A stretch of 64,000 nucleotides of DNA from Mariprofundus ferrinatatus. GTDB taxonomy: Bacteria > Pseudomonadota > Zetaproteobacteria > Mariprofundales > Mariprofundaceae. The notes beneath the pieces were generated by a model. That model worked only from the letters and a program-made list of their open reading frames with translations. It searched no databases and was not told the origin of the DNA. The position numbers were made by a program, and so were the translations under genes. The stretch covers positions 1,674,001 through 1,738,000 of the forward strand of contig NZ_CP018800.1 in the NCBI RefSeq assembly GCF_002795825.1. Direction: 5' to 3'. Shown piece by piece: positions 1 through 64,000 of the stretch; within the stretch, counting starts at the first letter, position 1; every line of letters starts with the position of its first letter.

Positions 1-1288
1 ACTCTTTGGCCGACTGAGAAATCTCCAGTTCATCGATCGGTTCCTCTTCCTCCAAATCCTCCTGATGAACAAATTCAACATCCAGTTCGTCGGAATCGAT
101 CTCTTCATACATCATTTGTTCAAGGTGCGCCTTCAACTGGGAGGTTTTCACCAGAACCTCATTCACCTTCTTTCCGGTTTTGAAACTGATGCCATCGTAG
201 GCATCCAGCCCCATCGGGTCGGCAAGAGCGATGGTAATCGAGCGATGGTCAGAATCGATCGGCAAAACCTGATACTTTTCGATAATATCCGGCCCTACCT
301 CAAAGCTTGCCATCGAGTTTATCTCATATTCATCCAGATCAAGCGTTGGCAGGCGGAACTTCTTGGCCAACGCCGACAACAGCTGATCTTCGGAAATAAT
401 TTGCGAATTGAGCAGGATCTCGCCAATACGCTGGCCGCGCACCTTCTGCTCCTCCAGTGCAAACTGAAGGTCACTATCAGTAATGAGTCCAGCCTCTATG
501 AGCAGCTCTCCAAGCCGCATTCTACGGCGGCTCTGCACCAGCAGTGCAGAGTCGATATCAGCCCGCTGAACCTTGCCCTGATTGACGAGAATATGTCCTA
601 ACGGCTTATCTTCCTTGCTACTCTTCTGGTGTTCTGCCTGCTCCTCCAGCGCCTGTTCAACATCAGTGATGGTCACCAGATCCTGATCTACCAGCAGATC
701 GCCAAGTTTCATTTTGGACTTGTGCTGCAAGTTGACCGCGTGATCCAGCTCCTTATCTCTAAGCTTACCATGCTCTTTCAGAATTGTGCCGATCGGGAGT
801 ACCTTCTGTGAGTGCTCCTTCAGCGCCCTTTCAATATCTTCGGCTGAAACAATCGCCTGATCCACAAGCAGATCTCCAAGCCGGTCGGGTTTCTCCTGAA
901 GACGAATGCCATGGTCATAGAAAAATATCCGCTGAAAGGGGAAGTCACTATCCTTTCCTATGGCGAAAAAACCCAGGGCATGTGTTGCAGGTGGCAGTGC
1001 CATCACCCTGAAAGATTCCGAATGCACTGTTACAACCTTCAACTCGTCCATATGCAGAAGTTTTGTAGGTCGTTCAGGAGACGCATCTTTGGAGTCCTGC
1101 ATACCTATATAGGCAATATCCTGAGCATCGAGCTTACTGGCATGCTCCTCTCCGGACTTGTCTACTTCGATATAGTGGAGTTTTGTCATGATAGGGGAAA
1201 AGCCGAACAGATATCCATCAAGGCTCTTTCCGTTTACCAGCTTGATGATAACTTTCTGATAACGACTCTGCAGATTTTTCTTGTTCAC
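1..1288 (-). CDS. GspE/PilB N-terminal-domain protein, 3' end outside window
   Basis: An open frame runs off the left edge; about 429 residues are visible. Residues 1-100 resemble the DUF6982 type (basic start, then KLVNGKSLDGYLFGFSP). From about residue 137 come six helical units of the LGDLLVDQ type (near residues 137, 165, 194, 230, 258, 289), followed by the beta part of a GspE N-terminal (MshEN) domain with ALADPMGLDAYDGISF near 358. An acidic linker precedes the edge. The usual domain has two such units. A type II secretion/type IV pilus ATPase domain probably follows beyond the window, but that is inference. I chose a GTG start because GGAGGG lies 8 bases before it; in-frame ATG codons further upstream have no ribosome site. 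Confidence 0.75.
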   Translation of the reverse strand, partial: MNKKNLQSRYQKVIIKLVNGKSLDGYLFGFSPIMTKLHYIEVDKSGEEHASKLDAQDIAYIGMQDSKDASPERPTKLLHMDELKVVTVHSESFRVMALPPATHALGFFAIGKDSDFPFQRIFFYDHGIRLQEKPDRLGDLLVDQAIVSAEDIERALKEHSQKVLPIGTILKEHGKLRDKELDHAVNLQHKSKMKLGDLLVDQDLVTITDVEQALEEQAEHQKSSKEDKPLGHILVNQGKVQRADIDSALLVQSRRRMRLGELLIEAGLITDSDLQFALEEQKVRGQRIGEILLNSQIISEDQLLSALAKKFRLPTLDLDEYEINSMASFEVGPDIIEKYQVLPIDSDHRSITIALADPMGLDAYDGISFKTGKKVNEVLVKTSQLKAHLEQMMYEEIDSDELDVEFVHQEDLEEEEPIDELEISQSAKE

Positions 1289-1446
1289 AAGCCACACCCT
1301 CCAGCAGGACATACAGGCGAATATCATGAACAAACTCGCTGCACGCCTCAATCCCAAAGCGACTATACACACCAGATTCTTACTGTGAAACATTTGTACG
1401 ATAGCGCTTTGGGCTACCCTTCTCTGGTTTCTATCTCCAGTGTGGA

Positions 1447-2142
1447 TTAAACCCAGAAGTGAACATCTTTCCTGAAGTCATCAATATCCATCTGCTCCCT
1501 GTACAGGTTGATGGCAAAAAGCATCTCTCCGTGCTTCTCCTGTGGTGCAAGCGTTTCCGAACCAGAATACCGGCCCACTATCATGTCGTGGCTTGCTCCC
1601 CTTCCACCCTTAACAGCATGTGAAGCAGGAAGAGGCTGTTTGGGCATGGCGGTTTCTGCACTTTCCACTCTGGCTTCAGCCGTTTCTGCAAATGAGTGCG
1701 AGAATTGTGAATCAGCTGCCGTATTCACTCCCTGAGAGTGGACTCGACTCGGCGCATCTGCTGCCTCCATGACATGATCGCCGATATCTTTGCCTGTTGA
1801 GTGACTGACAAAGACATTCGCTACCGCTGAAGCAACGCCTGTTATCCAGCTGCCAAGCAGTCCGCCAAAGATAGCGCCGCCCACAATGCGGGCTTCATCA
1901 CCAATCTCATCCCCGGTCAGTTTACGATAGATCGTAGAGATGACCGGCAGATGCTGCAGCGGATTAATCATATCGATAAAATCAAGAAGGCCAAACTTGG
2001 CCGGTTCCCCTGCCCCTGCAGGTTTGGCCGGCGCCATTGCAGGCGTGAGCTGCGCAGCAGAGTGCTCTTTTAACGCAGCTGGCTTCGCCTTCTGAACGGC
2101 GAAAGATTGCGGAAATGGCGTCAATTTCGGAATGGCTTGCAT
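1447..2142 (-). CDS. Conserved hypothetical protein with glycine-rich hydrophobic segment
   Basis: A 231-residue protein I do not recognise. The N-terminus is rich in Ala, Pro and Lys. Residues 50-80 carry FIDMINPLQHLPVISTIYRK, followed by a Gly/Ala-rich hydrophobic stretch at about 85-112 (VGGAIFGGLLGSWITGVASA) that could insert in or lie on a membrane. The second half is polar and low in complexity, ending in a short conserved-looking IDDFRKDVHFWV tail. There is no signal peptide. It sits 158 bases upstream of the GspE-like gene on the same strand and is separated from pepA by a hairpin, so it probably has its own promoter. Codon use looks native, which supports a real gene; its function is unknown. 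Confidence 0.6.
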   Translation of the reverse strand: MQAIPKLTPFPQSFAVQKAKPAALKEHSAAQLTPAMAPAKPAGAGEPAKFGLLDFIDMINPLQHLPVISTIYRKLTGDEIGDEARIVGGAIFGGLLGSWITGVASAVANVFVSHSTGKDIGDHVMEAADAPSRVHSQGVNTAADSQFSHSFAETAEARVESAETAMPKQPLPASHAVKGGRGASHDMIVGRYSGSETLAPQEKHGEMLFAINLYREQMDIDDFRKDVHFWV

Positions 2143-2223
2143 ATCAGATCAGAAGCAAGACGCAGGCCAGAGAAGAAGCCCTTTTATTTCAATGTGTTAT
2201 AACAATACACGGCAATATAACAG

Positions 2224-2271
2224 GAAAATACCCCCCACCTCTCCGGCATTTTTTGCTGCAGAGATGGGGGG
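2224..2271 (-). terminator. Hairpin terminator after pepA
   Basis: On the minus strand a 12-pair stem (arms 2231-2242 and 2260-2271, one G-U pair) with a 17-base loop is followed by TATTTTCC. It starts 13 bases past the pepA stop. On the plus strand the G-U pair would be a C-A mismatch, so it suits minus-strand RNA. Confidence 0.6.
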
Positions 2272-2283
2272 AAGATAGAGGCT

Positions 2284-3783
2284 TTAAGCAACCTTTCTGG
2301 AGAGATAATCGACAACCAGCCGTACACCTGCACCGGTTGCGCCCTTGGCTGAGATTTCAGTTCCCTTCATGTTCCAGGCTGTGCCGGCAATATCGAGATG
2401 TGCCCAAGGGATATCATCAACAAACCGGGAGAGGAAACAGGCTGCAGTAATGGTTCCCGCTTCGCGGCCGCCGATGTTCTTGATATCGGCAATCTCGGAC
2501 TTGATCTGCTCCTGATACTCCTCATACATCGGCAACTCCCACACCCGGTCGTATGTGTAGTCACCGGAAAGCATTAACGACCTCTTCAACTTCTCATCTG
2601 TACCTATCAAGCCGGATGCATGTGCACCCAGAGCAATCACACATGCCCCGGTCAGGGTGGCAAAATCGATGATCTCTGCCGGCTTCTTCTCAGCAGCATA
2701 GGCAAGTGCATCGGAAAGGATGATACGCCCCTCGGCATCGGTATTGAGCACCTCTATGGTGATCCCCTTGTAGCTGGTGATAATGTCGCCCGGTTTGTAG
2801 GCGGCAGATCCGAGAAGATTCTCGGTGGAGGGAATCACGCCAAGTAAATTGACCGGCAGATTCATCTCTGTCACCGCTTTGAAAATGCCGAGCACGGAAG
2901 CAGACCCGCACATATCGAACTTCATCTCATCCATCTGCGGCCCGGGCTTGATAGAGATGCCGCCGGCATCAAAGGTCAACCCCTTACCGACCAGTGCGAC
3001 AGGTGCATCGCCCTTCTTGCCACCACTGTATTCCAGCACGATAAAACGGGGCTCTTTGGCCGAACCCTGATTCACTGCCAGCAGCGCTCTGAATCCCGCC
3101 TTCTCGATCGCTTTCTTGTCCATGACAGTGACTTTCAGTTTGTTATGACGCAGGGCCTTGGCCTGATCACCAAGATACTCAGGTGTACAGACATTACCCG
3201 GTTCATTTGCAAGGTCGCGGGCGAAGTTGGTGCCGAGCGCAACCGCTTTTGCCCGTGATACTGCATCAGCTGCATCATCCAGGTCCTTGCGCGATGGAAT
3301 CATGATAGTCAGCGAACGCAGCGCCCGCTTGTTCTCTTCGGGTTTGCTCTTGTACTTCTCAAAACTGTAGAGCCCCAGCCAGACACCCTCTGCGATAGCC
3401 TGCACACGTTCGCTCACATCTGTACCACGCACCTGCAGTTCAGGGAGGTAGAAAGAGACATCGCGCGCACCGCTCTTATCAAGTCCGCGTGCAGCTTTTG
3501 CTGCGAGTGTCCGGAGCTTCTGAAGGTTCAGCTTTTTCTCTTCGCCTGCCCCGAGCAGGACAATTCGCTGGCTATGCGCGCCATCGACATCGTACAGTAT
3601 TGCCGATTCGCCGAATTTGCCGGTGAGGTCAAACTTACGCAGGAATGAAGGCAATACCTTGCCTGTCTCCTGCTGCAGGGTTTTTCCGGATTCGGTCAGT
3701 TTGCGTCCCTCAAGCAGCGGAATAACAACCGCGTCATCACGCTGTTTGTGGGCATGCCCTGCTTTTACTGAAATTTCAATCAT
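2284..3783 (-). CDS. pepA: Leucyl aminopeptidase (M17, cytosol aminopeptidase)
   Basis: A 499-residue member of the M17 family, close to the usual 500 residues. It removes N-terminal residues from peptides as a hexameric two-metal enzyme in the cytoplasm. The catalytic domain shows GKGLTFDAGGISIKPG (Lys267 and Asp272 as metal ligands), MKFDMCGSA around 287-294, and the family signature NTDAEGRIILSDAL from residue 347 with Asp349 and Glu351. The N-terminal 170 residues form the variable macro-like domain. It is the last gene of the minus-strand block, 41 bases after trkH and followed by a hairpin terminator. In some bacteria PepA also binds DNA; nothing in this sequence tests that. Confidence 0.95.
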   Translation of the reverse strand: MIEISVKAGHAHKQRDDAVVIPLLEGRKLTESGKTLQQETGKVLPSFLRKFDLTGKFGESAILYDVDGAHSQRIVLLGAGEEKKLNLQKLRTLAAKAARGLDKSGARDVSFYLPELQVRGTDVSERVQAIAEGVWLGLYSFEKYKSKPEENKRALRSLTIMIPSRKDLDDAADAVSRAKAVALGTNFARDLANEPGNVCTPEYLGDQAKALRHNKLKVTVMDKKAIEKAGFRALLAVNQGSAKEPRFIVLEYSGGKKGDAPVALVGKGLTFDAGGISIKPGPQMDEMKFDMCGSASVLGIFKAVTEMNLPVNLLGVIPSTENLLGSAAYKPGDIITSYKGITIEVLNTDAEGRIILSDALAYAAEKKPAEIIDFATLTGACVIALGAHASGLIGTDEKLKRSLMLSGDYTYDRVWELPMYEEYQEQIKSEIADIKNIGGREAGTITAACFLSRFVDDIPWAHLDIAGTAWNMKGTEISAKGATGAGVRLVVDYLSRKVA

Positions 3784-3824
3784 ATCAACCCCTTCAATGA
3801 AATATGGAATGTTTCAACCGCTTG

Positions 3825-5264
3825 TTAATCGCGCCAGAACTCCGGCACCAGCAATACGAAGAATGTGTAGATCTCAAGACGGCCCAGAATCATACCGAAA
3901 ATCAGTACGCTCTTGGCCATATCAGGGAGCCCCGCATAGGTACCGGAAGGGCCGACCTCGCCAAAACCCGGTCCGGTATTGGTGATACAGGCCGCTGCAG
4001 CAGTAAATGACGTGACAATATCCACGCCGGTAAAGGCGAGCAATGTGGCAATAATGATGTAACAGACGATAAACAGAACAGCAAAGCCCCAAAGCGCTTC
4101 CGTCACCTTGGAGGAGATGCGCTGGCTGCCCATTTTGACATGAATCACACCGTGCGGATGCACCAACCTGCGGATCTCACGCATACCCTGTCGAAACAGC
4201 AACAGGATACGCACCACCTTCATGCCTCCACCCGTAGATCCTGCGCAGGCGCCGACAAACATTGTCATCAACAGCAGCATCGTGGCACCCGGTGGCCAGA
4301 GACTGTAATCACTGACGGCAAAACCGGTCGTGGTGGCAATGGAGACGACGTTAAACACCACATGGATAGCCTCATCCTGCCCGGTCCATGCGATCATGCC
4401 GCCAATGACGATAAGCATCACGGCAATCCAGCTGATATAGGCCTTGAACTCCTCATCCTCCAGATAGGTACGCAGTGAGAAACCATGCAGGGCGGCGGCA
4501 AAGTGCAGTGTGAAGTTAATACCTGCAAAAATCATGAAAAGAATCGCCATTAACTGCAAAGGGATGTCGTGGTAATAGCCGAAACTTGCATCGTGGGTCG
4601 AGAATCCGCCGATGGCGACTGTGCACATGGCATGGTTAATCGCATCAAATGGAGTCATTCCTGCCAGCCAATAGGAGACGGCACAAACGACGGTCAGGCC
4701 GAGATAGAGATACCAGAGCAGCTTGGCCGTTTCAGTTACCCGGGCAGTCAATTTATCCTTCACCGGTCCCGGTGTTTCAGCCTTGAACAGCTGCATGCCA
4801 CCGACTCCCAGAAGCGGCATGACCGCTACCGCCAGTACGATGATTCCCATTCCGCCCAGCCACTCCTGCATGGAGCGCCAGAAGAGGATCGAGTGCGGAA
4901 GATTATCCAGTCCTGACAGTACGGTTGCTCCTGTAGTTGTCAGGCCGGAAGCTGATTCGAACATGGCATCAATAACAGAGGGCAAGGTGCCGGTGGTCCA
5001 GAACGGAACTGCCCCCAGCAGAGAGAGGACAAGCCATGCCAGAGCAACAATCAAAAATCCATCGCGGTGGCTAAGCTGCTTGGGAGGATTGCCGCCGTAG
5101 CGCATCATGGAAGCGCCAAACAGAATCACAATGGCTCCCGCTTCGAGAAACTCAACTGCGTGGCCGGCGCCATAATAGAGCGCCACCAATGCAGGAATCA
5201 TCATGCTGCCCCCATAGAGAGCAACAAGAATTCCGATCGTCCAGATTACGCCTTTGGGATGCAA
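3825..5264 (-). CDS. trkH: Trk potassium uptake protein, membrane subunit
   Basis: A 479-residue polytopic membrane protein of the TrkH/KtrB family, which forms the K+ pathway of the Trk system. Repeated pore-loop segments are visible (for example TTGATVLSGLDN near 113, a middle TTTGFAVSDYSLWP, and TNTGPGFGEVGPSG near the C-terminus), each with the Thr-x-Gly type selectivity-filter pattern. GSTGGGMKVVRI is typical of the family. It lies 9 bases downstream of trkA, which encodes the nucleotide-binding regulator, so the complete Trk system is encoded together. Confidence 0.93.
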   Translation of the reverse strand: MHPKGVIWTIGILVALYGGSMMIPALVALYYGAGHAVEFLEAGAIVILFGASMMRYGGNPPKQLSHRDGFLIVALAWLVLSLLGAVPFWTTGTLPSVIDAMFESASGLTTTGATVLSGLDNLPHSILFWRSMQEWLGGMGIIVLAVAVMPLLGVGGMQLFKAETPGPVKDKLTARVTETAKLLWYLYLGLTVVCAVSYWLAGMTPFDAINHAMCTVAIGGFSTHDASFGYYHDIPLQLMAILFMIFAGINFTLHFAAALHGFSLRTYLEDEEFKAYISWIAVMLIVIGGMIAWTGQDEAIHVVFNVVSIATTTGFAVSDYSLWPPGATMLLLMTMFVGACAGSTGGGMKVVRILLLFRQGMREIRRLVHPHGVIHVKMGSQRISSKVTEALWGFAVLFIVCYIIIATLLAFTGVDIVTSFTAAAACITNTGPGFGEVGPSGTYAGLPDMAKSVLIFGMILGRLEIYTFFVLLVPEFWRD

Positions 5265-5273
5265 TGTATAATC

Positions 5274-6647
5274 CTAAAAGAATTCAAGATGCACTTCGAA
5301 CAGCTTCTCAACTGCTGAGATCGAAGCACTCGTAGTAACGATCAGCACATGATCATGTGTCTCCACCTCTACGGAGCCATTGGGCACAATAATTTTACCA
5401 TCACGCAGGATGGCACCGATCACGGTATCCTCAGGCAATGCCAGCTCTTTCAGGGGGCGATTCAGGACTGCACTGGTCTCCAGGGCTTCAGCCTCAAGCA
5501 CCTCAAGATTACCATCCGCAATAGACGCCATGCCATGGATGCGACCCTTGCGCACATAGCTGAGAATGGAGGCTACAGTAGATAGGCGCGGTGAAACGGT
5601 GACATCCAGGCCAATCTGGCGCACCAGTTGCGTATAGATTGAACGGTTTACCAGTGTCACCACATGCGGGACGCCATACCGTTTGGAGATCAGGCTGCTG
5701 AGGATGTTTGTTTCATCATCATTGGTCAGCGCCAGAAAATCATCCATCTTATCAATATTCTCTTCTTCAAGAAGCTTCTGATCCAGTGCGTCTCCCTGAA
5801 TCACCACAACATTCTTAAACTGATCGGAGAGCCATTCGGCACGCTCGTTACTATGCTCAATCAACTTGACCATTGCTCCGGCACGCTCCAGTTCACTCGC
5901 CACCTTAAAGCCAATGTGTCCACCGCCAACTATCATAATATTGCGACCTTGCGGTGAATGACATGCCATATCCAGCATCTCCATCAGCTTATCAAGCTGC
6001 CTGCGGGATACCGCCACATAGATGCTGTCGCCGGCAAGTAGTACGGTATCACCCTTTGGAACCGTCCAGCGCCCATTATGTTCGTGGGCTACGACATAAA
6101 CACCAAGGTTTCCCATCACCTCCGGAAACTCCTTTAACGAGAGGCCGGATAGAAGACTCTTGGGACGCACTACAAATTCAACCAGTTGAATCTCACCGTC
6201 AAAAAATTCCCTCGCATCCAGGGCCGAGGATACATTCAGACGCCCCATCACCACCTTGGCCGCCTCACCCTCCGGAGAGATAATGACATCGATAGGAAGG
6301 TCATCACGACCGATCAGCTGTTCCCGGTTCTGCGCATAGTCAGCCTCACGCACTCGCGCCAGCTTGGTAGGCACCTTGAACAGTGAGTGGGCCACCTGGC
6401 AGGCTAGCATGTTCACCTCGTCATTGGTGGTGACGGCAATCAGCAGATCGGCACTCCCCGCCCCGGCAGCCTCAAGAATACTCGGATGCGAGGCTTTGCC
6501 GCAGATCGTTTTCACATCCATGGCATCAGCAATGACCTGCAGGCGCTCTCCATCCTGGTCAACAACTGACACATTGTTGCCCTCCCGAGCCAGTCGATGG
6601 GCAATGTGATAACCAACCTCACCGGCGCCAAGAATTACAACATTCAT
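5274..6647 (-). CDS. trkA: Trk potassium transport regulator TrkA (two RCK units)
   Basis: A 457-residue cytoplasmic protein made of two tandem RCK modules. Each has a Rossmann fold with a glycine-rich loop (GAGEVGYHIA at 7-16 and GGGHIGFKVA near 242) for NAD(H)/ATP, followed by a TrkA-C domain. It gates TrkH. Its ATG overlaps the ntrX stop as ATGA, so translation is probably coupled, and trkH follows after 9 bases. Linkage of ntrYX to trkAH is common in proteobacteria. Confidence 0.95.
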   Translation of the reverse strand: MNVVILGAGEVGYHIAHRLAREGNNVSVVDQDGERLQVIADAMDVKTICGKASHPSILEAAGAGSADLLIAVTTNDEVNMLACQVAHSLFKVPTKLARVREADYAQNREQLIGRDDLPIDVIISPEGEAAKVVMGRLNVSSALDAREFFDGEIQLVEFVVRPKSLLSGLSLKEFPEVMGNLGVYVVAHEHNGRWTVPKGDTVLLAGDSIYVAVSRRQLDKLMEMLDMACHSPQGRNIMIVGGGHIGFKVASELERAGAMVKLIEHSNERAEWLSDQFKNVVVIQGDALDQKLLEEENIDKMDDFLALTNDDETNILSSLISKRYGVPHVVTLVNRSIYTQLVRQIGLDVTVSPRLSTVASILSYVRKGRIHGMASIADGNLEVLEAEALETSAVLNRPLKELALPEDTVIGAILRDGKIIVPNGSVEVETHDHVLIVTTSASISAVEKLFEVHLEFF

Positions 6648-8053
6648 AGTGACTCCCTCTCAGGCGGAACCAGCCCGAATGCCTTGATCTTTCGGTGCAA
6701 CTGGCTTCGTTCCATGCCGATATCAGAGGCTGTGCGGCTGATATTCCAGTCATGCTTCTCCAGACTCTGCAAAAGGAAGGTGCGCTCGAACACTTCGCGG
6801 GCTTCATGGAAACTGTCAGCATCGACTCCCGGAAGAGTGACTGCAGGCTTTGCCGGAGCAGCAGCCTGCATGACCTGTGCCGTTGACTGATCGGGCGGCA
6901 GCATGTTGCCGCTGCACATCTCCTCACCGGGCATCAGGATATGACAACGTTCGATATAGTTGCGCAGCTCCCGCACATTACCCGGCCAACTGTATCGCAT
7001 TAATTGACTAAGAACCTCTGAACTGAAACGCACCGGCTTTCCTCCCAGTTCGTTAGCCTGCTCAGTCGCCAGTGTTTCGACAAGTAACGGCAAATCCTCA
7101 ATCCGTTCTCTTAAAGACGGCATGCGAATCGAAACAACGTTCAGTCGATAGTAGAAATCTTCTCTCAGCTGCTCATCTTTTAGCGCCTGTTCGAGATCCC
7201 GTGAGCTTGCAGCCAGCAGCCGGACATTGGCCGGCATAGGGGCGGGATTGCCCAGTCGATGTACCACCCTCTCCTGCAAAACGCGCAATATCTTGGCCTG
7301 AGCACTCAGGCTAAGTTCAGCCACCTCATCAAAAAAGAGGGTTCCCTGATGCGCCGCTTCAAAACGACCACGCTGTGAATGCAGGGCACCTGTAAATGCC
7401 CCCTTTTCATGGCCGAAAAGTTCTGAATCGAGGCGGTTGGCCATCACACTGGCTGTATTCACTTCAATGAAAGGACCCTCTTTTCGCTTGGAGGCCTCAT
7501 GCAGCAGCGTTGCAGCCACGGCCTTTCCGGTACCATGCTCACCAAGTATCAGGACAGGCGTATCCGACAGTGCCACCCTTTTGATCAACGCTTTCACCTC
7601 TTTGATCACAGCGCTGTTGCCGATCAACTCCCTGCGGCTTTGATGCTCTTTTTCCTGCTGCTTGAGATCACTGTTTTCCTGTTCCAGACGCCGTTTCTGC
7701 ACAGCATTTCGCGCAAGTATCATCAGACGGTCGAAAGAGAGTGGTTTCTCAACAAAATCAAACGCACCCTGGCGTGTTGCACGCACAGCTGTATCGATTG
7801 TGGCGTGCCCGCTCATCATAATCACCGGCAGGCCAGCATCGACCTGCTGGATGCGGCTTAATGTCTCCAGGCCGTCAATGCCCGGCATCCAGATATCGAG
7901 CAGTACGCAATCGACGCTCTGTTTGCGTAATCTGGCAATTGCCTCTTCGCCCGATGCAGCGCTGACAACCAGGTAATTTTCATCTTCGAACAACCCCTGC
8001 AGCGAGTCGCGAATCGGCTGTTCATCATCCACAATCATGATTCGTGCAGTCAT
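6644..8053 (-). CDS. ntrX: Sigma-54-dependent response regulator, NtrX type
   Basis: 469 residues in three domains. The receiver domain (1-120) has phospho-acceptor Asp53 in LLDIWMPG and VEKPL at 101-105. The AAA+ domain (143-375) has Walker A GEHGTGKA at 171-178, the sigma-54 contact loop GAFTGA at 218-223, and LFFDEVAEL as Walker B. A Fis-type helix-turn-helix (about 415-465) ends the protein. Presence of intact GAFTGA implies it activates sigma-54 promoters. The start overlaps the ntrY stop as ATGA, so the partner kinase is certain. Targets cannot be read here. Confidence 0.93.
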   Translation of the reverse strand: MTARIMIVDDEQPIRDSLQGLFEDENYLVVSAASGEEAIARLRKQSVDCVLLDIWMPGIDGLETLSRIQQVDAGLPVIMMSGHATIDTAVRATRQGAFDFVEKPLSFDRLMILARNAVQKRRLEQENSDLKQQEKEHQSRRELIGNSAVIKEVKALIKRVALSDTPVLILGEHGTGKAVAATLLHEASKRKEGPFIEVNTASVMANRLDSELFGHEKGAFTGALHSQRGRFEAAHQGTLFFDEVAELSLSAQAKILRVLQERVVHRLGNPAPMPANVRLLAASSRDLEQALKDEQLREDFYYRLNVVSIRMPSLRERIEDLPLLVETLATEQANELGGKPVRFSSEVLSQLMRYSWPGNVRELRNYIERCHILMPGEEMCSGNMLPPDQSTAQVMQAAAPAKPAVTLPGVDADSFHEAREVFERTFLLQSLEKHDWNISRTASDIGMERSQLHRKIKAFGLVPPERESL

Positions 8054-10212
8054 GATTCCTCCATCTGTTCACAATGCCTGGGCAGGCGAAGACAAAAGTG
8101 TGTCGGTTTTGCCGGGGAAACAAGAATCAGGCTGCCTCCATGATCCTCTGCGATACGCTTGGCAATCGCCAACCCAAGACCGGAACCATTCTCCTTGGTG
8201 GAGTAATATGCCTCAAATAGCTGAGATGCTACTGAAGCCTCAACACCTTCACCATCATCTTCCACATGCCATTCGGCAAACTCCTCCGACGTGGCTGCGT
8301 AGAGACGGACCGCTCCCCCTTCAACGCCATCAGTTGCGGTCAGAGCATTATCCACCAGATTTATCAGAACCTGACGCACCTGATCCGGATCACACAGACA
8401 GGTCCAGCCCATATCACACTCTGCCACCTGTAGCCGGTCGTAGGTGTTGAACAGCTCCAGCATCTCCAACAGAAGGGAGCAGACAGAAGCCTGACGAACT
8501 TTTGGCTGTGGCATTCTTGCCAGTGTAGAGAAGTCTGCAATGAGGCGCTGTAACCGCTCTACCTGTGCAATAATGGCATGGGTACAGGTGTCGAAGACCG
8601 GTTCGTCATCAACCTGACCCCGAAAACGCCGCTGTAATCGCTCTGCCGATAGCTTGATCGGTGTCAGCGGGTTCTTGATCTCATGCGCAAGGCGTCTGGC
8701 CACTTCGGCCCATGCCTTATTTCGCTGCGCCTCTGCAAGTTCGGAAATATCATCAATCACCAGAAGATATCCTGAGAAACCGGTCGAGCCGGTTTCGGCC
8801 AGGCGGGCTCCTCTAGCGAGAACATGCAGGCTCCGCCCTTCGGAAAGGTCGATGTCGAACTCACGCTGAAGATGGTCTTCCTGCTGGTGGCTGAGTTCGG
8901 CATAAAATTCCCCGATATCACGGAGATTCCCTTTACTTGCCTTGAGAATATCAACACTTGGCATCCAGTTATCGGGGAGGAGCAGAATGTCCCTTACCGC
9001 CTGATTTAGAAGGCGGACACGTCCATCGCCATCTACCAGCAGCACACCCGTATGAAGGTTGGCCAGCAGCGACTCCAGTACATATTGTCGCTGTCGGCTA
9101 TTATCCAGCGCTTTCGTCAGTTCCTGCTGCGCCTGTTCAATAGCCTCAACGTTCAACTTCAGGCGATTCGCCATGGTGTTAAAAGAGTGAGCCAGGGAAC
9201 CCAACTCATCGCTGGATGACTCTGAGATGACCACATTCAGATCACCTTCGGTTACGCGTCTGAGCGCATTGGCCAGATCACCGACCGGCGTTGTCAATCT
9301 GCGTGCAAACAACAGCCCTACCAGACCTGCGATGAGTACAACCAGAAGTGTTACAAACAGCATGACGTGGGTAAAAGTTTCACCAATATTCTGGCGGTTA
9401 TGCTCCAACTGCCTGTAGCTGCGGTAATCTGCTTCCACTGCCCTCGCATTCTGAATCATTCCTGCAGGCAAACGAACCTCTACTCGTAGCAAACCTATCA
9501 CGGTTGTCGGACCAACGATGGGGGCATAACCGACAGCAACCTCTCCATCTCCACGCGTAATCAACTCCGTTGATAGCCTGCCCAGCCGCATTGATAATCT
9601 GGCAGCATCACTTAAGGGAGTTGCTTTCAACGAGGTCAACTCACCCAGTTGAACACCTCCGATCAGCAGCTCATTGATATCGAAAAGCTCCGCCTTCTGC
9701 CAACCCTCAAGCTCCCTGATCTCGTTCAGATAGGTTGAAACCGTTCGGTAATCCAGCTTGCCGGAAGCCGCTGCAAGCAGGGTAGCGTCGCTGATATAGT
9801 TCAACATGCTGCGTTTCATATCTTTCTCAACGCGCTCATAGAACCCCTGAGCCAAGGTAAGCGCACGATCAAGAAGCTTATCCACTCGCACATCAAACCA
9901 GACATCCATGCCTCGCTCGACCATCTGATTTGCAGCCATTTGAATCATCATCGCAGGCACAAGCAGCATGCCGACCAGAGCAATGACCAGTTTGGCTCTT
10001 AAGCGCGATCCGGGTGGTGGTGCCTTCCTCTCCCGGATCAACTTGATCCCATATTGAACAAGAAATAGCGAAAGAATCAGCATGATCGACACGTTGACCC
10101 ATGCAAGCAGAACCGATTCCCCATTTGAAGCTGGCCAGAGAACAACGGTCAGCGTCAATAGTGCTGCCGCCAGCATCAGCGGGATCAGACGCATCACCCC
10201 GGTTGGCTTCAC
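8050..10212 (-). CDS. ntrY: Sensor histidine kinase, NtrY type
   Basis: About 720 residues. Several N-terminal membrane helices frame an extracytoplasmic sensor region, followed by HAMP (near ARRLTTPVGDLANALR), a PAS region, a HisKA domain with the phospho-acceptor His in LAHEIKNPL (about residue 510), and an ATPase domain with INLVDNAL, DDGEGV and GSGLGLAIAKRI. It phosphorylates NtrX. The frame is open to 10272, but I prefer GTG at 10212 because it overlaps the DUF4390 stop as GTGA; an ATG at 10194 is another option. The family is tied to nitrogen and redox or envelope signalling; the signal is unknown. Confidence 0.9.
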   Translation of the reverse strand: MKPTGVMRLIPLMLAAALLTLTVVLWPASNGESVLLAWVNVSIMLILSLFLVQYGIKLIRERKAPPPGSRLRAKLVIALVGMLLVPAMMIQMAANQMVERGMDVWFDVRVDKLLDRALTLAQGFYERVEKDMKRSMLNYISDATLLAAASGKLDYRTVSTYLNEIRELEGWQKAELFDINELLIGGVQLGELTSLKATPLSDAARLSMRLGRLSTELITRGDGEVAVGYAPIVGPTTVIGLLRVEVRLPAGMIQNARAVEADYRSYRQLEHNRQNIGETFTHVMLFVTLLVVLIAGLVGLLFARRLTTPVGDLANALRRVTEGDLNVVISESSSDELGSLAHSFNTMANRLKLNVEAIEQAQQELTKALDNSRQRQYVLESLLANLHTGVLLVDGDGRVRLLNQAVRDILLLPDNWMPSVDILKASKGNLRDIGEFYAELSHQQEDHLQREFDIDLSEGRSLHVLARGARLAETGSTGFSGYLLVIDDISELAEAQRNKAWAEVARRLAHEIKNPLTPIKLSAERLQRRFRGQVDDEPVFDTCTHAIIAQVERLQRLIADFSTLARMPQPKVRQASVCSLLLEMLELFNTYDRLQVAECDMGWTCLCDPDQVRQVLINLVDNALTATDGVEGGAVRLYAATSEEFAEWHVEDDGEGVEASVASQLFEAYYSTKENGSGLGLAIAKRIAEDHGGSLILVSPAKPTHFCLRLPRHCEQMEES

Positions 10213-10763
10213 GGAAGCTGAAACACCTGTTTCATTGATGCCTCTTCCGGCTTCAACAGGCTGGCCCACCATGCATCATTCACTTCGCCCGTATACAGTT
10301 CTACCGAAGCGTTCATGACATACAACGCACCAGACTCAAGGAGACTTTTATCCAGCACTGGGAACTGCTCAAGGTTTGCCAGAAATCGCGTTGCAGCCGA
10401 AAGATCATAAACCCTTTGTGAGATGCCGCTGGCCACATCCTCCAGCAACCAACTTCTTGACAGGAGGTCGGGCACAACTCGGCGAACCACAGCGATCTTG
10501 GCAATGTTCTTGTTAAGCCAGTAATCGCGCACCCTATCCACCCGAACGTACCATACCGTGCTCACCGAAATACCATCTTTCATGGCATGCAAAAATGCAT
10601 CATCGCTACCGTTTAGCATGGCAGAGCAATAGATGACCTTTTCATCGACAATAACTTCTAATTCGCTCGAGCCCTCTGCATAAGCGGGGCTACAGGCAGC
10701 AAAAAAAACACCCGCTAGTAGCGGAATCAGACTGACCAATACATATCGCTGAAAACATCTCAT
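10209..10763 (-). CDS. Exported DUF4390 protein
   Basis: 184 residues with a signal peptide ending near AYA (residues 27-29), so it is probably periplasmic. The mature part (strands with Trp-Tyr-Val-Arg-Val and a C-terminal helix ending QVFQLP) matches the DUF4390 family, known for sitting directly before ntrYX-like pairs in proteobacteria. The gene overlaps ntrY by four bases. The conserved linkage suggests it modulates or reports to the NtrY sensor domain, but no biochemical role is established as far as I know. Confidence 0.8.
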   Translation of the reverse strand: MRCFQRYVLVSLIPLLAGVFFAACSPAYAEGSSELEVIVDEKVIYCSAMLNGSDDAFLHAMKDGISVSTVWYVRVDRVRDYWLNKNIAKIAVVRRVVPDLLSRSWLLEDVASGISQRVYDLSAATRFLANLEQFPVLDKSLLESGALYVMNASVELYTGEVNDAWWASLLKPEEASMKQVFQLP

Positions 10764-10885
10764 CAGGCGAGAGTGTAGCAGCAGTCAGCAGCATGTTCGA
10801 TGCAAAAAAAATGGAACAACCATCAGTCGGATCAAACCGTAATAAGCCTCTATCAGCAATCAGCAGAATGGAAACAGAGGAGCAA

Positions 10886-10914
10886 ATAAAAAGGCTCCGG
10901 CGGATGCCGGAGCC
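10886..10914 (-). terminator. Intrinsic terminator of the candidate small RNA
   Basis: Perfect inverted repeat GGCTCCGGC / GCCGGAGCC (10893-10901 and 10906-10914) with a 4-base loop. In minus sense it is followed by TTTTTATT. Confidence 0.8.
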
Positions 10915-11005
10915 TAATGTCTGACGCGAAACACTAGGGAGGGGAGGGAGGAATAGCGCCAGACACGACGGACATTATCGGCTATCACCTGAGAGTCTGG
11001 TTAAC
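10886..11005 (-). ncRNA. Candidate small RNA with three anti-Shine-Dalgarno motifs in one loop
   Basis: No credible protein frame covers this stretch. Minus-strand RNA would form an 11-pair stem (10956-10966 with 10917-10927, two G-U pairs) closing a 28-base loop that exposes UCCUCCCUCCCCUCCC, which contains CCUCC three times. Directly after it comes a perfect 9-pair GC-rich hairpin (10893-10914, loop GGAU in plus sense) and a U-rich tail, a standard intrinsic terminator. The 5' end is uncertain; a TTGACT box (11036-11041) lies upstream with only a weak -10 region, and TTAAC-N5-GTTAA at about 11005-11019 could be an operator. The design resembles alphaproteobacterial small RNAs that use C-rich loops against ribosome-binding sites. 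Expression is not shown. Confidence 0.5.
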
Positions 11006-11071
11006 CATATGTTAAAAGTTATTCACATTGACGACAGTCAAAATCACAAAGACATTGGCGGGGGTAGGCAC

Positions 11072-11104
11072 AAAAAACAGAGCCCGCTATTTGCGCGGGC
11101 TCTG
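11072..11104 (-). terminator. Intrinsic terminator behind 6S RNA
   Basis: Minus-strand hairpin with 10-base arms 11095-11104 and 11078-11087 (CAGAGCCCGC type) and a 7-base loop, followed by six U residues. It begins 11 bases past the presumed mature 3' end of 6S RNA. Confidence 0.85.
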
Positions 11105-11114
11105 GAGGATTCAG

Positions 11115-11288
11115 CGGAAGCTGCAGTGGCGCTGTGACCTATATGGACTGAACCCTTTAAGTTCAGGTGGGCGCAGCACTCCGACATCAGGCACTCCAGT
11201 TAAGGTGTTCACACAGCCGGAATAGGTAAGCTCCCAAAATTAGCGTATCGGCTCAAAGATATAAGTCACAACGCCACTTCAGCTTCCG
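11115..11288 (-). ncRNA. ssrS: 6S RNA
   Basis: About 174 nt. The 5' and 3' thirds pair into a nearly perfect terminal stem (CGGAAGCTGAAGTGGCG near 11288 with its complement near 11115, continuing through TTGTGAC/GTCACAG and TATAT). The core carries GAGCCGATA after the 5' stem strand and CACCTGAACTTAAAGGGTTCAG on the 3' side, both hallmarks of the 6S family, around an open central bubble. 6S RNA mimics an open promoter and binds RNA polymerase sigma-70 holoenzyme, mainly in stationary phase. A good promoter and terminator flank it. No ygfA-like gene follows, unlike in enterics. Confidence 0.9.
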
Positions 11289-11293
11289 AATAC

Positions 11294-11322
11294 AATATAC
11301 AGTTTTCGGCTGAATAAATCAA
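11294..11322 (-). promoter_or_regulatory. Sigma-70 promoter of 6S RNA
   Basis: TTGATT (11317-11322), 17 bases, TATATT (11294-11299); initiation 6-7 bases later falls at the first base of the 6S terminal stem. Confidence 0.75.
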
Positions 11323-11400
11323 GCAAAAAAAGCTTTCACATCAATCTGTAAAGGAGCATTGAACAATCAGTAGTGATACCTTTTTAGGAGCGCATTCAGA

Positions 11401-13515
11401 TCACTGCGCCTGAATGGCTGTCAGGGCAATGGTATAAACGATATCCTCTACCGACGCCCCTCGTGAGAGGTCGTTCACGGGTTTGCGCAAGCCCTGCAGC
11501 ATGGGACCGATACTGACCACGTGGGCACTTCGCTGTACCGCCTTATAGGTGGTGTTGCCGGTATTTAGGTCGGGAAAGATAAACACGTTGGCCTTGCCTG
11601 CCACTTCGCTTTGCGGCGCCTTGTTTCTGCCAACAGAAGCAATGGCTGCAGCATCATACTGCATGGGCCCATCAACAATCAGATCTGCCCTGCGCTGGCG
11701 AACAATTCTGGTTGCCTCCCGCACCTTGTTGACATCCTGCCCCGATCCCGACTCTCCAGTACTGTAACTGATCATCGCCACTCTGGGTTCAAGACCGAAA
11801 CGGATAGCGGAGTCTGCGCTCTGAATTGCAATATCGGCAAGTTCCGCCGCATCCGGATCAGGATTGATGGCACAGTCACCATACACGACCACCTGGTCAG
11901 GCAAACACATGAAAAAGATGGATGAAACCAGCTTGGCGGTTTCACTGGTTCCGATCAGCTGAAAGGCGGGCCGCACAGTGTTTGCTGTCGTGTGCAAAGC
12001 ACCTGAAACCAGTCCTTCCACTTCGCCCATCGCCAGCATCATGGTACCCAGCACAACACGATCCTGAAGCTGATCCTCTGCGATTTGAGGTGTCATGCCT
12101 TTGTGATGCCTTAGGGCCACCATCTGCTCAACATAGCGGTGACGAACAACAGTCGGATCGATGATAGTGATGCCATCATCGAGTGTTATACCCTGTGACA
12201 GCGCACTCTGGTGAATTTTTTCCGGATCCCCGAGCAGCACGCAGTCAGCAATCTGTCGCTGCTGGCACTGCTGAGCCGCCAAAATGGTGCGCGGCTCATC
12301 CCCTTCCGGAAGCACAATCGACCTTCTTGCCTGAACTGCCTGTTGAATAAGCTGATAACGAAACGCCGCAGGCGACAGGCGCGGTTTGCGATCAATAGCA
12401 CAACGAGTCTTAATCCACTCAGCATCGAGGTGATTGGCAACATGATCCATCGCCTGGTCGATCAGATCGAAATCATCAACAGCCACGGCCGATGGCATGT
12501 GAGCCAGTTTAGAAGCGGTCTGATAAGAGCTGCTCTCGACCAGCAGCAGTGGAATACCGGTTCGAATCGCCTGCTCGCACAGGTTCATGACACCGAAACT
12601 GGGGCGCAAGCCTCCGGTCAGCAGGATACCTGCAATCTGCACCCCGTTCATAGCCGCCATACACGCTGCCACAAAGATATCTTCGCGATCACCGGGGAAT
12701 ATCAATAGCGTATGCGGTTGATATACACTAAGTGTATTGGCAAGCGTACGGGCACACAGCTCCATACACTGCACCCGGCGCTGTTGCATTTCACCGGCGT
12801 GCAGAACTTCAGCGCCAAGATAATGGGCTACATCAGCTGTACGCGGCGCAACCAGTGAAGGCAGCCAGGGAATAGCACCAATAAAGTGAAATGGTTTTTC
12901 AACCATTTTTTTGCACATCTCATCCGTGCGAACTGCCTCATTGCCACCTGAGCCAGTCTGTAACAGATCGGCTTGCAGACATGGTTTCTCTTCACTGCTC
13001 TCCCCTACCCTGTTCAGAATGGTGCCGATCAGTGCAGTTCCGTTGGAACCGCTGAAGGCATTGGCAGCAATATCGACATACTCTTCAAGGTCGGCCTCGG
13101 GTTTGCCGACCAGGATAACCTCGGCATCCAGAGCCCGGGCTATGGCGGTATTGAGTCTTGTGGCATACCCGGCATGCGCATCTGCCACCAGCCCCTCAAC
13201 CACCACCACATCGGAATGGCGGGCACTCTGCTGAAACAGGGCAATCACCTCTTCCATCAGTAGCCCTTCCCGGCCGGACCCCAGCAGCGCCTTTGCCCGC
13301 CTCAGATTGATCGGCTGAGGTGCATCAATATCTGTCATATGCTCGATCAACCGGGTAGAACGCTCAGGGCCACGGTCATAGTCATGCAGCTGTGCCACAG
13401 GCTTGCAGAAACCTGCTCGGATACCCAACCGATCCAGCGCCCTCACCAAGCCCAGGCTGACAGTGGTCAGCCCAGCGCCTGATCCTGTTGAAACAAGTAA
13501 AAAGGCGTGACTCAT
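11401..13515 (-). CDS. pta: Phosphate acetyltransferase, long form
   Basis: About 704 residues: an N-terminal P-loop/BioD-like domain (STGSGAGLTTVSLGL at 9-23), a middle DRTGG-type regulatory domain, and the C-terminal PTA domain (last about 325 residues) with SIVLPEGDEPRTILAA and YSTGESGSGQDV. It interconverts acetyl-CoA plus phosphate and acetyl phosphate. I start it at the ATG at 13515, which overlaps the ackA stop as ATGA; the frame is open 33 bases further but that extension lies inside ackA. With ackA it forms the acetate/acetyl-phosphate pathway. Confidence 0.95.
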   Translation of the reverse strand: MSHAFLLVSTGSGAGLTTVSLGLVRALDRLGIRAGFCKPVAQLHDYDRGPERSTRLIEHMTDIDAPQPINLRRAKALLGSGREGLLMEEVIALFQQSARHSDVVVVEGLVADAHAGYATRLNTAIARALDAEVILVGKPEADLEEYVDIAANAFSGSNGTALIGTILNRVGESSEEKPCLQADLLQTGSGGNEAVRTDEMCKKMVEKPFHFIGAIPWLPSLVAPRTADVAHYLGAEVLHAGEMQQRRVQCMELCARTLANTLSVYQPHTLLIFPGDREDIFVAACMAAMNGVQIAGILLTGGLRPSFGVMNLCEQAIRTGIPLLLVESSSYQTASKLAHMPSAVAVDDFDLIDQAMDHVANHLDAEWIKTRCAIDRKPRLSPAAFRYQLIQQAVQARRSIVLPEGDEPRTILAAQQCQQRQIADCVLLGDPEKIHQSALSQGITLDDGITIIDPTVVRHRYVEQMVALRHHKGMTPQIAEDQLQDRVVLGTMMLAMGEVEGLVSGALHTTANTVRPAFQLIGTSETAKLVSSIFFMCLPDQVVVYGDCAINPDPDAAELADIAIQSADSAIRFGLEPRVAMISYSTGESGSGQDVNKVREATRIVRQRRADLIVDGPMQYDAAAIASVGRNKAPQSEVAGKANVFIFPDLNTGNTTYKAVQRSAHVVSIGPMLQGLRKPVNDLSRGASVEDIVYTIALTAIQAQ

Positions 13516-14729
13516 GTGGCTATATCCTCTTGAATTACAACTTTGCACACATAGCGCGCAATCATCTTCTCTTCACTGGTTGCAACAACCAGAACAGGCG
13601 TGGAGCTCTCAGGATGCGTGATAAACCCGCCTGAACTCCTGCCATGCCTGCTATTCCTCTCTTCATCGAGTTTTATGCTGAGAAATGCAAGCTGCTCAGT
13701 AGTTTTTTCCCGTATCACACTGGCGTGCTCACCGATACCGCCTGTAAACACAACAGCATCGACATGGCCAAGCGCAACAGAAAGAGAGGCCAAAGATTTT
13801 GCCAGCCGATAGCAGAATATCTCAATTGCCAAAGCAGCCCGTTCATTCCCCGAATCAGCTGCATTGAGCAGTGTGCGCATATCATTGCTAAGACCAGAGA
13901 TTCCCAAAAGCCCTGACTGACGATTCAGAGCATCGGTAACAGATGCCAGTGATTCTCCGCTCTCTCTGACCATATATTCGTGCAGCCCCGGGTCGACGTC
14001 ACCACTGCGGCTGCCCATCACAAGCCCCTCAAGCGGAGTCATCCCCATCGTGGTATCGACACTTACACCATTGGCTACCGCTGCCGCGCTGCAGCCATTC
14101 CCCAAGTGAACTGTTATTAAGCGAAGTTCGCCAAGCGGGCGACCAAGGCACTTCGCCGCCGCCTCGGCCACATAGTGATGGCTGGTGCCATGAAAACCGT
14201 ATCTGCGCACCCCATACTGGCTGTACCAGTGGTATGGCACAGCATAAAGGCTTGCGTGTTTGGGCATGGCGTAATGAAAGGCGGTGTCAAAAACCGCGAT
14301 ATGGGAAACATCCGGCAAATAGCGCATCGCCTCCCGAACCCCCAGAAGGTTTGACGGGTTATGCAACGGGGCAAGATGCGACAGGGATTCGATCTCGGCA
14401 ATGACTTCATCATCCAGAAGTGTCGGCGCAACAAACCGTTCGCCACCGTGCACCACCCTGTGGCCAACGGCTGTAACAAGCCCCTTACCCACTTTGCCGA
14501 ACAGCAGATCAAGCATCTTCTGCATGGCATCTTCGAGAGTGCAGCAATTGAGATCGAATTGCTGTATTTCATCCGCAATCTTCCAGCTCAGCTCCGCATC
14601 GGCCTCACCCAGACGCTGGGCAACACCCTCGGCCAGCATCTGTTCAGACGGCATATCAATCAGCGCCATCTTGATGGAAGAGCTGCCAGTATTGATGACC
14701 AGAACCACTGTTTCAAACGTTTCAAACAC
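13512..14729 (-). CDS. ackA: Acetate kinase
   Basis: 405 residues, usual length. Family signatures are VLVINTGSSSIKMAL at the N-terminus, GFHGTSHHYV in the middle, HLGNGCSAAAV for phosphate binding, and VVFTGGIGEHASVIR near the C-terminus. It makes ATP and acetate from acetyl phosphate and ADP, or the reverse. It is the first gene of ackA-pta; translational coupling to pta is implied by the four-base overlap. The 270 bases upstream to tRNA-Gln hold only the tRNA terminator; I see no clear ackA promoter. Confidence 0.95.
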   Translation of the reverse strand: MFETFETVVLVINTGSSSIKMALIDMPSEQMLAEGVAQRLGEADAELSWKIADEIQQFDLNCCTLEDAMQKMLDLLFGKVGKGLVTAVGHRVVHGGERFVAPTLLDDEVIAEIESLSHLAPLHNPSNLLGVREAMRYLPDVSHIAVFDTAFHYAMPKHASLYAVPYHWYSQYGVRRYGFHGTSHHYVAEAAAKCLGRPLGELRLITVHLGNGCSAAAVANGVSVDTTMGMTPLEGLVMGSRSGDVDPGLHEYMVRESGESLASVTDALNRQSGLLGISGLSNDMRTLLNAADSGNERAALAIEIFCYRLAKSLASLSVALGHVDAVVFTGGIGEHASVIREKTTEQLAFLSIKLDEERNSRHGRSSGGFITHPESSTPVLVVATSEEKMIARYVCKVVIQEDIAT

Positions 14730-14957
14730 TAAAATTGGCCTCTAAGAACACTTCATTCGGCAGATACTGAGAATCAAACAAGAAAACATACCAAGTAGCC
14801 ATTACCGACCGGGAAACGGATTATGCTTAACATACTTCTCAATGCTACGACTCAACAGACAGAACGTAAACGGACATCGATGCATTTGATCACATGACCT
14901 TGACAGAGCAGGTGCTCCGCCTACCTGGAAAACAATTAATCTCCCCTTAGAGTCAAT

Positions 14958-14985
14958 AAAAAAGGCCTCCGATTTCTCGAAGGCC
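14958..14985 (-). terminator. Terminator after tRNA-Gln
   Basis: Minus-sense GGCCTTCGA-GAAA-TCGGAGGCC hairpin (one mismatch) followed by six U residues. Confidence 0.75.
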
Positions 14986-14996
14986 CTTATACGATT

Positions 14997-15070
14997 TGGC
15001 TGGGGGACAAGGATTCGAACCTTGATTGACGGAGTCAGAGTCCGCTGTCCTGCCGTTAGACGATCCCCCA
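14997..15070 (-). tRNA. tRNA-Gln(CUG)
   Basis: 74 nt with encoded CCA. The anticodon loop CTCTGAC gives CUG. The 7-pair acceptor stem TGGGGGA/TCCCCCA and the GGTTCGAATCC T-arm are intact. Confidence 0.95.
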
Positions 15071-15086
15071 ATTACGATGGGCGCGC

Positions 15087-15115
15087 ACCTTAATGTGACC
15101 TGAGCGCTTCGTCAA
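15087..15115 (-). promoter_or_regulatory. Promoter of tRNA-Gln
   Basis: TTGACG (15110-15115), 17 bases, TAAGGT (15087-15092), then a GC-rich discriminator GCGCGCCC, as is usual for stringently controlled stable-RNA promoters. Confidence 0.65.
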
Positions 15116-15126
15116 TTCCTGAAAAT

Positions 15127-16020
15127 TCAACCAGAGTGTTCGGTGGAAACCACACGTGCAGTCGCAACAACTGCGCCGAAAGCACCAACTAAAGCCCCCC
15201 CAAGCAGCAGAGGCGGCAACAGAACCCAGGCGTTGAGATCAACCTGAAGCATCCCGAGCCACTCCTCTCCCCCAAGAATCAACGGCCAGAGCATAAGCCA
15301 TGCAGCAATGCCTGCCACTCCGCCAAGGAGCATTCCCTCAAGAATGAAAGGCATACGCACAAACCACTCCTTGGCCCCCATCAGACGCATCAGATGGATC
15401 TCGTCAGCACGGGCCAACAGCATCATACGCAGGGTATTCGAGATAATCAGGGCCATGGCCAGTGCCAGAATCAGCGAGGCGAACAAGGCAAGGTATTCCG
15501 CCCGGGAAATCCACTCGTGTGCCTTTGCCATGCTGACTTCGCTCTCATTCACCTCGCCACCATACCGCATGGCTGCATCGCGAATATCTGTGAAGAGAAA
15601 CTCCGCCTTCTCATCATTGATAGAGAGTTCAAATGTGATCGGCAAACGCTCGGCCAACTCCTTTTGACTCAGACCGGCGCTATCCAGCCACTCCTGCATC
15701 CAGCGAGCCGCCTCAGCCTGAGATATCCTGCGCACAGAGGAGACCTGTGGGATTGATTCAAGGGCGCTAGCCAGCTCCTCCTCCTGAGCCGATTTGGAGT
15801 TGTCGAGATAAACATGAACATGGATATCATCCTGCCAGCCGCCTACCCACTGGCTCGCCGCCTGTACGCCCAGCCATATTGCCCCTACCGCCCAGAGGGC
15901 AATACAGACAATGATCACCGCAAGTGTCTGGTGAATTCCAAATGGAGGCAGATGAAATCCGCCCGGAAGCCTCGGATTCACCTTCTCGGGAATCAGTTCG
16001 TTTGCACTGTTTTTTTTCAC
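15127..16020 (-). CDS. ftsX: Cell-division ABC transporter permease FtsX
   Basis: 297 residues. The topology is that of FtsX: a cytoplasmic N-terminus, one helix (about 31-53), a periplasmic domain (about 55-165) with the DDIHVHVYLDNS strand, then three helices in the C-terminal half around LALAMALIISNTLRMMLL. With FtsE it regulates peptidoglycan hydrolases at the septum. It overlaps ftsE by four bases. The long N-terminal extension with a Pro-rich turn is as in other proteobacteria. Confidence 0.92.
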   Translation of the reverse strand: MKKNSANELIPEKVNPRLPGGFHLPPFGIHQTLAVIIVCIALWAVGAIWLGVQAASQWVGGWQDDIHVHVYLDNSKSAQEEELASALESIPQVSSVRRISQAEAARWMQEWLDSAGLSQKELAERLPITFELSINDEKAEFLFTDIRDAAMRYGGEVNESEVSMAKAHEWISRAEYLALFASLILALAMALIISNTLRMMLLARADEIHLMRLMGAKEWFVRMPFILEGMLLGGVAGIAAWLMLWPLILGGEEWLGMLQVDLNAWVLLPPLLLGGALVGAFGAVVATARVVSTEHSG

Positions 16021-16697
16021 AGGCTATCCCTTGCCAGAGATCCGGCATGCAGTTGAATAACGCGTCCGGGGTGTGACTCAAGAAGATGCAGGTCGTGCGT
16101 CGCCATAATGACAGTAGTCCCCTGCCGGTTAAGGTCCATTAGATAGTCGAGTACCCTGCTTGCGGTATCAACATCAAGGTTTCCGGTGGGCTCATCGGCC
16201 AGAATAACGGTGGGATTGGCAGTCATTGCCCGGGCAATCGCCACACGCTGCTGTTCGCCGCCAGAAAGCGCTTCCGGATAGGACCAGAGACGATCGGCAA
16301 GGCCGACATACTCCAGCACTTTGCGCACGCGCGGAATCAGACGATCGGTTTTCCAACCCTGCACACGAAGCGGTAACGCCACATTCTCGAATACGGTGCG
16401 CGAGAAGAGCAGCTTGTGATCCTGGAAAATGATGCCGGTGCGTTGCCGGATGTTTCGGATTTTGGCCTCACTCGCCTGGCGCATATCAATCTGCTGTATG
16501 GAAAGCTGACCGGAACTTGGACGCACACCGCCGTAGAGCATCTTCATCAATGACGATTTTCCCGCACCACTTTCGCCGATCAAATAGACAAACTGGCCCT
16601 GTGGAATATCCAGAGTAACGCCGGAAAGCGCTACCTTGCCCGTCGGGTAACGTAACATCAGCTGCTGCATCTGGATCAGGGGTAATTCGTGCGACAT
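16017..16697 (-). CDS. ftsE: Cell-division ATP-binding protein FtsE
   Basis: 226 residues, normal for FtsE. Walker A is [10 protein letters not shown], the ABC signature is [15 protein letters not shown], and Walker B is [12 protein letters not shown] followed by the switch His in [10 protein letters not shown] start at the ATG at 16697 ([11 protein letters not shown]); the frame is open to 16745 but that would reach toward the divergent gene and adds unconserved sequence. It energises FtsX, encoded immediately downstream. Confidence 0.93.
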
Positions 16698-16803
16698 GTG
16701 GAAACGGTAGCCTGCGGCAGCAGCAATGTCACCATGTCCGATCAAACAGATAAGTCATTGCCGCTTTGCTGACAAATCGAAAACGACGATTCAAGATGCG
16801 GGC

Positions 16804-17490
16804 ATGCAAATCACCTGTCCTCACTGCCTGAAAACTTACCAAATCGAGACTGAAATCGGGGTCGACAGCGTAATCTGCAGTCAGTGCGGATCCGCGTTCG
16901 CGCCTGAGCCGACCCAGGAGCACCCGGATATCAACCCGCTGACCGAAACTACCGTTGAAGAAGCGGCGCCTGAGCTCACTGCTCCGGCGCATAATCCACC
17001 CCATCTCTGGCCATGGCTGATTACAGTCCTGCTTATTATTTCAGCCGCAGGCATCTGGTTTCAGAAAGATGCATGGCTGGATAACAGATGGCTGCGCAGC
17101 ACATTGATCAATATTCATCTTCCGATACAGACCAGAGAGAAGGATTGGCTGATCGTTCCTGAGAGTGTTGGCATGGATTGGACAACCCGTGATGATTCAA
17201 GCCGGGTTCTGGTTGTATCAGGCGCCATTGAAAACCTCTTGGATAGCAGTGTTCCCTACCCAGCGATTGAGGTTACCTTCTATTCGAACACTCAACCGGA
17301 TCAGGTTCTGGAGAAAAGACTTCTTCCGATCAGTGAAATACCGGGCACCGAAACCATCACCCATGCCCCGTTTGCTATGCCGGACCAGTTGAAGCGTGCG
17401 GCACCGCTGAGCCGCAGGGAATTTGTTCTTGTAATCGAATCTGTGCCGGAATCCGCAGGTGATATCATGCTCACCCCGCGCCTGGGATAA
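16804..17490 (+). CDS. Zinc-ribbon and DUF3426 membrane protein
   Basis: 228 residues. The N-terminus is an MJ0042-type zinc ribbon (CPHC at 5-8 and CSQC near 29-32). A polar linker follows, then one membrane helix (about 73-91, PWLITVLLIISAAGIW), then an extracytoplasmic DUF3426 domain with VVSGAIENLLDSSVPYPAIE. Function is unknown; this arrangement is common in proteobacteria. I start at the ATG at 16804 because the zinc ribbon begins there; the frame is open to 16726 with poor sequence. It diverges from ftsE. Confidence 0.8.
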   Translation: MQITCPHCLKTYQIETEIGVDSVICSQCGSAFAPEPTQEHPDINPLTETTVEEAAPELTAPAHNPPHLWPWLITVLLIISAAGIWFQKDAWLDNRWLRSTLINIHLPIQTREKDWLIVPESVGMDWTTRDDSSRVLVVSGAIENLLDSSVPYPAIEVTFYSNTQPDQVLEKRLLPISEIPGTETITHAPFAMPDQLKRAAPLSRREFVLVIESVPESAGDIMLTPRLG

Positions 17491-17497
17491 CTGCGCC

Positions 17498-17983
17498 TTA
17501 GAGTTTTGCGATCAGGGCAACAGCCTCGCAGGCAATACCCTCTTTGCGCCCAACAAAGCCGAGCTTCTCAGTTGTTGTCGCTTTGATATTGACTGCATCC
17601 TGCTCAAGCTGAAGCAGGCCAGCCATCCTCGCTCTCATATTCCCAATATAGCTGGCCAGTTTGGGAGCCTGAGCCATCAGCGTAATATCCACATTTCCGA
17701 CACCCCACCCCTTCTCTCTGAGCAGCCCCATGACATGGACCAGCAGGAGCGTGCTGTCGGCATCCTTATACTGCATATCACTGTCTGGAAAATGGTGGCC
17801 GATATCATTCATACCGGCGGCTCCCAGCAGGGCATCACACAGTGCATGGATCAGCACATCCGCATCAGAGTGGCCTGCAAGCCCCATCTCATAAGGAACC
17901 TCGACACCGCCAAGTATCAGCTTCCGGCCTTTCGCAAACGCATGCACATCAAAACCGTGTCCGATCCGAATATCCAACTTCAC
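17498..17983 (-). CDS. ispF: 2-C-methyl-D-erythritol 2,4-cyclodiphosphate synthase
   Basis: 161 residues. The family start RIGHGFDVHAF supplies metal ligands Asp and His, followed by GLAGHSDADVLIHALCDALLG (read as two overlapping motifs), DIGHHFPDSD and KATTTEKLGFVGR. It catalyses the fifth step of the MEP isoprenoid pathway. I chose GTG at 17983, two bases past the ispD stop; the frame stays open to 18022 inside ispD. It forms an operon with ispD. It converges on the zinc-ribbon gene with a 7-base gap. Confidence 0.95.
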   Translation of the reverse strand: MKLDIRIGHGFDVHAFAKGRKLILGGVEVPYEMGLAGHSDADVLIHALCDALLGAAGMNDIGHHFPDSDMQYKDADSTLLLVHVMGLLREKGWGVGNVDITLMAQAPKLASYIGNMRARMAGLLQLEQDAVNIKATTTEKLGFVGRKEGIACEAVALIAKL

Positions 17984-17985
17984 TG

Positions 17986-18675
17986 TTATAGCCCCCTTGC
18001 CAATAACTGCGACTCCAGCCACCCGAGATCTTCCTGAGTAGTGATTTTCCTGTTCTTTATATCGCCCCGGCTGACATGGACCTCAAAGCCGGCCGCCTCC
18101 AGCAGTGAGGCGTCATCGGTGTGCAGATGCAACCGCCCCTCCTCAAGTTCCAGTGCTTTTTCAAACCACGCTTTTCGGGCTACCTGCGGCGTCTGCACCG
18201 CTCTGAGGAAATTGCGGTCGGGTGTCTCTATCACTTTCCCTTCTGCATCCACCCGTTTCACCGTATCGGTCAGAGGTAATCCCGGCACAGCCGCGCCAAA
18301 GCGCTCGGCCACATCCAGCACATCGGCCAGCAGTTCAGGGCTGGGCAAGGGTCTTGCCGCATCGTGAACCGCCACCAGCTCCACATCATCCGGCATCGCA
18401 TTTAACCCGCGCTGCATGGAGATCGAACGCTCTGCCCCACCGCTTACAGGTTTTCTCAAATCAAACGGATAGTGTTGCCCCTTGATCATTTGCTCAAAAC
18501 GGATATCTCCTTCCGAGATAACCGGCTGCACAACCTTGATACGTGAATCGGCTGCCAGATGCTCCAGCGTATAGAGAAACAGCGGCTTTCCCTGCACCTC
18601 GACATACTGCTTGGGCACCGGACCACCGAATCTGCTACCACTACCGGCAGCGAGTAATAAGAGGCCAACTTTCAT
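17986..18675 (-). CDS. ispD: 2-C-methyl-D-erythritol 4-phosphate cytidylyltransferase
   Basis: 230 residues. The nucleotidyltransferase signature LLLAAGSGSRFGGPVPKQY covers residues 5-23, with AVHDAARPLPS for the catalytic Asp/Arg region and TDDASLLEAAG near the C-terminus. It makes CDP-ME in the MEP pathway. The ATG at 18675 matches the family start; the upstream 24-codon extension is unsupported. It precedes ispF directly, the commonest arrangement of these two genes. Confidence 0.95.
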   Translation of the reverse strand: MKVGLLLLAAGSGSRFGGPVPKQYVEVQGKPLFLYTLEHLAADSRIKVVQPVISEGDIRFEQMIKGQHYPFDLRKPVSGGAERSISMQRGLNAMPDDVELVAVHDAARPLPSPELLADVLDVAERFGAAVPGLPLTDTVKRVDAEGKVIETPDRNFLRAVQTPQVARKAWFEKALELEEGRLHLHTDDASLLEAAGFEVHVSRGDIKNRKITTQEDLGWLESQLLARGL

Positions 18676-18831
18676 TGTCCCGATTGTGCGGCTTTTACCG
18701 ACATGGTCAACTTGGTTAGCATCAGTCCGATGTCCACGCCGTTGCACAGTTACTATTCATCGGATATAACCCTGCTATCATGCCGCCTGTTCAGTATTTC
18801 AAGAGCACAAGTGCCTATTTAAGGAAGTGAA

Positions 18832-19653
18832 ATGACGTCATCGATTCTGTTTTTTGCAGCCGCCCTGATCACACTGGTCGGTGCATTCATGCTCTGGCGC
18901 GATGCAAAACAGCCCCATGACAGAAAAAGCAGCACGATTTCCAGCACCATCGCAAGCCTTATGGCAGTTGCGATCGGTGCAAATGTTTGGGCCATCCACC
19001 TGCTGGAATCGGTTACTACTGAAGGCATCAACTTTACGCTTGCCACCAGTACGGCGGTATTTACACTGATTGTGCAGGTGGTTTATACATTTGGAATTCT
19101 CCGCCACGGTATTCAGGGGCTAGGCCTTTTCCTGCTGCCGCTGACTGCCATTCCGCTACTGCTGACCCCGATTCTTCCGGAAGCGCATGCGCCGAACTGG
19201 GTGCGCACCTCATCGCTGCTGGAGACCGGACATCTGCTGATTGCGCTTACCTCCTATGCAGTACTGACACTGGCGGCGATTCATGCATTGATGCAGATTC
19301 TTCTCGATCGGGCACTGAAGAAAAAACGCTCCTTCGGCCTGATACAGGCGCTCCCCTCCCTGGTTGAGATCGAGCGTCATATGATCGCGCAGGTTAAAAT
19401 TGCCACCGGCATGATTGCGATCAGTATCCTTACCGGACTGCTCTGGCAGTGGACAGAGTACCAGCATTTTGCACTACTCAATCACAAGGTTCTGCTGGCA
19501 GTATTCACCCTGATAGTACTCATTATGCTATTGATTAAGCGCAGCCAGGCGAGCTGGCCGACCAGAATTGCCAGTCGGGCAGTTCTGACGGCCTATGTGC
19601 TGTTCATTCTTGCCTACTTTGGCGTCAAATTGATTAACACCTGGATAAACTGA
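18832..19653 (+). CDS. CcsA/HemX-type cytochrome c assembly membrane protein (YpjD-like)
   Basis: 273 residues with about eight membrane helices. The core has SYAVLTLAAIHALMQILL and GLLWQWTEYQHFALLNHK, matching the cytochrome-c-assembly (CcsA) domain of YpjD/HemX proteins, with conserved His residues. AAGGAAGTGAA before the ATG is a good ribosome site. The pair with the downstream corC-like gene (11-base gap) is the same as ypjD-corB in enterics. The molecular role of YpjD is unsettled. Confidence 0.82.
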   Translation: MTSSILFFAAALITLVGAFMLWRDAKQPHDRKSSTISSTIASLMAVAIGANVWAIHLLESVTTEGINFTLATSTAVFTLIVQVVYTFGILRHGIQGLGLFLLPLTAIPLLLTPILPEAHAPNWVRTSSLLETGHLLIALTSYAVLTLAAIHALMQILLDRALKKKRSFGLIQALPSLVEIERHMIAQVKIATGMIAISILTGLLWQWTEYQHFALLNHKVLLAVFTLIVLIMLLIKRSQASWPTRIASRAVLTAYVLFILAYFGVKLINTWIN

Positions 19654-19663
19654 CCCCCTAAAA

Positions 19664-20932
19664 ATGGACATTGCAAATCTCTCAATCCCCCTGACAGTTG
19701 GAATCCTCATATTCCTGCTGTTGCTCTCCGCATTTTTTTCTGGCTCTGAAACAGCGCTGACTCGCGCTCGCAGGGTTAAACTTCGCGTCCGCCAGGAGCA
19801 TGGTGACAGGGGCGCACAGAAAGCCGAAAAACTGCTGGACCACCCCGAGCGCATGCTCTCCACGATTCTGCTGGGCAATAACTTCGTTAATATCGCCGCA
19901 TCGGCACTGGCAACAGCCCTGTTTGTCGCCAAGTTCGGTGAAGCGGGCATCCTTTATGCAACTGTCGCCATGACCGTGGTCGTTCTGATTTTTGCCGAAA
20001 TCCTTCCCAAAACGATCGCTGTAGCGCATGCGGAGAGCATTGCCTGCCGGGTTGCAGGCCCCATGCACATGACCCAGACCATGCTGGGGCCACTGGTGAA
20101 AATCCTGAACATGGTTATCAGCATCCTTAAACGTCTCATGCGTGTGCCTGCAAAAGAGGATACGCCACTCACCCACAAGGAGCTTGCCAGCCTGATCGAT
20201 ATGAGCGCCGAATCAGGCGTACTTGATCAGGCACGTGAGCAGATGCTCAACAACAGCCTTACGCTGCACGAGGTGGCGGTCAAAGCGCTGATGACTCCGC
20301 GGCCGAACATGCACTTGCTGGATGGCGACTTAAGCGTCGGGAAAACATTGAGGGAGGTTTCCAAAGCCCCCCACTCCCGCTATCCGGTATATCTCAACGA
20401 GCCGGACAATCTCATCGGCATTGTTCATCTGCGCGATCTGCTCAAGCTGAAGCACCGGGAGATCCCTTTGCGTGATGCCCTGATCTGGAAAACGCCCTCC
20501 TATATTCCGGCAAGCAAGAATGCACTGGCGCAGCTGTTCGATTTTCAGGCCAACCACCAGCACATGGCAGTTGTCGTGGATGAGTTCGGAGATATTGAAG
20601 GCCTGCTAACACTTGAGGATATCATTGAGGAGATCGTCGGAGAAATTCACGATGAATCTGACCTTCCACCCCAATTGGACATGTGGCCCCAACCGGATGG
20701 CAGCATCGTGGTTGCGGCAACAGTGGCACTGCACGATATAAATCAGACTCTGGATAGCGACCTGCCTGAAGAGGGTGCAAACACCATAGGCGGCCTGATC
20801 GTCCAGCTTCTCGGCGATGTTCCCGAAGGAAGGCTATGTCTGGCTATTGCCGACCTGAACGTTGAAGTGCTGAGCTTTCGCGGCGAATGGATACGGCGGG
20901 TCCGACTTACCAAGCAGCAGGCTGGCAACTAG
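19664..20932 (+). CDS. CorC/HlyC-family membrane protein with CBS pair (CorB-like)
   Basis: 422 residues: an N-terminal DUF21 membrane domain with a small-residue-rich first helix and ILLGNNFVNIAASALATALF, a CBS pair (about 205-330, MTPRPNMHLLDGD and VVVDEFGDIEGLLTLEDIIE), and a C-terminal CorC/HlyC domain (GANTIGGLIVQLLG). The family is linked to Mg2+ transport or efflux. It follows the ypjD-like gene by 11 bases and ends before an intrinsic terminator. Confidence 0.88.
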   Translation: MDIANLSIPLTVGILIFLLLLSAFFSGSETALTRARRVKLRVRQEHGDRGAQKAEKLLDHPERMLSTILLGNNFVNIAASALATALFVAKFGEAGILYATVAMTVVVLIFAEILPKTIAVAHAESIACRVAGPMHMTQTMLGPLVKILNMVISILKRLMRVPAKEDTPLTHKELASLIDMSAESGVLDQAREQMLNNSLTLHEVAVKALMTPRPNMHLLDGDLSVGKTLREVSKAPHSRYPVYLNEPDNLIGIVHLRDLLKLKHREIPLRDALIWKTPSYIPASKNALAQLFDFQANHQHMAVVVDEFGDIEGLLTLEDIIEEIVGEIHDESDLPPQLDMWPQPDGSIVVAATVALHDINQTLDSDLPEEGANTIGGLIVQLLGDVPEGRLCLAIADLNVEVLSFRGEWIRRVRLTKQQAGN

Positions 20933-20944
20933 AACAGATTCACA

Positions 20945-20976
20945 AAAAAGGCCTCCGGAGCGGAGGCCTTTTTCAT
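20945..20976. terminator. Bidirectional terminator
   Basis: AAAAAAGGCCTCCG-GAG-CGGAGGCCTTTTT: perfect stem with A and T tracts on both sides, serving the corC-like gene (+) and the cytochrome gene (-). Confidence 0.9.
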
Positions 20977-20992
20977 TGCAATATAGAAATTT

Positions 20993-21892
20993 CTACTTGA
21001 GTGACTTCAAATAAGCAGCGATATCCTGCGCATCGCCACCACATTTGTTCTGTTTACTCATCTTGGTTTTTGCGCCGCTGTTTCCGGTCAGACTCTTAAT
21101 CGCAGATGGTGAGTCACAAACCCACAAAGCGAGTTTCTGCTCATCCCAGACAAATGTTGCTGCCTGAAGGTCGCTTCCGTATTTAAAACCGGGAGCCTTA
21201 CCGGCACTCCTGCCGTGAATGGCGAAGAGGTTTGGCCCCATCTTATCGGCCCCGCCGGAATCAAAGGTGTGACATGCCTTGCACTTGCCAACCTTTCCGG
21301 CACCTGCAGTGGCACTACCCGCACTTGCAGCTGCTGCCTTATCTGCTGCTGCCTTATCTGCTGCTGCCTTATCTGCTGCTGCCTTATCTGCTGCTGCCTT
21401 GTCTGCCGCCGCCTTATCTGCCGCTGCCTTGTCTGCCGCTGCCTTGTCTGCTGCTGCCTTATCTGCCGCTGCCTTATCTGCCGCTGCCTTATCTGCCGCT
21501 GCCTTGTCTGCTGCTGCCTTGTCTGCTGCTGCCTTGTCTGCCGCTGCCTTGTCTGCCGCTGCCTTATCTGCCGCTGCCTTGTCTGCTGCTGCCTTGTCTG
21601 CTGCTGCCTTGTCTGCTGCCTTATCTGCCGCCAGAGCATCGGTTTCAGCAGTGCTCGAATCGGCTGTTACGATCCCGGCTGTTTCAGCAGGAGAATCTGT
21701 ACCCGCCTCCCCCTCAACATCTATGGACAGTTCCTCTTCTGAGACCGCCCCCTCGGCGTCAGCTGAAACTTCTGAAGAGATCTCACTCTGAGTGGTAACC
21801 GCTGGTGCAGATGTTGTAGCCTGCTCCTTTTCACCTTTACAGCCGATTATCGCTATGGCTGCAACAATGCAAATTGTTAAAATATATCTCAT
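20993..21892 (-). CDS. Cytochrome c lipoprotein with Ala-Asp-Lys repeat linker
   Basis: 299 residues. An N-terminal lipobox (AIIGC, Cys18) predicts a lipid anchor. An acidic Ser/Glu-rich segment follows (20-85), then about 20 copies of Ala-Asp-Lys-Ala (roughly 90-190), then a class I cytochrome c domain with CKACH (heme attachment) and [11 protein letters not shown] carrying the likely axial Met. The head would be held off the membrane by a charged, probably helical or extended linker about 100 residues long. A periplasmic electron carrier is the obvious role; the partner is unknown. It is flanked by terminators, so it is a single-gene unit. Confidence 0.85.
21326..21630 (-). repeat. 15-bp coding tandem repeat (Ala-Ala-Asp-Lys-Ala)
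   Basis: GCCTT(A/G)TCTGC(T/C)GCT in plus sense recurs 20 times, 19 at exactly 15-base spacing and one 12 bases from its neighbour. Units differ only at synonymous positions (A/G and T/C), giving a mosaic of variants. Confidence 0.95.
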
Positions 21893-21965
21893 TCGTTCCC
21901 TCCTGATTGGGTGTGCGAACTATAAGTATAGCCCAGGATTTTGATTTCGGAGTGAATCTGTAATA

Positions 21966-21997
21966 AAAAAAGGCCCACAGTCTTCTGTGGGCCTTCT
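21966..21997. terminator. Hairpin terminator between two lipoprotein genes
   Basis: AAAAAAAGGCCCACAG-TCTT-CTGTGGGCCTTCTATTT: 11-pair stem. In minus sense it ends the 22039-22353 transcript with a long U tract. Confidence 0.85.
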
Positions 21998-22038
21998 ATT
22001 TCAACTAGCGGGAAACTAAGCGCCCCGCATCGACACAA

Positions 22039-22353
22039 TCAGTGTGCAGCTGGCATTTCAGGTGCCACTGGTGCCGGCTCATCAGCCATCATCTCACTGG
22101 CAGCATCGGCCGCATCACCTGCGGCTTCAGCTGCTGCATCCATTGCGGCCTCGCCTGCTTCGACAGCCGCGTCAGCTGCCTCACCGGCTGCCTGAACAGC
22201 CTCATCCACAACTTCGGTAACCTGATCGGAAACCATGCCTTCATCGGCCGGAGCTTCAGCCTGAGGTGCTGGAGCCGGAGCTTCCGCTTTTTCACTTGAA
22301 CATCCGGCAAGCGTCAGGCCCAAAGCCATAAACATCATTAGTAAATATTTCAT
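22039..22353 (-). CDS. Small Ala/Glu-rich lipoprotein
   Basis: 104 residues. The signal sequence ends in a lipobox LAGC (Cys17), so the product is lipid-anchored. The rest is Ala, Glu and Asp rich with heptad-like spacing (EAVQAAGEAADAAVEAGEAA), predicting a long amphipathic or coiled helix, capped by a Pro-rich tail. The ATG at 22353 follows GGGGGAAATA. No specific family is recognised. It resembles small outer-membrane lipoproteins and lies next to the cytochrome lipoprotein, with which it shares the alanine-rich style. Confidence 0.75.
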   Translation of the reverse strand: MKYLLMMFMALGLTLAGCSSEKAEAPAPAPQAEAPADEGMVSDQVTEVVDEAVQAAGEAADAAVEAGEAAMDAAAEAAGDAADAASEMMADEPAPVAPEMPAAH

Positions 22354-22486
22354 TATTTCCCCCTTGATAGGATTATCTGGAGAATCACTATAGACATAAT
22401 TCCAGTGAATGAACAACAGATTTGCATCATGTCTCAAATCCACACATCGAAATTGAGTGCCAAAAAAATTGAAATCGGTTGAAAAG

Positions 22487-22518
22487 ATAAAGGGCCCGCG
22501 GTTTTCCGCGAGCCCTTT
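22487..22518 (-). terminator. Terminator after tRNA-Arg(ACG)
   Basis: Minus-sense GGGCTCGCGG-AAAA-CCGCGGGCCC stem followed by TTTATC, 6 bases past the tRNA CCA end. Confidence 0.8.
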
Positions 22519-22523
22519 CTATA

Positions 22524-22600
22524 TGGCGCTCCCTGAGCGATTCGAACGCCCGGCCTTCTGATTCGTAGTCAGATGCTCTATCCAGCTGAGCTAAGGGAGC
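22524..22600 (-). tRNA. tRNA-Arg(ACG)
   Basis: 77 nt with encoded CCA; anticodon loop CTACGAA; acceptor pairs GCTCCCT/AGGGAGC. Its first base, G at 22600, is also the last base of the TAG stop codon of the DUF2155 gene. Confidence 0.95.
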
Positions 22601-23109
22601 TAATTGTGTGCCTCTTGCGAAGCGGGCCGAAGCGTAATGCCTTTCAGCCAAACTTTCCATGCCGGATCGTCCATACCGAACAACTCCGGAAATTTCTGAT
22701 AGAGCCAGCCGCGGTAGTGAATCTCTCCATCCCGGCTGATCACTACGAAGGCGGCGGGATTATCCACATTTCCATCGTTCAGAAAAGCTCTATTTTCGGT
22801 CCTGAGACCCGTGGCCAAACCTAACAGCCGGATTTCCCAGCCTGAAAATTCTGCCACACCGCCTGAAGCAACCGTCGAACTGTGAAGACGGGCCGTGGCC
22901 TTTTCAAGCCAGACAAACTCCGCTTCACCACGCTGTAGAGCAGCCCATTCAGGCACTGCATCCGCAACCTGACCGGAATGAGGATCCTGCTTTTTCTCCA
23001 GCGGCAGCTGCCACTCGATCTGGTTAGCCTTTTCCTGCTCACAGCCCGTTAACAACAGGCCCATAGCGAAAACAAGAAGAAGCAGAACAACCGAGTTGAA
23101 ACGCCCCAT
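22600..23109 (-). CDS. DUF2155 lipoprotein encoded between two tRNAs
   Basis: 169 residues. A signal sequence ends in LLTGC (lipobox, Cys about 22). The C-terminal half resembles DUF2155: ARLHSSTVASGGVAEFSGWE, then IHYRGWLYQKFPELFGMDD and a final VWLKGITL, the family's Trp-(x)n-Pro-x-Leu pattern. Function is unknown. The ATG is only 8 bases past the CCA end of tRNA-Ser(GCU), with no Shine-Dalgarno, and the TAG stop shares its G with position 1 of tRNA-Arg. There is no room for its own promoter, so it must be cotranscribed with the tRNAs. Confidence 0.8.
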   Translation of the reverse strand: MGRFNSVVLLLLVFAMGLLLTGCEQEKANQIEWQLPLEKKQDPHSGQVADAVPEWAALQRGEAEFVWLEKATARLHSSTVASGGVAEFSGWEIRLLGLATGLRTENRAFLNDGNVDNPAAFVVISRDGEIHYRGWLYQKFPELFGMDDPAWKVWLKGITLRPASQEAHN

Positions 23110-23117
23110 CACACGAG

Positions 23118-23207
23118 TGGCGGAGAGAGAGGGATTCGAACCCTCGATAGGTTTTAGCCTATACACCCTTAGCAGGGGCGCGCTTTCGACCACTCAGCCA
23201 TCTCTCC
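23118..23207 (-). tRNA. tRNA-Ser(GCU)
   Basis: 90 nt, long variable arm, encoded CCA, anticodon loop CTGCTAA, acceptor GGAGAGA/TCTCTCC. Confidence 0.95.
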
Positions 23208-23256
23208 GTTGGACCATCTCGTCATCCTCATCGTAGCAATATCATGCCACGATAAC

Positions 23257-23345
23257 TGGCGGAAGGGGTGGGATTCGAACCCACGGTAGGTTTCCCTACG
23301 CCGGTTTTCAAGACCGGTACATTCGGCCAGCTCTGTCACCCTTCC
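23257..23345 (-). tRNA. tRNA-Ser(UGA)
   Basis: 89 nt, long variable arm, encoded CCA, anticodon loop CTTGAAA between CCGGT and ACCGG; 49 bases upstream of tRNA-Ser(GCU). Confidence 0.95.
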
Positions 23346-23392
23346 TTCGTTACAAATCCGAAACTTTCCAGCCCGGAAATTTCAGGGCCGGA

Positions 23393-23420
23393 AAGATAGC
23401 ATGGAGTTGTGAGATGGCAA
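23393..23420 (-). promoter_or_regulatory. Probable promoter of the tRNA-Ser/Ser/DUF2155/tRNA-Arg unit
   Basis: TTGCCA (23415-23420), 16 bases, TATCTT (23393-23398). The leader then holds an inverted repeat CTTTCC-GCCC / GGGC-GGAAAG (about 23364-23395) before tRNA-Ser(UGA). Confidence 0.5.
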
Positions 23421-23536
23421 TGGCAATCATCATCAGAGATGGGAATGAATAATAATTTGGTTTCAGGCTTAACATCTACCTGCATTTTGCATTAGAGTCG
23501 CCGCAGAAATCCTCACAGCGTACATCAGGAGATATT

Positions 23537-24250
23537 GTGGCCCGTAAAGTTCAACGCAACGATCCCTGCCCCTGCGGCAGCGGAAAAAAATACAAGCAGT
23601 GCTGTTTGGCCAAAGATAGCGGCGCAGGAGCAAGCCGTTCCAACCGTCGCCGCGGCGTCCAGATTGCACTCGGCTGGATCAATCGCGCCCATGAGGTAGA
23701 GATTTCTAATTGGGTTGACAAGGTATGGCTGAAAGACCTGTCGCCACAGCAAAGACAGGGGATCAGCACCGCCCACCCTGGCATCCGTAGTATCCATGAT
23801 GTAAACCTTCTTGAAGAGCTGGTCGCAGAAGGTAAGTTCGATGAAATCGAAGGCGAGAACAGCGCCTTGAAACTGATTCTGAATGCCGACCTTGGCCTGG
23901 ATGATGAACAGAAAAGCTACCTCTCCCAGTTGGCAGAGCGCCCTCTGCGCCTCTATCGTGTCAGCGATGTGCAAACCAACAAGAGCTTTACAATAGAGCG
24001 GCACCCAGATGCTGGCTCTGAACCAATCACCATTGAAGACAGTTCTGCCAGCAGCATTTTCGATATCGATGATATCGTAGGCCTGCGACTGATGCAGTCT
24101 GGCGACAGCTGGGAAACTTCCGGATCGGCATATCACATTCCGATTGATTACGTTGATGATCTACTGACTCGTCTGGAAAATGCTGGCGAAGATGAATACA
24201 GTAAAACACTTGTTCACTACTGGCTGGAGCTTGTTGCCAGACACGTTTAA
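23537..24250 (+). CDS. SEC-C motif protein
   Basis: 237 residues starting at GTG with AGGAGA 5 bases upstream. The N-terminus is a SEC-C zinc motif, DPCPCGSGKKYKQCC (Cys11, Cys13, then Cys22-Cys23), followed by a basic segment. The remaining 200 residues are acidic and mostly helical with no family I recognise. SEC-C motifs bind zinc and often contact SecB or ribosomal partners when at the SecA tail; as an isolated domain the role here is unknown. A bidirectional terminator separates it from the convergent peroxiredoxin. Confidence 0.75.
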   Translation: MARKVQRNDPCPCGSGKKYKQCCLAKDSGAGASRSNRRRGVQIALGWINRAHEVEISNWVDKVWLKDLSPQQRQGISTAHPGIRSIHDVNLLEELVAEGKFDEIEGENSALKLILNADLGLDDEQKSYLSQLAERPLRLYRVSDVQTNKSFTIERHPDAGSEPITIEDSSASSIFDIDDIVGLRLMQSGDSWETSGSAYHIPIDYVDDLLTRLENAGEDEYSKTLVHYWLELVARHV

Positions 24251-24267
24251 AGCCTATTTCAGGCAAT

Positions 24268-24298
24268 AAAAAAGGCGGCTCATTCGAGCCGCCTTTTT
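24268..24298. terminator. Bidirectional terminator
   Basis: AAAAAAGGCGGCTC-ATTC-GAGCCGCCTTTTTT, perfect 10-pair stem with A and T tracts on both sides, between convergent genes. Confidence 0.92.
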
Positions 24299-24314
24299 TA
24301 TAAGCAGTGAAAAA

Positions 24315-24962
24315 TCAGAGCTTGCCTGCCTCGGACGCGAGGTAGGATGCAACACCGTCCGCATCAGGAACCATGCCTTTATCACCCTTGTTCCAACCGG
24401 CAGGACATACTTCTCCGTGCTCTTCGGTGAACTGCAGGGCATCAATCATGCGCAGCATCTCATCCACATTGCGACCCAGCGGCAGATTATTAACTACCTG
24501 ATGCTGCACCACACCATCCTTGTCGATCAGGAAAGAGCCACGCAGCGCAATGGTGCCGCCCAGCAGGTGAATGGCATCGCCATCTTCATCCACAACAGAA
24601 TCGTTATCGATCAGCACATCATAGTCGGCAGCGATGGTTTTGGAGAGATCCGCAACCAGCGGGTAAGCCACTGGACCAATACCGCCAGCATCAACGGCAG
24701 TATTGCGCCATGCCACATGACTGAAGTGGGAATCGATCGAGCAACCGATTACCTGAACACCACGCGCCTCGAACTCCTTGATACGATGATCGAATGCAAT
24801 CAGTTCGGATGGGCACACAAAGGTGAAGTCCAGCGGATAGAAGAAAAGGACAACATACTTTCCTTTATAGTCTGAGAGGGAGAAGCCCTCATTGATCGAA
24901 CCGTCCGCCATCACGGCAGCCGCAGTAAAGTCAGGGGCCTGTTTGCCTACCAGTACACTCAT
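24315..24962 (-). CDS. 2-Cys peroxiredoxin (AhpC/Prx1 type)
   Basis: 215 residues. The peroxidatic Cys50 sits in FYPLDFTFVCPSELIAF and the resolving Cys186 in GEVCPAGW, the Prx1/AhpC arrangement, with GGxG and a C-terminal YF-like tail replaced by SYLASEAGKL. It reduces peroxides with electrons from thioredoxin or AhpF; no reductase is nearby. The ATG has GGAGGAAT upstream. Such proteins suit an organism exposed to iron and oxygen together. Confidence 0.93.
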   Translation of the reverse strand: MSVLVGKQAPDFTAAAVMADGSINEGFSLSDYKGKYVVLFFYPLDFTFVCPSELIAFDHRIKEFEARGVQVIGCSIDSHFSHVAWRNTAVDAGGIGPVAYPLVADLSKTIAADYDVLIDNDSVVDEDGDAIHLLGGTIALRGSFLIDKDGVVQHQVVNNLPLGRNVDEMLRMIDALQFTEEHGEVCPAGWNKGDKGMVPDADGVASYLASEAGKL

Positions 24963-25037
24963 TATTCATTCCTCCGGAAATATTTGAATTAAAATCTTGA
25001 AAAGCAATTGTAGTAAACTTTCCGTCACCGCACCACC

Positions 25038-26009
25038 CTACTCATTATCAGGTTTATCCTTCGGGGTTGTGAACTCGATAAAGATATGACGCGTCACAGG
25101 AGCAATACGGCTGACATCCTCCTCAAGCGCATGACGAATCTCCCCAAGTTTACGCATAAAGCGGATTGCCTGACGAATCTCCTCATCACTCATGTTGGAG
25201 AATATCGCCTCCTCGCGCAGTTCGATCTCCGCCATCAGCAGTGTGTCATCGGGAGATAGTACAATACTGTTGACCCGCTCGATATGCTGAACCTTATCAT
25301 CTGCCTGCCAGAGGCGGATCGCCACATTATTGACTTCATCGTCGGAGCGGTTAAGCAGATATTTCCTGTTTGTGGCGGCAAGAAACCAGGCCAATCCGCC
25401 CATTAACAGGCCGATGCAGATCGCGGCAACACCATCGAAGATGGCTGAACCGGTATATGCGGCCAGCGCCATACCGGCCAGTGCCAGAATCAGGCCAAAC
25501 ACAGCCACCGCATCCTCAATCAGCACAGCCAGCGTCGTCGGATCACGCGTTTCCACAAAATATGTCCGGAATGTTTTCCCGGCCTCCCTGCTCTGACGAC
25601 GGAATTCAACGAGGGCTACGAAGAAAGAGTAGCCCTCGACGATAAAGGCAAAACCGATAATCAGAAACGGAATCCATGTCAGTTCAGGAGTATGCTCGTC
25701 CTGCAACTGCTCAACCGCATGCATAACCGTGTAAACGCAGCCAAGGAAGAAGATGGTAACGGCGGAGACCAGGTTCCAGAAATAGCGTTCCTGCCCGTAG
25801 CCAAAGTGATGGCTTGTGTCGGCCTCACGCTGAGAGCGCCGAAGACCGAGATAGAGCAGCGCCTGATTGGCAGTATCCGCCAGCGAATGCACCGCTTCGG
25901 CCAGTAGCGCGCTGGAGCCGGACAGTGCAAAACCGATAAACTTGGCAACGGTTACCATGCTATTACCGGCAACGGCCGTTAACACCGCCCTTGTTGAACC
26001 GTTCGACAT
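25038..26009 (-). CDS. Cation diffusion facilitator transporter, SLC30A9-like
   Basis: 323 residues, six predicted helices. Helix 2 has AEAVHSLADTANQALL, where the His-x3-Asp pair is the CDF metal site; helix 5 has the second site near AIFDGVAAICIGLL (Asp only, with the paired residue shifted). HHFGYGQERYFWNLVSA is typical of the ZnT9-like subgroup. The C-terminal cytoplasmic domain is about 110 residues. It probably exports Zn2+ or a similar divalent cation. It lies 75 bases upstream of the peroxiredoxin gene on the same strand. Confidence 0.85.
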   Translation of the reverse strand: MSNGSTRAVLTAVAGNSMVTVAKFIGFALSGSSALLAEAVHSLADTANQALLYLGLRRSQREADTSHHFGYGQERYFWNLVSAVTIFFLGCVYTVMHAVEQLQDEHTPELTWIPFLIIGFAFIVEGYSFFVALVEFRRQSREAGKTFRTYFVETRDPTTLAVLIEDAVAVFGLILALAGMALAAYTGSAIFDGVAAICIGLLMGGLAWFLAATNRKYLLNRSDDEVNNVAIRLWQADDKVQHIERVNSIVLSPDDTLLMAEIELREEAIFSNMSDEEIRQAIRFMRKLGEIRHALEEDVSRIAPVTRHIFIEFTTPKDKPDNE

Positions 26010-26051
26010 GACTACTCCCCTGTTGACCTAAATCGAGCTAAGCTACTGCAC

Positions 26052-26840
26052 ATGTGGTCATACCAACATAGTAATTTCACAGTCCATCAGTTTGCCGCAC
26101 TGAAGGATAACTATATCTATCTGATTGATGCACACAATTCCGGTGCGCTTATCGCAGTGGATCCGGCAGAGGCCGTAAGCATCTCCCGGTTCTGCAAAGC
26201 GCATGACCGGACGCTGACTCACATTATCAACACCCATCATCACTGGGATCACACCGATGGCAACAAGGCGTTGAAACAGAAGTTCGGTTGCAAGGTGATC
26301 GGGCCTGCAAATGATGCGCATCGCATTCCGGCCATCGATATTGCAGTTTCAGAAAAGTCCCCTCCCCGCATTGCCGGTCTGGAGATCACGGTTCTTCAAC
26401 TGCCCGGGCACACCAGTGGCCACATCGCTTATGTGATAGACGATGCCCTATTCTGCGGTGATGTGCTGTTCGGTGCGGGCTGCGGAAGAGTTTTCGAAGG
26501 TACCAGAACAGAGATGTGGAACAGTTTAACCCGGCTGGCAGAACTGGCCGGGGAAACCCGAATCTACTGCGCTCATGAATATACCCTTGCCAATCTTGAG
26601 TTTGCACAAACAGTGGATCCCAGCAATGGCTTACTGGTCGAACGCACTGTTCGCACTAAACAGTTGAGGGCAGATCACCAGCCAACCATTCCCTCCACCA
26701 TCGCCGATGAGATCAGCACCAACCCTTTTCTCAGGCCATTAAATGCTGAATTCTGTCGTTATTACGCCAGCTTAAGAGGCGTTGATGCAAACCCCGAAAA
26801 GGTGTTTACAGATATCCGGGATAGAAAAGACCGTTTTTAG
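26052..26840 (+). CDS. gloB: Hydroxyacylglutathione hydrolase (glyoxalase II)
   Basis: 262 residues. The metallo-beta-lactamase motif THHHWDHTDG begins at residue 61, with LPGHTSGHIAYV, FCGDVLFGAGCGR and CAHEYTLANLEFA providing the remaining ligands and the glutathione-site region. It hydrolyses S-lactoylglutathione to lactate and glutathione. The length and the C-terminal helical domain match GloB. It diverges from the CDF gene across a 42-base gap, which must hold both promoters or overlap them. Confidence 0.95.
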   Translation: MWSYQHSNFTVHQFAALKDNYIYLIDAHNSGALIAVDPAEAVSISRFCKAHDRTLTHIINTHHHWDHTDGNKALKQKFGCKVIGPANDAHRIPAIDIAVSEKSPPRIAGLEITVLQLPGHTSGHIAYVIDDALFCGDVLFGAGCGRVFEGTRTEMWNSLTRLAELAGETRIYCAHEYTLANLEFAQTVDPSNGLLVERTVRTKQLRADHQPTIPSTIADEISTNPFLRPLNAEFCRYYASLRGVDANPEKVFTDIRDRKDRF

Positions 26841-26928
26841 AACCAAATTTAAATAAGAATTGTAAGCCTGAAGAGATTCCAAGCGGCTGTGAAAACTGAG
26901 AAGCAAGAGTGAGCCGGAATATGCGGGA

Positions 26929-27354
26929 CTAGCCCCCTCTGAAGATAAGCCTCATCTTGGCAACGATCGACTCCATCTCTCTCACATGCGACTTGCTTCT
27001 CATGTCGAAACGCACACCTATTCCATTTTCTGTCTTGCGCACAACGGCCCCCTTTAAACGGAGAGGGTTGGGGGCTGAAATAAATGTAAGTTCGAGATTA
27101 ACCCTGTCGCCAACCTCGAAGCTCTCTGTGGTCTCAATGAATAGCCCGGTAGTGCTGACATCTCGGGCATGTCCGGAGTGCTTGCCTCGATTCGAGGTGA
27201 AGGTGAGCATCTCATAATAAGCCTCACGCGGGGCATAGCGCGTATTGGTCTGCCAGGTGGAGATCAGATCGAGAAGCTGCCGGCGCTGCTCTTTTGGCAA
27301 CTGATCGGCGATATCACTAATTTTATCGATAATGTCGTTGTCTACGGCGTCCAT
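26929..27354 (-). CDS. PilZ-domain c-di-GMP-binding protein
   Basis: 141 residues. An N-terminal helical segment (1-38) precedes a PilZ barrel with RYAPR (Arg-x3-Arg, about 40-44) and DVSTTGLFI (Asp-x-Ser-x2-Gly, about 65-71), the two c-di-GMP contacts. It is likely an adaptor that reads c-di-GMP; output unknown. It stands alone. A second, smaller PilZ gene is at 39605. Confidence 0.85.
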   Translation of the reverse strand: MDAVDNDIIDKISDIADQLPKEQRRQLLDLISTWQTNTRYAPREAYYEMLTFTSNRGKHSGHARDVSTTGLFIETTESFEVGDRVNLELTFISAPNPLRLKGAVVRKTENGIGVRFDMRSKSHVREMESIVAKMRLIFRGG

Positions 27355-27445
27355 GATGGGAAAGTGTATACGCGAAACCCCTGCGATGTCGCGTGTTTCT
27401 AACTGTTAACACTCAGCAGGCAAACTATAATGCCCCATACGAGAG

Positions 27446-27544
27446 CTAAAGAACTGTTGAAGCAACCCCAACCAGGCCAATCATAATAACGCTGGCAATA
27501 ATCAGCGCCCAGTTCTCAGACTTGAATTTTTCGGCAACTTTCAT
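27446..27544 (-). CDS. Tiny single-helix membrane protein, 32 residues
   Basis: ATG at 27544 is preceded by GGAGGTTATC, a near-perfect ribosome site. The product begins MKVAEKFKSENW, a charged cytoplasmic-type start, and continues as a 19-residue hydrophobic helix ending GLVGVASTVL. The frame is open upstream to 27667 but without a ribosome site. Too short for family assignment. A second tiny protein of the same design (charged start, one helix) is encoded divergently at 27787. Confidence 0.65.
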   Translation of the reverse strand: MKVAEKFKSENWALIIASVIMIGLVGVASTVL

Positions 27545-27786
27545 GATAACCTCCATGGCTTCATGTTCAATCTTTATGAAGGAACCCCTTAAACAATCAT
27601 GTGATAAATATACACAACCGAAGTTACAAATCATCCCTAAGTTTTTCGGGAGCCCCGGTCGCATCATCCCCTTAACCTGTCGCTTGCCGTAAGACTTAAG
27701 TGAAGAGATAGCCCGTGACTTGCATCACATCTCATCGCCTTGGCCTCGATACAGTTCACCCCGCTATGCAATCACAGGAGGATAAC

Positions 27787-27882
27787 ATGACCGCTCAGCA
27801 GATCAAAAAAGACCAGATATTCACCATTGTCATGGTGACAGCAGTAATCGGCACCCTGGGAGTCATCACCTCCTACCTGTAA
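27787..27882 (+). CDS. Tiny single-helix membrane protein, 31 residues
   Basis: ATG at 27787 follows CAGGAGGATAAC, an excellent ribosome site. Residues 1-10 are polar (MTAQQIKKDQ) and the rest is one hydrophobic helix ending GTLGVITSYL. An intrinsic terminator lies 58 bases after the stop, so this is a self-contained small transcript. It echoes the 32-residue protein encoded divergently 242 bases away; helix ends GVASTVL and GVITSYL are similar. Function unknown; small subunits of respiratory complexes have this form, but I see no specific match. Confidence 0.65.
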   Translation: MTAQQIKKDQIFTIVMVTAVIGTLGVITSYL

Positions 27883-27939
27883 TGATACAGGTGCCGATTC
27901 AACCACCAGCTTTTGATAGCTGATGACGACAGTTTCAAG

Positions 27940-27967
27940 GCTCTCCCCTCCGGGAGGGCTTTTTTTT
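27940..27967 (+). terminator. Intrinsic terminator after the 31-residue gene
   Basis: GCTCTCCC-CTCC-GGGAGGGC (one G-U pair) followed by eight T residues. Confidence 0.85.
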
Positions 27968-28012
27968 CACCCGGGCAAAGGTACTCATTTGCTAACACCA
28001 TCACCTCGCACC

Positions 28013-28018
28013 TAGAAT
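28013..28018 (+). promoter_or_regulatory. Possible -10 box giving a leaderless transcript
   Basis: TAGAAT at 28013-28018, with TTGCTA 18 bases upstream. Six bases separate the box from the ATG at 28025, so +1 would fall on the start codon. Confidence 0.35.
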
Positions 28019-28024
28019 GTAGAA

Positions 28025-28192
28025 ATGACATTTGATGAGATTATTGCGGATCCACTCTTTTTTGATATTGCCGGATCATTTGCCCTGGCCATGATTGTGG
28101 TTCTGCTGCTACCCCAAATCATGCGCCTGCTACCCTATCTTGTGGGTTTAGCTCTTCTGATGCTGGCGATTTACGGGCTCTTTATCAGATGA
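28025..28192 (+). CDS. Small two-helix membrane protein, 55 residues
   Basis: A 55-codon frame with a short acidic start (MTFDEIIADPLFF) and two hydrophobic stretches (about 15-32 and 35-53) split by QIMRLLP. No Shine-Dalgarno precedes the ATG, but a -10-like box lies at the spacing expected for a leaderless mRNA, and an intrinsic terminator follows the stop by 20 bases. Those flanks argue for a real gene. No family recognised. Confidence 0.5.
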   Translation: MTFDEIIADPLFFDIAGSFALAMIVVLLLPQIMRLLPYLVGLALLMLAIYGLFIR

Positions 28193-28210
28193 CAATAAAT
28201 CAGGATAAAG

Positions 28211-28238
28211 AAAAAAGGAGCCACAAAGGGCTCCTTTT
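28211..28238. terminator. Bidirectional terminator
   Basis: AAAAAAGGAGCC-ACAAAG-GGCTCCTTTT. Serves the 55-residue gene (+) and the four-tRNA operon (-), which ends at 28269. Confidence 0.85.
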
Positions 28239-28268
28239 AAATTCCACCTTATAAAACAAGGTCTTATA

Positions 28269-28344
<76 letters not shown>

Positions 28345-28364
28345 ATATCTGAATCATGTATAAA

Positions 28365-28440
28365 TGGGGTGGACGAGGGGACTCGAACCCCCAACCACCG
28401 GCATCACAAGCCGGGGCTCTACCATTGAGCTACGTCCACC
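28365..28440 (-). tRNA. tRNA-His(GUG)
   Basis: 76 nt counting the extra 5' G at 28440 that pairs with C73; encoded CCA; anticodon loop TTGTGAT. Confidence 0.95.
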
Positions 28441-28453
28441 ATACATTATCCAG

Positions 28454-28530
28454 TGGCGCGCCTGGCAGGGCTCGAACCTGCAACCTACGGCTTAGAAGGC
28501 CGTTGCTCTATCCAGTTGAGCTACAGGCGC
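28454..28530 (-). tRNA. tRNA-Arg(UCU)
   Basis: 77 nt, encoded CCA, anticodon loop CTTCTAA between ACGGC and GCCGT. Confidence 0.95.
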
Positions 28531-28574
28531 TCGCCAGATCGCGTCAATCGCTTGATACAACTTCAAAAAAGGAA

Positions 28575-28651
28575 TGGTCGGGGCGGAGAGATTCGAACTC
28601 CCGACCCTCTGCTCCCAAAGCAGATGCGCTACCAGGCTGCGCTACGCCCCG
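28575..28651 (-). tRNA. tRNA-Pro(UGG)
   Basis: 77 nt, encoded CCA, anticodon loop TTTGGGA with G37 as usual in tRNA-Pro. First gene of the operon. Confidence 0.93.
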
Positions 28652-28677
28652 ATTGATCCTCTGTTCGAAGGCGGCGG

Positions 28678-28706
28678 ACAATAGGCATCTGAACCCCGTT
28701 CGTCAA
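28678..28706 (-). promoter_or_regulatory. Promoter of the Pro-Arg-His-Lys tRNA operon
   Basis: TTGACG (28701-28706), 17 bases, TATTGT (28678-28683), followed by a GC-rich discriminator CCGCCGCC. Confidence 0.75.
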
Positions 28707-28783
28707 TCCCTGAATCGCAGCTGACGTCACTTCTGATCATCGCTAGAGTTGGGCTTCTGTTTCTGTTGCAAGTGAGGTGTACC

Positions 28784-29341
28784 ATGAGCTCGATTAAAAT
28801 GCGTGGAACCACGATCTGCTGTATCCGGAAAAATGGAGAAGTCGCCATTGGCGGCGATGGCCAGGTCACGTTAGGCGACACCGTCGTTAAGCATGGTGGA
28901 CGCAAGGTTCGCACGATTAGAGATGGCGCTATTCTCACCGGTTTTGCCGGTTCCACCGCCGATGCCATGAATCTGTTTGAACGTTTTGAGGCCAAACTCG
29001 ATGAGCATGGCGGCTCATTGATGCGTGCTGCCGTCTCTCTTGCAAAAGAGTGGCGTACCGACAAATACCTGCGCCAGCTCGAGGCGATGATGATTGTCGC
29101 CGATATCGACAACACACTGCTGATCTCAGGCAACGGTGATGTGCTCGAACCGGACGATGGTGTGGCTGCGATCGGTTCCGGTGGCGCCTATGCCAAGGCT
29201 GCAGCCACGGCGCTGGTCAACCATAGTGATCTCTCTGCCAGAGAGGCGATCAGCGAGGCAATGAACATTGCCGCCAATATCTGCATCTACACCAACAGCA
29301 ATATCACCATTGAATCGATTAACAAGGAGCCGAAGCAGTGA
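28784..29341 (+). CDS. hslV: ATP-dependent protease subunit HslV (ClpQ)
   Basis: 185 residues with an 8-residue propeptide (MSSIKMRG) before the catalytic Thr of [19 protein letters not shown] (residue 9), then GGRKVRTI and GFAGSTADA as in the proteasome-beta-like family. HslV dodecamers degrade proteins fed by HslU. The ATG at 28784 is chosen over one 18 bases upstream because of family length and GTGAGGTG before it. The stop overlaps the hslU GTG start. Confidence 0.95.
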
Positions 29342-30684
29342 GCCACTCCATGACCCCGCGTGAAATTATTTCCGAACTGGATCGCTATATCGTTGGCCAG
29401 GATGATGCTAAGCGTGCAGTGGCCATCGCCCTGCGCAACCGCTGGCGTCGTCAGCAGGTCCCCTCACCTATGCGTGAAGAGATTACACCCAAGAACATCC
29501 TGATGATCGGCCCCACAGGTGTCGGCAAGACCGAGATTGCCCGCAGACTGGCACGACTTGCCAATGCCCCCTTCATCAAGGTGGAGGCGACCAAATTTAC
29601 AGAAGTCGGGTATGTTGGCCGGGATGTCGAGACGATCATCCGCGATCTGGTGGATACCGCCATCAAGATCGTACGCGAAGAGCATCTGAAGCGGGTGCAA
29701 ACCAAAGCCGAGAAGATGGCCGAGGATCGTCTGCTCGATATCCTTATTCCGCATCCTGTTGCACCGAACGGTCCGCACAGCAGCGAACCGAATGCAGTAA
29801 GCAATGATTCTCGCGAGAAGATGCGCCACAAGCTTCGCCTGGGCGAGCTCGACAAGCGTCAGGTTGAGATTGATGTGGAGCAACAGCAGGAAGCGCCAAT
29901 GATGCAGCTCTTCTCCGGCCAGGGCACCGAAGCAATGGATCTCAAGGATATGCTGAGTGGCATGATGGGCGGCCAGAAAAAAAGCAAACGCATGAATGTC
30001 GCAGATGCGCTGAAAGTCATCCAGCAACAGGAGGCCGATCGCCTTCTCGATATGGATAGCATCAAGGAGGAGGCGATTCTTCGCGCCGAAAACGATGGCA
30101 TTGTATTCCTCGATGAGATGGACAAAATCACCCACCGCAGCGGGGCTGGCGCCTCTGGTGGTGAGGTTTCCCGTGAAGGGGTACAGCGCGACCTTCTACC
30201 ACTGGTAGAGGGGACAACGGTGAATACCCGTTACGGACACCTCAAAACCGATCACATTCTCTTTATTGCTTCCGGCGCATTTCATCTGGCCAAACCATCG
30301 GATCTGATTCCTGAGCTGCAGGGGCGCTTCCCGATCCGCGTTAACCTCGGAGCACTCGGCGAGGAGGAGTTCCGCCGCATTCTGGTTGAGCCCGAGGCTT
30401 CGCTGACGCGCCAGTATGCCGCCCTGCTTGATGCCGAGAATGTCAGCATCAAATTTTCCGATAATGGCATCTCGGAGATTGCACGCATTGCGGTGCATGT
30501 GAACGAAACAACCGAAAATATCGGCGCCCGTCGCCTGCATACGCTGCTGGAGCGTGTGCTGGAAAACATCAGTTTTGAAGCATCGGACAGGGGCGGCAGC
30601 ACCATTGAGGTGGATGCGGATTATGTGCGCAGGGAGGTCGGCGAAATCAGTGCCGATGAGGATCTGTCGCGTTATATTTTATAA
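29338..30684 (+). CDS. hslU: ATP-dependent protease ATPase subunit HslU (ClpY)
   Basis: 448 residues, GTG start overlapping the hslV stop. Walker A is GPTGVGKT at 58-65, followed by the pore-loop region VGYVGRDVE, a variable I domain (about 110-240), Walker [12 protein letters not shown], and the C-terminal tail EDLSRYIL that inserts into HslV. It unfolds substrates for HslV. The gene converges on rnhB with a 7-base gap and no terminator in between. Confidence 0.96.
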
Positions 30685-30691
30685 GCAGGCC

Positions 30692-31255
30692 TCAGAGAAG
30701 CCTGGCGATTGGGGCAAAGGATTTACGGTGCACCGGAGAGGGGCCGATCTCTCTGAGAGCATCCATATGCACCTTGGTACCGTACCCCTTATGTTTTGAA
30801 AGGTCGTAGCCGGGAAACAGATAATCCAGACGCTGCATCAAACGATCGCGAACCACCTTGGCAATGATTGACGCTGCTGCGATCTCCTGAACCGAATCAT
30901 CGCCACCGACAATCGCTTCGGCAGGCACGGTGAGATCAGGAATCCGGTTGCCATCGACCAGCACCCTTGAGGGAGCAACAGACAGACCCTCCACGGAGCG
31001 CCGCATTGAGAGCATGGTTGCATGCAGGATATTGAGCTCGTCGATCTCTTCGATTGAAGCCATAGTAACTGAATAGGCCACTGCATGCCTGCGGATATGA
31101 TGATAGAGCTTCAGCCGCTTCTTCTCAGCCACCTTCTTTGAATCGCGGTACTTGCCCAGATAGGGGTCGTCCGGCGACAGAATCACTGCAGCCGTGACTA
31201 CCGGACCGGCCAACGGCCCCCGCCCTACTTCATCGACTCCCGCCAGCAAAGTCAT
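30692..31255 (-). CDS. rnhB: Ribonuclease HII
   Basis: 187 residues. LLAGVDEVGRGPLAGPVV supplies the Asp-Glu metal site, SKKVAEKKR and IAAASIIAKVVRDRLM follow, and KHKGYGTKVHMDAL is near the C-terminus. It removes RNA from RNA-DNA hybrids. I start at ATG 31255 by family length; neither it nor the upstream ATG at 31297 has a clear ribosome site. The upstream ATG lies in the loop of repeat copy 1. It follows pheT on the same strand. Confidence 0.92.
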   Translation of the reverse strand: MTLLAGVDEVGRGPLAGPVVTAAVILSPDDPYLGKYRDSKKVAEKKRLKLYHHIRRHAVAYSVTMASIEEIDELNILHATMLSMRRSVEGLSVAPSRVLVDGNRIPDLTVPAEAIVGGDDSVQEIAAASIIAKVVRDRLMQRLDYLFPGYDLSKHKGYGTKVHMDALREIGPSPVHRKSFAPIARLL

Positions 31256-31289
31256 ATTGAAAAGAGCCCAGTTGTCGAGCGATGGCGGC

Positions 31290-31370
31290 CCGCCCATTCA
31301 CGGGCGGCTTTTGCAAGTGCAGCAAAACCACACGCTTGCCAAACGCTAAAAACCCGGGGAGAGGATGCTC
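31290..31370 (-). repeat. Structured intergenic repeat, copy 1 (pheT-rnhB)
   Basis: 81 bases between pheT and rnhB, alignable end to end with copy 2 at 34850-34931 (about 53 of 83 columns by eye). Best blocks in RNA sense are GTGTGGTT, CTTGC, AAAGCC and the closing hairpin CCGCCC-6 nt-GGGCGG (31290-31307). The hairpin covaries with copy 2 (G-C here, A-T there). Confidence 0.6.
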
Positions 31371-31388
31371 GGTGAGCGCAACCCAAGA

Positions 31389-33761
31389 TTAACCCCTTAG
31401 GGCCGCACTAAACATTTTCTGCATGGCATTGATAATCGCCTTGGAAGTGGCATCGGAGTCCTGCTGGGTCAGTGTACGGGAAGGATCCTGCAGGGTAAAA
31501 CGGACACCTACACTGATCATCCCTTCCGGCACCCCCTTACCTTCATAGAGGTCAAAGATACTCACATCAGTGAGCAGTTTACCACCAGCCTTTCTAACCT
31601 GCTGCAGGATGGCATCGTTTCCACTTCCATGGACGAACGCCTTGCGATCCATCAGGAATACCAGATCACGTTCGACCCCCGGAAACTCCGGTAACGCCAT
31701 AAACTTCGCCTGTTTTCCTGCATGCAATGCATCCAGATCGATATCTGCAACGAAGACCGGAGCATCGATATCGAACTTCTCGGCAATATCGCCATCGACG
31801 CGACCGATACGGCCAGCTTCGTTGCGACCAATGAGGATCTTCGCACTCTGGCCTGCCTGAAGCCCCTGAATGGAATCATCAGCGATAAAACGGCCAGTAA
31901 GTCCTCGACCTGCAAGCCAGGACTCCACTGCCCCCTTAAGATCAAAGAATGTGGCACTCCTGGCACTGCCGTACCATGCATCGGACTCCACCTCACCTGT
32001 CATCAGCCAGGCCAGAACATTGCGCTCACTGTTACCCTTGGCTGTGCGCATATAGGTACGCCCCTGCTCAGCAAGAGCCACTCCCGCCTGCTGGCGATTC
32101 AGGTTGTATTTCGCTGCATTGAGCAGGCCCGGCCAGGGACTGCGGCGCATCACGCTCATCGCATCGGAGATCGGGTTCTCAAGCTCAATATCCGCACCGT
32201 CATTGTCCACGAAGAGGCGTTGCTCTTCGCGAGAGATGAATGCATAGGTCACTACCTGCAGGAAACCGCCGGCTACCGCTTCATGGATCGAGGTATCCTT
32301 TCTGGCAGGTGCTGTCGTTGCCAGTGCAGGAAGAACCTCAGGAATGGCATCAAAGCCGATTACGCGCGCGTACTCCTCAGAGATATCCTCCGGGATCGAG
32401 ATATCGTGCCTGAACTGTGGCACTTGCACCTCCAGCTTATCACCGCTGCGTGCAATGCCGAAGTCCATTCGGCGGAGCACATCGTCTACCGATTCGGGTA
32501 TTTCCACCCCGAGTCTCGTTTCGAGTTTGGCTACAGAGCAGTGAACCGTCTTGCCGGCATTGATATTGTCACTACTGCCACACACAGTTAACTCACCCGC
32601 CTTGCCTCCGAACAGATCGGTTATCATTGCTGTCGCCTGTTGCATGGCGGTGGCCACCATCTGAGGATCAACCCCGCGCTCAAAACGCATGGAAGCCTCG
32701 GAAACCATCGCATGCGAGCGGCGGGTTTCACTTACACGTGCAGGGCGGAAGAAAGCCGACTCCAGCAAAATATTTGTTGTTGTTTCGGTCACACCGGACG
32801 GCTCGGAGCCCATGATACCGGCAAGCGCAATCACATCGGATGCATCACTCACCACCAGGTCACCTGCGTGAAGCTTCAGTGAACGGCCATCGAGTGCAGC
32901 AAAGGGCTCATCCTTCATCGCCGAACGAATAGAGACAGAGCCGTTCAACTTATCGGCATCAAAAGCGTGCATCGGCTGGCCGAAAAAGAGCATGACATAG
33001 TTAAGCACATCGACGATACCATTGACCGGACGCATGCCTGCCATGATCAACCCGGCCTGCATCCAGGACGGAGAGTCCTGCACCGTTACACCCTCAATAC
33101 GGCGGCCAAGATAGAGCGGGCAGTCCGTCTCGTTATCGATGCTGATCGAGGGCGCAGAAACGGCGCCATCCGGCGCAAGCGCAACATCATCGATCTCTGC
33201 AAGCTTCAGATCGCCATCAGCGGCCAGATCACGGGCAATTCCGCGCGCATTCATGCAGTCGCCTCGATTCGGGGTAATGGAGAGATCAATCACCGCCTCT
33301 TCAAACCCGAGATATTCACCCACCTCGCACCCTACCGGTGCATCTTCGGGAAGAATCAGCAGGCCTGCCGACTCATCGGCAAGGCCGAGTTCGGTTTCGG
33401 AGCAGCACATACCGAAGCTGGTTTGTCCGCGGATCGCTCCCTTCTTGATGGTCAAGCCGTTGGGAAGGCAAGTGCCGATAGTGGCGACGGGAACCTTGTC
33501 ACCAGCATCCATGTTTGAAGCGCCGCAAACGATAGCCAGCGGAGCATCCTGCCCAACATCAACCTTCAGCAGGCTCAGTTTATCGGCATCGGGATGTGGC
33601 TCTTTGCAGAGGATATGGCCTACCAGCACCCCTTTTACCGCAGCACGCGGCTCTTCGACACCCTCAACCTCATGCCCCAGACGCACCAGATCATCTGCGA
33701 TTTCTGCAGGCGACTTGGTAAGTTCAACATGTTTCTTCAACCAAGAAAATGGAATTTTCAT
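31389..33761 (-). CDS. pheT: Phenylalanyl-tRNA synthetase beta subunit
   Basis: 790 residues. Starts MKIPFSWLKKHVE, followed by the EMAP/tRNA-binding domain (about 40-150, VGHILCKEPHPDADKL), B3/B4 editing domain, B5 domain and a C-terminal anticodon-binding FDX domain (FPGVERDLVFLMDR). With PheS it forms the alpha2-beta2 synthetase. The ATG at 33761 is one base past the pheS stop; the frame is open a further 45 bases inside pheS. Confidence 0.96.
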   Translation of the reverse strand: MKIPFSWLKKHVELTKSPAEIADDLVRLGHEVEGVEEPRAAVKGVLVGHILCKEPHPDADKLSLLKVDVGQDAPLAIVCGASNMDAGDKVPVATIGTCLPNGLTIKKGAIRGQTSFGMCCSETELGLADESAGLLILPEDAPVGCEVGEYLGFEEAVIDLSITPNRGDCMNARGIARDLAADGDLKLAEIDDVALAPDGAVSAPSISIDNETDCPLYLGRRIEGVTVQDSPSWMQAGLIMAGMRPVNGIVDVLNYVMLFFGQPMHAFDADKLNGSVSIRSAMKDEPFAALDGRSLKLHAGDLVVSDASDVIALAGIMGSEPSGVTETTTNILLESAFFRPARVSETRRSHAMVSEASMRFERGVDPQMVATAMQQATAMITDLFGGKAGELTVCGSSDNINAGKTVHCSVAKLETRLGVEIPESVDDVLRRMDFGIARSGDKLEVQVPQFRHDISIPEDISEEYARVIGFDAIPEVLPALATTAPARKDTSIHEAVAGGFLQVVTYAFISREEQRLFVDNDGADIELENPISDAMSVMRRSPWPGLLNAAKYNLNRQQAGVALAEQGRTYMRTAKGNSERNVLAWLMTGEVESDAWYGSARSATFFDLKGAVESWLAGRGLTGRFIADDSIQGLQAGQSAKILIGRNEAGRIGRVDGDIAEKFDIDAPVFVADIDLDALHAGKQAKFMALPEFPGVERDLVFLMDRKAFVHGSGNDAILQQVRKAGGKLLTDVSIFDLYEGKGVPEGMISVGVRFTLQDPSRTLTQQDSDATSKAIINAMQKMFSAALRG

Positions 33762-33762
33762 C

Positions 33763-34833
33763 TTACATCGCCCCCATTCTGCGCAGGAATCGAACATCAT
33801 TCTCAAAAAAGAGCCTCAGATCCGGAATGCCCTGTTTGAGCATCACCAGCCGTTCCACACCGAGGCCGAACGCGAATCCGGAGTACTCGTCTGAATCGAT
33901 ACCGACCGACTTCAAAACATGCGGATGGATCATGCCGCTACCCAACACCTCGATCCAGCCGCTGTTCTTGCAGATACGGCAACCTTTACCGGAACAGAAC
34001 ACGCAACCGATATCCACCTCAGCGGATGGCTCGGTAAACGGGAAATAGTGCGGACGCAGGCGGATCGAAACCTCCTTGCCAAAATAGGTGGAGAGGAAAT
34101 GTTTAAGTACGCCTTTCAGATGCGCCATGGAGACATTGCGGTCAACTTTGAATACTTCAACCTGATGAAACATAGGCGAGTGAGTCACATCGTAATCGCA
34201 GCGGTAGACACGCCCCGGCGCAACCACGGCCAGCGGCGGCTCATGCCCCTCTTCCAGAAAACGTTTCATGGCACGAATCTGCACCGGCGAAGTATGGGTG
34301 CGCAGCAGCAGCGGCTGGTCACCCGCATTCTTGATGAAAAAGGTGTCATGCATGGCACGTGCCGGATGCTCCGGCGGGATATTCAGCGCATCGAAGTTGT
34401 GGAACTCATCCTCGACCTCTGGCCCCTCGGCAACCTGAAAGCCCATCTGCGAGAAGATTTCGGTCATCTCGTCCAGGCCCTTCTGTACAGGGTGCAGCGC
34501 TCCGCGCGGGGAGCTTCGTCCAGGCAGTGTCACATCGATACGCTCAGCTTCAATGCGCTCACTCTTCGCTTTCACTGCAAGCTCGGCTTCAGCAAGATCA
34601 AGCGCTTCAGCCAATGCCTGTTTGGTTCTGTTCACAAACTGACCAATTACCGGACGCTCTTCGGGTGGCAGCTTACCCACGCCTTTGAGCACTTCGGTCA
34701 ACTCGCCCTTCTTGCCAAGATAGTGAACACGCAGCTGCTGCAGATCATTCAGGCTTGCTGCCTGAGAAAACGCATCCAGCGCCTTGGACTGCAGCACCTC
34801 CAGCTGACTCTTCAGAGATTCAATCTCACTCAT
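33763..34833 (-). CDS. pheS: Phenylalanyl-tRNA synthetase alpha subunit
   Basis: 356 residues: an N-terminal coiled coil (1-90), then the class II catalytic core with motif 2 HTSPVQIRAM and VYRCDYDVTHSPMFHQVE, a FPFTEPSAEVDI segment, a small Cys cluster (CVFCSGKGCRICKN) seen in many PheS, and motif 3 GFAFGLGVERLVML. GGGGGAG before the ATG is a strong ribosome site. It sits 196 bases after rplT, a gap holding a terminator-like hairpin and repeat copy 2, so expression may be separately set. Confidence 0.96.
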   Translation of the reverse strand: MSEIESLKSQLEVLQSKALDAFSQAASLNDLQQLRVHYLGKKGELTEVLKGVGKLPPEERPVIGQFVNRTKQALAEALDLAEAELAVKAKSERIEAERIDVTLPGRSSPRGALHPVQKGLDEMTEIFSQMGFQVAEGPEVEDEFHNFDALNIPPEHPARAMHDTFFIKNAGDQPLLLRTHTSPVQIRAMKRFLEEGHEPPLAVVAPGRVYRCDYDVTHSPMFHQVEVFKVDRNVSMAHLKGVLKHFLSTYFGKEVSIRLRPHYFPFTEPSAEVDIGCVFCSGKGCRICKNSGWIEVLGSGMIHPHVLKSVGIDSDEYSGFAFGLGVERLVMLKQGIPDLRLFFENDVRFLRRMGAM

Positions 34834-34849
34834 CTATTACTCCCCCTAT

Positions 34850-34931
34850 CCACCCTTGGATGGGTGGCTTTAGCAAGCATGGTGACAACCACACTTTTCG
34901 CCATGCGCCCAAGGCCGAAGGCAGGACGCTC
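34850..34931 (-). repeat. Structured intergenic repeat, copy 2 (rplT-pheS)
   Basis: 82 bases, ending 16 bases before the pheS start. Shares blocks GAGC-x-TCCT, GCG, TGGC, GTGTGGTT, CTTGC, AAAGCC with copy 1. The closing hairpin is CCACCC-6 nt-GGGTGG (34850-34867), with a compensatory base-pair change against copy 1. A 24-codon frame starts inside (ATG about 34904) and ends at the pheS ATG as ATGA; it lacks a ribosome site. Confidence 0.6.
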
Positions 34932-34942
34932 TGAGGCCGCAT

Positions 34943-34983
34943 CTATAAAAACACAAAGGCAGGACTGCGAACAGCCCTGCCTT
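34943..34983 (-). terminator. Terminator or attenuator between rplT and pheS
   Basis: Minus-sense AAGGCAGGGCTG-TTCG-CAGTCCTGCCTT (12 pairs, arms 34972-34983 and 34956-34967) followed by TGTGTTTTTATAG. A second hairpin (34998-35025) lies directly after the rplT stop. A Phe-rich leader peptide of the pheM kind is not evident. Confidence 0.7.
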
Positions 34984-35029
34984 CGATTTCATCATCCACT
35001 TATGACCGGTCGAAACCGGATAAGTCTAT

Positions 35030-35386
35030 TTACTGAATCTGTGTGCGAGCTGTTTCTGCCAGCTTCGCAAAACCATCAGCATCGCGAACCGCGATATCGG
35101 CCAGAACCTTGCGGTCCAGCTCGATGCCAGCCTTGTTCAGACCATGCATGAAGGTTGAGTAGTTCATACCATTGGCTTTAGCAGCCGCATTGATACGAAC
35201 AATCCACAGGCTGCGGAAATCACGCTTTTTAACCTTACGGTCGCGATAGGCGTACTGACGCGCCTTATCAACCGCCTGGGTTGCTACGCGGAAGCAGCTC
35301 TTGCGACGACCACGGTAACCTTTTGCAGCTTTGATAACGCTCTTATGGCGGGCGTGCGCCTGAACTCCGGATTTAACGCGAGGCAT
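35030..35386 (-). CDS. rplT: 50S ribosomal protein L20
   Basis: 118 residues, standard length. Starts [18 protein letters not shown], then the basic [15 protein letters not shown] segment that threads into 23S rRNA, and [21 protein letters not shown]20 is needed for early 50S assembly and in many bacteria represses its own operon by binding mRNA near rpmI; the infC-rpmI hairpin could be the target here. Confidence 0.98.
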
Positions 35387-35410
35387 ATCTCTCTCCTAAC
35401 CTAAAACTAC

Positions 35411-35611
35411 TTAACCGCGACCTGGAACCAGACGTTCCAGCGCTTTTGAATCTGCAGCTGATACCATTTCAGTACCGCGCATATTACGTTTACGCTTCGG
35501 TGACTTCTTGGTCAGAATATGGCTTGAAAAAGCCTTATTGCGCCTCCACTTGCCGCTGCCGGTTTTGGAGAAGCGCTTCGCTGCACCACTGTTTGATTTC
35601 ATCTTAGGCAT
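35411..35611 (-). CDS. rpmI: 50S ribosomal protein L35
   Basis: 66 residues: [20 protein letters not shown] then [16 protein letters not shown], diagnostic of L35. 24 bases separate it from rplT. AGAAGGAAGA lies upstream of the ATG. Confidence 0.98.
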
Positions 35612-35637
35612 GATTCTATCTTCCTTCTCTTATAAAC

Positions 35638-35663
35638 ATAAAAAGCCCCTCCGGGGCCTTTTA
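35638..35663 (-). terminator. Hairpin between infC and rpmI
   Basis: Minus-sense AAAAGGCCCC-GGA-GGGGCTTTTT, then ATG TTTATAAG. Terminator-like, but it lies inside the infC-rpmI-rplT operon, so it may act as an attenuator or an L20-responsive element. Confidence 0.65.
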
Positions 35664-35681
35664 CACCACGGAGAGTAACTC

Positions 35682-36197
35682 TTATTTCTTAATCGGCGCG
35701 ATGATCATGATCATCTGTCGCCCTTCCATATTCGGCATCTTTTCAGGTTTACCAAACTCTTCAACCTGTGCTGCCACAAACTTCATCTGGTCCAGACCGC
35801 GACTGGTGTGAGCCATCTCACGACCCCGAAAACGCAGTGAAACCTTCACTTTGTTACCCTGAGACAGGAATTTCTTCGCTGCCTTCATCTTCACTTCCAT
35901 GTCATGCGCGTCGGTGTTGGCACCCACCTTCACCTCTTTTACCTGCATCACATGCTGACGTTTTTTTGCAAGGTTGGCTTTCTTGCTCTGCTCGTATTTG
36001 TACTTGCCGTAATCCATGATCTTGCAGACCGGCGGATTACTTTTTGCTGCCATCAGCACAAGGTCGAGACCCTTTGCTTCTGCTCTTGCTACTGCTTCAG
36101 CCAGTGCAAGCACTCCCAGCTGCTCACCTGTTGTATCGTCAACCACTCGAACCTCGCGGGCGTCGATATTCAGGTTGATTGGCAATTCCTTTTTAAT
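35682..36197 (-). CDS. infC: Translation initiation factor IF-3, AUU start
   Basis: 171 residues when begun at ATT (36195-36197), which has AAGGAG exactly 6 bases upstream; a TTG at 36185 has none. Residues INLNIDAREVRVV, PPVCKIMDYGKYKYEQSKK and MKAAKKFLSQGNKVKVSLRF identify both IF-3 domains. IF-3 rejects non-AUG starts, so an AUU codon on its own gene is the known autoregulatory device. The gene lies between thrS and rpmI, as in enterics. The N-terminus is shorter than in E. coli IF-3 by several residues. Confidence 0.93.
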   Translation of the reverse strand: MKKELPINLNIDAREVRVVDDTTGEQLGVLALAEAVARAEAKGLDLVLMAAKSNPPVCKIMDYGKYKYEQSKKANLAKKRQHVMQVKEVKVGANTDAHDMEVKMKAAKKFLSQGNKVKVSLRFRGREMAHTSRGLDQMKFVAAQVEEFGKPEKMPNMEGRQMIMIIAPIKK

Positions 36198-36241
36198 ACA
36201 AGACTCCTTAAATCTCCAAAAACGTCTTTCTTTTCAACACT

Positions 36242-38146
36242 CTATGCGTGATCAGCCTGCATCTCGTGCATCTTCGCGATCCAATCATCGACACTGAAAG
36301 TACCGAGATTCTGACCGCTGCGGTCACGTACACTCACGGTTCCTTCATCGCGTTCCCGATCGCCGGCAACAAGAATGAACGGCACCCGCTCCAAAGTGTG
36401 GGCGCGCACTTTATAGCCGACCTTTTCGTTTCGCAAGTCCATATCTACACGAAATCCCGCATTCAGCAACTTTTGCGTCAATTCAGAGACATATTCGGCC
36501 TGCGAATCGGTGATATTGCAGACCACAGCCTGAACCGGTGCCAGCCAGAACGGGAATTTACCCTCGTGATGCTCAATCAGGATACCGATAAAGCGCTCCA
36601 TCGATCCGAGAATCGCGCGATGCAACATCACGGGCGTCTGGCGTGAAGAATCCTCAGCCACGTATTCCGCATCGAGCCTGCCCGGCATTGAGAAATCGAC
36701 CTGGATTGTGCCGCACTGCCAGACACGGCCCAGACAGTCCTTCAGTGAGAACTCGATCTTCGGGCCGTAGAAAGCGCCTTCACCCGGATTAAGGCCGTAC
36801 TCGATCCCCTTCGACTGCAGCGCCTGATGCAGAGATGACTCCGCCTTGTCCCACTGCTCATCGGTGCCAACGCGCTTTTCAGGGCGATCGGAGAGGAAGA
36901 TGATGACGTCTTCAAAACCGAAGCGTTTATAAACCTCATAGGTAAGATCGATGAAATTGCAGACCTCACTCTGAATCTGCCCTTCGGTACAGAAGATATG
37001 GGCATCATCCTGCACAAAGTTACGCAGACGCATCAGGCCATGCAGTGTTCCTGATGGCTCGTTACGGTGGCAGGAGCCGAACTCGGCCAGCCTGAGCGGC
37101 AGATCACGGTATGAGTGCAGATTCTGGTTGAATACCTGAATATGGCACGGACAGTTCATCGGCTTGATGGCGTATTCACGGTTATCGGTACTGGTGGTGA
37201 ACATATCGTCGCGGAACTTGTCCCAGTGACCGGACTTCTCCCACAGCTTGCGATCGACCACCTGCGGCGTCTTGATCTCCAGATAACCGTTATCGCGCAT
37301 CACCTGCCGGATCTCGTTCTCCACCGTCTGCCAGACGCTCCACCCCTTCGGATGCCAGAACACCATGCCCGGCGCCTCCTCCTGCAGGTGGAACAGATTC
37401 AGCGCCTTGGCAAGCTTACGGTGGTCGCGCTTCTCTGCCTCTTCAAGGCGGGTCAGGTAGGCCTTAAGATCCCCCTTGGATCCCCAAGCGGTACCGTAGA
37501 TACGCTGCAGCTGTTCATTGTCGGAGTTGCCTTCCCAGTAAGCACCAGCCACCTTCATCAGTTTGAAATGCTTGAGAATGGAGGTATTCGGCACATGCGG
37601 GCCACGGCAGAGATCGGACCATTCACCCTGCTTATAGAGACTCACGGTCTCACCGGCAGGGATTCGACCAATCAGCTTCGCCTTGTATATCTCGCCAAGG
37701 GATTCGAAATGTGCAATCGCCTCATCGCGGTCCCACTCTTCCCGGCTGATATCGAGCTTGCGATTGGAAATCTCACGCATCTTATCCTCGATCTTGCTCA
37801 GATCGTCAGGGGTGAAAGCGCGGTCGAATGCGAAGTCGTAGTAGAAGCCATCCTCGATCACAGGGCCGATGGTTACCTGTGATTTCGGGAAAAGCTCCTG
37901 CACCGCCATCGCCATCAGGTGAGAAGTGGAGTGGCGGATAATCTCAAGCCCTTCGTCAGACCTCTCGGTAATAAGGGACACGGCATCGCCATCACGCAAT
38001 ACATGGGAAACATCCACCTGATTTCCGTTCACCGTAGCGGCAATCGTTGCACGTGCCAGCCCCGCTCCGATATCGGCGGCAAGATCATAGGCGGTTGCGC
38101 CCTCATTCAGGGTGCGTGATGAGCCGTCAGGCAGATTAATGTTCAT
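36242..38146 (-). CDS. thrS: Threonyl-tRNA synthetase
   Basis: 634 residues: TGS domain (1-62, [16 protein letters not shown]), editing domain with [10 protein letters not shown] (about 73) and the zinc/editing Cys region GPHVPNT, class II core with [12 protein letters not shown] and [15 protein letters not shown], and anticodon domain from about 535. The ATG at 38146 has GGAGG 11 bases upstream. It leads the thrS-infC-rpmI-rplT-pheST block. I see no E. coli-type anticodon-mimic operator, but did not fold the leader. Confidence 0.96.
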
Positions 38147-38200
38147 GGCAGTGGTGATCCTCCAAGCGTGTAGGCGCTGCATCCTAGCGCCAAGGCCCTG

Positions 38201-38240
38201 AAAATAAAAAGGGCCGGGCTGATTGGAATCAGTCCGACCC
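38201..38240 (-). terminator. Terminator after tRNA-Val
   Basis: Minus-sense 14-base arms (38227-38240 and 38211-38224), two mismatches, followed by TTTTTATTTT. Confidence 0.75.
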
Positions 38241-38267
38241 TAGTTTCCATTTGCACTGGCTAGGAAA

Positions 38268-38342
38268 TGGTAGGCTCGGGCGGTTTCGAACCGCCGACCC
38301 CCACCATGTCAAGGTGGTGCTCTACCCCTGAGCTACGAGCCT
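38268..38342 (-). tRNA. tRNA-Val(GAC)
   Basis: 75 nt, encoded CCA, anticodon loop TTGACAT between CCACC and GGTGG, acceptor AGGCTCG/CGAGCCT. Confidence 0.95.
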
Positions 38343-38373
38343 ATTCTGGGTAACCCTTTTGCAAGGGCGGCGA

Positions 38374-38402
38374 ATCGTATTGATCCCCCCTCTTGCGGTC
38401 AA
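38374..38402 (-). promoter_or_regulatory. Promoter of tRNA-Val
   Basis: TTGACC (38397-38402), 17 bases, TACGAT (38374-38379), then the GC-rich discriminator TCGCCGCCC. Confidence 0.75.
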
Positions 38403-38439
38403 GCCAGCAGAGTACCGAGATAGATCAAGCCCTAAAGTT

Positions 38440-39567
38440 TTATCTGCGTGCCTCAAAATAGGAGCGCATCGCCTGGCGGCCGGCTTCGACTAGCGCATCG
38501 AGTCGCTCTTGGCTCATATCGAACTCCGTGGTGCCGTAACCCTTTGCAGGCAGGCGGCAGACCTGATCTTCATGCGCCAGAATGGCCAGCTTGTCGTGCG
38601 CATCGGTCATGGTATCGACCAGACGGGTGATGCGATGAACGGTCTTGATCCGCTTGATATTGCCCAGCATGCCACCATTCTCAGCTTCCCCTGCCGCCGC
38701 TGCATCTCCTGAGTTTGGAACCGGCAACGACTCATCAATGATGAAGCCGAGGTTCGCTACCTCATCGGGATCCTCGTCACCCATGATCGCCTTTACCGCC
38801 TCATCATTTGAGGTGAGCAGCTTGAGCGGAAAGTTGGAGAGTACGCCACCATCGACAATGGTGTTACCGGCGATCGATTCCCCCATATATTCTCCCCACG
38901 AAGCGTCCCAGCGCACCTCCTGCCAGACAAACGGAATACTCATCGACATGCGGGCGCCCCATGCAACAGGGCAGTCGGGTGCGGTGCGGTGATTGAGAAC
39001 CCGCATCTCCTTCGCTGCCGTATCAGTCACGACAAGACTCAGATCACTTCCTGTTTTCTCATGAAACTGCGCAAAAGTGGCATTTCCTAATCCTGCTATT
39101 TTGCTATCCAGTTTTTCGGCCATCCACTCGAGAAATTTCCGCCCCTCATAGAGACCGCCGCGCTCCAGAAATGAAAAGGTCTCACGGTAGGCATCCACTT
39201 TCATCAGTTGTGCAACAATTTTTTCGTTGGTTCTGCCTACCATCCGCGCCAACAGACCTTCGGAAGAGGGGCTGGCCTTATCCAGTATCGACCAGGTCAG
39301 GCTCTCACGGACATCCTTTTCTTCGAACGATTCAGGGATGTCCATGAAGCTGGCAAAACGGGGCGAGCCATCCGCCTGTTTCTCGTTCACTGCCGCAAGC
39401 ATTTCGGCCGGCGTGAAACCTGCCGCCATCAATGTTGCAGTGATTGCACCTGCGGATGTGCCGACAAACCGTCTTGCGGTATGGCCACGCGAGGTAAATT
39501 CATCCATGGCACCGACAAACACCGAGCCCTTGGCCCCGCCGCCTTCAAATATGAGATCGTATTGCAT
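38440..39567 (-). CDS. Patatin-like phospholipase
   Basis: 375 residues. The oxyanion loop GGGAKG is at 9-14, the nucleophile Ser38 in GTSAG (36-40), and the dyad Asp in DGGVLSNFPL (about 240). These define a patatin lipid acyl hydrolase. No signal peptide, so it is cytoplasmic or secreted by another route. ATG at 39567 has GGAGGGGGA upstream. The substrate is not predictable; neighbours (PilZ protein, esterase) do not clarify it. Confidence 0.87.
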   Translation of the reverse strand: MQYDLIFEGGGAKGSVFVGAMDEFTSRGHTARRFVGTSAGAITATLMAAGFTPAEMLAAVNEKQADGSPRFASFMDIPESFEEKDVRESLTWSILDKASPSSEGLLARMVGRTNEKIVAQLMKVDAYRETFSFLERGGLYEGRKFLEWMAEKLDSKIAGLGNATFAQFHEKTGSDLSLVVTDTAAKEMRVLNHRTAPDCPVAWGARMSMSIPFVWQEVRWDASWGEYMGESIAGNTIVDGGVLSNFPLKLLTSNDEAVKAIMGDEDPDEVANLGFIIDESLPVPNSGDAAAAGEAENGGMLGNIKRIKTVHRITRLVDTMTDAHDKLAILAHEDQVCRLPAKGYGTTEFDMSQERLDALVEAGRQAMRSYFEARR

Positions 39568-39604
39568 TGCTCCCCCTCCACAGCGCACCGAGCCCTGTCC
39601 CCGG

Positions 39605-39904
39605 TTACAGGCTGATCCCCATCATGAATGAGCTGCTCTTAACATCGCCGTCAGATAAGTCATCCATCGCCTGTGAGCACCAGGCTACATGCCCGTACAT
39701 CTGCAGATGGGTGCGCCCATGCTTAAACCCGATGCGCACCTGCTCTCCCTGGCGCAGATAGCCGTTAACATTCAGGCCCACGCCCTTTGATGATACATCC
39801 CGCACCTTTTCCACTGTGAAATACTGACCTGTGCCGGGGTGATAGAGCTCCCCCTTGGTAAGATCACGTACAATCAGGCGTTTTTCTTTACGTTTTTCAA
39901 ACAC
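39605..39904 (-). CDS. Small PilZ-domain protein
   Basis: 99 residues, essentially one PilZ barrel: RKEKR (Arg-x3-Arg) near 4-8 and DVSSKGVGL near 36-44, the two c-di-GMP contacts, followed by GHVAWCS, a typical PilZ strand. Likely a c-di-GMP receptor. It lies 37 bases upstream of the patatin gene on the same strand and may be cotranscribed with it. Confidence 0.82.
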   Translation of the reverse strand: MFEKRKEKRLIVRDLTKGELYHPGTGQYFTVEKVRDVSSKGVGLNVNGYLRQGEQVRIGFKHGRTHLQMYGHVAWCSQAMDDLSDGDVKSSSFMMGISL

Positions 39905-40026
39905 TTAACCCATCTCCGATGGTCCAGCAATAAACTTCCTGTCCTCATTATAGAGTAAATATTGGAAACCGATAGCTAGCCGGATGTCTAATAAAAAATA
40001 TCAGTGAGAAATGAAACCCCGGTTCT

Positions 40027-40593
40027 TTAGCAGCTTGTGAGTGCCATGATCTCCGAAATTGACTCAGGCAGATGATCGAAGCGGTGGGAGCCGCCTTCGA
40101 AAAGGTGTACCTGAGATGATTCACCATAGCGCGCCAGAGCTTTGCGATAATCGAGCAACTCATCTCCCTTGTCGAGCAGAAGCAGTGATTGAACCTTTCC
40201 GACATCCAGTGCTTCACTCATAGCGGTCAGCATGTCGGCGTCATTCTGATCCATGATAAATCGCTCACCTGTGGCAAAATTGGTGTTTTCACCCATAGCT
40301 GAGCCGGTCAGGTCGTCGATATCGGCCAAAGGGTTGATCAATACGCAAGGCCAGCCAAATCGCCCGCCATAACAGGCAGCAAAAAAACCGCCAAGTGAAG
40401 TCCCGATCAGACAAACCGCCTCATCTGCAAAGTCAGCCAGATAACCATCCAGGAACAGTGCCGCCTCACCAGGCTTGTTGGGCAGGTCGGGTGAGATAAA
40501 TTCATTTGCACCGCCAGCAAAATAGTCGCGCAACCAGTTGCTTTTACTGCTCTCTCCGGAGCTGGCAAATCCATGCAGATAAATCACCTTCAT
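40027..40593 (-). CDS. YqiA-type alpha/beta-hydrolase esterase
   Basis: 188 residues. Starts MKVIYLHGFASSGESSKS, the YqiA-family HGF-xSS oxyanion segment; the nucleophile elbow is GTSLGGFFA (Ser about 82), INPLADIDDL follows, and the catalytic Asp and His appear in LLLDKGDELLDY and GGSHRFDH. Likely a small intracellular esterase. GGAGGGTGTC precedes the ATG at 40593; an extension to 40635 lacks support. Confidence 0.85.
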   Translation of the reverse strand: MKVIYLHGFASSGESSKSNWLRDYFAGGANEFISPDLPNKPGEAALFLDGYLADFADEAVCLIGTSLGGFFAACYGGRFGWPCVLINPLADIDDLTGSAMGENTNFATGERFIMDQNDADMLTAMSEALDVGKVQSLLLLDKGDELLDYRKALARYGESSQVHLFEGGSHRFDHLPESISEIMALTSC

Positions 40594-40684
40594 GACACCC
40601 TCCGTTTGCCTCGGGGAAACTGCTACTGCCGGCAAAGGCCCCGAACTACAGCCGTGATCACTGGAAACAGCAGCAGCTTAAGGA

Positions 40685-40727
40685 AGTCGCCTGCCTGCCC
40701 ATTGAACATTTTTTCAGACAGGCGACT
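40685..40727. repeat. 13-bp inverted repeat in a divergent promoter region
   Basis: Arms 40685-40697 and 40715-40727 around a 17-base loop. One position is C-A on the plus strand but G-U on the minus strand, so minus-strand RNA would form an unbroken 13-pair stem. No U tract follows. It lies in the 236 bases between the divergent esterase and antiporter genes, which otherwise hold no gene. Confidence 0.55.
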
Positions 40728-40829
40728 GTTTTCAGTATAGCAGCGCCGCATTCAACTGGAAGCACCGCCTTAAATTGCGACTCATATTAGCCCAACCCAC
40801 AGCTGTTTCCGCTTAAGCTAACAGCCGCC

Positions 40830-43349
40830 ATGGTCTATGATAAGGATATGGAACACACCTCTCTGGTCAGTGCCGTCGTATGGAGTATTTTCAGCCTGCT
40901 TCTCGTTGCACTGTTTATACAGTTTCTGGCTCAGCGTGTCCGCATGCCATTTACCATTCTTCTGGTTCTGGTCGGCATTGCCCTGAACTCACTTTTTCAG
41001 ATATATCCACACAGTTTCGCGATTTTCCAGGCGCTGAAGATATCCCCGGATATCATTCTCTACGTCTTCCTTCCCGCCCTGATCTTCGAATCCAGCTACA
41101 ACCTCGATGCCCGGCGGCTGATCCATAATATCGGGCCGGTGATGACGCTGGCAGTGCCTGGACTGCTGATCTCCACCTTCGTGATCGGCGGCATTCTCTG
41201 GTGGGCAACGGCCATGCCGTTTACCATCGCACTTCTTCTCGGCGCAATTTTAAGCGCCACCGATCCGGTCGCTGTAATCTCGATCTTCCGCCAGATCGGC
41301 GCTCCGGACCGCCTTAACACATTGATCGAAGGCGAGAGCCTCTTTAACGATGCTACTTCAATCGTTGTGGCCGGCATTCTGGTCGGCATGGTGATCGAGC
41401 ATAATGGTGATGCCTCGGTCGCCAGCGGCATTGTCAGCTTCTTCGTCCTCTTCTTCGGCGGGTTGGCGGTTGGTATAGGACTTGGATACCTCACCGGTAA
41501 GATTATCGGCTGGATCGAGTCGGAATCGTTTATCGAAATCGGCCTGACCACTGCACTTGCCTACCTCTCATTCCTTCTGGCTGAAGAGATTTTTCATGTC
41601 AGCGGCGTGATGGCCACAGTCGGCGCCGGACTCATGCTGGGAAGCTGGGGACGCATCCGTATCTCCGCATCGGTTCGCATCTATCTGGAACACTTCTGGG
41701 AACTTCTTGCCTTTATCGCCAATGCGCTGCTCTTTCTGCTGGTCGGCATGAAGGTGGATCTGAATGCCCTGTGGGAGACACTCGATATGCTTGCCTGGGT
41801 TGTTCTGGCCATGCTGGTGGCGCGGGCAATCGTGGTATTCCTGCTTATTCCACTGATCGGGCGACTACCCGGTTCGCGGCCGATCAGTTTTCCCTACCAG
41901 TTTATCATGTACTGGGGCGGGCTGCGCGGCGCCATCGCGCTGGCAATCGTACTCAGCCTGCCGAATTTTGAGTACTCCGATCTCTTTGTCGCCATGGTGA
42001 TGGGAGCGGTGCTCTTTACCCTGCTGGTACAGGGGCTCTCGATCGAAACGATTATGCGAAAATTCGGGCTTGATATTCCGCCGCTTGCCGACCGGCTTGC
42101 ATTTATTGAACTCGGCCTGGTCTCCAGGCGACGGGCGATGAAGCAGCTGCCCAGGCTTAAGGAGGGTGGCTTCTTCTCAAGCCGAATAGCCCATAACCTG
42201 ACCGTAGAGTGTGACCATGCCATCAGCTCGGCCATGCAGCAGATCGGCCAACTGCGGGCCACTGAGATGGACAAGTTGAATGAAGTGAACCTGCTCTATC
42301 TCCGTGCTCTTACAGAGGAGAAAGGTTTCTATACCGAAATGTACAATCAGGGACACATCAGCGAAGGTGCTTTCCGGGAGCTGTCGCTGGTGCTGAATAT
42401 GCAGATTGATGCCCTGCGCTACAACGGCGCCTTTGAGCACGTGCACTCCCACCGCATCAAACGGGCGCTCGAGCAGACATTCTTTCGCATGGCCGATGCC
42501 ATGCCCTGGCTGATGCCGGTCGCCGAGAAGATGCGCATGTCCCGCATTATTCGCGATTATGAACAGATATGGGCCCATTTTCTGGGTAGCAGGCATGTTA
42601 TCAAATCATTGAAAAAACTCGCAAAAAGCGAACTCATGAGTGAAGAGGCCGCCGACGAGGTCATAAAAAAATACCACGCATGGCATGAACTGGCCACCAA
42701 GCAACTCTACCGGGTGGGAGAGCAGTATCCGGAGTTCGTCACCTCGATGCAGAAAAGGCTCGGGCAGCGCATGATCCTTTTGACCGAGCTTGAAACGGCA
42801 GAACAGAAGGCGGAACAGGGCATCCTTCCCGAGGGGATTGCCAAGAATATTGAGAGTGAAATCTCCCGGCAGTTAAGCGCCCTGCGTGGTCAACAGGTGG
42901 AGCCGATCCACAACGATCCGGTCAGCATGCTGCGGCAGGTGCCGCTATTCTCGACACTGGAGCGCAGGGAACTCGAACTGATTGCAGCATTGGTAAAAAC
43001 CAGAAGCCTGCTCGAGCACGAGTTTCTCGTGCGCCTTGATGAGGCAAGCGACAGCCTGTTTATCATTGCCCGCGGCGTAGTACGCATCTCCTTCGACCTG
43101 AATGGATCCAGCCATGAGGGGACCTTGATGGCAGGCGAGTTTTTCGGCGAAAGAGCACTGATGGATAAAGATGCGGTGATGGCCGATCTTTTGAAAGCCG
43201 AGGTGGAAGCGATGATTCCAAGCGTGGTCAATGTTCTCGATCGCGATGACCTGCAGGATCTGCTGGAAGATGAGCCCGAGTTGGCGAAAAAGCTGGCAGA
43301 TCGCGATGCAGAACTGCGAAACCACTACACGCTCAACAAACAGGACTGA
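40830..43349 (+). CDS. CPA1-type Na+/H+ antiporter with C-terminal cyclic-nucleotide-binding domain
   Basis: 839 residues. About 12 helices fill residues 10-405, with ATDPVAVISIFRQIG and GESLFNDATSIVV holding the Asn-Asp ion site, and GGLRGAIALAI later. A soluble region (410-690) is helical, and the last 130 residues form a cNMP-binding domain (FSTLERRELELIA, then MAGEFFGERALMDKD). SOS1-like and other NhaP-type proteins share this architecture. It would exchange Na+ or K+ for H+ under ligand control. An ATG 18 bases downstream is an alternative start; neither has a good ribosome site. Confidence 0.88.
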   Translation: MVYDKDMEHTSLVSAVVWSIFSLLLVALFIQFLAQRVRMPFTILLVLVGIALNSLFQIYPHSFAIFQALKISPDIILYVFLPALIFESSYNLDARRLIHNIGPVMTLAVPGLLISTFVIGGILWWATAMPFTIALLLGAILSATDPVAVISIFRQIGAPDRLNTLIEGESLFNDATSIVVAGILVGMVIEHNGDASVASGIVSFFVLFFGGLAVGIGLGYLTGKIIGWIESESFIEIGLTTALAYLSFLLAEEIFHVSGVMATVGAGLMLGSWGRIRISASVRIYLEHFWELLAFIANALLFLLVGMKVDLNALWETLDMLAWVVLAMLVARAIVVFLLIPLIGRLPGSRPISFPYQFIMYWGGLRGAIALAIVLSLPNFEYSDLFVAMVMGAVLFTLLVQGLSIETIMRKFGLDIPPLADRLAFIELGLVSRRRAMKQLPRLKEGGFFSSRIAHNLTVECDHAISSAMQQIGQLRATEMDKLNEVNLLYLRALTEEKGFYTEMYNQGHISEGAFRELSLVLNMQIDALRYNGAFEHVHSHRIKRALEQTFFRMADAMPWLMPVAEKMRMSRIIRDYEQIWAHFLGSRHVIKSLKKLAKSELMSEEAADEVIKKYHAWHELATKQLYRVGEQYPEFVTSMQKRLGQRMILLTELETAEQKAEQGILPEGIAKNIESEISRQLSALRGQQVEPIHNDPVSMLRQVPLFSTLERRELELIAALVKTRSLLEHEFLVRLDEASDSLFIIARGVVRISFDLNGSSHEGTLMAGEFFGERALMDKDAVMADLLKAEVEAMIPSVVNVLDRDDLQDLLEDEPELAKKLADRDAELRNHYTLNKQD

Positions 43350-43434
43350 GCCTCTCCAGCCTAATACTGATCAACATCAGGCAACCAGACTGAGGGTGCG
43401 CTGAAGCCGCAATCCGATATACTGCCGCGCTCCT

Positions 43435-46400
43435 ATGGGCAGAGACCTTCAAACCATTAACGACCTCACCGCACAGCTGGAAACCTGCATGCTGACCGAT
43501 CGCCGTGGCCTCTCCAAACGGCTGCACGGACTACGGCAGCGTCACAAACAGGGGAAACCCGTTGACCGCTCACTTGCCAAACTGGCCGAAGAGATCGCTG
43601 CATCCACTGCATGCTTCAGCCGGCGCACCGAAAACCGACCTGCTGTCACCTATCCGGAAGAGCTGCCGGTATCGGGAAAGCGTGACGAAATATCAGCGGC
43701 GATAAAGGCCCATCAGGTAGTGATCATTGCAGGTGAGACAGGATCGGGTAAAACCACACAGATCCCCAAAATATGCATTGAGCTGGGGCGAGGTGTTGCT
43801 GGCCAGATCGGCCATACCCAGCCACGCCGTATTGCAGCCCGCTCTGTGGCCGGGCGCATCGCCACGGAACTGAACAGCCGGATCGGAGAACATGTCGGCT
43901 ACAAGGTGCGTTTCTCCGACCAGACAAAAAAGAGTGGTTACATCAAGCTGATGACCGACGGCATCCTGCTGGCCGAGATTCAGAGTGATCCGAAACTGCT
44001 CGCTTATGACACGATCATCATCGATGAAGCGCATGAGCGCAGCCTCAATATCGACTTCCTGCTCGGCTACCTGAGGCAGTTGTTACCTCATCGTCCCGAG
44101 CTTAAAGTGATCATTACATCCGCCACAATCAATACGGAACGCTTCTCATCCTTCTTCAACAATGCCCCCGTCATTGAGGTCTCCGGACGCAGCTATCCGG
44201 TCGATATCCACTATCGACCGCTTCAGGGAGATGAGGATGAGCAGGATCGGGCACTACCGGATGCAATCGTCGAGGCAGTGGATGAACTGGCAGGAGCGGA
44301 CCCGCTGGGTGATATTCTCGTATTCCTGCCGGGCGAGCGGGAAATCCGGGAAGTCTCGGAGGTGCTGCATCGCCACACCATGCGTGACACCGAGATCATA
44401 CCGCTGCTCTCCCGCCTCTCGCCTGCCGAACAGGATCGCGTATTCCAGTCACACAAGGGGCGCCGCATCGTGCTCGCCACCAATGTGGCGGAAACATCCC
44501 TGACCGTGCCTGGCATCCGCTTTGTCATCGACTCGGGGCTGGCACGCATCAGCCGCTACAGCGCCCGCACCAAGGTGCAGCGGCTGCCGATCGAGCCGAT
44601 TTCGCAGGCCTCGGCCAACCAGCGTTCAGGACGCTGCGGACGCATTGCTGCAGGCACCTGTATCCGCTTATATGCTGAGGATAATTTCAACAACCGCCCT
44701 GCTCAGACCGATCCGGAAATTCGCCGCACCAATCTGGCCAGTGTGATCCTGCAGATGAGCAACCTGGGACTCGGCGATCTGGAAAAGTTCCCCTTCATGG
44801 ATGCGCCGGACAAACGGGCCATTCGTGATGGCTATCTGCTTCTCGAAGAGCTGCAGGCGGTCGATGAGGCAAAGAGACTCACTCCGATCGGCAGGAGGCT
44901 TGTGCGGCTGCCGGTCGATCCGCGTATCGGCCGCATGCTGTTGCAGGCCGATCGTGAACGTTCGTTGCATGAGTTGCTGATCATCGCCGCAGCCCTGTCG
45001 GTGCAGGATCCGCGCCTGAGGCCGATGGATATGCAGCAGCAAGCCGATGAGAAACACCGCTTATTTTCAGATCCGGCATCCGACTTTATCGGCTGGCTGA
45101 AGCTCTGGAACTGGTATCACGAGCAGGCGCGTCACCTCTCCCGCTCCAAACTGCGCAAGCTCTGCCATGAACGTTATCTCTCCTATATACGATTGCGGGA
45201 GTGGCACGACCTGCACGGCCAGCTGCTCGGGCTGGTGCGCGAAATGAAGATGACGCCAAACAGAGAGCCTGCCAGCAGCGATGAGATCCATCGCGCCCTT
45301 CTCGCGGGCCTTCTAAGCCATGTCGGCCTCTACGATCAGGAAAAACGCAACTATCTCGGTTCCCGCGGCCTGAGATTCGCACTCTTCCCCGGCTCCGCTC
45401 TTTTTAAGAAACAGCCGAAATGGGTGGTATGCGGCGAGCTTGTTGAAACCGCCCGCCTCTATGGCCGTACTGCTGCCGCCATCGACCCGGCCTGGCTGGA
45501 GGGACTTGCACCGCACCTGCTCAAACGAAGCTACAGCGAACCACACTGGTCACAAAAACGGGCACAGGTAGCGGCCTATGAAAAGGTAAGCCTTTACGGC
45601 CTTGCCATTATCGGAAGACGCCATATTCACTATGGTCCTGTCGATCCGAAACTCTGTCGCGAACTCTTCATCCGCCATGCTCTGGTGCAGTTCGAATATC
45701 GCACGCATGCAAAATTCATGCAGCACAACCGCCGCCTGGTTAGCGAACTTGAGGGGCTTGAAGCCAAATCACGGCGACGCGATCTGCTGGCCGAGGAGCA
45801 GGCCATCTTCGATTTCTTCGATGCCATCGTTCCGGAGGGTGTTCATAGCGGCAAGCTCTTCGAACAGTGGCGCAAACAGGCGGAGCAGAAAAAGCCGCAA
45901 CTGCTCTATCTCGACCGTCATACCCTGCTGCATCATAAGGATGCAGAGGTCGATCACACGGCTTTCCCGGACTACTTCAGCGACGGGCCGGCGAAGCTGA
46001 AACTCGGCTATCACTTTGATCCGACTCACAAGGCCGATGGCGTCACCGTAAGCGTGCCGATGGCGGCGCTCGGCGGCCTTGATGCGAACCGATTTGACTG
46101 GCTGGTACCGGGCATGCTGGAGGAGAAGCTCGTCGCGCTGATCAAGGGGCTGCCCAAGTCGCTCAGGCGGAACTTCGTTCCCGCGCCGCAGTTCGCCAAA
46201 GCCGCTGCCGAACGCATGGCATTCGGAGAGGGGAATCTGCTTGATGAATTTTCCCGCACACTTGGAACGATGACCGGCATAACACCGTACCACAGCGACT
46301 GGAACAACGGGGCGCTGCCGCTCCACCTGCAGATGAAGTTCCGCATCATCGGCGATGGCGGCAAGACCGTTGCCATTGGCAATGACCTGATCGCGCTGCA

Positions 46401-47322
46401 GCAGCAGTTTGCCGAAGCCAGTCGCAGCAGCGTGCAGTCGCTCGATGCGGCAAAAGAGATTCAGCGCGAAGGGATCACCCGCTGGGATCTCGGTGATCTT
46501 TCGGAAGCGATTCAGGTGGTGCGCAAGGGGGTACAGATCGTGCTCTTCCCGGCCCTCTGTGACTGCGGCAACAGTGTCGCCATACGCATCTTCGAAAGCC
46601 GCCATGAAGCACAAGCAAGCATGCGCACAGGCCTCTGCCGGCTCTTCATGCTGCACCTGCACCAGCAGGTGGAGATGCTGAAGAAGAGTACACCGCAGCT
46701 GCAGAAACTGGCCCTGCAGTATGCCCTGATTGCCGATCCCGCAACACTTAAGGATGAACTGATTTCAGCCGCATTCGATGCGACATTCATGACCGACCCT
46801 CTGCCTCGCAGCGAGGAGGCATTCCTTGCCCGTCTTGACCGGGGGAGAGCGGATATCGTCGCAAATGCCAGGAAACTGGCCGATTGCGTGAGCACAGCCC
46901 TCACTGCCCACACCGAGCTAATTGCAGCACTTGCAGCGAGCAGGTCCCCCCAACTCAAGCCCGTGGTCGATGACATCAGGCAGCAGCTTCTACGCCTGGT
47001 TTACCCCGGCTTCGTAGCCGCAACACCCGCCGAATGGCTTTACCACTACCCCCGCTTCATCGAGGCGGCCAAAATCCGGCTTGGCAAAGCCGGCCGCAAT
47101 CTGAAGCAGGATGGCCAGCATACCGCCGCCATCGCACAACTCTGGAGCCACTGTGCTGCCAGACTTGAAACCCTGCAAAAAACGAAGGGCGATACCACTG
47201 CCATCGACGCCTTCCGGTGGCTACTTGAAGAGTTGCGCGTATCCCTCTTTGCACAGGAGCTGAAAACAAGCGTACCGGTTTCGCTCAAGAAGCTGGAGTC
47301 GCTCTGGCAGGAGCTCCGTTAG
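43435..47322 (+). CDS. hrpA: ATP-dependent RNA helicase HrpA
   Basis: 1295 residues, the usual HrpA length. Walker A is GETGSGKTTQIPK (near 97), DEAH box in IIIDEAHERS (near 198), SATIN as motif III, and motif VI QRSGRCGR near 396. HA2 and OB regions follow, then the long DUF3418 C-terminal half. HrpA acts on mRNA and stalled, collided ribosomes. It is a single gene, 86 bases after the antiporter; 159 bases to hoxF hold a promoter but no terminator I can see. Confidence 0.95.
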   Translation: MGRDLQTINDLTAQLETCMLTDRRGLSKRLHGLRQRHKQGKPVDRSLAKLAEEIAASTACFSRRTENRPAVTYPEELPVSGKRDEISAAIKAHQVVIIAGETGSGKTTQIPKICIELGRGVAGQIGHTQPRRIAARSVAGRIATELNSRIGEHVGYKVRFSDQTKKSGYIKLMTDGILLAEIQSDPKLLAYDTIIIDEAHERSLNIDFLLGYLRQLLPHRPELKVIITSATINTERFSSFFNNAPVIEVSGRSYPVDIHYRPLQGDEDEQDRALPDAIVEAVDELAGADPLGDILVFLPGEREIREVSEVLHRHTMRDTEIIPLLSRLSPAEQDRVFQSHKGRRIVLATNVAETSLTVPGIRFVIDSGLARISRYSARTKVQRLPIEPISQASANQRSGRCGRIAAGTCIRLYAEDNFNNRPAQTDPEIRRTNLASVILQMSNLGLGDLEKFPFMDAPDKRAIRDGYLLLEELQAVDEAKRLTPIGRRLVRLPVDPRIGRMLLQADRERSLHELLIIAAALSVQDPRLRPMDMQQQADEKHRLFSDPASDFIGWLKLWNWYHEQARHLSRSKLRKLCHERYLSYIRLREWHDLHGQLLGLVREMKMTPNREPASSDEIHRALLAGLLSHVGLYDQEKRNYLGSRGLRFALFPGSALFKKQPKWVVCGELVETARLYGRTAAAIDPAWLEGLAPHLLKRSYSEPHWSQKRAQVAAYEKVSLYGLAIIGRRHIHYGPVDPKLCRELFIRHALVQFEYRTHAKFMQHNRRLVSELEGLEAKSRRRDLLAEEQAIFDFFDAIVPEGVHSGKLFEQWRKQAEQKKPQLLYLDRHTLLHHKDAEVDHTAFPDYFSDGPAKLKLGYHFDPTHKADGVTVSVPMAALGGLDANRFDWLVPGMLEEKLVALIKGLPKSLRRNFVPAPQFAKAAAERMAFGEGNLLDEFSRTLGTMTGITPYHSDWNNGALPLHLQMKFRIIGDGGKTVAIGNDLIALQQQFAEASRSSVQSLDAAKEIQREGITRWDLGDLSEAIQVVRKGVQIVLFPALCDCGNSVAIRIFESRHEAQASMRTGLCRLFMLHLHQQVEMLKKSTPQLQKLALQYALIADPATLKDELISAAFDATFMTDPLPRSEEAFLARLDRGRADIVANARKLADCVSTALTAHTELIAALAASRSPQLKPVVDDIRQQLLRLVYPGFVAATPAEWLYHYPRFIEAAKIRLGKAGRNLKQDGQHTAAIAQLWSHCAARLETLQKTKGDTTAIDAFRWLLEELRVSLFAQELKTSVPVSLKKLESLWQELR

Positions 47323-47452
47323 GCAGATCTTCCCGGGCTTTCAGGTGCAGCTATAGCCCCAGCCTGTTTATACCCGTAATTATCGCTGCGAAGTTCCCGG
47401 TCAAACCAGCATGCCCCCTTCACAGTAGAGAAAAGGAGGAGTAGAATCCCCT

Positions 47453-47482
47453 CTGACAAAACATCGTCCAATCCACTATAAT
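47453..47482 (+). promoter_or_regulatory. Promoter of the hox operon
   Basis: CTGACA (47453-47458), 18 bases, TATAAT (47477-47482). Initiation would fall at about 47489, two bases before the first ATG of hoxF. No Shine-Dalgarno lies between, so the mRNA may be leaderless. No sigma-54 box is visible. Confidence 0.55.
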
Positions 47483-47490
47483 TGAATCCT

Positions 47491-49224
47491 ATGACCATGA
47501 ATACTCAGCCACCCGAGCACCTGTTGCATGTAATGCATGCACATCAGGAAGAGCACCGCTTTATCTCAGATCAGGCGGTGAACAGCATCGCTGAAAAGCT
47601 GAAGCTGCCGCGCGCACAGGTGGAAGCAGTCAGGGAGTTTTACGCCTTCTTCCATAGCAAGCCTCGCGGAACATACGATCTGTTGTTCAGCAACTGTACC
47701 AGTTGCGGCAGCCCGTCCCTGATGCGCCAGTTGTGCGAACTGCTGCATGTCACAGCCGACAAAACACGAAGTGACGGAGCAGTAAGTATTGGCGAGACCT
47801 CCTGCATCGGCATGTGCGATCATGGCGCCTCGCTGCTTGTCAACGGCCGTCCGCTGCACTCACTGGACGGCAGTCGAATCGAGGCGATCGCAAAGCTCAT
47901 AGAGGCTGCAACCCCTGTAGAACAGTGGCCTGCAGAGTGGTTTGAGATCAACAACCACATCCACCGTTCCGATCTGCTGCTGAAAGAGTCGTTTACCCCG
48001 GGTGCTGCACTGCATGCAGTTGAAGCAGGTGGTGCCGATGCCGCCCTTGAGAAAATCCGCTTCTCCGACCTGAGGGGGCGCGGCGGTGCCGGCTTCAGCA
48101 CGGCCCAGAAATGGCAATTCTGCCGTGAGGCGGCGGGCGATACCCGCTATGTCATATGCAATGCAGATGAGGGCGAGCCCGGAACCTTCAAGGACCGTGT
48201 ACTGCTGACCTCCTATGCCGATGCCGTTTTTGAGGGCATGGCTCTCTGCGGCCGCATTATCGGTGCCAGACAGGGATATATTTACCTGCGTGCCGAATAC
48301 CGCTATCTGCTTGACCGGCTGGAGAATAGGCTTGCCGAACGGCGTGAAGCCGGCCTCCTCGGCGAGAAGATACTCGGCATCGAGGGTTTTGATTTCGATA
48401 TTGAGATCGTGGTTGGCGCCGGCGCCTATATCTGCGGCGAAGAGTCCGCACTGATCGAATCGCTGGAAGAGAAACCGGGCAATCCGCGCATCCGTCCGCC
48501 ATTTCCCGTTACCCACGGCTACATGGGCAAACCGACCGTGGTCAACAATGTCGAGACGCTGGCTGCCGCCGCTGCGATCGTACTTCATGGTGAACGCTGG
48601 TTCCGTGGAGCAGGCACATGGCAATCACGAGGCACCAAGATTCTGTCCGTCTCAGGAGACTGCGCACGCCCCGGCATCTACGAATACCCCTTCGGTGTCT
48701 CGATCAACGATATCCTGAAGGATTGCGGTGCGGTGCAGGTGCAGGCGGTACAGGTTGGCGGCCCCTCCGGTCGACTGGTTGATCCGTCCCACTTCGATCA
48801 CCATATCGCCTTTGAAGATCTCGCCACCGGCGGCTCTCTGATGATCTTCCATCACTCCCGCAACCTGCTGGAGGTGATTCGCAACTTCACCTGCTTCTTC
48901 ACGCATGAGAGCTGCGGTTTCTGTACCCCGTGCCGTGTCGGTACGGCACTGCTGAAAAACGGCATGGACAAGGTTGCCAGCGGCCACGGCACTGCCCATG
49001 ACCTTGATGAGCTGAAAGCTACCGCAGCACTGGTATCCCGCCGCTCCCACTGCGGCCTGGGCATGACGGCGCCTAATCCGATCCGTGACGGTCTGAAATA
49101 TTTCCCTGAACTGTTTGAAGCACGCCTGCTGCATCAGGAGATGGAACCGGAGTTCAATCTGGATGCATCGCTTGAAGAGGCCCGGCAACTTACACACCGT
49201 GATGATGCTGAGGCACACCTATGA
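47491..49224 (+). CDS. hoxF: NAD-reducing [NiFe]-hydrogenase diaphorase subunit HoxF
   Basis: About 577 residues. The N-terminal 150 form a NuoE/HoxE-like [2Fe-2S] domain (CTSCG then ETSCIGMCDHG), fused to a NuoF-like part with GRGGAGFSTAQKW, NADEGEPGTFKDR (FMN), GAGAYICGEESALIESLE (NADH) and CGFCTPCRVG for a [4Fe-4S] cluster. It exchanges electrons with NAD(H). The fusion explains the absence of a separate hoxE. The start may be 47491 or the ATG at 47497. ATGA overlap with hoxU. Confidence 0.93.
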   Translation: MTMNTQPPEHLLHVMHAHQEEHRFISDQAVNSIAEKLKLPRAQVEAVREFYAFFHSKPRGTYDLLFSNCTSCGSPSLMRQLCELLHVTADKTRSDGAVSIGETSCIGMCDHGASLLVNGRPLHSLDGSRIEAIAKLIEAATPVEQWPAEWFEINNHIHRSDLLLKESFTPGAALHAVEAGGADAALEKIRFSDLRGRGGAGFSTAQKWQFCREAAGDTRYVICNADEGEPGTFKDRVLLTSYADAVFEGMALCGRIIGARQGYIYLRAEYRYLLDRLENRLAERREAGLLGEKILGIEGFDFDIEIVVGAGAYICGEESALIESLEEKPGNPRIRPPFPVTHGYMGKPTVVNNVETLAAAAAIVLHGERWFRGAGTWQSRGTKILSVSGDCARPGIYEYPFGVSINDILKDCGAVQVQAVQVGGPSGRLVDPSHFDHHIAFEDLATGGSLMIFHHSRNLLEVIRNFTCFFTHESCGFCTPCRVGTALLKNGMDKVASGHGTAHDLDELKATAALVSRRSHCGLGMTAPNPIRDGLKYFPELFEARLLHQEMEPEFNLDASLEEARQLTHRDDAEAHL

Positions 49225-49994
49225 GTAAATTCATTAAAATCGATGGCGTAGAAGTCCCCTTCGAGGAGGGGCAGACCATCATGGATGCAGCACTGGCTGC
49301 AGACATCTATATCCCGCACCTCTGCCACAGGCCGGGGCTAAGCCCTCATGGCAGTTGCAAACTCTGTACCGTCGATGTCAACGGCCGCGCCGTCTCCTCC
49401 TGTACGATGCCGGCAAGTGAAGGCATGGAGATCGAAAACGATACCCCTGCACTCAAAAAGGTTCGCAAGACAATCACCCAGATGCTCTTCGTCGAAGGCA
49501 ATCACCTCTGTCCATCATGCGAAAAGACCGGCGACTGCACGCTGCAGGCGGTGGCATACCATCTGGACATGCTCGATGGCCACTTTCCGCAGTTCTATCC
49601 GCGCCGTGAGGTGGATGCCTCCCACTCCTCGCTGGTGATCGATCGTGACCGCTGCATCATGTGCGAACTCTGCGTGCGCGCCAGTCGGGAGATTGATGGC
49701 AAGGATGTCTTCGCCATTTCAGGTCGTGGCACCGGACGCCATCTGATTGTCAACTCACCCACCGGCAAGCTGGGCGACTCCGATATCGAACTGGATGATC
49801 TGGCCGCCCATATCTGTCCGGTCGGTGCGATCCTGATCAAGGATCACGGATATGAGGTGCCGATCGGTCGACGCACCTTCGACCTGCACTCTGTCGCCGA
49901 GACCGATCTCGAAGAGGTCATTCTGAAGAAGAGTGCGCATCACGATGAGGGTGAAGAGCGCGATCCAAATGAGGGAGGTGTTTACGGTGTCTAA
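49221..49994 (+). CDS. hoxU: NAD-reducing hydrogenase diaphorase subunit HoxU
   Basis: 257 residues, like the N-terminus of NuoG. A plant-type [2Fe-2S] domain (CHRPGLSPHGSCKLCTVD, with a later Cys in SSCTMPA), the His-Cys3 [4Fe-4S] motif HLCPSCEKTGDC, and ferredoxin-like clusters at RCIMCELCVRAS and HICPVGAI. It carries electrons between HoxF and HoxY. Overlaps hoxF by four and hoxY by eight bases. Confidence 0.94.
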   Translation: MSKFIKIDGVEVPFEEGQTIMDAALAADIYIPHLCHRPGLSPHGSCKLCTVDVNGRAVSSCTMPASEGMEIENDTPALKKVRKTITQMLFVEGNHLCPSCEKTGDCTLQAVAYHLDMLDGHFPQFYPRREVDASHSSLVIDRDRCIMCELCVRASREIDGKDVFAISGRGTGRHLIVNSPTGKLGDSDIELDDLAAHICPVGAILIKDHGYEVPIGRRTFDLHSVAETDLEEVILKKSAHHDEGEERDPNEGGVYGV

Positions 49995-50523
49995 AGTTCG
50001 AGTTGCCACGACCTCACTGGCCGGCTGCTTCGGCTGCCACATGTCATTCCTCGATATGGATGAACGCATTGTAGGGCTACTTGAGCATGTTGAGTTCAGC
50101 CGCTCCCCTATCAATGATATCAAGCACTGCGATCCCTGCGATATCGGGCTTGTCGAAGGGGCACTCTGCAATGCAGATAATGTTCACGTGCTCAAGGAGT
50201 TCCGGGAGAACTGCAAGATCCTGATCGCTGTTGGCGCCTGTGCCATCAACGGCGGCGTGCCTGCCATGCGCAACCACTTCACCCTTCAGGAGTGCCTGGA
50301 AGAGGCGTTCCTCGATATGATCGGCGTGGATAACCCGCACATTCCGAATGATGTGGAGATTCCACTGCTGCTATCAAAGGTGCATCCGCTGCACGAGGTA
50401 GTGAAGGTGGACTACTACCTGCCCGGCTGCCCACCATCTGCCGATGCATTTGTGAAGGTACTGACCGACCTTCTCGAAGGAAAAGAGCCCAGCCTGCCCA
50501 AGAGCATGCTGCATTACGATTGA
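49987..50523 (+). CDS. hoxY: [NiFe]-hydrogenase small subunit HoxY
   Basis: 178 residues beginning at GTG 49987, with GGAGGTG 7 bases upstream. Cluster ligands are visible in LAGCFGCHMSFLDMD, VGACAINGGVPAMRN and LPGCPPSAD: a single proximal [4Fe-4S], as in group 3d enzymes, and no twin-arginine signal, so it is cytoplasmic. The frame is open further upstream inside hoxU but has no ribosome site there. Confidence 0.94.
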   Translation: MSKVRVATTSLAGCFGCHMSFLDMDERIVGLLEHVEFSRSPINDIKHCDPCDIGLVEGALCNADNVHVLKEFRENCKILIAVGACAINGGVPAMRNHFTLQECLEEAFLDMIGVDNPHIPNDVEIPLLLSKVHPLHEVVKVDYYLPGCPPSADAFVKVLTDLLEGKEPSLPKSMLHYD

Positions 50524-50534
50524 GGAACCAGGAA

Positions 50535-52004
50535 ATGGAACAGAACCAGTCAAACCTGCGCCGTGTCGCCATCGATCCGGTCACCCGCGTCGAAGGCCAC
50601 GGCAAAGTCACGCTGCTGCTCGATGAGGCAAACCATGTGCGCGAGGCGCGCTTCCATATCGTCGAGTTCCGCGGTTTCGAAAAGTTTATTCAGGGACGAC
50701 CCTACTGGGAGGTCCCCTACTTCGTGCAGCGACTGTGCGGAATCTGCCCTGTCTCGCACCATCTGGCGGCGGCCAAGGCGGTTGACCAGCTGGTCGGCGT
50801 CTATGACCTGACACCTACCACCGAGAAGCTGCGCAAACTGCTCCACTTCGGGCAGACACTGCAGAGCCATGCGCTGCACTTCTTCCATCTCTCATCACCC
50901 GATCTGCTCTTCGGTTTCGGCTCCAATCTCGAACACCGCAACATCGTCGGCGTGATCGAGGATTTCCCCGATCTGGCACTCAAGGGTGTACGGCTGCGCA
51001 AGTACGGGCAGCAGGTGATCGAGGTGATCGCCGGTAAACGTGTGCATGGTGCGGCCACCGTGCCGGGCGGCATGAACAAGTCGCTCACTATCGAAGAGCG
51101 CGACCGGCTGCTTGGCGATATCGACGACGTCCTCGGCTGGGCGGCGGATGCCGTGGCGCTGAACGAAAAGATCCACATGGAGCATCCGGAGAACCACGGT
51201 TTCGGCAGGCTCATCAGCAACTACCTCAGCATGGTCGGCACAAACGGAGAGCTGGAACTCTACCACGGCGGACTGCGTGCCAGCCGCCCCGACGGCGGCA
51301 ACATCTTCGACCAGTTCGACTACCGCGGCTACTACAACATTATCCGTGAAGAGGTGCGCTCGTGGAGCTACATGAAGTTCCCATATCTCACCGAACTCGG
51401 CCGTGACAACGGCTGGTACCGCGTCGGTCCGCTGGCGCGTATCAATAACTGCGATTTTATCTCCACACCACTGGCGGAAAGTGCACGCCAGCGTTTCAAG
51501 GCGTTCGCTGGAGGCGGCTTCGTGCACGACACGCTCGCCTACCACTGGGCGCGTATGATCGAAGTACTCCACTGCGCCGAGGCGATTCAGGAACTGCTGC
51601 TCGACCCCGATATCCTCGGCACCGACCTGATCACTAAGGGCGAGAAACAGGAGGAGGGCATCGGCGTGATTGAAGCGCCGCGCGGCACCCTGTTCCACCA
51701 CTACAAGGTCAATGAAGATGGCACGATCAAAAAGGCCAACCTGATCGTATCGACCACCAGCAATAATCAGGCAATGAATGAATCGGTGCGCTCGGTAGCC
51801 AACGAATATCTCGATGGCAACGAGATCACCGAGGGGCTGCTGAATCATCTGGAAGTTGCGATCCGCGCCTACGACCCCTGCCTCTCCTGTGCCACACATG
51901 CGCTTGGCAAGATGCCGCTGGTGGTCGAGCTTCTCGCGCCTGACGGGCGCATGGTCGATCGCGTCGCCAAAGGGTCAAACGGCTCGATTACCCGGACACT
52001 TTGA
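50535..52004 (+). CDS. hoxH: [NiFe]-hydrogenase large subunit HoxH
   Basis: 489 residues. Nickel ligands come from RLCGICPVSH (66-75, Cys68 and Cys71) and the C-terminal DPCLSCATHAL. The 32 residues after the final His are the propeptide removed on maturation, showing the enzyme is intact. AGGAA lies before ATG 50535. It forms the H2-activating core with HoxY. Confidence 0.96.
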   Translation: MEQNQSNLRRVAIDPVTRVEGHGKVTLLLDEANHVREARFHIVEFRGFEKFIQGRPYWEVPYFVQRLCGICPVSHHLAAAKAVDQLVGVYDLTPTTEKLRKLLHFGQTLQSHALHFFHLSSPDLLFGFGSNLEHRNIVGVIEDFPDLALKGVRLRKYGQQVIEVIAGKRVHGAATVPGGMNKSLTIEERDRLLGDIDDVLGWAADAVALNEKIHMEHPENHGFGRLISNYLSMVGTNGELELYHGGLRASRPDGGNIFDQFDYRGYYNIIREEVRSWSYMKFPYLTELGRDNGWYRVGPLARINNCDFISTPLAESARQRFKAFAGGGFVHDTLAYHWARMIEVLHCAEAIQELLLDPDILGTDLITKGEKQEEGIGVIEAPRGTLFHHYKVNEDGTIKKANLIVSTTSNNQAMNESVRSVANEYLDGNEITEGLLNHLEVAIRAYDPCLSCATHALGKMPLVVELLAPDGRMVDRVAKGSNGSITRTL

Positions 52005-52471
52005 ACATCCTGATCTTCGGTTATGGCAACCCGGGTCGCGGCGATGATGCGCTCGGCCCGGAGCTTGTTGCTGCCATTCAGGCGGAGAATATTCCCGGCA
52101 TAGAGTGCCAGGATGATATGCAGTTGCAGGTGGAGCATGTCACCGATTTAACCGGCCGCGATGCGATCCTTTTCATTGATGCCGATGCATCGTGCGTTGC
52201 CCCTTTCCACTTCTCGGAAATTTCAGCCGAGAAGGATGACAGCTACACCAGCCATGCGATGACGCCGCATGCCCTGCTACACGCCTTCCACACCGTTTAT
52301 GGAAAAGATGCCCCGCCCGCCTTCCTGATGCGCATCCGCGGCTACCAGTTCGAACTCGGTGAAGCCCTGAGTAGCGATGCTTCGGAGAACCTGGAAGCGG
52401 CCAGCCTGTTTATCCGGAACCTGTGTAAGAGCCCCTATGCTGAATCCTGGCGCAGCCTTCACAGGGGGTGA
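52001..52471 (+). CDS. hoxW: Hydrogenase maturation protease HoxW
   Basis: 156 residues, TTG start overlapping the hoxH stop. GYGNPGRGDDALGP at the N-terminus and LFIDADAS match the HyaD/HybD family, whose acidic residues sense nickel in the large subunit before cutting the propeptide. Sequence identity of the partner is clear from the position. The hyp maturation genes are not in the window. Its downstream 40 bases hold no terminator I can identify. Confidence 0.9.
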   Translation: MNILIFGYGNPGRGDDALGPELVAAIQAENIPGIECQDDMQLQVEHVTDLTGRDAILFIDADASCVAPFHFSEISAEKDDSYTSHAMTPHALLHAFHTVYGKDAPPAFLMRIRGYQFELGEALSSDASENLEAASLFIRNLCKSPYAESWRSLHRG

Positions 52472-52511
52472 TCCAGGCCTTATATCCGGTTTTATCCGTG
52501 ATAGAGCATCG

Positions 52512-53189
52512 TTAAAATTCGAAATCCTTCTCTTCGAACAGTTTCAGGCAGGCATCCACAGCCTCGGCATCGAACTGCGCTCCACGTTTCGACCTGATCT
52601 CATCCAGGGCCACACCGATGCCCAGTCCCGGGCGATATGGGCGGTGGCTGCTTATTGCCTCCACCACATCGGCCACGGCGACAATGCCGTAGTTGAGGGT
52701 TCTGGCCGGTTCAAAGGCTGCCATCACCTCGACGCCCTGCTAATCACGGCCAATCATCCAGCCCGACTCCCCATTCAGTGCCCGCCGCATCGGCTCAGCA
52801 TGGTTTGATTCAGAAAATGAAACTGGCTTAGGAATATCCATGCCTTCCTGGTGGTTTCTGAGCAGGAAGACGATCTGATTCCCCTCTTCTCTGGCCAGCG
52901 TGAATTCGCCGCCATGGCCGAACTGGAACTGCTCGTTCGCCCGCCTGATCTGGTCCAGCGCGCTATCATGGCTGTCTTCAAGGTCTAGCTGATATTGTCG
53001 GTCGTGCTCTGCAATCGTTTCCATGATTCTGGCATGGCTCTGCACGCTTTCGGTAAGCCGCTCGGCTGTTTCGGTGATTGACGTCTGGTAGAGAATCCAG
53101 ACCACGCTGGCCGTGGCAACAAGAACGGCCGCAACCATGACAATGGCGAGCATAATCAGTTTGCCGCGAATCATTTCCAGCCTGATCAT
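52512..53189 (-). pseudogene. Decayed sensor/HD-GYP protein gene
   Basis: One frame, interrupted by TAG at 52740-52742. The first part (149 codons) has an N-terminal helix and a double-Cache-like sensor up to SGWMIGRD; directly after the stop the same frame continues QGVEVMAAFEPARTLNYGIVA, the normal end of such a Cache domain. It then jumps to VADVVEAISSHRPYRPGLG and EAVDACLKLFEEKDF, the very end of an HD-GYP c-di-GMP phosphodiesterase. The HAMP/PAS region and most of the HD-GYP core are missing. So there is a nonsense mutation plus an internal deletion. Confidence 0.85.
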
Positions 53190-53365
53190 CGGCGCTCCTG
53201 ACTTACTCCGCTTCAGGTGAACGGGTACCCATTCACTATATTATACTATATCGGTCTGTTTTAAAATGAAGCTGTAACACAACGATCCATACCCTTCTGG
53301 CGTGAGCGCTGACGAATTGCTACCTTTCGCCGCCAATCCAGTCAGAGCAGAGAGAGTTACCAGCT

Positions 53366-54088
53366 ATGGGAAGAGCATTTGAAGTCCGCAAGGCATCGAT
53401 GGCCAAAACGGCCGCAGCCAAGACCAAGGTCTATTCGAAATATGGCCGTGAGATCTATGTATCCGCCAAGAACGGCGGCACCGATCCGAATACCAACCTG
53501 ACCCTGCGCCGCCTGATGGAGAAAGCGAAAAAGGATCAGGTGCCGGGACACATCATCGACAAGGCACTCGATAAAGCGAGCGGCGCCGGTGGCGAGGATT
53601 TTACAAGCACGCGCTATGAGGGCTTCGGCCCCGCCGGAACCATGCTGATTGTCGACTGCCTCACCGATAACGGTACCCGCAGCTTCAACGACGTGCGCCT
53701 CTGCTTCACCAAAAACGATGCCAAGCTCGGGGGGCCCGGTGCGGTTGCCCACATGTTCGACCATCTCGCCATCTTCTCCTTTAAGGGTGATGATGAGGAT
53801 GCGGTTCTGGAGGCGCTGATGATGGCCGATGTCGATGTGACCGACATCGAGCATGAGGGTGGCATCATTACTGTTTTTGCCCCGAGCAGCGAATTCAACA
53901 ACGCCCGCACCGCACTGCTTGATGCCATGCCCGGCCTTGAATTCGACGTGGAGGACATCTCCTACGTGCCACAGAACGCGGTCACCATCAGTGGTGAGGA
54001 TGCGGCCACCTTCGAGAAGCTGCTCGACATGCTCAACGACTGCGACGATGTGCAGAACGTTTACCACAACGCTGAACTGGCAGAGTAG
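53366..54088 (+). CDS. yebC: YebC/PmpR family protein
   Basis: 240 residues. [19 protein letters not shown] at the N-terminus, [39 protein letters not shown] and the three-domain layout identify the YebC/TACO1 family. Older work calls these transcription regulators; recent work links them to translation of proline-rich stretches. GAGAGAGTTACC precedes the ATG. An intrinsic terminator follows. Confidence 0.94.
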
Positions 54089-54107
54089 ACTTTGTAATCC
54101 CCTTCAG

Positions 54108-54143
54108 AAAAAAGGCCCCGGATTTTCCCCGGGGCCTTTTTTA
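54108..54143. terminator. Intrinsic terminator after yebC
   Basis: AAAAAAGGCCCCGG-ATTTT-CCCCGGGGCCTTTTTTATT; strong stem and T tract. Confidence 0.92.
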
Positions 54144-54314
54144 TTGCATAAGTGATGCAGGCAAATCCCCTCACATGGCCAACATCATTGTTGATCCGAT
54201 CCTATCGGTTGGCTAGAGCCCTCCTTCGGCTGCAATGGACAATCAACACCTCCAGTGCGATACTCATATAAGGTAGAGGATCAAGCTATGCCTTATATTT
54301 GATGAGATGAAACT

Positions 54315-57014
54315 GTGAACGGGCCTGATATCGAACAGAATCTTTCATGGCATTCAGTCGATGCCGAAGTGGCATTTCTTGCCATGGCTTCCGGCATGGA
54401 TGGCCTGAGTTCCACGGCGGCTTCAGAGCGGTTAAACCGCTTCGGAGAGAATCGCCTCAAACCTCCGCCGAAACAGAGCCCGTTCAAGCGGTTCCTGATG
54501 CAGTTCCACAATGTGCTCATCTACGTGTTGCTCGGTGCAGGCATTATCACTTCCATGCTGGGCCACTGGGTGGATAGCGGCGTGATCTTCGGCGTGGTGA
54601 TTATCAATGCCATCATCGGCTTCATACAGGAGGGCAAGGCGGAAAAGGCACTCGATGCCATCCGTAACATGCTCTCGCAGCAGGCGATGGTAAAACGGGA
54701 TGGTCATTTTATGAATCTGCCGGCTGAACAGCTGGTGCCGGGTGATGTGGTGTCGCTTCAATCCGGCGACAAGGTGCCGGCAGACCTGCGCCTGTTCAAG
54801 CTGCGTGAACTGCGAATAGAGGAGGCGATGCTCACCGGCGAGTCGATGCCGGCGGAGAAGATGACCGGCAAGGTCGCTGAAAATGCTTCGATCGGTGACA
54901 GAAAGAACCTTGCTTTCTCAGGTACGCTTGTAACCTACGGTCAGGGACTTGGCATTGTCGTCGCAACAGGCGATGGCACCGAAATCGGCCGTATTAGCGG
55001 ACTACTGCAGACAGTACAGACACTGACCACACCCCTGCTCAGGCAGATGGACCAGTTCGGTCGCTGGCTCTCCATCGGCATCGGCGTGCTGGCCATGCTT
55101 ACCTTCGCATTCGGCGTTCTCTTCCAGAGCTATACAGCCAGCGAGATGTTCCTGGCTGCTGTGGGCCTTGCCGTAGCGGGCATACCTGAGGGGTTGCCGG
55201 CCATTATGACCATTACGCTGGCTATCGGCGTACAGCGCATGGCCCGAAACAATGCCATTATCCGTCGCCTTCCGGCGGTCGAAACACTGGGTTCGGTGAC
55301 TGTCATCTGCTCGGATAAAACCGGCACGCTGACCCGCAACGAGATGACCGTGAAAAGCGTCATCACCGCCACCGGGTTGATCGAGGTGGGCGGCAGCGGC
55401 TACGACCCGCACGGCACCTTTATCAGGAGTGGTGAAGAGACCAGCCTTGATCAGCATCCGCAGCTGAGGGAGCTGGCACTGGCTTCTCTGCTCTGCAACG
55501 ATGCCAGCCTGAAGGAGAAGAATGGCCTCTGGCAGATTCACGGCGATCCTACCGAGGGTGCGCTTATCACGCTGGCCCTGAAAGCCGGCCTGGATCAGGC
55601 GCTGATGCAGAGACAGTTTCCGCGTATCGATGCCATCCCATTCGAATCGGAACACCGGTTTATGGCTACCCTGCACCATGATCATGCAGGGCACGGGTTT
55701 ATCTACCTGAAAGGTGCTCCCGAATCAGTGCTGGAGATGTGCCATATGGAACGCAGGTTTGGTGAAGATGTGCCACTGAACCGCCGATTCTGGGAAGATG
55801 AGATGTACCGGATGGCCGTCCGCGGAGAGCGCCTGCTTGCCATCGCATTTCGAGCCGTCCCAACTGAACAGCAGATGCTCAACTTCGATGATGTGCAATC
55901 GGGACTGACGCTGCTTGGTATTGTCGGCATTATCGACCCGCCCCGCAACGAGGCGATCGCATCGGTTCAGGCCTGTCAGAAGGCAGGCATCCGGGTAAAG
56001 ATGATTACCGGCGACCATGGCGTTACCGCTGCTGCCATCGGAGAACAGATGGGTATTGGCCTTGGCAGGTCGGTCATCAACGGCGTGGAGATGCGGGAGT
56101 ATAACGATAGCGAATTGCAGAAAGTGGCCGGCGACCACGATATTTTTGCCCGCGTGTCACCTGAGCAGAAACTGCAGCTGGTAACTGCCCTGCAGGCGAA
56201 CGGCGAAGTGGTATCGATGACCGGTGACGGTGTGAACGATGCCCCCGCTCTCAAGCGTGCTGATGTCGGCGTGGCAATGGGAATCAACGGCACGGAAGTC
56301 GCCAAAGAGGCCTCGGAAATGGTACTCACCGACGACAACTTCGCCTCCATCGCCAAGGCTGTCGAGGAGGGCCGCACGGTCTACGACAACCTCAAGAAAT
56401 CCATCCTCTTTATTCTTCCGACCAATGGCGGCGAAGCCTTTATCATCGTTGCAGCCATTATCATGGGTAGAGCGCTGCCCATCACTGCTGCGCAGATTCT
56501 CTGGGTCAACATGATCACGGCAGTCACGCTGGCCCTGACGCTGGCCTTCGAGCCGCCGGAGAGCGATGTCATGCGACGGCCACCTCGAAAACCGATGGAA
56601 CCGATCCTGTCAGGCTTCCTGATCTGGCGAATCCTGTTTGTGTCTCTGGTGATCGTAACCGGCACATTCGGTCTGTTTGTATGGGAGCGGATTCATGGTG
56701 CCGATCTGGCCGTCGCGCGCAGCATAGCGGTTAACACGCTGGTGATGTTCGAAATATTCTACCTGTTCAATGCCCGCTATCTGCTGGCCCCCTCCCTGAC
56801 CAGAGAGGGGATCGGCGGCAACAGGTATGTTTTCTATGCCATCGCTCTGCTGCTGCTGTTTCAGATCGCCTTCACCTATGCGGCTCCGATGCAGATGATG
56901 TTCGGAACCGCAGATATCGGTCCGGATGCATGGCTCAGGATCGTTGCAGTGGCCAGTTCGGTACTGTTTCTTGTCGAACTTGAAAAATGGCTACTACGAA
57001 GATTCATGCAGTAA
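54315..57014 (+). CDS. P-type (P2A) cation-transporting ATPase
   Basis: 899 residues. Cation ATPase N-terminus, actuator motif LTGES (about 174), transmembrane IPEGLPAIMT, phosphorylated Asp in CSDKTGTLT (about 335), and TGDGVNDAPALKRADVGVAMG. The PEGLP motif and C-terminal six helices fit the PacL/SERCA-like Ca2+ or the Na+/K+-like group; which ion is not decided by eye. Starts GTG at 54315. The 170 bases before it hold no gene; a 5-codon ATG frame ends just upstream. Confidence 0.92.
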   Translation: MNGPDIEQNLSWHSVDAEVAFLAMASGMDGLSSTAASERLNRFGENRLKPPPKQSPFKRFLMQFHNVLIYVLLGAGIITSMLGHWVDSGVIFGVVIINAIIGFIQEGKAEKALDAIRNMLSQQAMVKRDGHFMNLPAEQLVPGDVVSLQSGDKVPADLRLFKLRELRIEEAMLTGESMPAEKMTGKVAENASIGDRKNLAFSGTLVTYGQGLGIVVATGDGTEIGRISGLLQTVQTLTTPLLRQMDQFGRWLSIGIGVLAMLTFAFGVLFQSYTASEMFLAAVGLAVAGIPEGLPAIMTITLAIGVQRMARNNAIIRRLPAVETLGSVTVICSDKTGTLTRNEMTVKSVITATGLIEVGGSGYDPHGTFIRSGEETSLDQHPQLRELALASLLCNDASLKEKNGLWQIHGDPTEGALITLALKAGLDQALMQRQFPRIDAIPFESEHRFMATLHHDHAGHGFIYLKGAPESVLEMCHMERRFGEDVPLNRRFWEDEMYRMAVRGERLLAIAFRAVPTEQQMLNFDDVQSGLTLLGIVGIIDPPRNEAIASVQACQKAGIRVKMITGDHGVTAAAIGEQMGIGLGRSVINGVEMREYNDSELQKVAGDHDIFARVSPEQKLQLVTALQANGEVVSMTGDGVNDAPALKRADVGVAMGINGTEVAKEASEMVLTDDNFASIAKAVEEGRTVYDNLKKSILFILPTNGGEAFIIVAAIIMGRALPITAAQILWVNMITAVTLALTLAFEPPESDVMRRPPRKPMEPILSGFLIWRILFVSLVIVTGTFGLFVWERIHGADLAVARSIAVNTLVMFEIFYLFNARYLLAPSLTREGIGGNRYVFYAIALLLLFQIAFTYAAPMQMMFGTADIGPDAWLRIVAVASSVLFLVELEKWLLRRFMQ

Positions 57015-57076
57015 CTACAAACATCTGCTGTCCGACAAGTTGACGGCATCCACCACGGCGATTGAACGAACCGGCT

Positions 57077-57919
57077 TCAGCGCTCCGGAACAGCTGAGCC
57101 GTCACGCCTCCCCAGCATTGCAATCCATTCACGCCACGCCTCGCCATATGCCATCGAGGAGTAGTGATCGAAATCGTTATGACCTCCCGGCAGTTCTACT
57201 TTCGTCTTCGGCGCATTGGCTGCGGCAAAGATCGAATCAGCCATCTGTGCAGGGGAAATGGCATCATCACGTGCAGCAATCATCAGCAGGGGCATATGTA
57301 CATCGCGCACCATGCTCTCAGTATCAAAGTTCGTCCTTGCGAGCCAGCGAACAGGCAACCAGGGATAATGCAGGGCGGCCATATCGGGGATGCTTGAAAA
57401 CGGCGTCTCCAGTACAACACCCGCGGCATTGACCTCACTGGCCAGCTTTGCAGCCACTGCTGCGCCCAGGCTGCGCCCGGCAATAATCACATGCTGCGGT
57501 TTAACGCCAAGGCGAATCGTCAGATCAGACCATACGGCACGTGCATCCGCGTAGAGACCCGCCTCACCCGGTGTGCCCTCACTCTTTCCATAACCACGGT
57601 AATCGAATGCATAAACGGAGAGACCCAGTGATTGCCATGCTTTATACAGCGACAGGCGGTGGCTGATATTGCCGGCATTGCCGTGGAAATGGAGCACGGT
57701 GAAATGCGACAGCGGCTCTGGCATATACCAGCCGTGCAGCGTTATACCGTCCTCCGTTCCTACCAACAACTCCTCGAAAGTCATGCCATAATCAGCCGGC
57801 GTGGCTTGCACATCCCGACTGGGAAAATAGATGAACTGATCCTCAAACAGCGCCATGTAACCCGACACGCCGACAAAGGTCATCATGACAACAAACAGGA
57901 GCCGCTTGATCAGATACAT
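57077..57919 (-). CDS. Membrane-anchored alpha/beta hydrolase (BEM46-like)
   Basis: 280 residues. An N-terminal helix (3-22) anchors the protein. LHFHGNAGNISHR gives the oxyanion HGN, DYRGYGKSEG follows, the nucleophile is in AGRSLGAAVA (Ser about 150), and AARDDAISP plus GGHNDFDH give Asp and His. The family includes esterases and depalmitoylase-like enzymes. It converges on the P-type ATPase with a 62-base gap lacking a terminator and follows fmt on the same strand. Confidence 0.85.
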   Translation of the reverse strand: MYLIKRLLFVVMMTFVGVSGYMALFEDQFIYFPSRDVQATPADYGMTFEELLVGTEDGITLHGWYMPEPLSHFTVLHFHGNAGNISHRLSLYKAWQSLGLSVYAFDYRGYGKSEGTPGEAGLYADARAVWSDLTIRLGVKPQHVIIAGRSLGAAVAAKLASEVNAAGVVLETPFSSIPDMAALHYPWLPVRWLARTNFDTESMVRDVHMPLLMIAARDDAISPAQMADSIFAAANAPKTKVELPGGHNDFDHYSSMAYGEAWREWIAMLGRRDGSAVPER

Positions 57920-57969
57920 GGTTTAAGTTTAGCGCAAAAGGCGCGCTTTGGTATCGGCAGAGCCTCGCC

Positions 57970-58905
57970 TCAGGAAAGGGAGTCACCCTTCTGCAGCTGC
58001 GCGCCACGCAGAAAATCGACTGCGGCCATCGCCTTTTTTCCTTCCGGCTGCAGCTCTCTGATGCGGTAGAGAGATTTATCACCGCAGGCGATATCGAGGC
58101 CGCCCTCCACCTTCACGATCTGGCCGGGCAGCATATTGTGCGCGCCTGTGACCACGCTGCCTGCAATCAGCTTCAGCCATTTTCCCGCAAGCTGAGTGCG
58201 CACGCCCGGACGCGGGCTGAAGCAGCGCACCAGCCGGTCGATCTCGGCAGCCGGCTTTGACCAGTCGATAATACGCTCCTCATTGCTGATCTTCGCAGCA
58301 TAGGTTACGCCCGCATCCGGCTGCGGCTCGGGCTTAAGCCCTGCTGCAATCTTCGGCAGCATTTCGATCAGCAGCTCGGCGCCGAGCGGCGCAAGCGCAA
58401 ACCAGAGATCGCTTCCGGTCGTTGTTTCGCTGATCGGCAGTTTTCTGCAGCCATAAACGCCGCCGGTATCGAGCCCCTCCTCCATCTGCATGATGCAGAC
58501 ACCGGTTTCAGGGTCACCGGCCAGCAGGCTGCGCTCAATCGGGGCCGCACCACGCCAGCGCGGCAACAGCGATGCATGCACATTGAGCGGTGCAATCGAT
58601 GCTGCATCGAGCCACGGCCTGGGAAGAATCATGCCGAAGGCGACCACAACCAGAAAATCGGGAGCCTTATCCCTCAGCCACTCCAGTGCTTCACTGTTAT
58701 CGCGCAGCCGATCCGGGGTGATGACATCGATACCGGCATCCATTGCTGCCTGCTTCACCGCAGAGGGGGTGAGCTTCATGCCGCGGCCTGCTTTACGATC
58801 CGGCTGCGACACCACGCCGACCACCTCGACGCCATCAGCCTCGATCAGCGCTTCCAGACAGGGGACGGAGAAACCGGGAGTTCCGGCAAATACAATGCGC
58901 ATCAA
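57970..58905 (-). CDS. fmt: Methionyl-tRNA formyltransferase
   Basis: 311 residues. MRIVFAGTPGFSVPCLEAL at the N-terminus, SLLPRWRGAAPIE (formyl-THF site), MQMEEGLDTGGV, and a C-terminal OB-like domain with VRCFSPRPGVRT. It formylates initiator Met-tRNA. Placed after def, as in many bacteria, but separated by a 34-base perfect-palindrome hairpin. Confidence 0.96.
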   Translation of the reverse strand: MMRIVFAGTPGFSVPCLEALIEADGVEVVGVVSQPDRKAGRGMKLTPSAVKQAAMDAGIDVITPDRLRDNSEALEWLRDKAPDFLVVVAFGMILPRPWLDAASIAPLNVHASLLPRWRGAAPIERSLLAGDPETGVCIMQMEEGLDTGGVYGCRKLPISETTTGSDLWFALAPLGAELLIEMLPKIAAGLKPEPQPDAGVTYAAKISNEERIIDWSKPAAEIDRLVRCFSPRPGVRTQLAGKWLKLIAGSVVTGAHNMLPGQIVKVEGGLDIACGDKSLYRIRELQPEGKKAMAAVDFLRGAQLQKGDSLS

Positions 58906-58927
58906 ATCAATTCTTTTTCACTATCGC

Positions 58928-58961
58928 GGAAATTAGACCAATACCCATTGGTCTAATTTCC
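58928..58961. repeat. Perfect 15-bp inverted repeat at the def/fmt junction
   Basis: GGAAATTAGACCAAT (58928-58942), loop ACCC, and its exact complement (58947-58961). The def stop codon lies within the right arm. No U tract follows in minus sense, so it is not a classical terminator. Confidence 0.9.
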
Positions 58962-59501
58962 TTGCTTATACAGCTTCTTCATTTTCTTGGTGATCATGCG
59001 TCGCTTCAGCGGGCTGAGATAATCGATAAAGAGTTTGCCGATCAGATGATCAAACTCGTGCTGCAGTGCCACAGCCTCGAAACCTTCGAAATCGCGCTCA
59101 TGCACTGCTCCATCAATATCCTGCCAGCGCAGGGTGACGGCGGCCGGCCGCGACACATCACCGTAAACCTCTGGCACCGAGAGGCATCCCTCTTCCCATG
59201 AGGCCATCTCATCGGACTTCCAGATAAACTCAGGATTGATCCACACCTTCAGATCCCGTACACCGCCGGGCTCATCCCCATCATGGCGCACCTCTTCCTT
59301 GCGCCAGACGGTATCGGTAACAGCAATCTTCAAAGCCACGCCGATCTGGGTGGCGGCAAGGCCCACGCCCGGTGCATCGTACATGGTATCAGCCATATCC
59401 CGGATGATCTGCTTTACCTCTTCGGAGAGCGGAAACTCAACCTGACCGGCTATCTCGCGCAGCCGATCATCGGGATGAATCAGGATTTCACGAACCGCCA
59501 T
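58953..59501 (-). CDS. def: Peptide deformylase
   Basis: 182 residues. The three family motifs are GVGLAATQIG (about 46), EEGCLSVPE with the metal-binding Cys (about 104), and QHEFDHLIG (about 148). It removes the N-formyl group from nascent proteins. It starts 2 bases beyond the MIF-family gene stop and ends inside the 15-bp hairpin. Confidence 0.96.
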   Translation of the reverse strand: MAVREILIHPDDRLREIAGQVEFPLSEEVKQIIRDMADTMYDAPGVGLAATQIGVALKIAVTDTVWRKEEVRHDGDEPGGVRDLKVWINPEFIWKSDEMASWEEGCLSVPEVYGDVSRPAAVTLRWQDIDGAVHERDFEGFEAVALQHEFDHLIGKLFIDYLSPLKRRMITKKMKKLYKQGN

Positions 59502-59503
59502 CC

Positions 59504-59842
59504 TTAGAACGTTCCGCCTTTCCAGCCGAACATGTCACGTTCCGGAGATTCGAACTCGATATAGATACGGGACATATCCACGCCGAGCAGTTTGTGAATC
59601 ATTTTGGAAAATTTATTGGATACGTGCGAGGTGTCGGCCGGCGAAATCCCGATACTTTTCAGCTCGACAAAGACCAGCGGCAGATCGGAACCGGCAAAGA
59701 CCATCGAACAGTTATCGGAGAGTTCAACCATGACATAGGACTCCGGCTTCTCCAGTGCCACCGCAGCCAGATGCGAACAGCGGGCCAGGAAATCCGGATG
59801 ATTTTCGATTTTCACATTGGTGTGGATATGCAGGTAAGGCAT
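59504..59842 (-). CDS. MIF/tautomerase family protein
   Basis: 112 residues beginning MPYLHIHTNV, with Pro2 (Pro1 of the mature protein) as the expected catalytic base. VMVELSDNCSMVFAGSDLPLVFVELKS and IYIEFESPERDMFGWKGGTF (final 20) match the macrophage migration inhibitory factor fold. The activity is probably phenylpyruvate-like tautomerisation; physiological role in bacteria is unclear. It shares TGATG with the preceding 67-residue gene. Confidence 0.85.
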   Translation of the reverse strand: MPYLHIHTNVKIENHPDFLARCSHLAAVALEKPESYVMVELSDNCSMVFAGSDLPLVFVELKSIGISPADTSHVSNKFSKMIHKLLGVDMSRIYIEFESPERDMFGWKGGTF

Positions 59843-60045
59843 CAGCTCCCCTCCTTCTGTTGCGACTCCTGTTCAGACGTAGCCTCTTCGGCCTGCTGTT
59901 TGGCAAGCCATTCAAGGTTTCGCCGCGCCTGCTCCTCGCGCTCCTTGTTTTTTCCATGACGCATCCTTGCAGTTGCAACATAGGAGAGCCACCAGAGGAA
60001 TGCTCCGACAATAACAACAATGCCCCAGAACTCTTCCGTACTCAT
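59842..60045 (-). CDS. Small membrane protein linked to rnf genes
   Basis: 67 residues: one N-terminal membrane helix (about 6-24, FWGIVVIVGAFLWWLSYVA) and a highly charged, Gln/Glu-rich cytoplasmic tail. It overlaps rnfE as ATGA and the tautomerase gene as TGATG, so it is translated as part of the rnf operon. No family recognised. It could be an accessory to the Rnf complex or an unrelated passenger. Confidence 0.75.
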   Translation of the reverse strand: MSTEEFWGIVVIVGAFLWWLSYVATARMRHGKNKEREEQARRNLEWLAKQQAEEATSEQESQQKEGS

Positions 60046-60689
60046 GTTTGAGCCTCCAATGCCTCTGAAGCCACCACAGGGGCTGCAGCTGCACGCGCTT
60101 TAAGTTTGCGGTTAATCAGGTTCACGCCGGCCAGAATAAATCCGAGCGCGATAAATGCCCCGGGCGGCAGGATAAACATCAGCACGTCGGGATACGATTC
60201 GCCAAACACCACGAAGCCGAAAAGTTCCCCCTGCCCGAACAGCTCGCGCACACCTCCGAGAACCACCAGCGCAAAGGTGAATCCCGCACTGACAGCCAGC
60301 GCATCGACCACCGAATCGGATACGGAGTTCTTGCTGGCAAATGCCTCGGCACGGCCAAGGATGGCACAGTTCACCACGATCAGCGGAATAAACAGACCGA
60401 GCACCAGATACATCTCATGCATCCAGGCGTTCATCGCCATGCCGACCACAGTCACAAAGGCTGCAATGATCGTGATATAGGCCGGAATACGAACATTCTT
60501 CGGAATCAGATCACGTACCAGCGACACCACCAGGTTCGAGCCCAGCAGTACCAGCATGGTTGCCGCACCCATCCAGAATCCATTCTCGGCCGAAGTGGTC
60601 ACGCCAAGCAGCGGACACATGCCGAGTAACTGGGCAAAGATGGTGTTGTTGTGCCAGAAGCCGTCGTAAAAGATTTCAGATCTATTCAA
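60042..60689 (-). CDS. rnfE: Ion-translocating oxidoreductase subunit RnfE
   Basis: 215 residues, about six helices. [20 protein letters not shown] near the N-terminus and [22 protein letters not shown] carry the Cys pair that in the family binds the membrane [2Fe-2S] cluster with RnfA. Overlaps rnfG by 8 bases. Confidence 0.95.
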
Positions 60690-61299
60690 CCTTCGCTGCC
60701 TCCGGATCGCTATTCTGCTGAGTCACAGCATCGAAGATAGCCTGCCTGTGGCTGTTGTAAAAGCCCAGAGCAGCGGCCACCGCTTTAACGACGGCACGCG
60801 GCGTAATCGTCGCTCCGGTAAACTGGTCGAAGTCACCGCCATCCTTTTTTACCTTCCAGCGGGTCCCTTCAACTTCGCGATCGCTGAAACTCTGCAGCCA
60901 GTTGCTGTTTTTCACGACACCATCGCCAAGACCCGGCGTTTCGCGGTGATCGGTGACGCGAATGGCGTACACTTTTCCATCCGGTTTTGTGCCGACCAGA
61001 ATACGGATGGAGCCTGAATAGCCATCAGGTGCAATCACCTCCCAGGCGAAACCGAGCACGTTACCGAGCGCATCCTTTCCGGGGTAGATCTCCACCCCGT
61101 CAACCGAGAGAAGATCGGCCTGCGGGTCGTTGGCATGCCTGGGCAACACCTGCGTTAACGCATTGTGCAGCGCCTCTTTCTGTGCCTGGGTAATCGGGCC
61201 ACGGGTCACGATATCGGTCACGCCGAGAATCGCCGCGGCAACCACGGCCACGACAACAATCGCCAACACCATGCGTCCCTGATCGCGATCAAAAATCAT
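60682..61299 (-). CDS. rnfG: Ion-translocating oxidoreductase subunit RnfG (covalent FMN)
   Basis: 205 residues: one N-terminal helix (about 10-31) and a periplasmic FMN-binding domain. [17 protein letters not shown] contains the SGAT-like site whose second Thr is flavinylated by Apb[18 protein letters not shown] is also typical. The ATG at 61299 overlaps the rnfD stop as ATGA; the longer frame to 61446 is inside rnfD. Confidence 0.95.
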
Positions 61300-62363
61300 G
61301 ACTTCTCCCCGCGGCCGTAACCGAATACGCGCGGACGGAAGTAGTGATCGATCAGTGGCACCGCACAGTTCATCAGCAGCACGGCAAACATCGCGCCCTC
61401 CGGATAGCCCCCGAAGCTGCGAATGCTCCATGTCAGGATGCCGCAACCGATTCCGAAGATGACCTGCCCCATCGGCGTCACAGGAGATGAAACAGGATCG
61501 GTGGCCATGAAGAAAGCGCAGAGAATAAGACCACCGGCGAAGAGGTGAAATAGTGGCGGTGTAAACTGATCCGGGCTGATTGCATTGAAGATCCCGGCCA
61601 GCAGCAGTACGGTGGCGATATAGGAGAGCGGGATATGCCAGGTGATGGTGTGGCGGGTAAGCAGGAAAATGCCTCCGATCAGCAGCGCCAGTGCGCTGGT
61701 TTCGCCAATGCTGCCCGCCTCAAAGCCGAGGAATGCATCCAGATAACTGTAGTCGTACGCCTTCAAAGCCTCAGCTACAGGCACGCCAAGTGTCGCCTCG
61801 GTCTTCACATATCCCAGTGGACTTGCCATCGAGATCGCATCGAAGCCGACCTTCAGGGCATCGGGGCCTGTCAGGAAGAAACTCAGGCAGAGCTGGAAGT
61901 CATAGAGATCGAGAACCGGCCCGGCCGCCGACATCGGCACAATCCAGGTCGTCATATGCAGCGGAAAAGAGATCAGCAGGATAATCCGTGCAGAGAGCGC
62001 CGGGTTGAAAATATTATAGCCAAGCCCGCCATAAATCTGTTTGCCGAGTACGATGGCAAACACGGAGGCGAGCAGCGCCATCCACCACGGCACCGCCGCA
62101 GGCAGTGTCAGTGCCAGGAACAGGCCGGTCAGTGCCGCCGAATTATCAAGCAGCGTGGAGAGCGGTCGCCCCATCCATTTCAGGCAGATCGCCTCGGTCA
62201 CAAGGGCGGTAACCATGCAGGTGAGGATCAAAAGAACCGCAAGCCAGCCGAAAAGGTAGACACTCATGGCGGTAGCCGGCAACAGCGCCAGCACTACGGT
62301 CAGCATGGTCATGCGAATTGAATCGCCGCCATGTGCATGCGGCGGGCTAAGCATCACCGGCAT
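61296..62363 (-). CDS. rnfD: Ion-translocating oxidoreductase subunit RnfD
   Basis: 355 residues, about ten helices. [15 protein letters not shown] and [20 protein letters not shown] are diagnostic. The loop expected to hold covalent FMN reads [15 protein letters not shown] (near 180), where the family usually has Thr in ATPL; here it is Ser. The start overlaps the rnfC stop by one base. Confidence 0.95.
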
Positions 62364-63919
62364 CAGCTCTTCTCCTCACGATTCTGTTCATCTCCGGCGT
62401 TAATATCACCCTTACTCTCGACCGGCTTCACCGGTGCCTTCTCCCGGCGCACACGCTGACGGCGCGCCGCCTTCTCCGCATTTTCACGGGCGATACGAGC
62501 ATCGCGCGCCTCAGAGCGTTTACGGGATGCCTCGGCAAAAACCTGTTCGCGGCGCTGCTGCGCAATCTGCCCCTTGCCGTAACGGAAGTAGTGTACCAGC
62601 GGAATATTGGCCGGGCAGACATAGGAGCAGCTGCCGCACTCAATGCAGTCAAAAAGCTGATAATTCTCAGCCCTGTCGAACTGATCGCTGCGACAGGCAT
62701 CGGCCAGAAGATTGGGGACCAGATGAATCGGGCACGCCTCACTGCAGTGGCCACAGCGGATACAGGGCTGCTCCTCGGTATGCGCCAGCATCATCGTTTC
62801 GGTGCGCATGGCCAGCAGTCCGGTGGTCGATTTGATGACCGGAACATCCACGCTCTTCAGCCGCTCACCCATCATCGGGCCGCCATGCAGGATATGCAGA
62901 CCATTCAGATCATCCAGGCCACGGCTGGCAAAGAGGCTACGCACCGGCATGCCGAGGCGAACGCGCATATTGGCTGGATTGGTAACCGCATCGCCGCTGA
63001 CAGTCACCAGTCTTTCGGTAAGCGGATGTCCGAGTACAACCGCATCGTGCAATGCCCTGCTGGTTCCGACATTCTGGCAGATCACACCGATATGCATCGG
63101 CAGGCGCCCTGCCGGCACCTCTTTTCCGGTCAGTGAATAGATGAGCTGCTTCTCACTACCCTGCGGATAACGGGTTGGCAGCACGACAACACGCACGCCT
63201 TCCATATCGGGTGTGCGTGCCAGGGCCTCGCGCATCACATCCGCCGCATCCGGCTTGTTGTCCTCAATGGCGATGATGCCGGAGGAGGCACCCACCATAT
63301 GCATGATGATGGCCAAACCACTGAGAATCTCATCCGGCTGCTCAAGCATCAGGCGGTGGTCGTTGGTCAGCCAGGGTTCACACTCGATACCATTGAGAAT
63401 CACCGTCTCAATCGGAAAACGCTTATCCTGAATCAGCTTGATGAAAGTCGGGAACACCGCTCCACCAAGGCCTGCAAGGCCGCACATACGGGCTCGTTCA
63501 CGCAACGTGGCCGGATTCATCTCGCGCCAGCCCGATAGCGGGTCGAGACTCTCATCACGCTTGTCGTCGCCATCGGACTCGATAAAGATGGATGGCATGC
63601 CCATACCCGACGGATGCGGGATGGCGTGCTCTTCAATCTTTACAACACGCCCTGAAGTCGGCGCATGTACCGGCACGGAGAGATAGCCTTCCGACTTGGC
63701 AATCTTCTGGCCGCGCAACACCCTGTCACCCACCCGCACCAGTGGAGAGCAGGCCTCTCCGATATGCTGCTTCATCGGCAGGATGTGCACCGGGGTAATC
63801 GCAGCCTCTTCGATCGGCAGGGCAGCCGTCACCTTATACATCTCGGGATGCACACCGCCGGCAAAGCTGTGCTGCAGTACGCCCAGCCGCTGGGCCAGTT
63901 TTCTAAGCATGGCCGGCAT
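62363..63919 (-). CDS. rnfC: Ion-translocating oxidoreductase subunit RnfC
   Basis: About 518 residues. A barrel-sandwich N-terminus (FAGGVHPEMYKV, then VRVGDRVLRGQKIA), NADH/FMN-binding middle (GLAGLGGAVFPTFIK), and two [4Fe-4S] motifs CIRCGHCSEACP and CIECGSCSYVCP, followed by a short charged tail. It is the NADH-facing subunit. I prefer ATG 63919 (GGCGGGAAG upstream); 63910 and 63952 are alternatives. Overlaps the rnfB end. Confidence 0.94.
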   Translation of the reverse strand: MPAMLRKLAQRLGVLQHSFAGGVHPEMYKVTAALPIEEAAITPVHILPMKQHIGEACSPLVRVGDRVLRGQKIAKSEGYLSVPVHAPTSGRVVKIEEHAIPHPSGMGMPSIFIESDGDDKRDESLDPLSGWREMNPATLRERARMCGLAGLGGAVFPTFIKLIQDKRFPIETVILNGIECEPWLTNDHRLMLEQPDEILSGLAIIMHMVGASSGIIAIEDNKPDAADVMREALARTPDMEGVRVVVLPTRYPQGSEKQLIYSLTGKEVPAGRLPMHIGVICQNVGTSRALHDAVVLGHPLTERLVTVSGDAVTNPANMRVRLGMPVRSLFASRGLDDLNGLHILHGGPMMGERLKSVDVPVIKSTTGLLAMRTETMMLAHTEEQPCIRCGHCSEACPIHLVPNLLADACRSDQFDRAENYQLFDCIECGSCSYVCPANIPLVHYFRYGKGQIAQQRREQVFAEASRKRSEARDARIARENAEKAARRQRVRREKAPVKPVESKGDINAGDEQNREEKS

Positions 63920-64000
63920 GGGCTTCCCGCCTTTCGTGACCGAGCTGTGCACGTTTTGTATCCGGCAACGGCCAGGACCAGTGTTCTATCAACTCAGGCT
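63903..64000 (-). CDS. rnfB: Ion-translocating oxidoreductase subunit RnfB, C-terminal end only
   Basis: The last 31 codons of a frame entering from the right edge, ending HAGHA-stop at 63903. The piece is hydrophilic (HWSWPLPDTKRAQLG) and overlaps the rnfC start by 17 bases. The name rests mainly on position, since rnfB normally precedes rnfC; the iron-sulfur motifs lie outside the window. Confidence 0.5.
   Translation of the reverse strand, partial: PELIEHWSWPLPDTKRAQLGHERREAHAGHA

Follow-up and report, generated by a model that had tools for sequence, protein, structure and literature searches.

A lipoprotein gene that ends inside the following tRNA gene in Mariprofundus ferrinatatus and its relatives

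In Mariprofundus ferrinatatus, which belongs to a group of marine bacteria that oxidise iron, a gene for a DUF2155 lipoprotein lies directly between tRNA genes of the same strand, and the last base of its stop codon is the first nucleotide of tRNA-Arg(ACG). In many relatives the stop is placed further inside the same tRNA. The lipoprotein gene keeps a stop of its own in every genome in which its reading frame finds none in the tRNA, and a second, unrelated gene of the same class behaves likewise. From these sequence patterns, the lipoprotein is probably translated off a transcript shared with the tRNAs before tRNA-Arg is excised.

The window, i.e. the whole stretch of DNA analysed, is 64,000 nucleotides long. 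It belongs to a genome that was searched as one contig of 2,301,665 bases, and strain CP-8 is described as having a closed genome of 2.30 Mb (PMC5513912). The features of the locus, in order of reading and in window coordinates, are the following:

23393 to 23420, minus strand: promoter-like site, TTGCCA and TATCTT separated by 16 nucleotides, with TG before the second hexamer (consensus match only)
23257 to 23345, minus strand: tRNA-Ser(UGA), with which the unit begins (ARAGORN)
23118 to 23207, minus strand: tRNA-Ser(GCU), with encoded CCA (ARAGORN)
23110 to 23117, minus strand: 8-nucleotide spacer CTCGTGTG from CCA to ATG, without Shine-Dalgarno (sequence)
22600 to 23109, minus strand: DUF2155 lipoprotein coding sequence, 169 residues (translation, profile match and lipobox)
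22600 to 22602, minus strand: TAG stop, its G shared with tRNA-Arg as nucleotide 1 (sequence)
22591 to 22593, minus strand: back-up UAG in frame, formed by U8-A9-G10 of tRNA-Arg (sequence)
22524 to 22600, minus strand: tRNA-Arg(ACG) (ARAGORN)
22489 to 22518, minus strand: strong intrinsic terminator, a 13-pair stem followed by ATCTTTTC (terminator scan)

The 5' junction reads ...CTCTCCGCCA / CTCGTGTG / ATG GGG CGT... and the 3' junction ...CAC AAT TA / G CTC CCT TAG CTC AG..., with slashes at the boundaries. The original prediction, that the ATG stands 8 bases after the CCA of tRNA-Ser(GCU), that the leader carries no Shine-Dalgarno and that the G of the TAG is position 1 of tRNA-Arg, agrees with the ARAGORN coordinates and the sequence on each point. 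An alternative GTG start occurs 5 nucleotides past the same CCA. At the other end, loss of the shared stop would add only three residues, the back-up UAG being three codons beyond the TAG. The claim that the unit leaves no room for an internal promoter or terminator also agrees with the sequence scan: on the minus strand no promoter-like site was found between the flanking tRNAs, the sole upstream one being that at 23420-23393, and the one terminator-like match between them is weak (7 pairs, 22842-22826). The genes are thus co-directional and closely spaced, with a strong terminator solely after the last one, as in a mixed tRNA-mRNA operon. A genome search recovered a single full identical copy of tRNA-Arg(ACG), and tRNA-Ser(GCU) and tRNA-Ser(UGA) have one copy each among the tRNAs recovered. 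Rfam matches to plastid families on the plus strand were rejected, as they are the antisense of the tRNAs. Elsewhere on the minus strand, the open reading frame at 20993-21892 is cytochrome c-like, and a long stretch of ADKAA-type repeats separates its signal peptide from its haem domain; the frames of the opposite strand are likewise open across the repeat.

The protein matches PF09923 (DUF2155) over residues 63-156 with 30.7 bits against a curated cut-off of 27, and the lipobox cysteine, C23, is invariant across 24 aligned zetaproteobacterial relatives. It is present in most members of the family, and a sister family contributes two more genomes; the named matches are to Mariprofundus, Ghiorsea and other Zetaproteobacteria. 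tRNA-Arg(ACG) lies directly 3' of the gene in 58 genomes, nearly all of them Mariprofundaceae and many of the relatives being metagenome bins, and tRNA-Ser(GCU) also precedes the gene in most of the 58. Judged from the genomes compared, the order of lipoprotein gene and tRNA-Arg is old. Chance or mis-annotation was discarded as an explanation, given that order and overlap recur among these genomes. Six relatives (L013, L014, L016, L048, L052 and L053) carry a second tRNA-Arg(ACG) copy roughly 24-175 nucleotides past the first. In other families of the phylum (L063, L064 and L066), distant DUF2155-like relatives are found 470-560 nucleotides before a tRNA-Ser(GGA), and in L064 a tRNA-Ser(GCU) is also upstream.

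The stop codon lies inside tRNA-Arg in 33 of the 58 genomes: at nucleotides 21-23 in 23 genomes, at U8-A9-G10 in nine and at nucleotide 1 in the source genome. The remaining 25 genomes have their stop 0-30 nucleotides before the tRNA; the counts take in L029, although it lacks the motif used by the stop-position script. The gene order is conserved, and overlap in general is widespread in the family; the exact overlap of one base is unique to the source genome, the nearest relatives having overlaps of 23 (L002 and L003) or a gap of 0 (L004). Lost overlap and random spacing in relatives had been named as grounds for abandoning the prediction. This is partly what is seen on the 5' side, where distances run from -1 to more than 700 nucleotides; it is not what is seen on the 3' side, which stays between -23 and +30 nucleotides.

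The tRNA-Arg sequence contains a stop in two reading frames and none in the third. A lipoprotein gene that enters the tRNA in the third frame has its own stop in 10 of 10 genomes, versus 15 of 48 in the other frames. Counted as overlap versus own stop, the figures are 0 versus 10 in the stop-less frame and 33 versus 15 in the others (Fisher 6e-5), the zero being partly definitional, as the alternative there is to read through the whole tRNA. Comparison with shuffled tails gives the same picture in another way: in the stop-less frame own stops are seen in 9 of 9 cases against 4.1 expected (P 5e-4), and the other frames show no excess (7 of 30 against 10.6 expected, and 8 of 18 against 7.7). Across the tree there are 17 changes of frame and 14 changes of overlap, gains and losses together; with relatedness taken into account the frame dependence has weaker support, independent pairs standing at 3-4 to 0 (p 0.125). 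In g14, three relatives in which tRNA-Arg no longer follows the gene all have their own stop. These patterns suggest that selection maintains an own stop only in the stop-less frame, because the tRNA can supply the stop in the other two. A stop inside the tRNA is treated by selection as a real one, which implies that translation normally reaches it, probably before RNase P cuts.

A second locus shows the same dependence. In the source genome, outside the window (G000:C1:504652-505590; L126, L168), the TAA stop of ispE is 21 nucleotides into tRNA-Gln(UUG), with prs downstream. Of 39 Zetaproteobacteria, 23 have their ispE stop within tRNA-Gln (10 at nucleotides 19-21 and 13 at U8-A9-G10), and each of the four that use the stop-less frame has a stop of its own. 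Among 20 Pseudomonadota outside the class that share the gene order, only one has this overlap. When stop-bearing frames alone are counted, ispE overlaps the tRNA in 23 of 35 cases in the class and in 1 of 12 outside it (p 7e-4), the latter figure assuming that the stop positions of tRNA-Gln are those of Zetaproteobacteria. With both loci pooled, overlap by frame is 0 of 14 versus 56 of 83 (p 1e-6, a statistic that ignores phylogeny). The sole genome of the panel from outside the class with ispE ending 21 nucleotides inside tRNA-Gln is G155 (L213). IspE is an essential enzyme of the MEP pathway; its tRNA-terminated message must therefore be properly translated. Among about 41 tRNAs of the source genome, these two are the only clear cases of a coding sequence on the same strand that stops inside a tRNA. 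Apparent overlaps at tRNA-Asn, tRNA-Thr and tRNA-Leu were set aside, their reading frames being short or unlikely. Separately, a pair of tRNA-Gly(GCC) and tRNA-Cys(GCA) occurs twice in tandem at L121 (G000:C1:1580092-1580601).

The sequence of events that these data suggest starts with one transcript, which would contain tRNA-Ser(UGA), tRNA-Ser(GCU), the lipoprotein message and tRNA-Arg(ACG) and end at the terminator. Initiation would occur without a Shine-Dalgarno near the 3' end of tRNA-Ser, probably once this tRNA has been released. The ribosome would then stop at a codon that belongs wholly or partly to tRNA-Arg, at nucleotide 1 in the source genome and at nucleotides 8-10 or 21-23 in relatives. 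A ribosome that moves near the polymerase would get to nucleotides 1-23 while the tRNA still lacked its 3' half. RNase P needs this half, and the first round or rounds of translation would finish normally. Subsequently, RNase P cleavage would end the life of the message and cap the protein yield per transcript, and late ribosomes on the cut message would be released by tmRNA as a fallback. The genome encodes tmRNA as well as RNases E and G; in a mixed tRNA-mRNA operon the single primary transcript would be cut by RNase P and RNase E. A promoter for tRNA-Arg within the coding sequence, or the premature end of most transcripts, may count against this order of events. Three fates had been offered for the message, and the one in which translation precedes RNase P is the best supported of them, the frame test and the independent ispE/tRNA-Gln case pointing to it.

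The strongest competing explanation is ordinary compaction. The locus would be a mixed tRNA-mRNA operon with an eroded spacer, and the overlap would have no consequence, the protein and the tRNA being made from separate transcript molecules or tRNA-Arg having a promoter within the coding sequence. This fits with an overlap that was gained or lost 14 times and with the variable spacing. The one-base overlap occurs in one genome, where a back-up UAG follows three codons later, and the frequency of own stops in frames 1 and 2 agrees with neutral tails. On the other hand, compaction leaves unexplained why the overlap occurs at two unrelated loci in the class versus 1 of 20 other Pseudomonadota at ispE-tRNA-Gln, and the promoter-like site that it could call upon within the coding sequence was not found. 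It is judged unlikely, with a real share of the probability nevertheless.

The start side is more variable. The g13 members and most Ghiorsea-type genomes (g9) start at CC[A/TG], where the A of the ATG is A76 of tRNA-Ser, and the signal peptide has a K or R at residue 3 or 4; L038 and L041 have ATA in place of this ATG. Five relatives (L022, L028, L030, L042 and L043) combine CC[A/TG] with a stop in tRNA-Arg and therefore overlap tRNAs at both ends. Wherever a tRNA-Ser is visible in g9, g4 or g13, its end lies 50 nucleotides from the lipobox cysteine; in part of g4, the script first picked a cysteine three codons before that of the lipobox. The leader is longer in several Mariprofundus relatives and in some of them carries a clear Shine-Dalgarno (L003, L004 and L006); a tight 5' side is therefore not required for function. 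A leaderless message, with its 5' end at the start codon or a few nucleotides from it, would arise only from an exact cut at the 3' end of tRNA-Ser. No RNase Z above the curated cut-off was found in four genomes, and an exact RNase Z cut as the source of the message 5' end was rejected, the matches resembling other proteins of the metallo-beta-lactamase fold.

In g2, g4, g5 and g11 no convincing start is seen past tRNA-Ser, and no stop interrupts the frame as far back as a GUG at nucleotide 15 of the tRNA; in the source genome, too, the frame from this GUG stays open into the lipoprotein gene. Translation in these four sets might begin at GUG15 (or at nucleotide 42) inside tRNA-Ser(GCU). Both termini of the protein would then be tRNA-encoded and each transcript would give either protein or tRNA-Ser. 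The nine g4 genomes share no common start position, and a K or R is missing from the stretch that separates the lipobox from the tRNA; past the tRNA, L049 offers no usable start, and in L056 just 12 residues precede the cysteine. All reading frames with less than 75 nucleotides to the cysteine are in phase with GUG15, even where the tRNA has 91 nucleotides, although this phase is forced wherever the ATG is CC[A/TG]. GUG15 is lost solely in spaced relatives (L006, L008, L010, L012-L014, L046 and L059), and the apicoplast overlap of orf105 and trnS (PMC4995348) offers a precedent. Against such a start, in g4 there is no protein-level constraint on the first four codons past the tRNA, most g4 genomes are suited by shifting UUG, GUG or CUG starts right behind the CCA, a folded tRNA should block initiation, and the source genome has a good ATG and a charged n-region. 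A start inside the tRNA is thus a doubtful proposition. The GGAG at nucleotides 1-4 of tRNA-Ser was considered as a Shine-Dalgarno for GUG15 and is uninformative, being part of the acceptor stem in all members. In nine Ghiorsea-type genomes (L022, L025, L026, L030, L032, L033, L041, L043 and L044) G7 of tRNA-Ser(GCU) stands opposite U66; it creates GAGGUG five nucleotides before GUG15, which may be chance.

A broader proposal sets translation in competition with tRNA maturation for one RNA. Each transcript would yield either lipoprotein or mature tRNA-Ser and tRNA-Arg, the supply of these tRNAs would be tied to lipoprotein synthesis, and the N-terminus would be tRNA-encoded in some genera. This is a tentative and rather improbable extension.

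The least probable reading by far, true punctuation, has both tRNAs excised first, leaving a message of about 0.5 kb that ends in UA and whose missing stop is handled by 3' A-addition or tmRNA; the anatomy of the locus and the presence of tmRNA fit, but own stops depend on frame, which means that the stops inside the tRNA are read and therefore that messages are not normally cut at nucleotide 1, where frame would not matter. The idea that polyadenylation restores the stop found no support. The DNA encodes a full stop, in most relatives the stop is complete and sits deep in the tRNA, and in 32 relatives A-addition could not restore the encoded one, since a cut at the tRNA would leave it well outside the message. 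The genome has a single gene of the PolyA_pol family, closest to CCA-adding enzymes, and rescue by PAP-type polyadenylation was rejected as unnecessary. Clearance of a nonstop message by tmRNA survives as a possible fallback, tmRNA being present, and is unlikely as the normal fate in view of the own stops (10 of 10 versus 15 of 48).

The comparison originally made with tRNA punctuation in animal mitochondria (Ojala et al. 1981, as cited in PMC10941002) is apt for the anatomy, a coding sequence that abuts or overlaps a tRNA without spacer. At the lipoprotein locus the spacing is -1 on the 3' side and, on the 5' side, 8 nucleotides in the source genome and -1 in relatives. The analogy fails for the stop itself: in mitochondria it is completed by A-addition, whereas here complete stops are read according to frame, with no sign of such completion. 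Furthermore, tRNAs mark cutting sites throughout the mitochondrial genome, whereas the source genome has only two junctions of this kind among about 41 tRNAs. Among bacteria, the secG-leuU operon of E. coli likewise has a protein gene directly before a co-directional tRNA; in K-12, however, secG ends 14 nucleotides before leuU, without overlap, whereas the lipoprotein gene has its stop inside the tRNA and another tRNA immediately upstream. The ispE-tRNA-Gln-prs order of Pseudomonadota forms the same kind of protein-tRNA junction, but outside Zetaproteobacteria ispE almost always ends 3-96 nucleotides before the tRNA, whereas many Zetaproteobacteria overlap. In the Plasmodium apicoplast, orf105 overlaps trnS (tRNA-Ser) by 24 bp at its 5' end, and its authors inferred that a transcript becomes tRNA or mRNA, not both (PMC4995348). 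That case concerns an organelle with long polycistronic transcripts and a 5' overlap; the present one concerns free-living bacteria and mainly a 3' overlap. The nearest parallel in anatomy is organelle punctuation, and for the exclusivity of tRNA and mRNA the nearest precedent is orf105/trnS. A literature search of partial coverage found no bacterial report of such stops inside tRNAs. The kind of arrangement is known from tRNA-mRNA operons and organelle tRNA punctuation; as far as that search reached, the bacterial variant is new.

Genes that overlap tRNAs are at risk of being shortened or lost in annotation pipelines. The natural variants, with three frames and a built-in control frame, make the order of translation and RNase P testable on one RNA. 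U8-A9-G10 is common in tRNAs and would be a general safety stop for ribosomes that enter tRNA genes. The chief interest lies in the recurrence: at two independent loci of free-living bacteria, and throughout a class, the stop codon of a gene can be supplied by the tRNA gene that comes after it.
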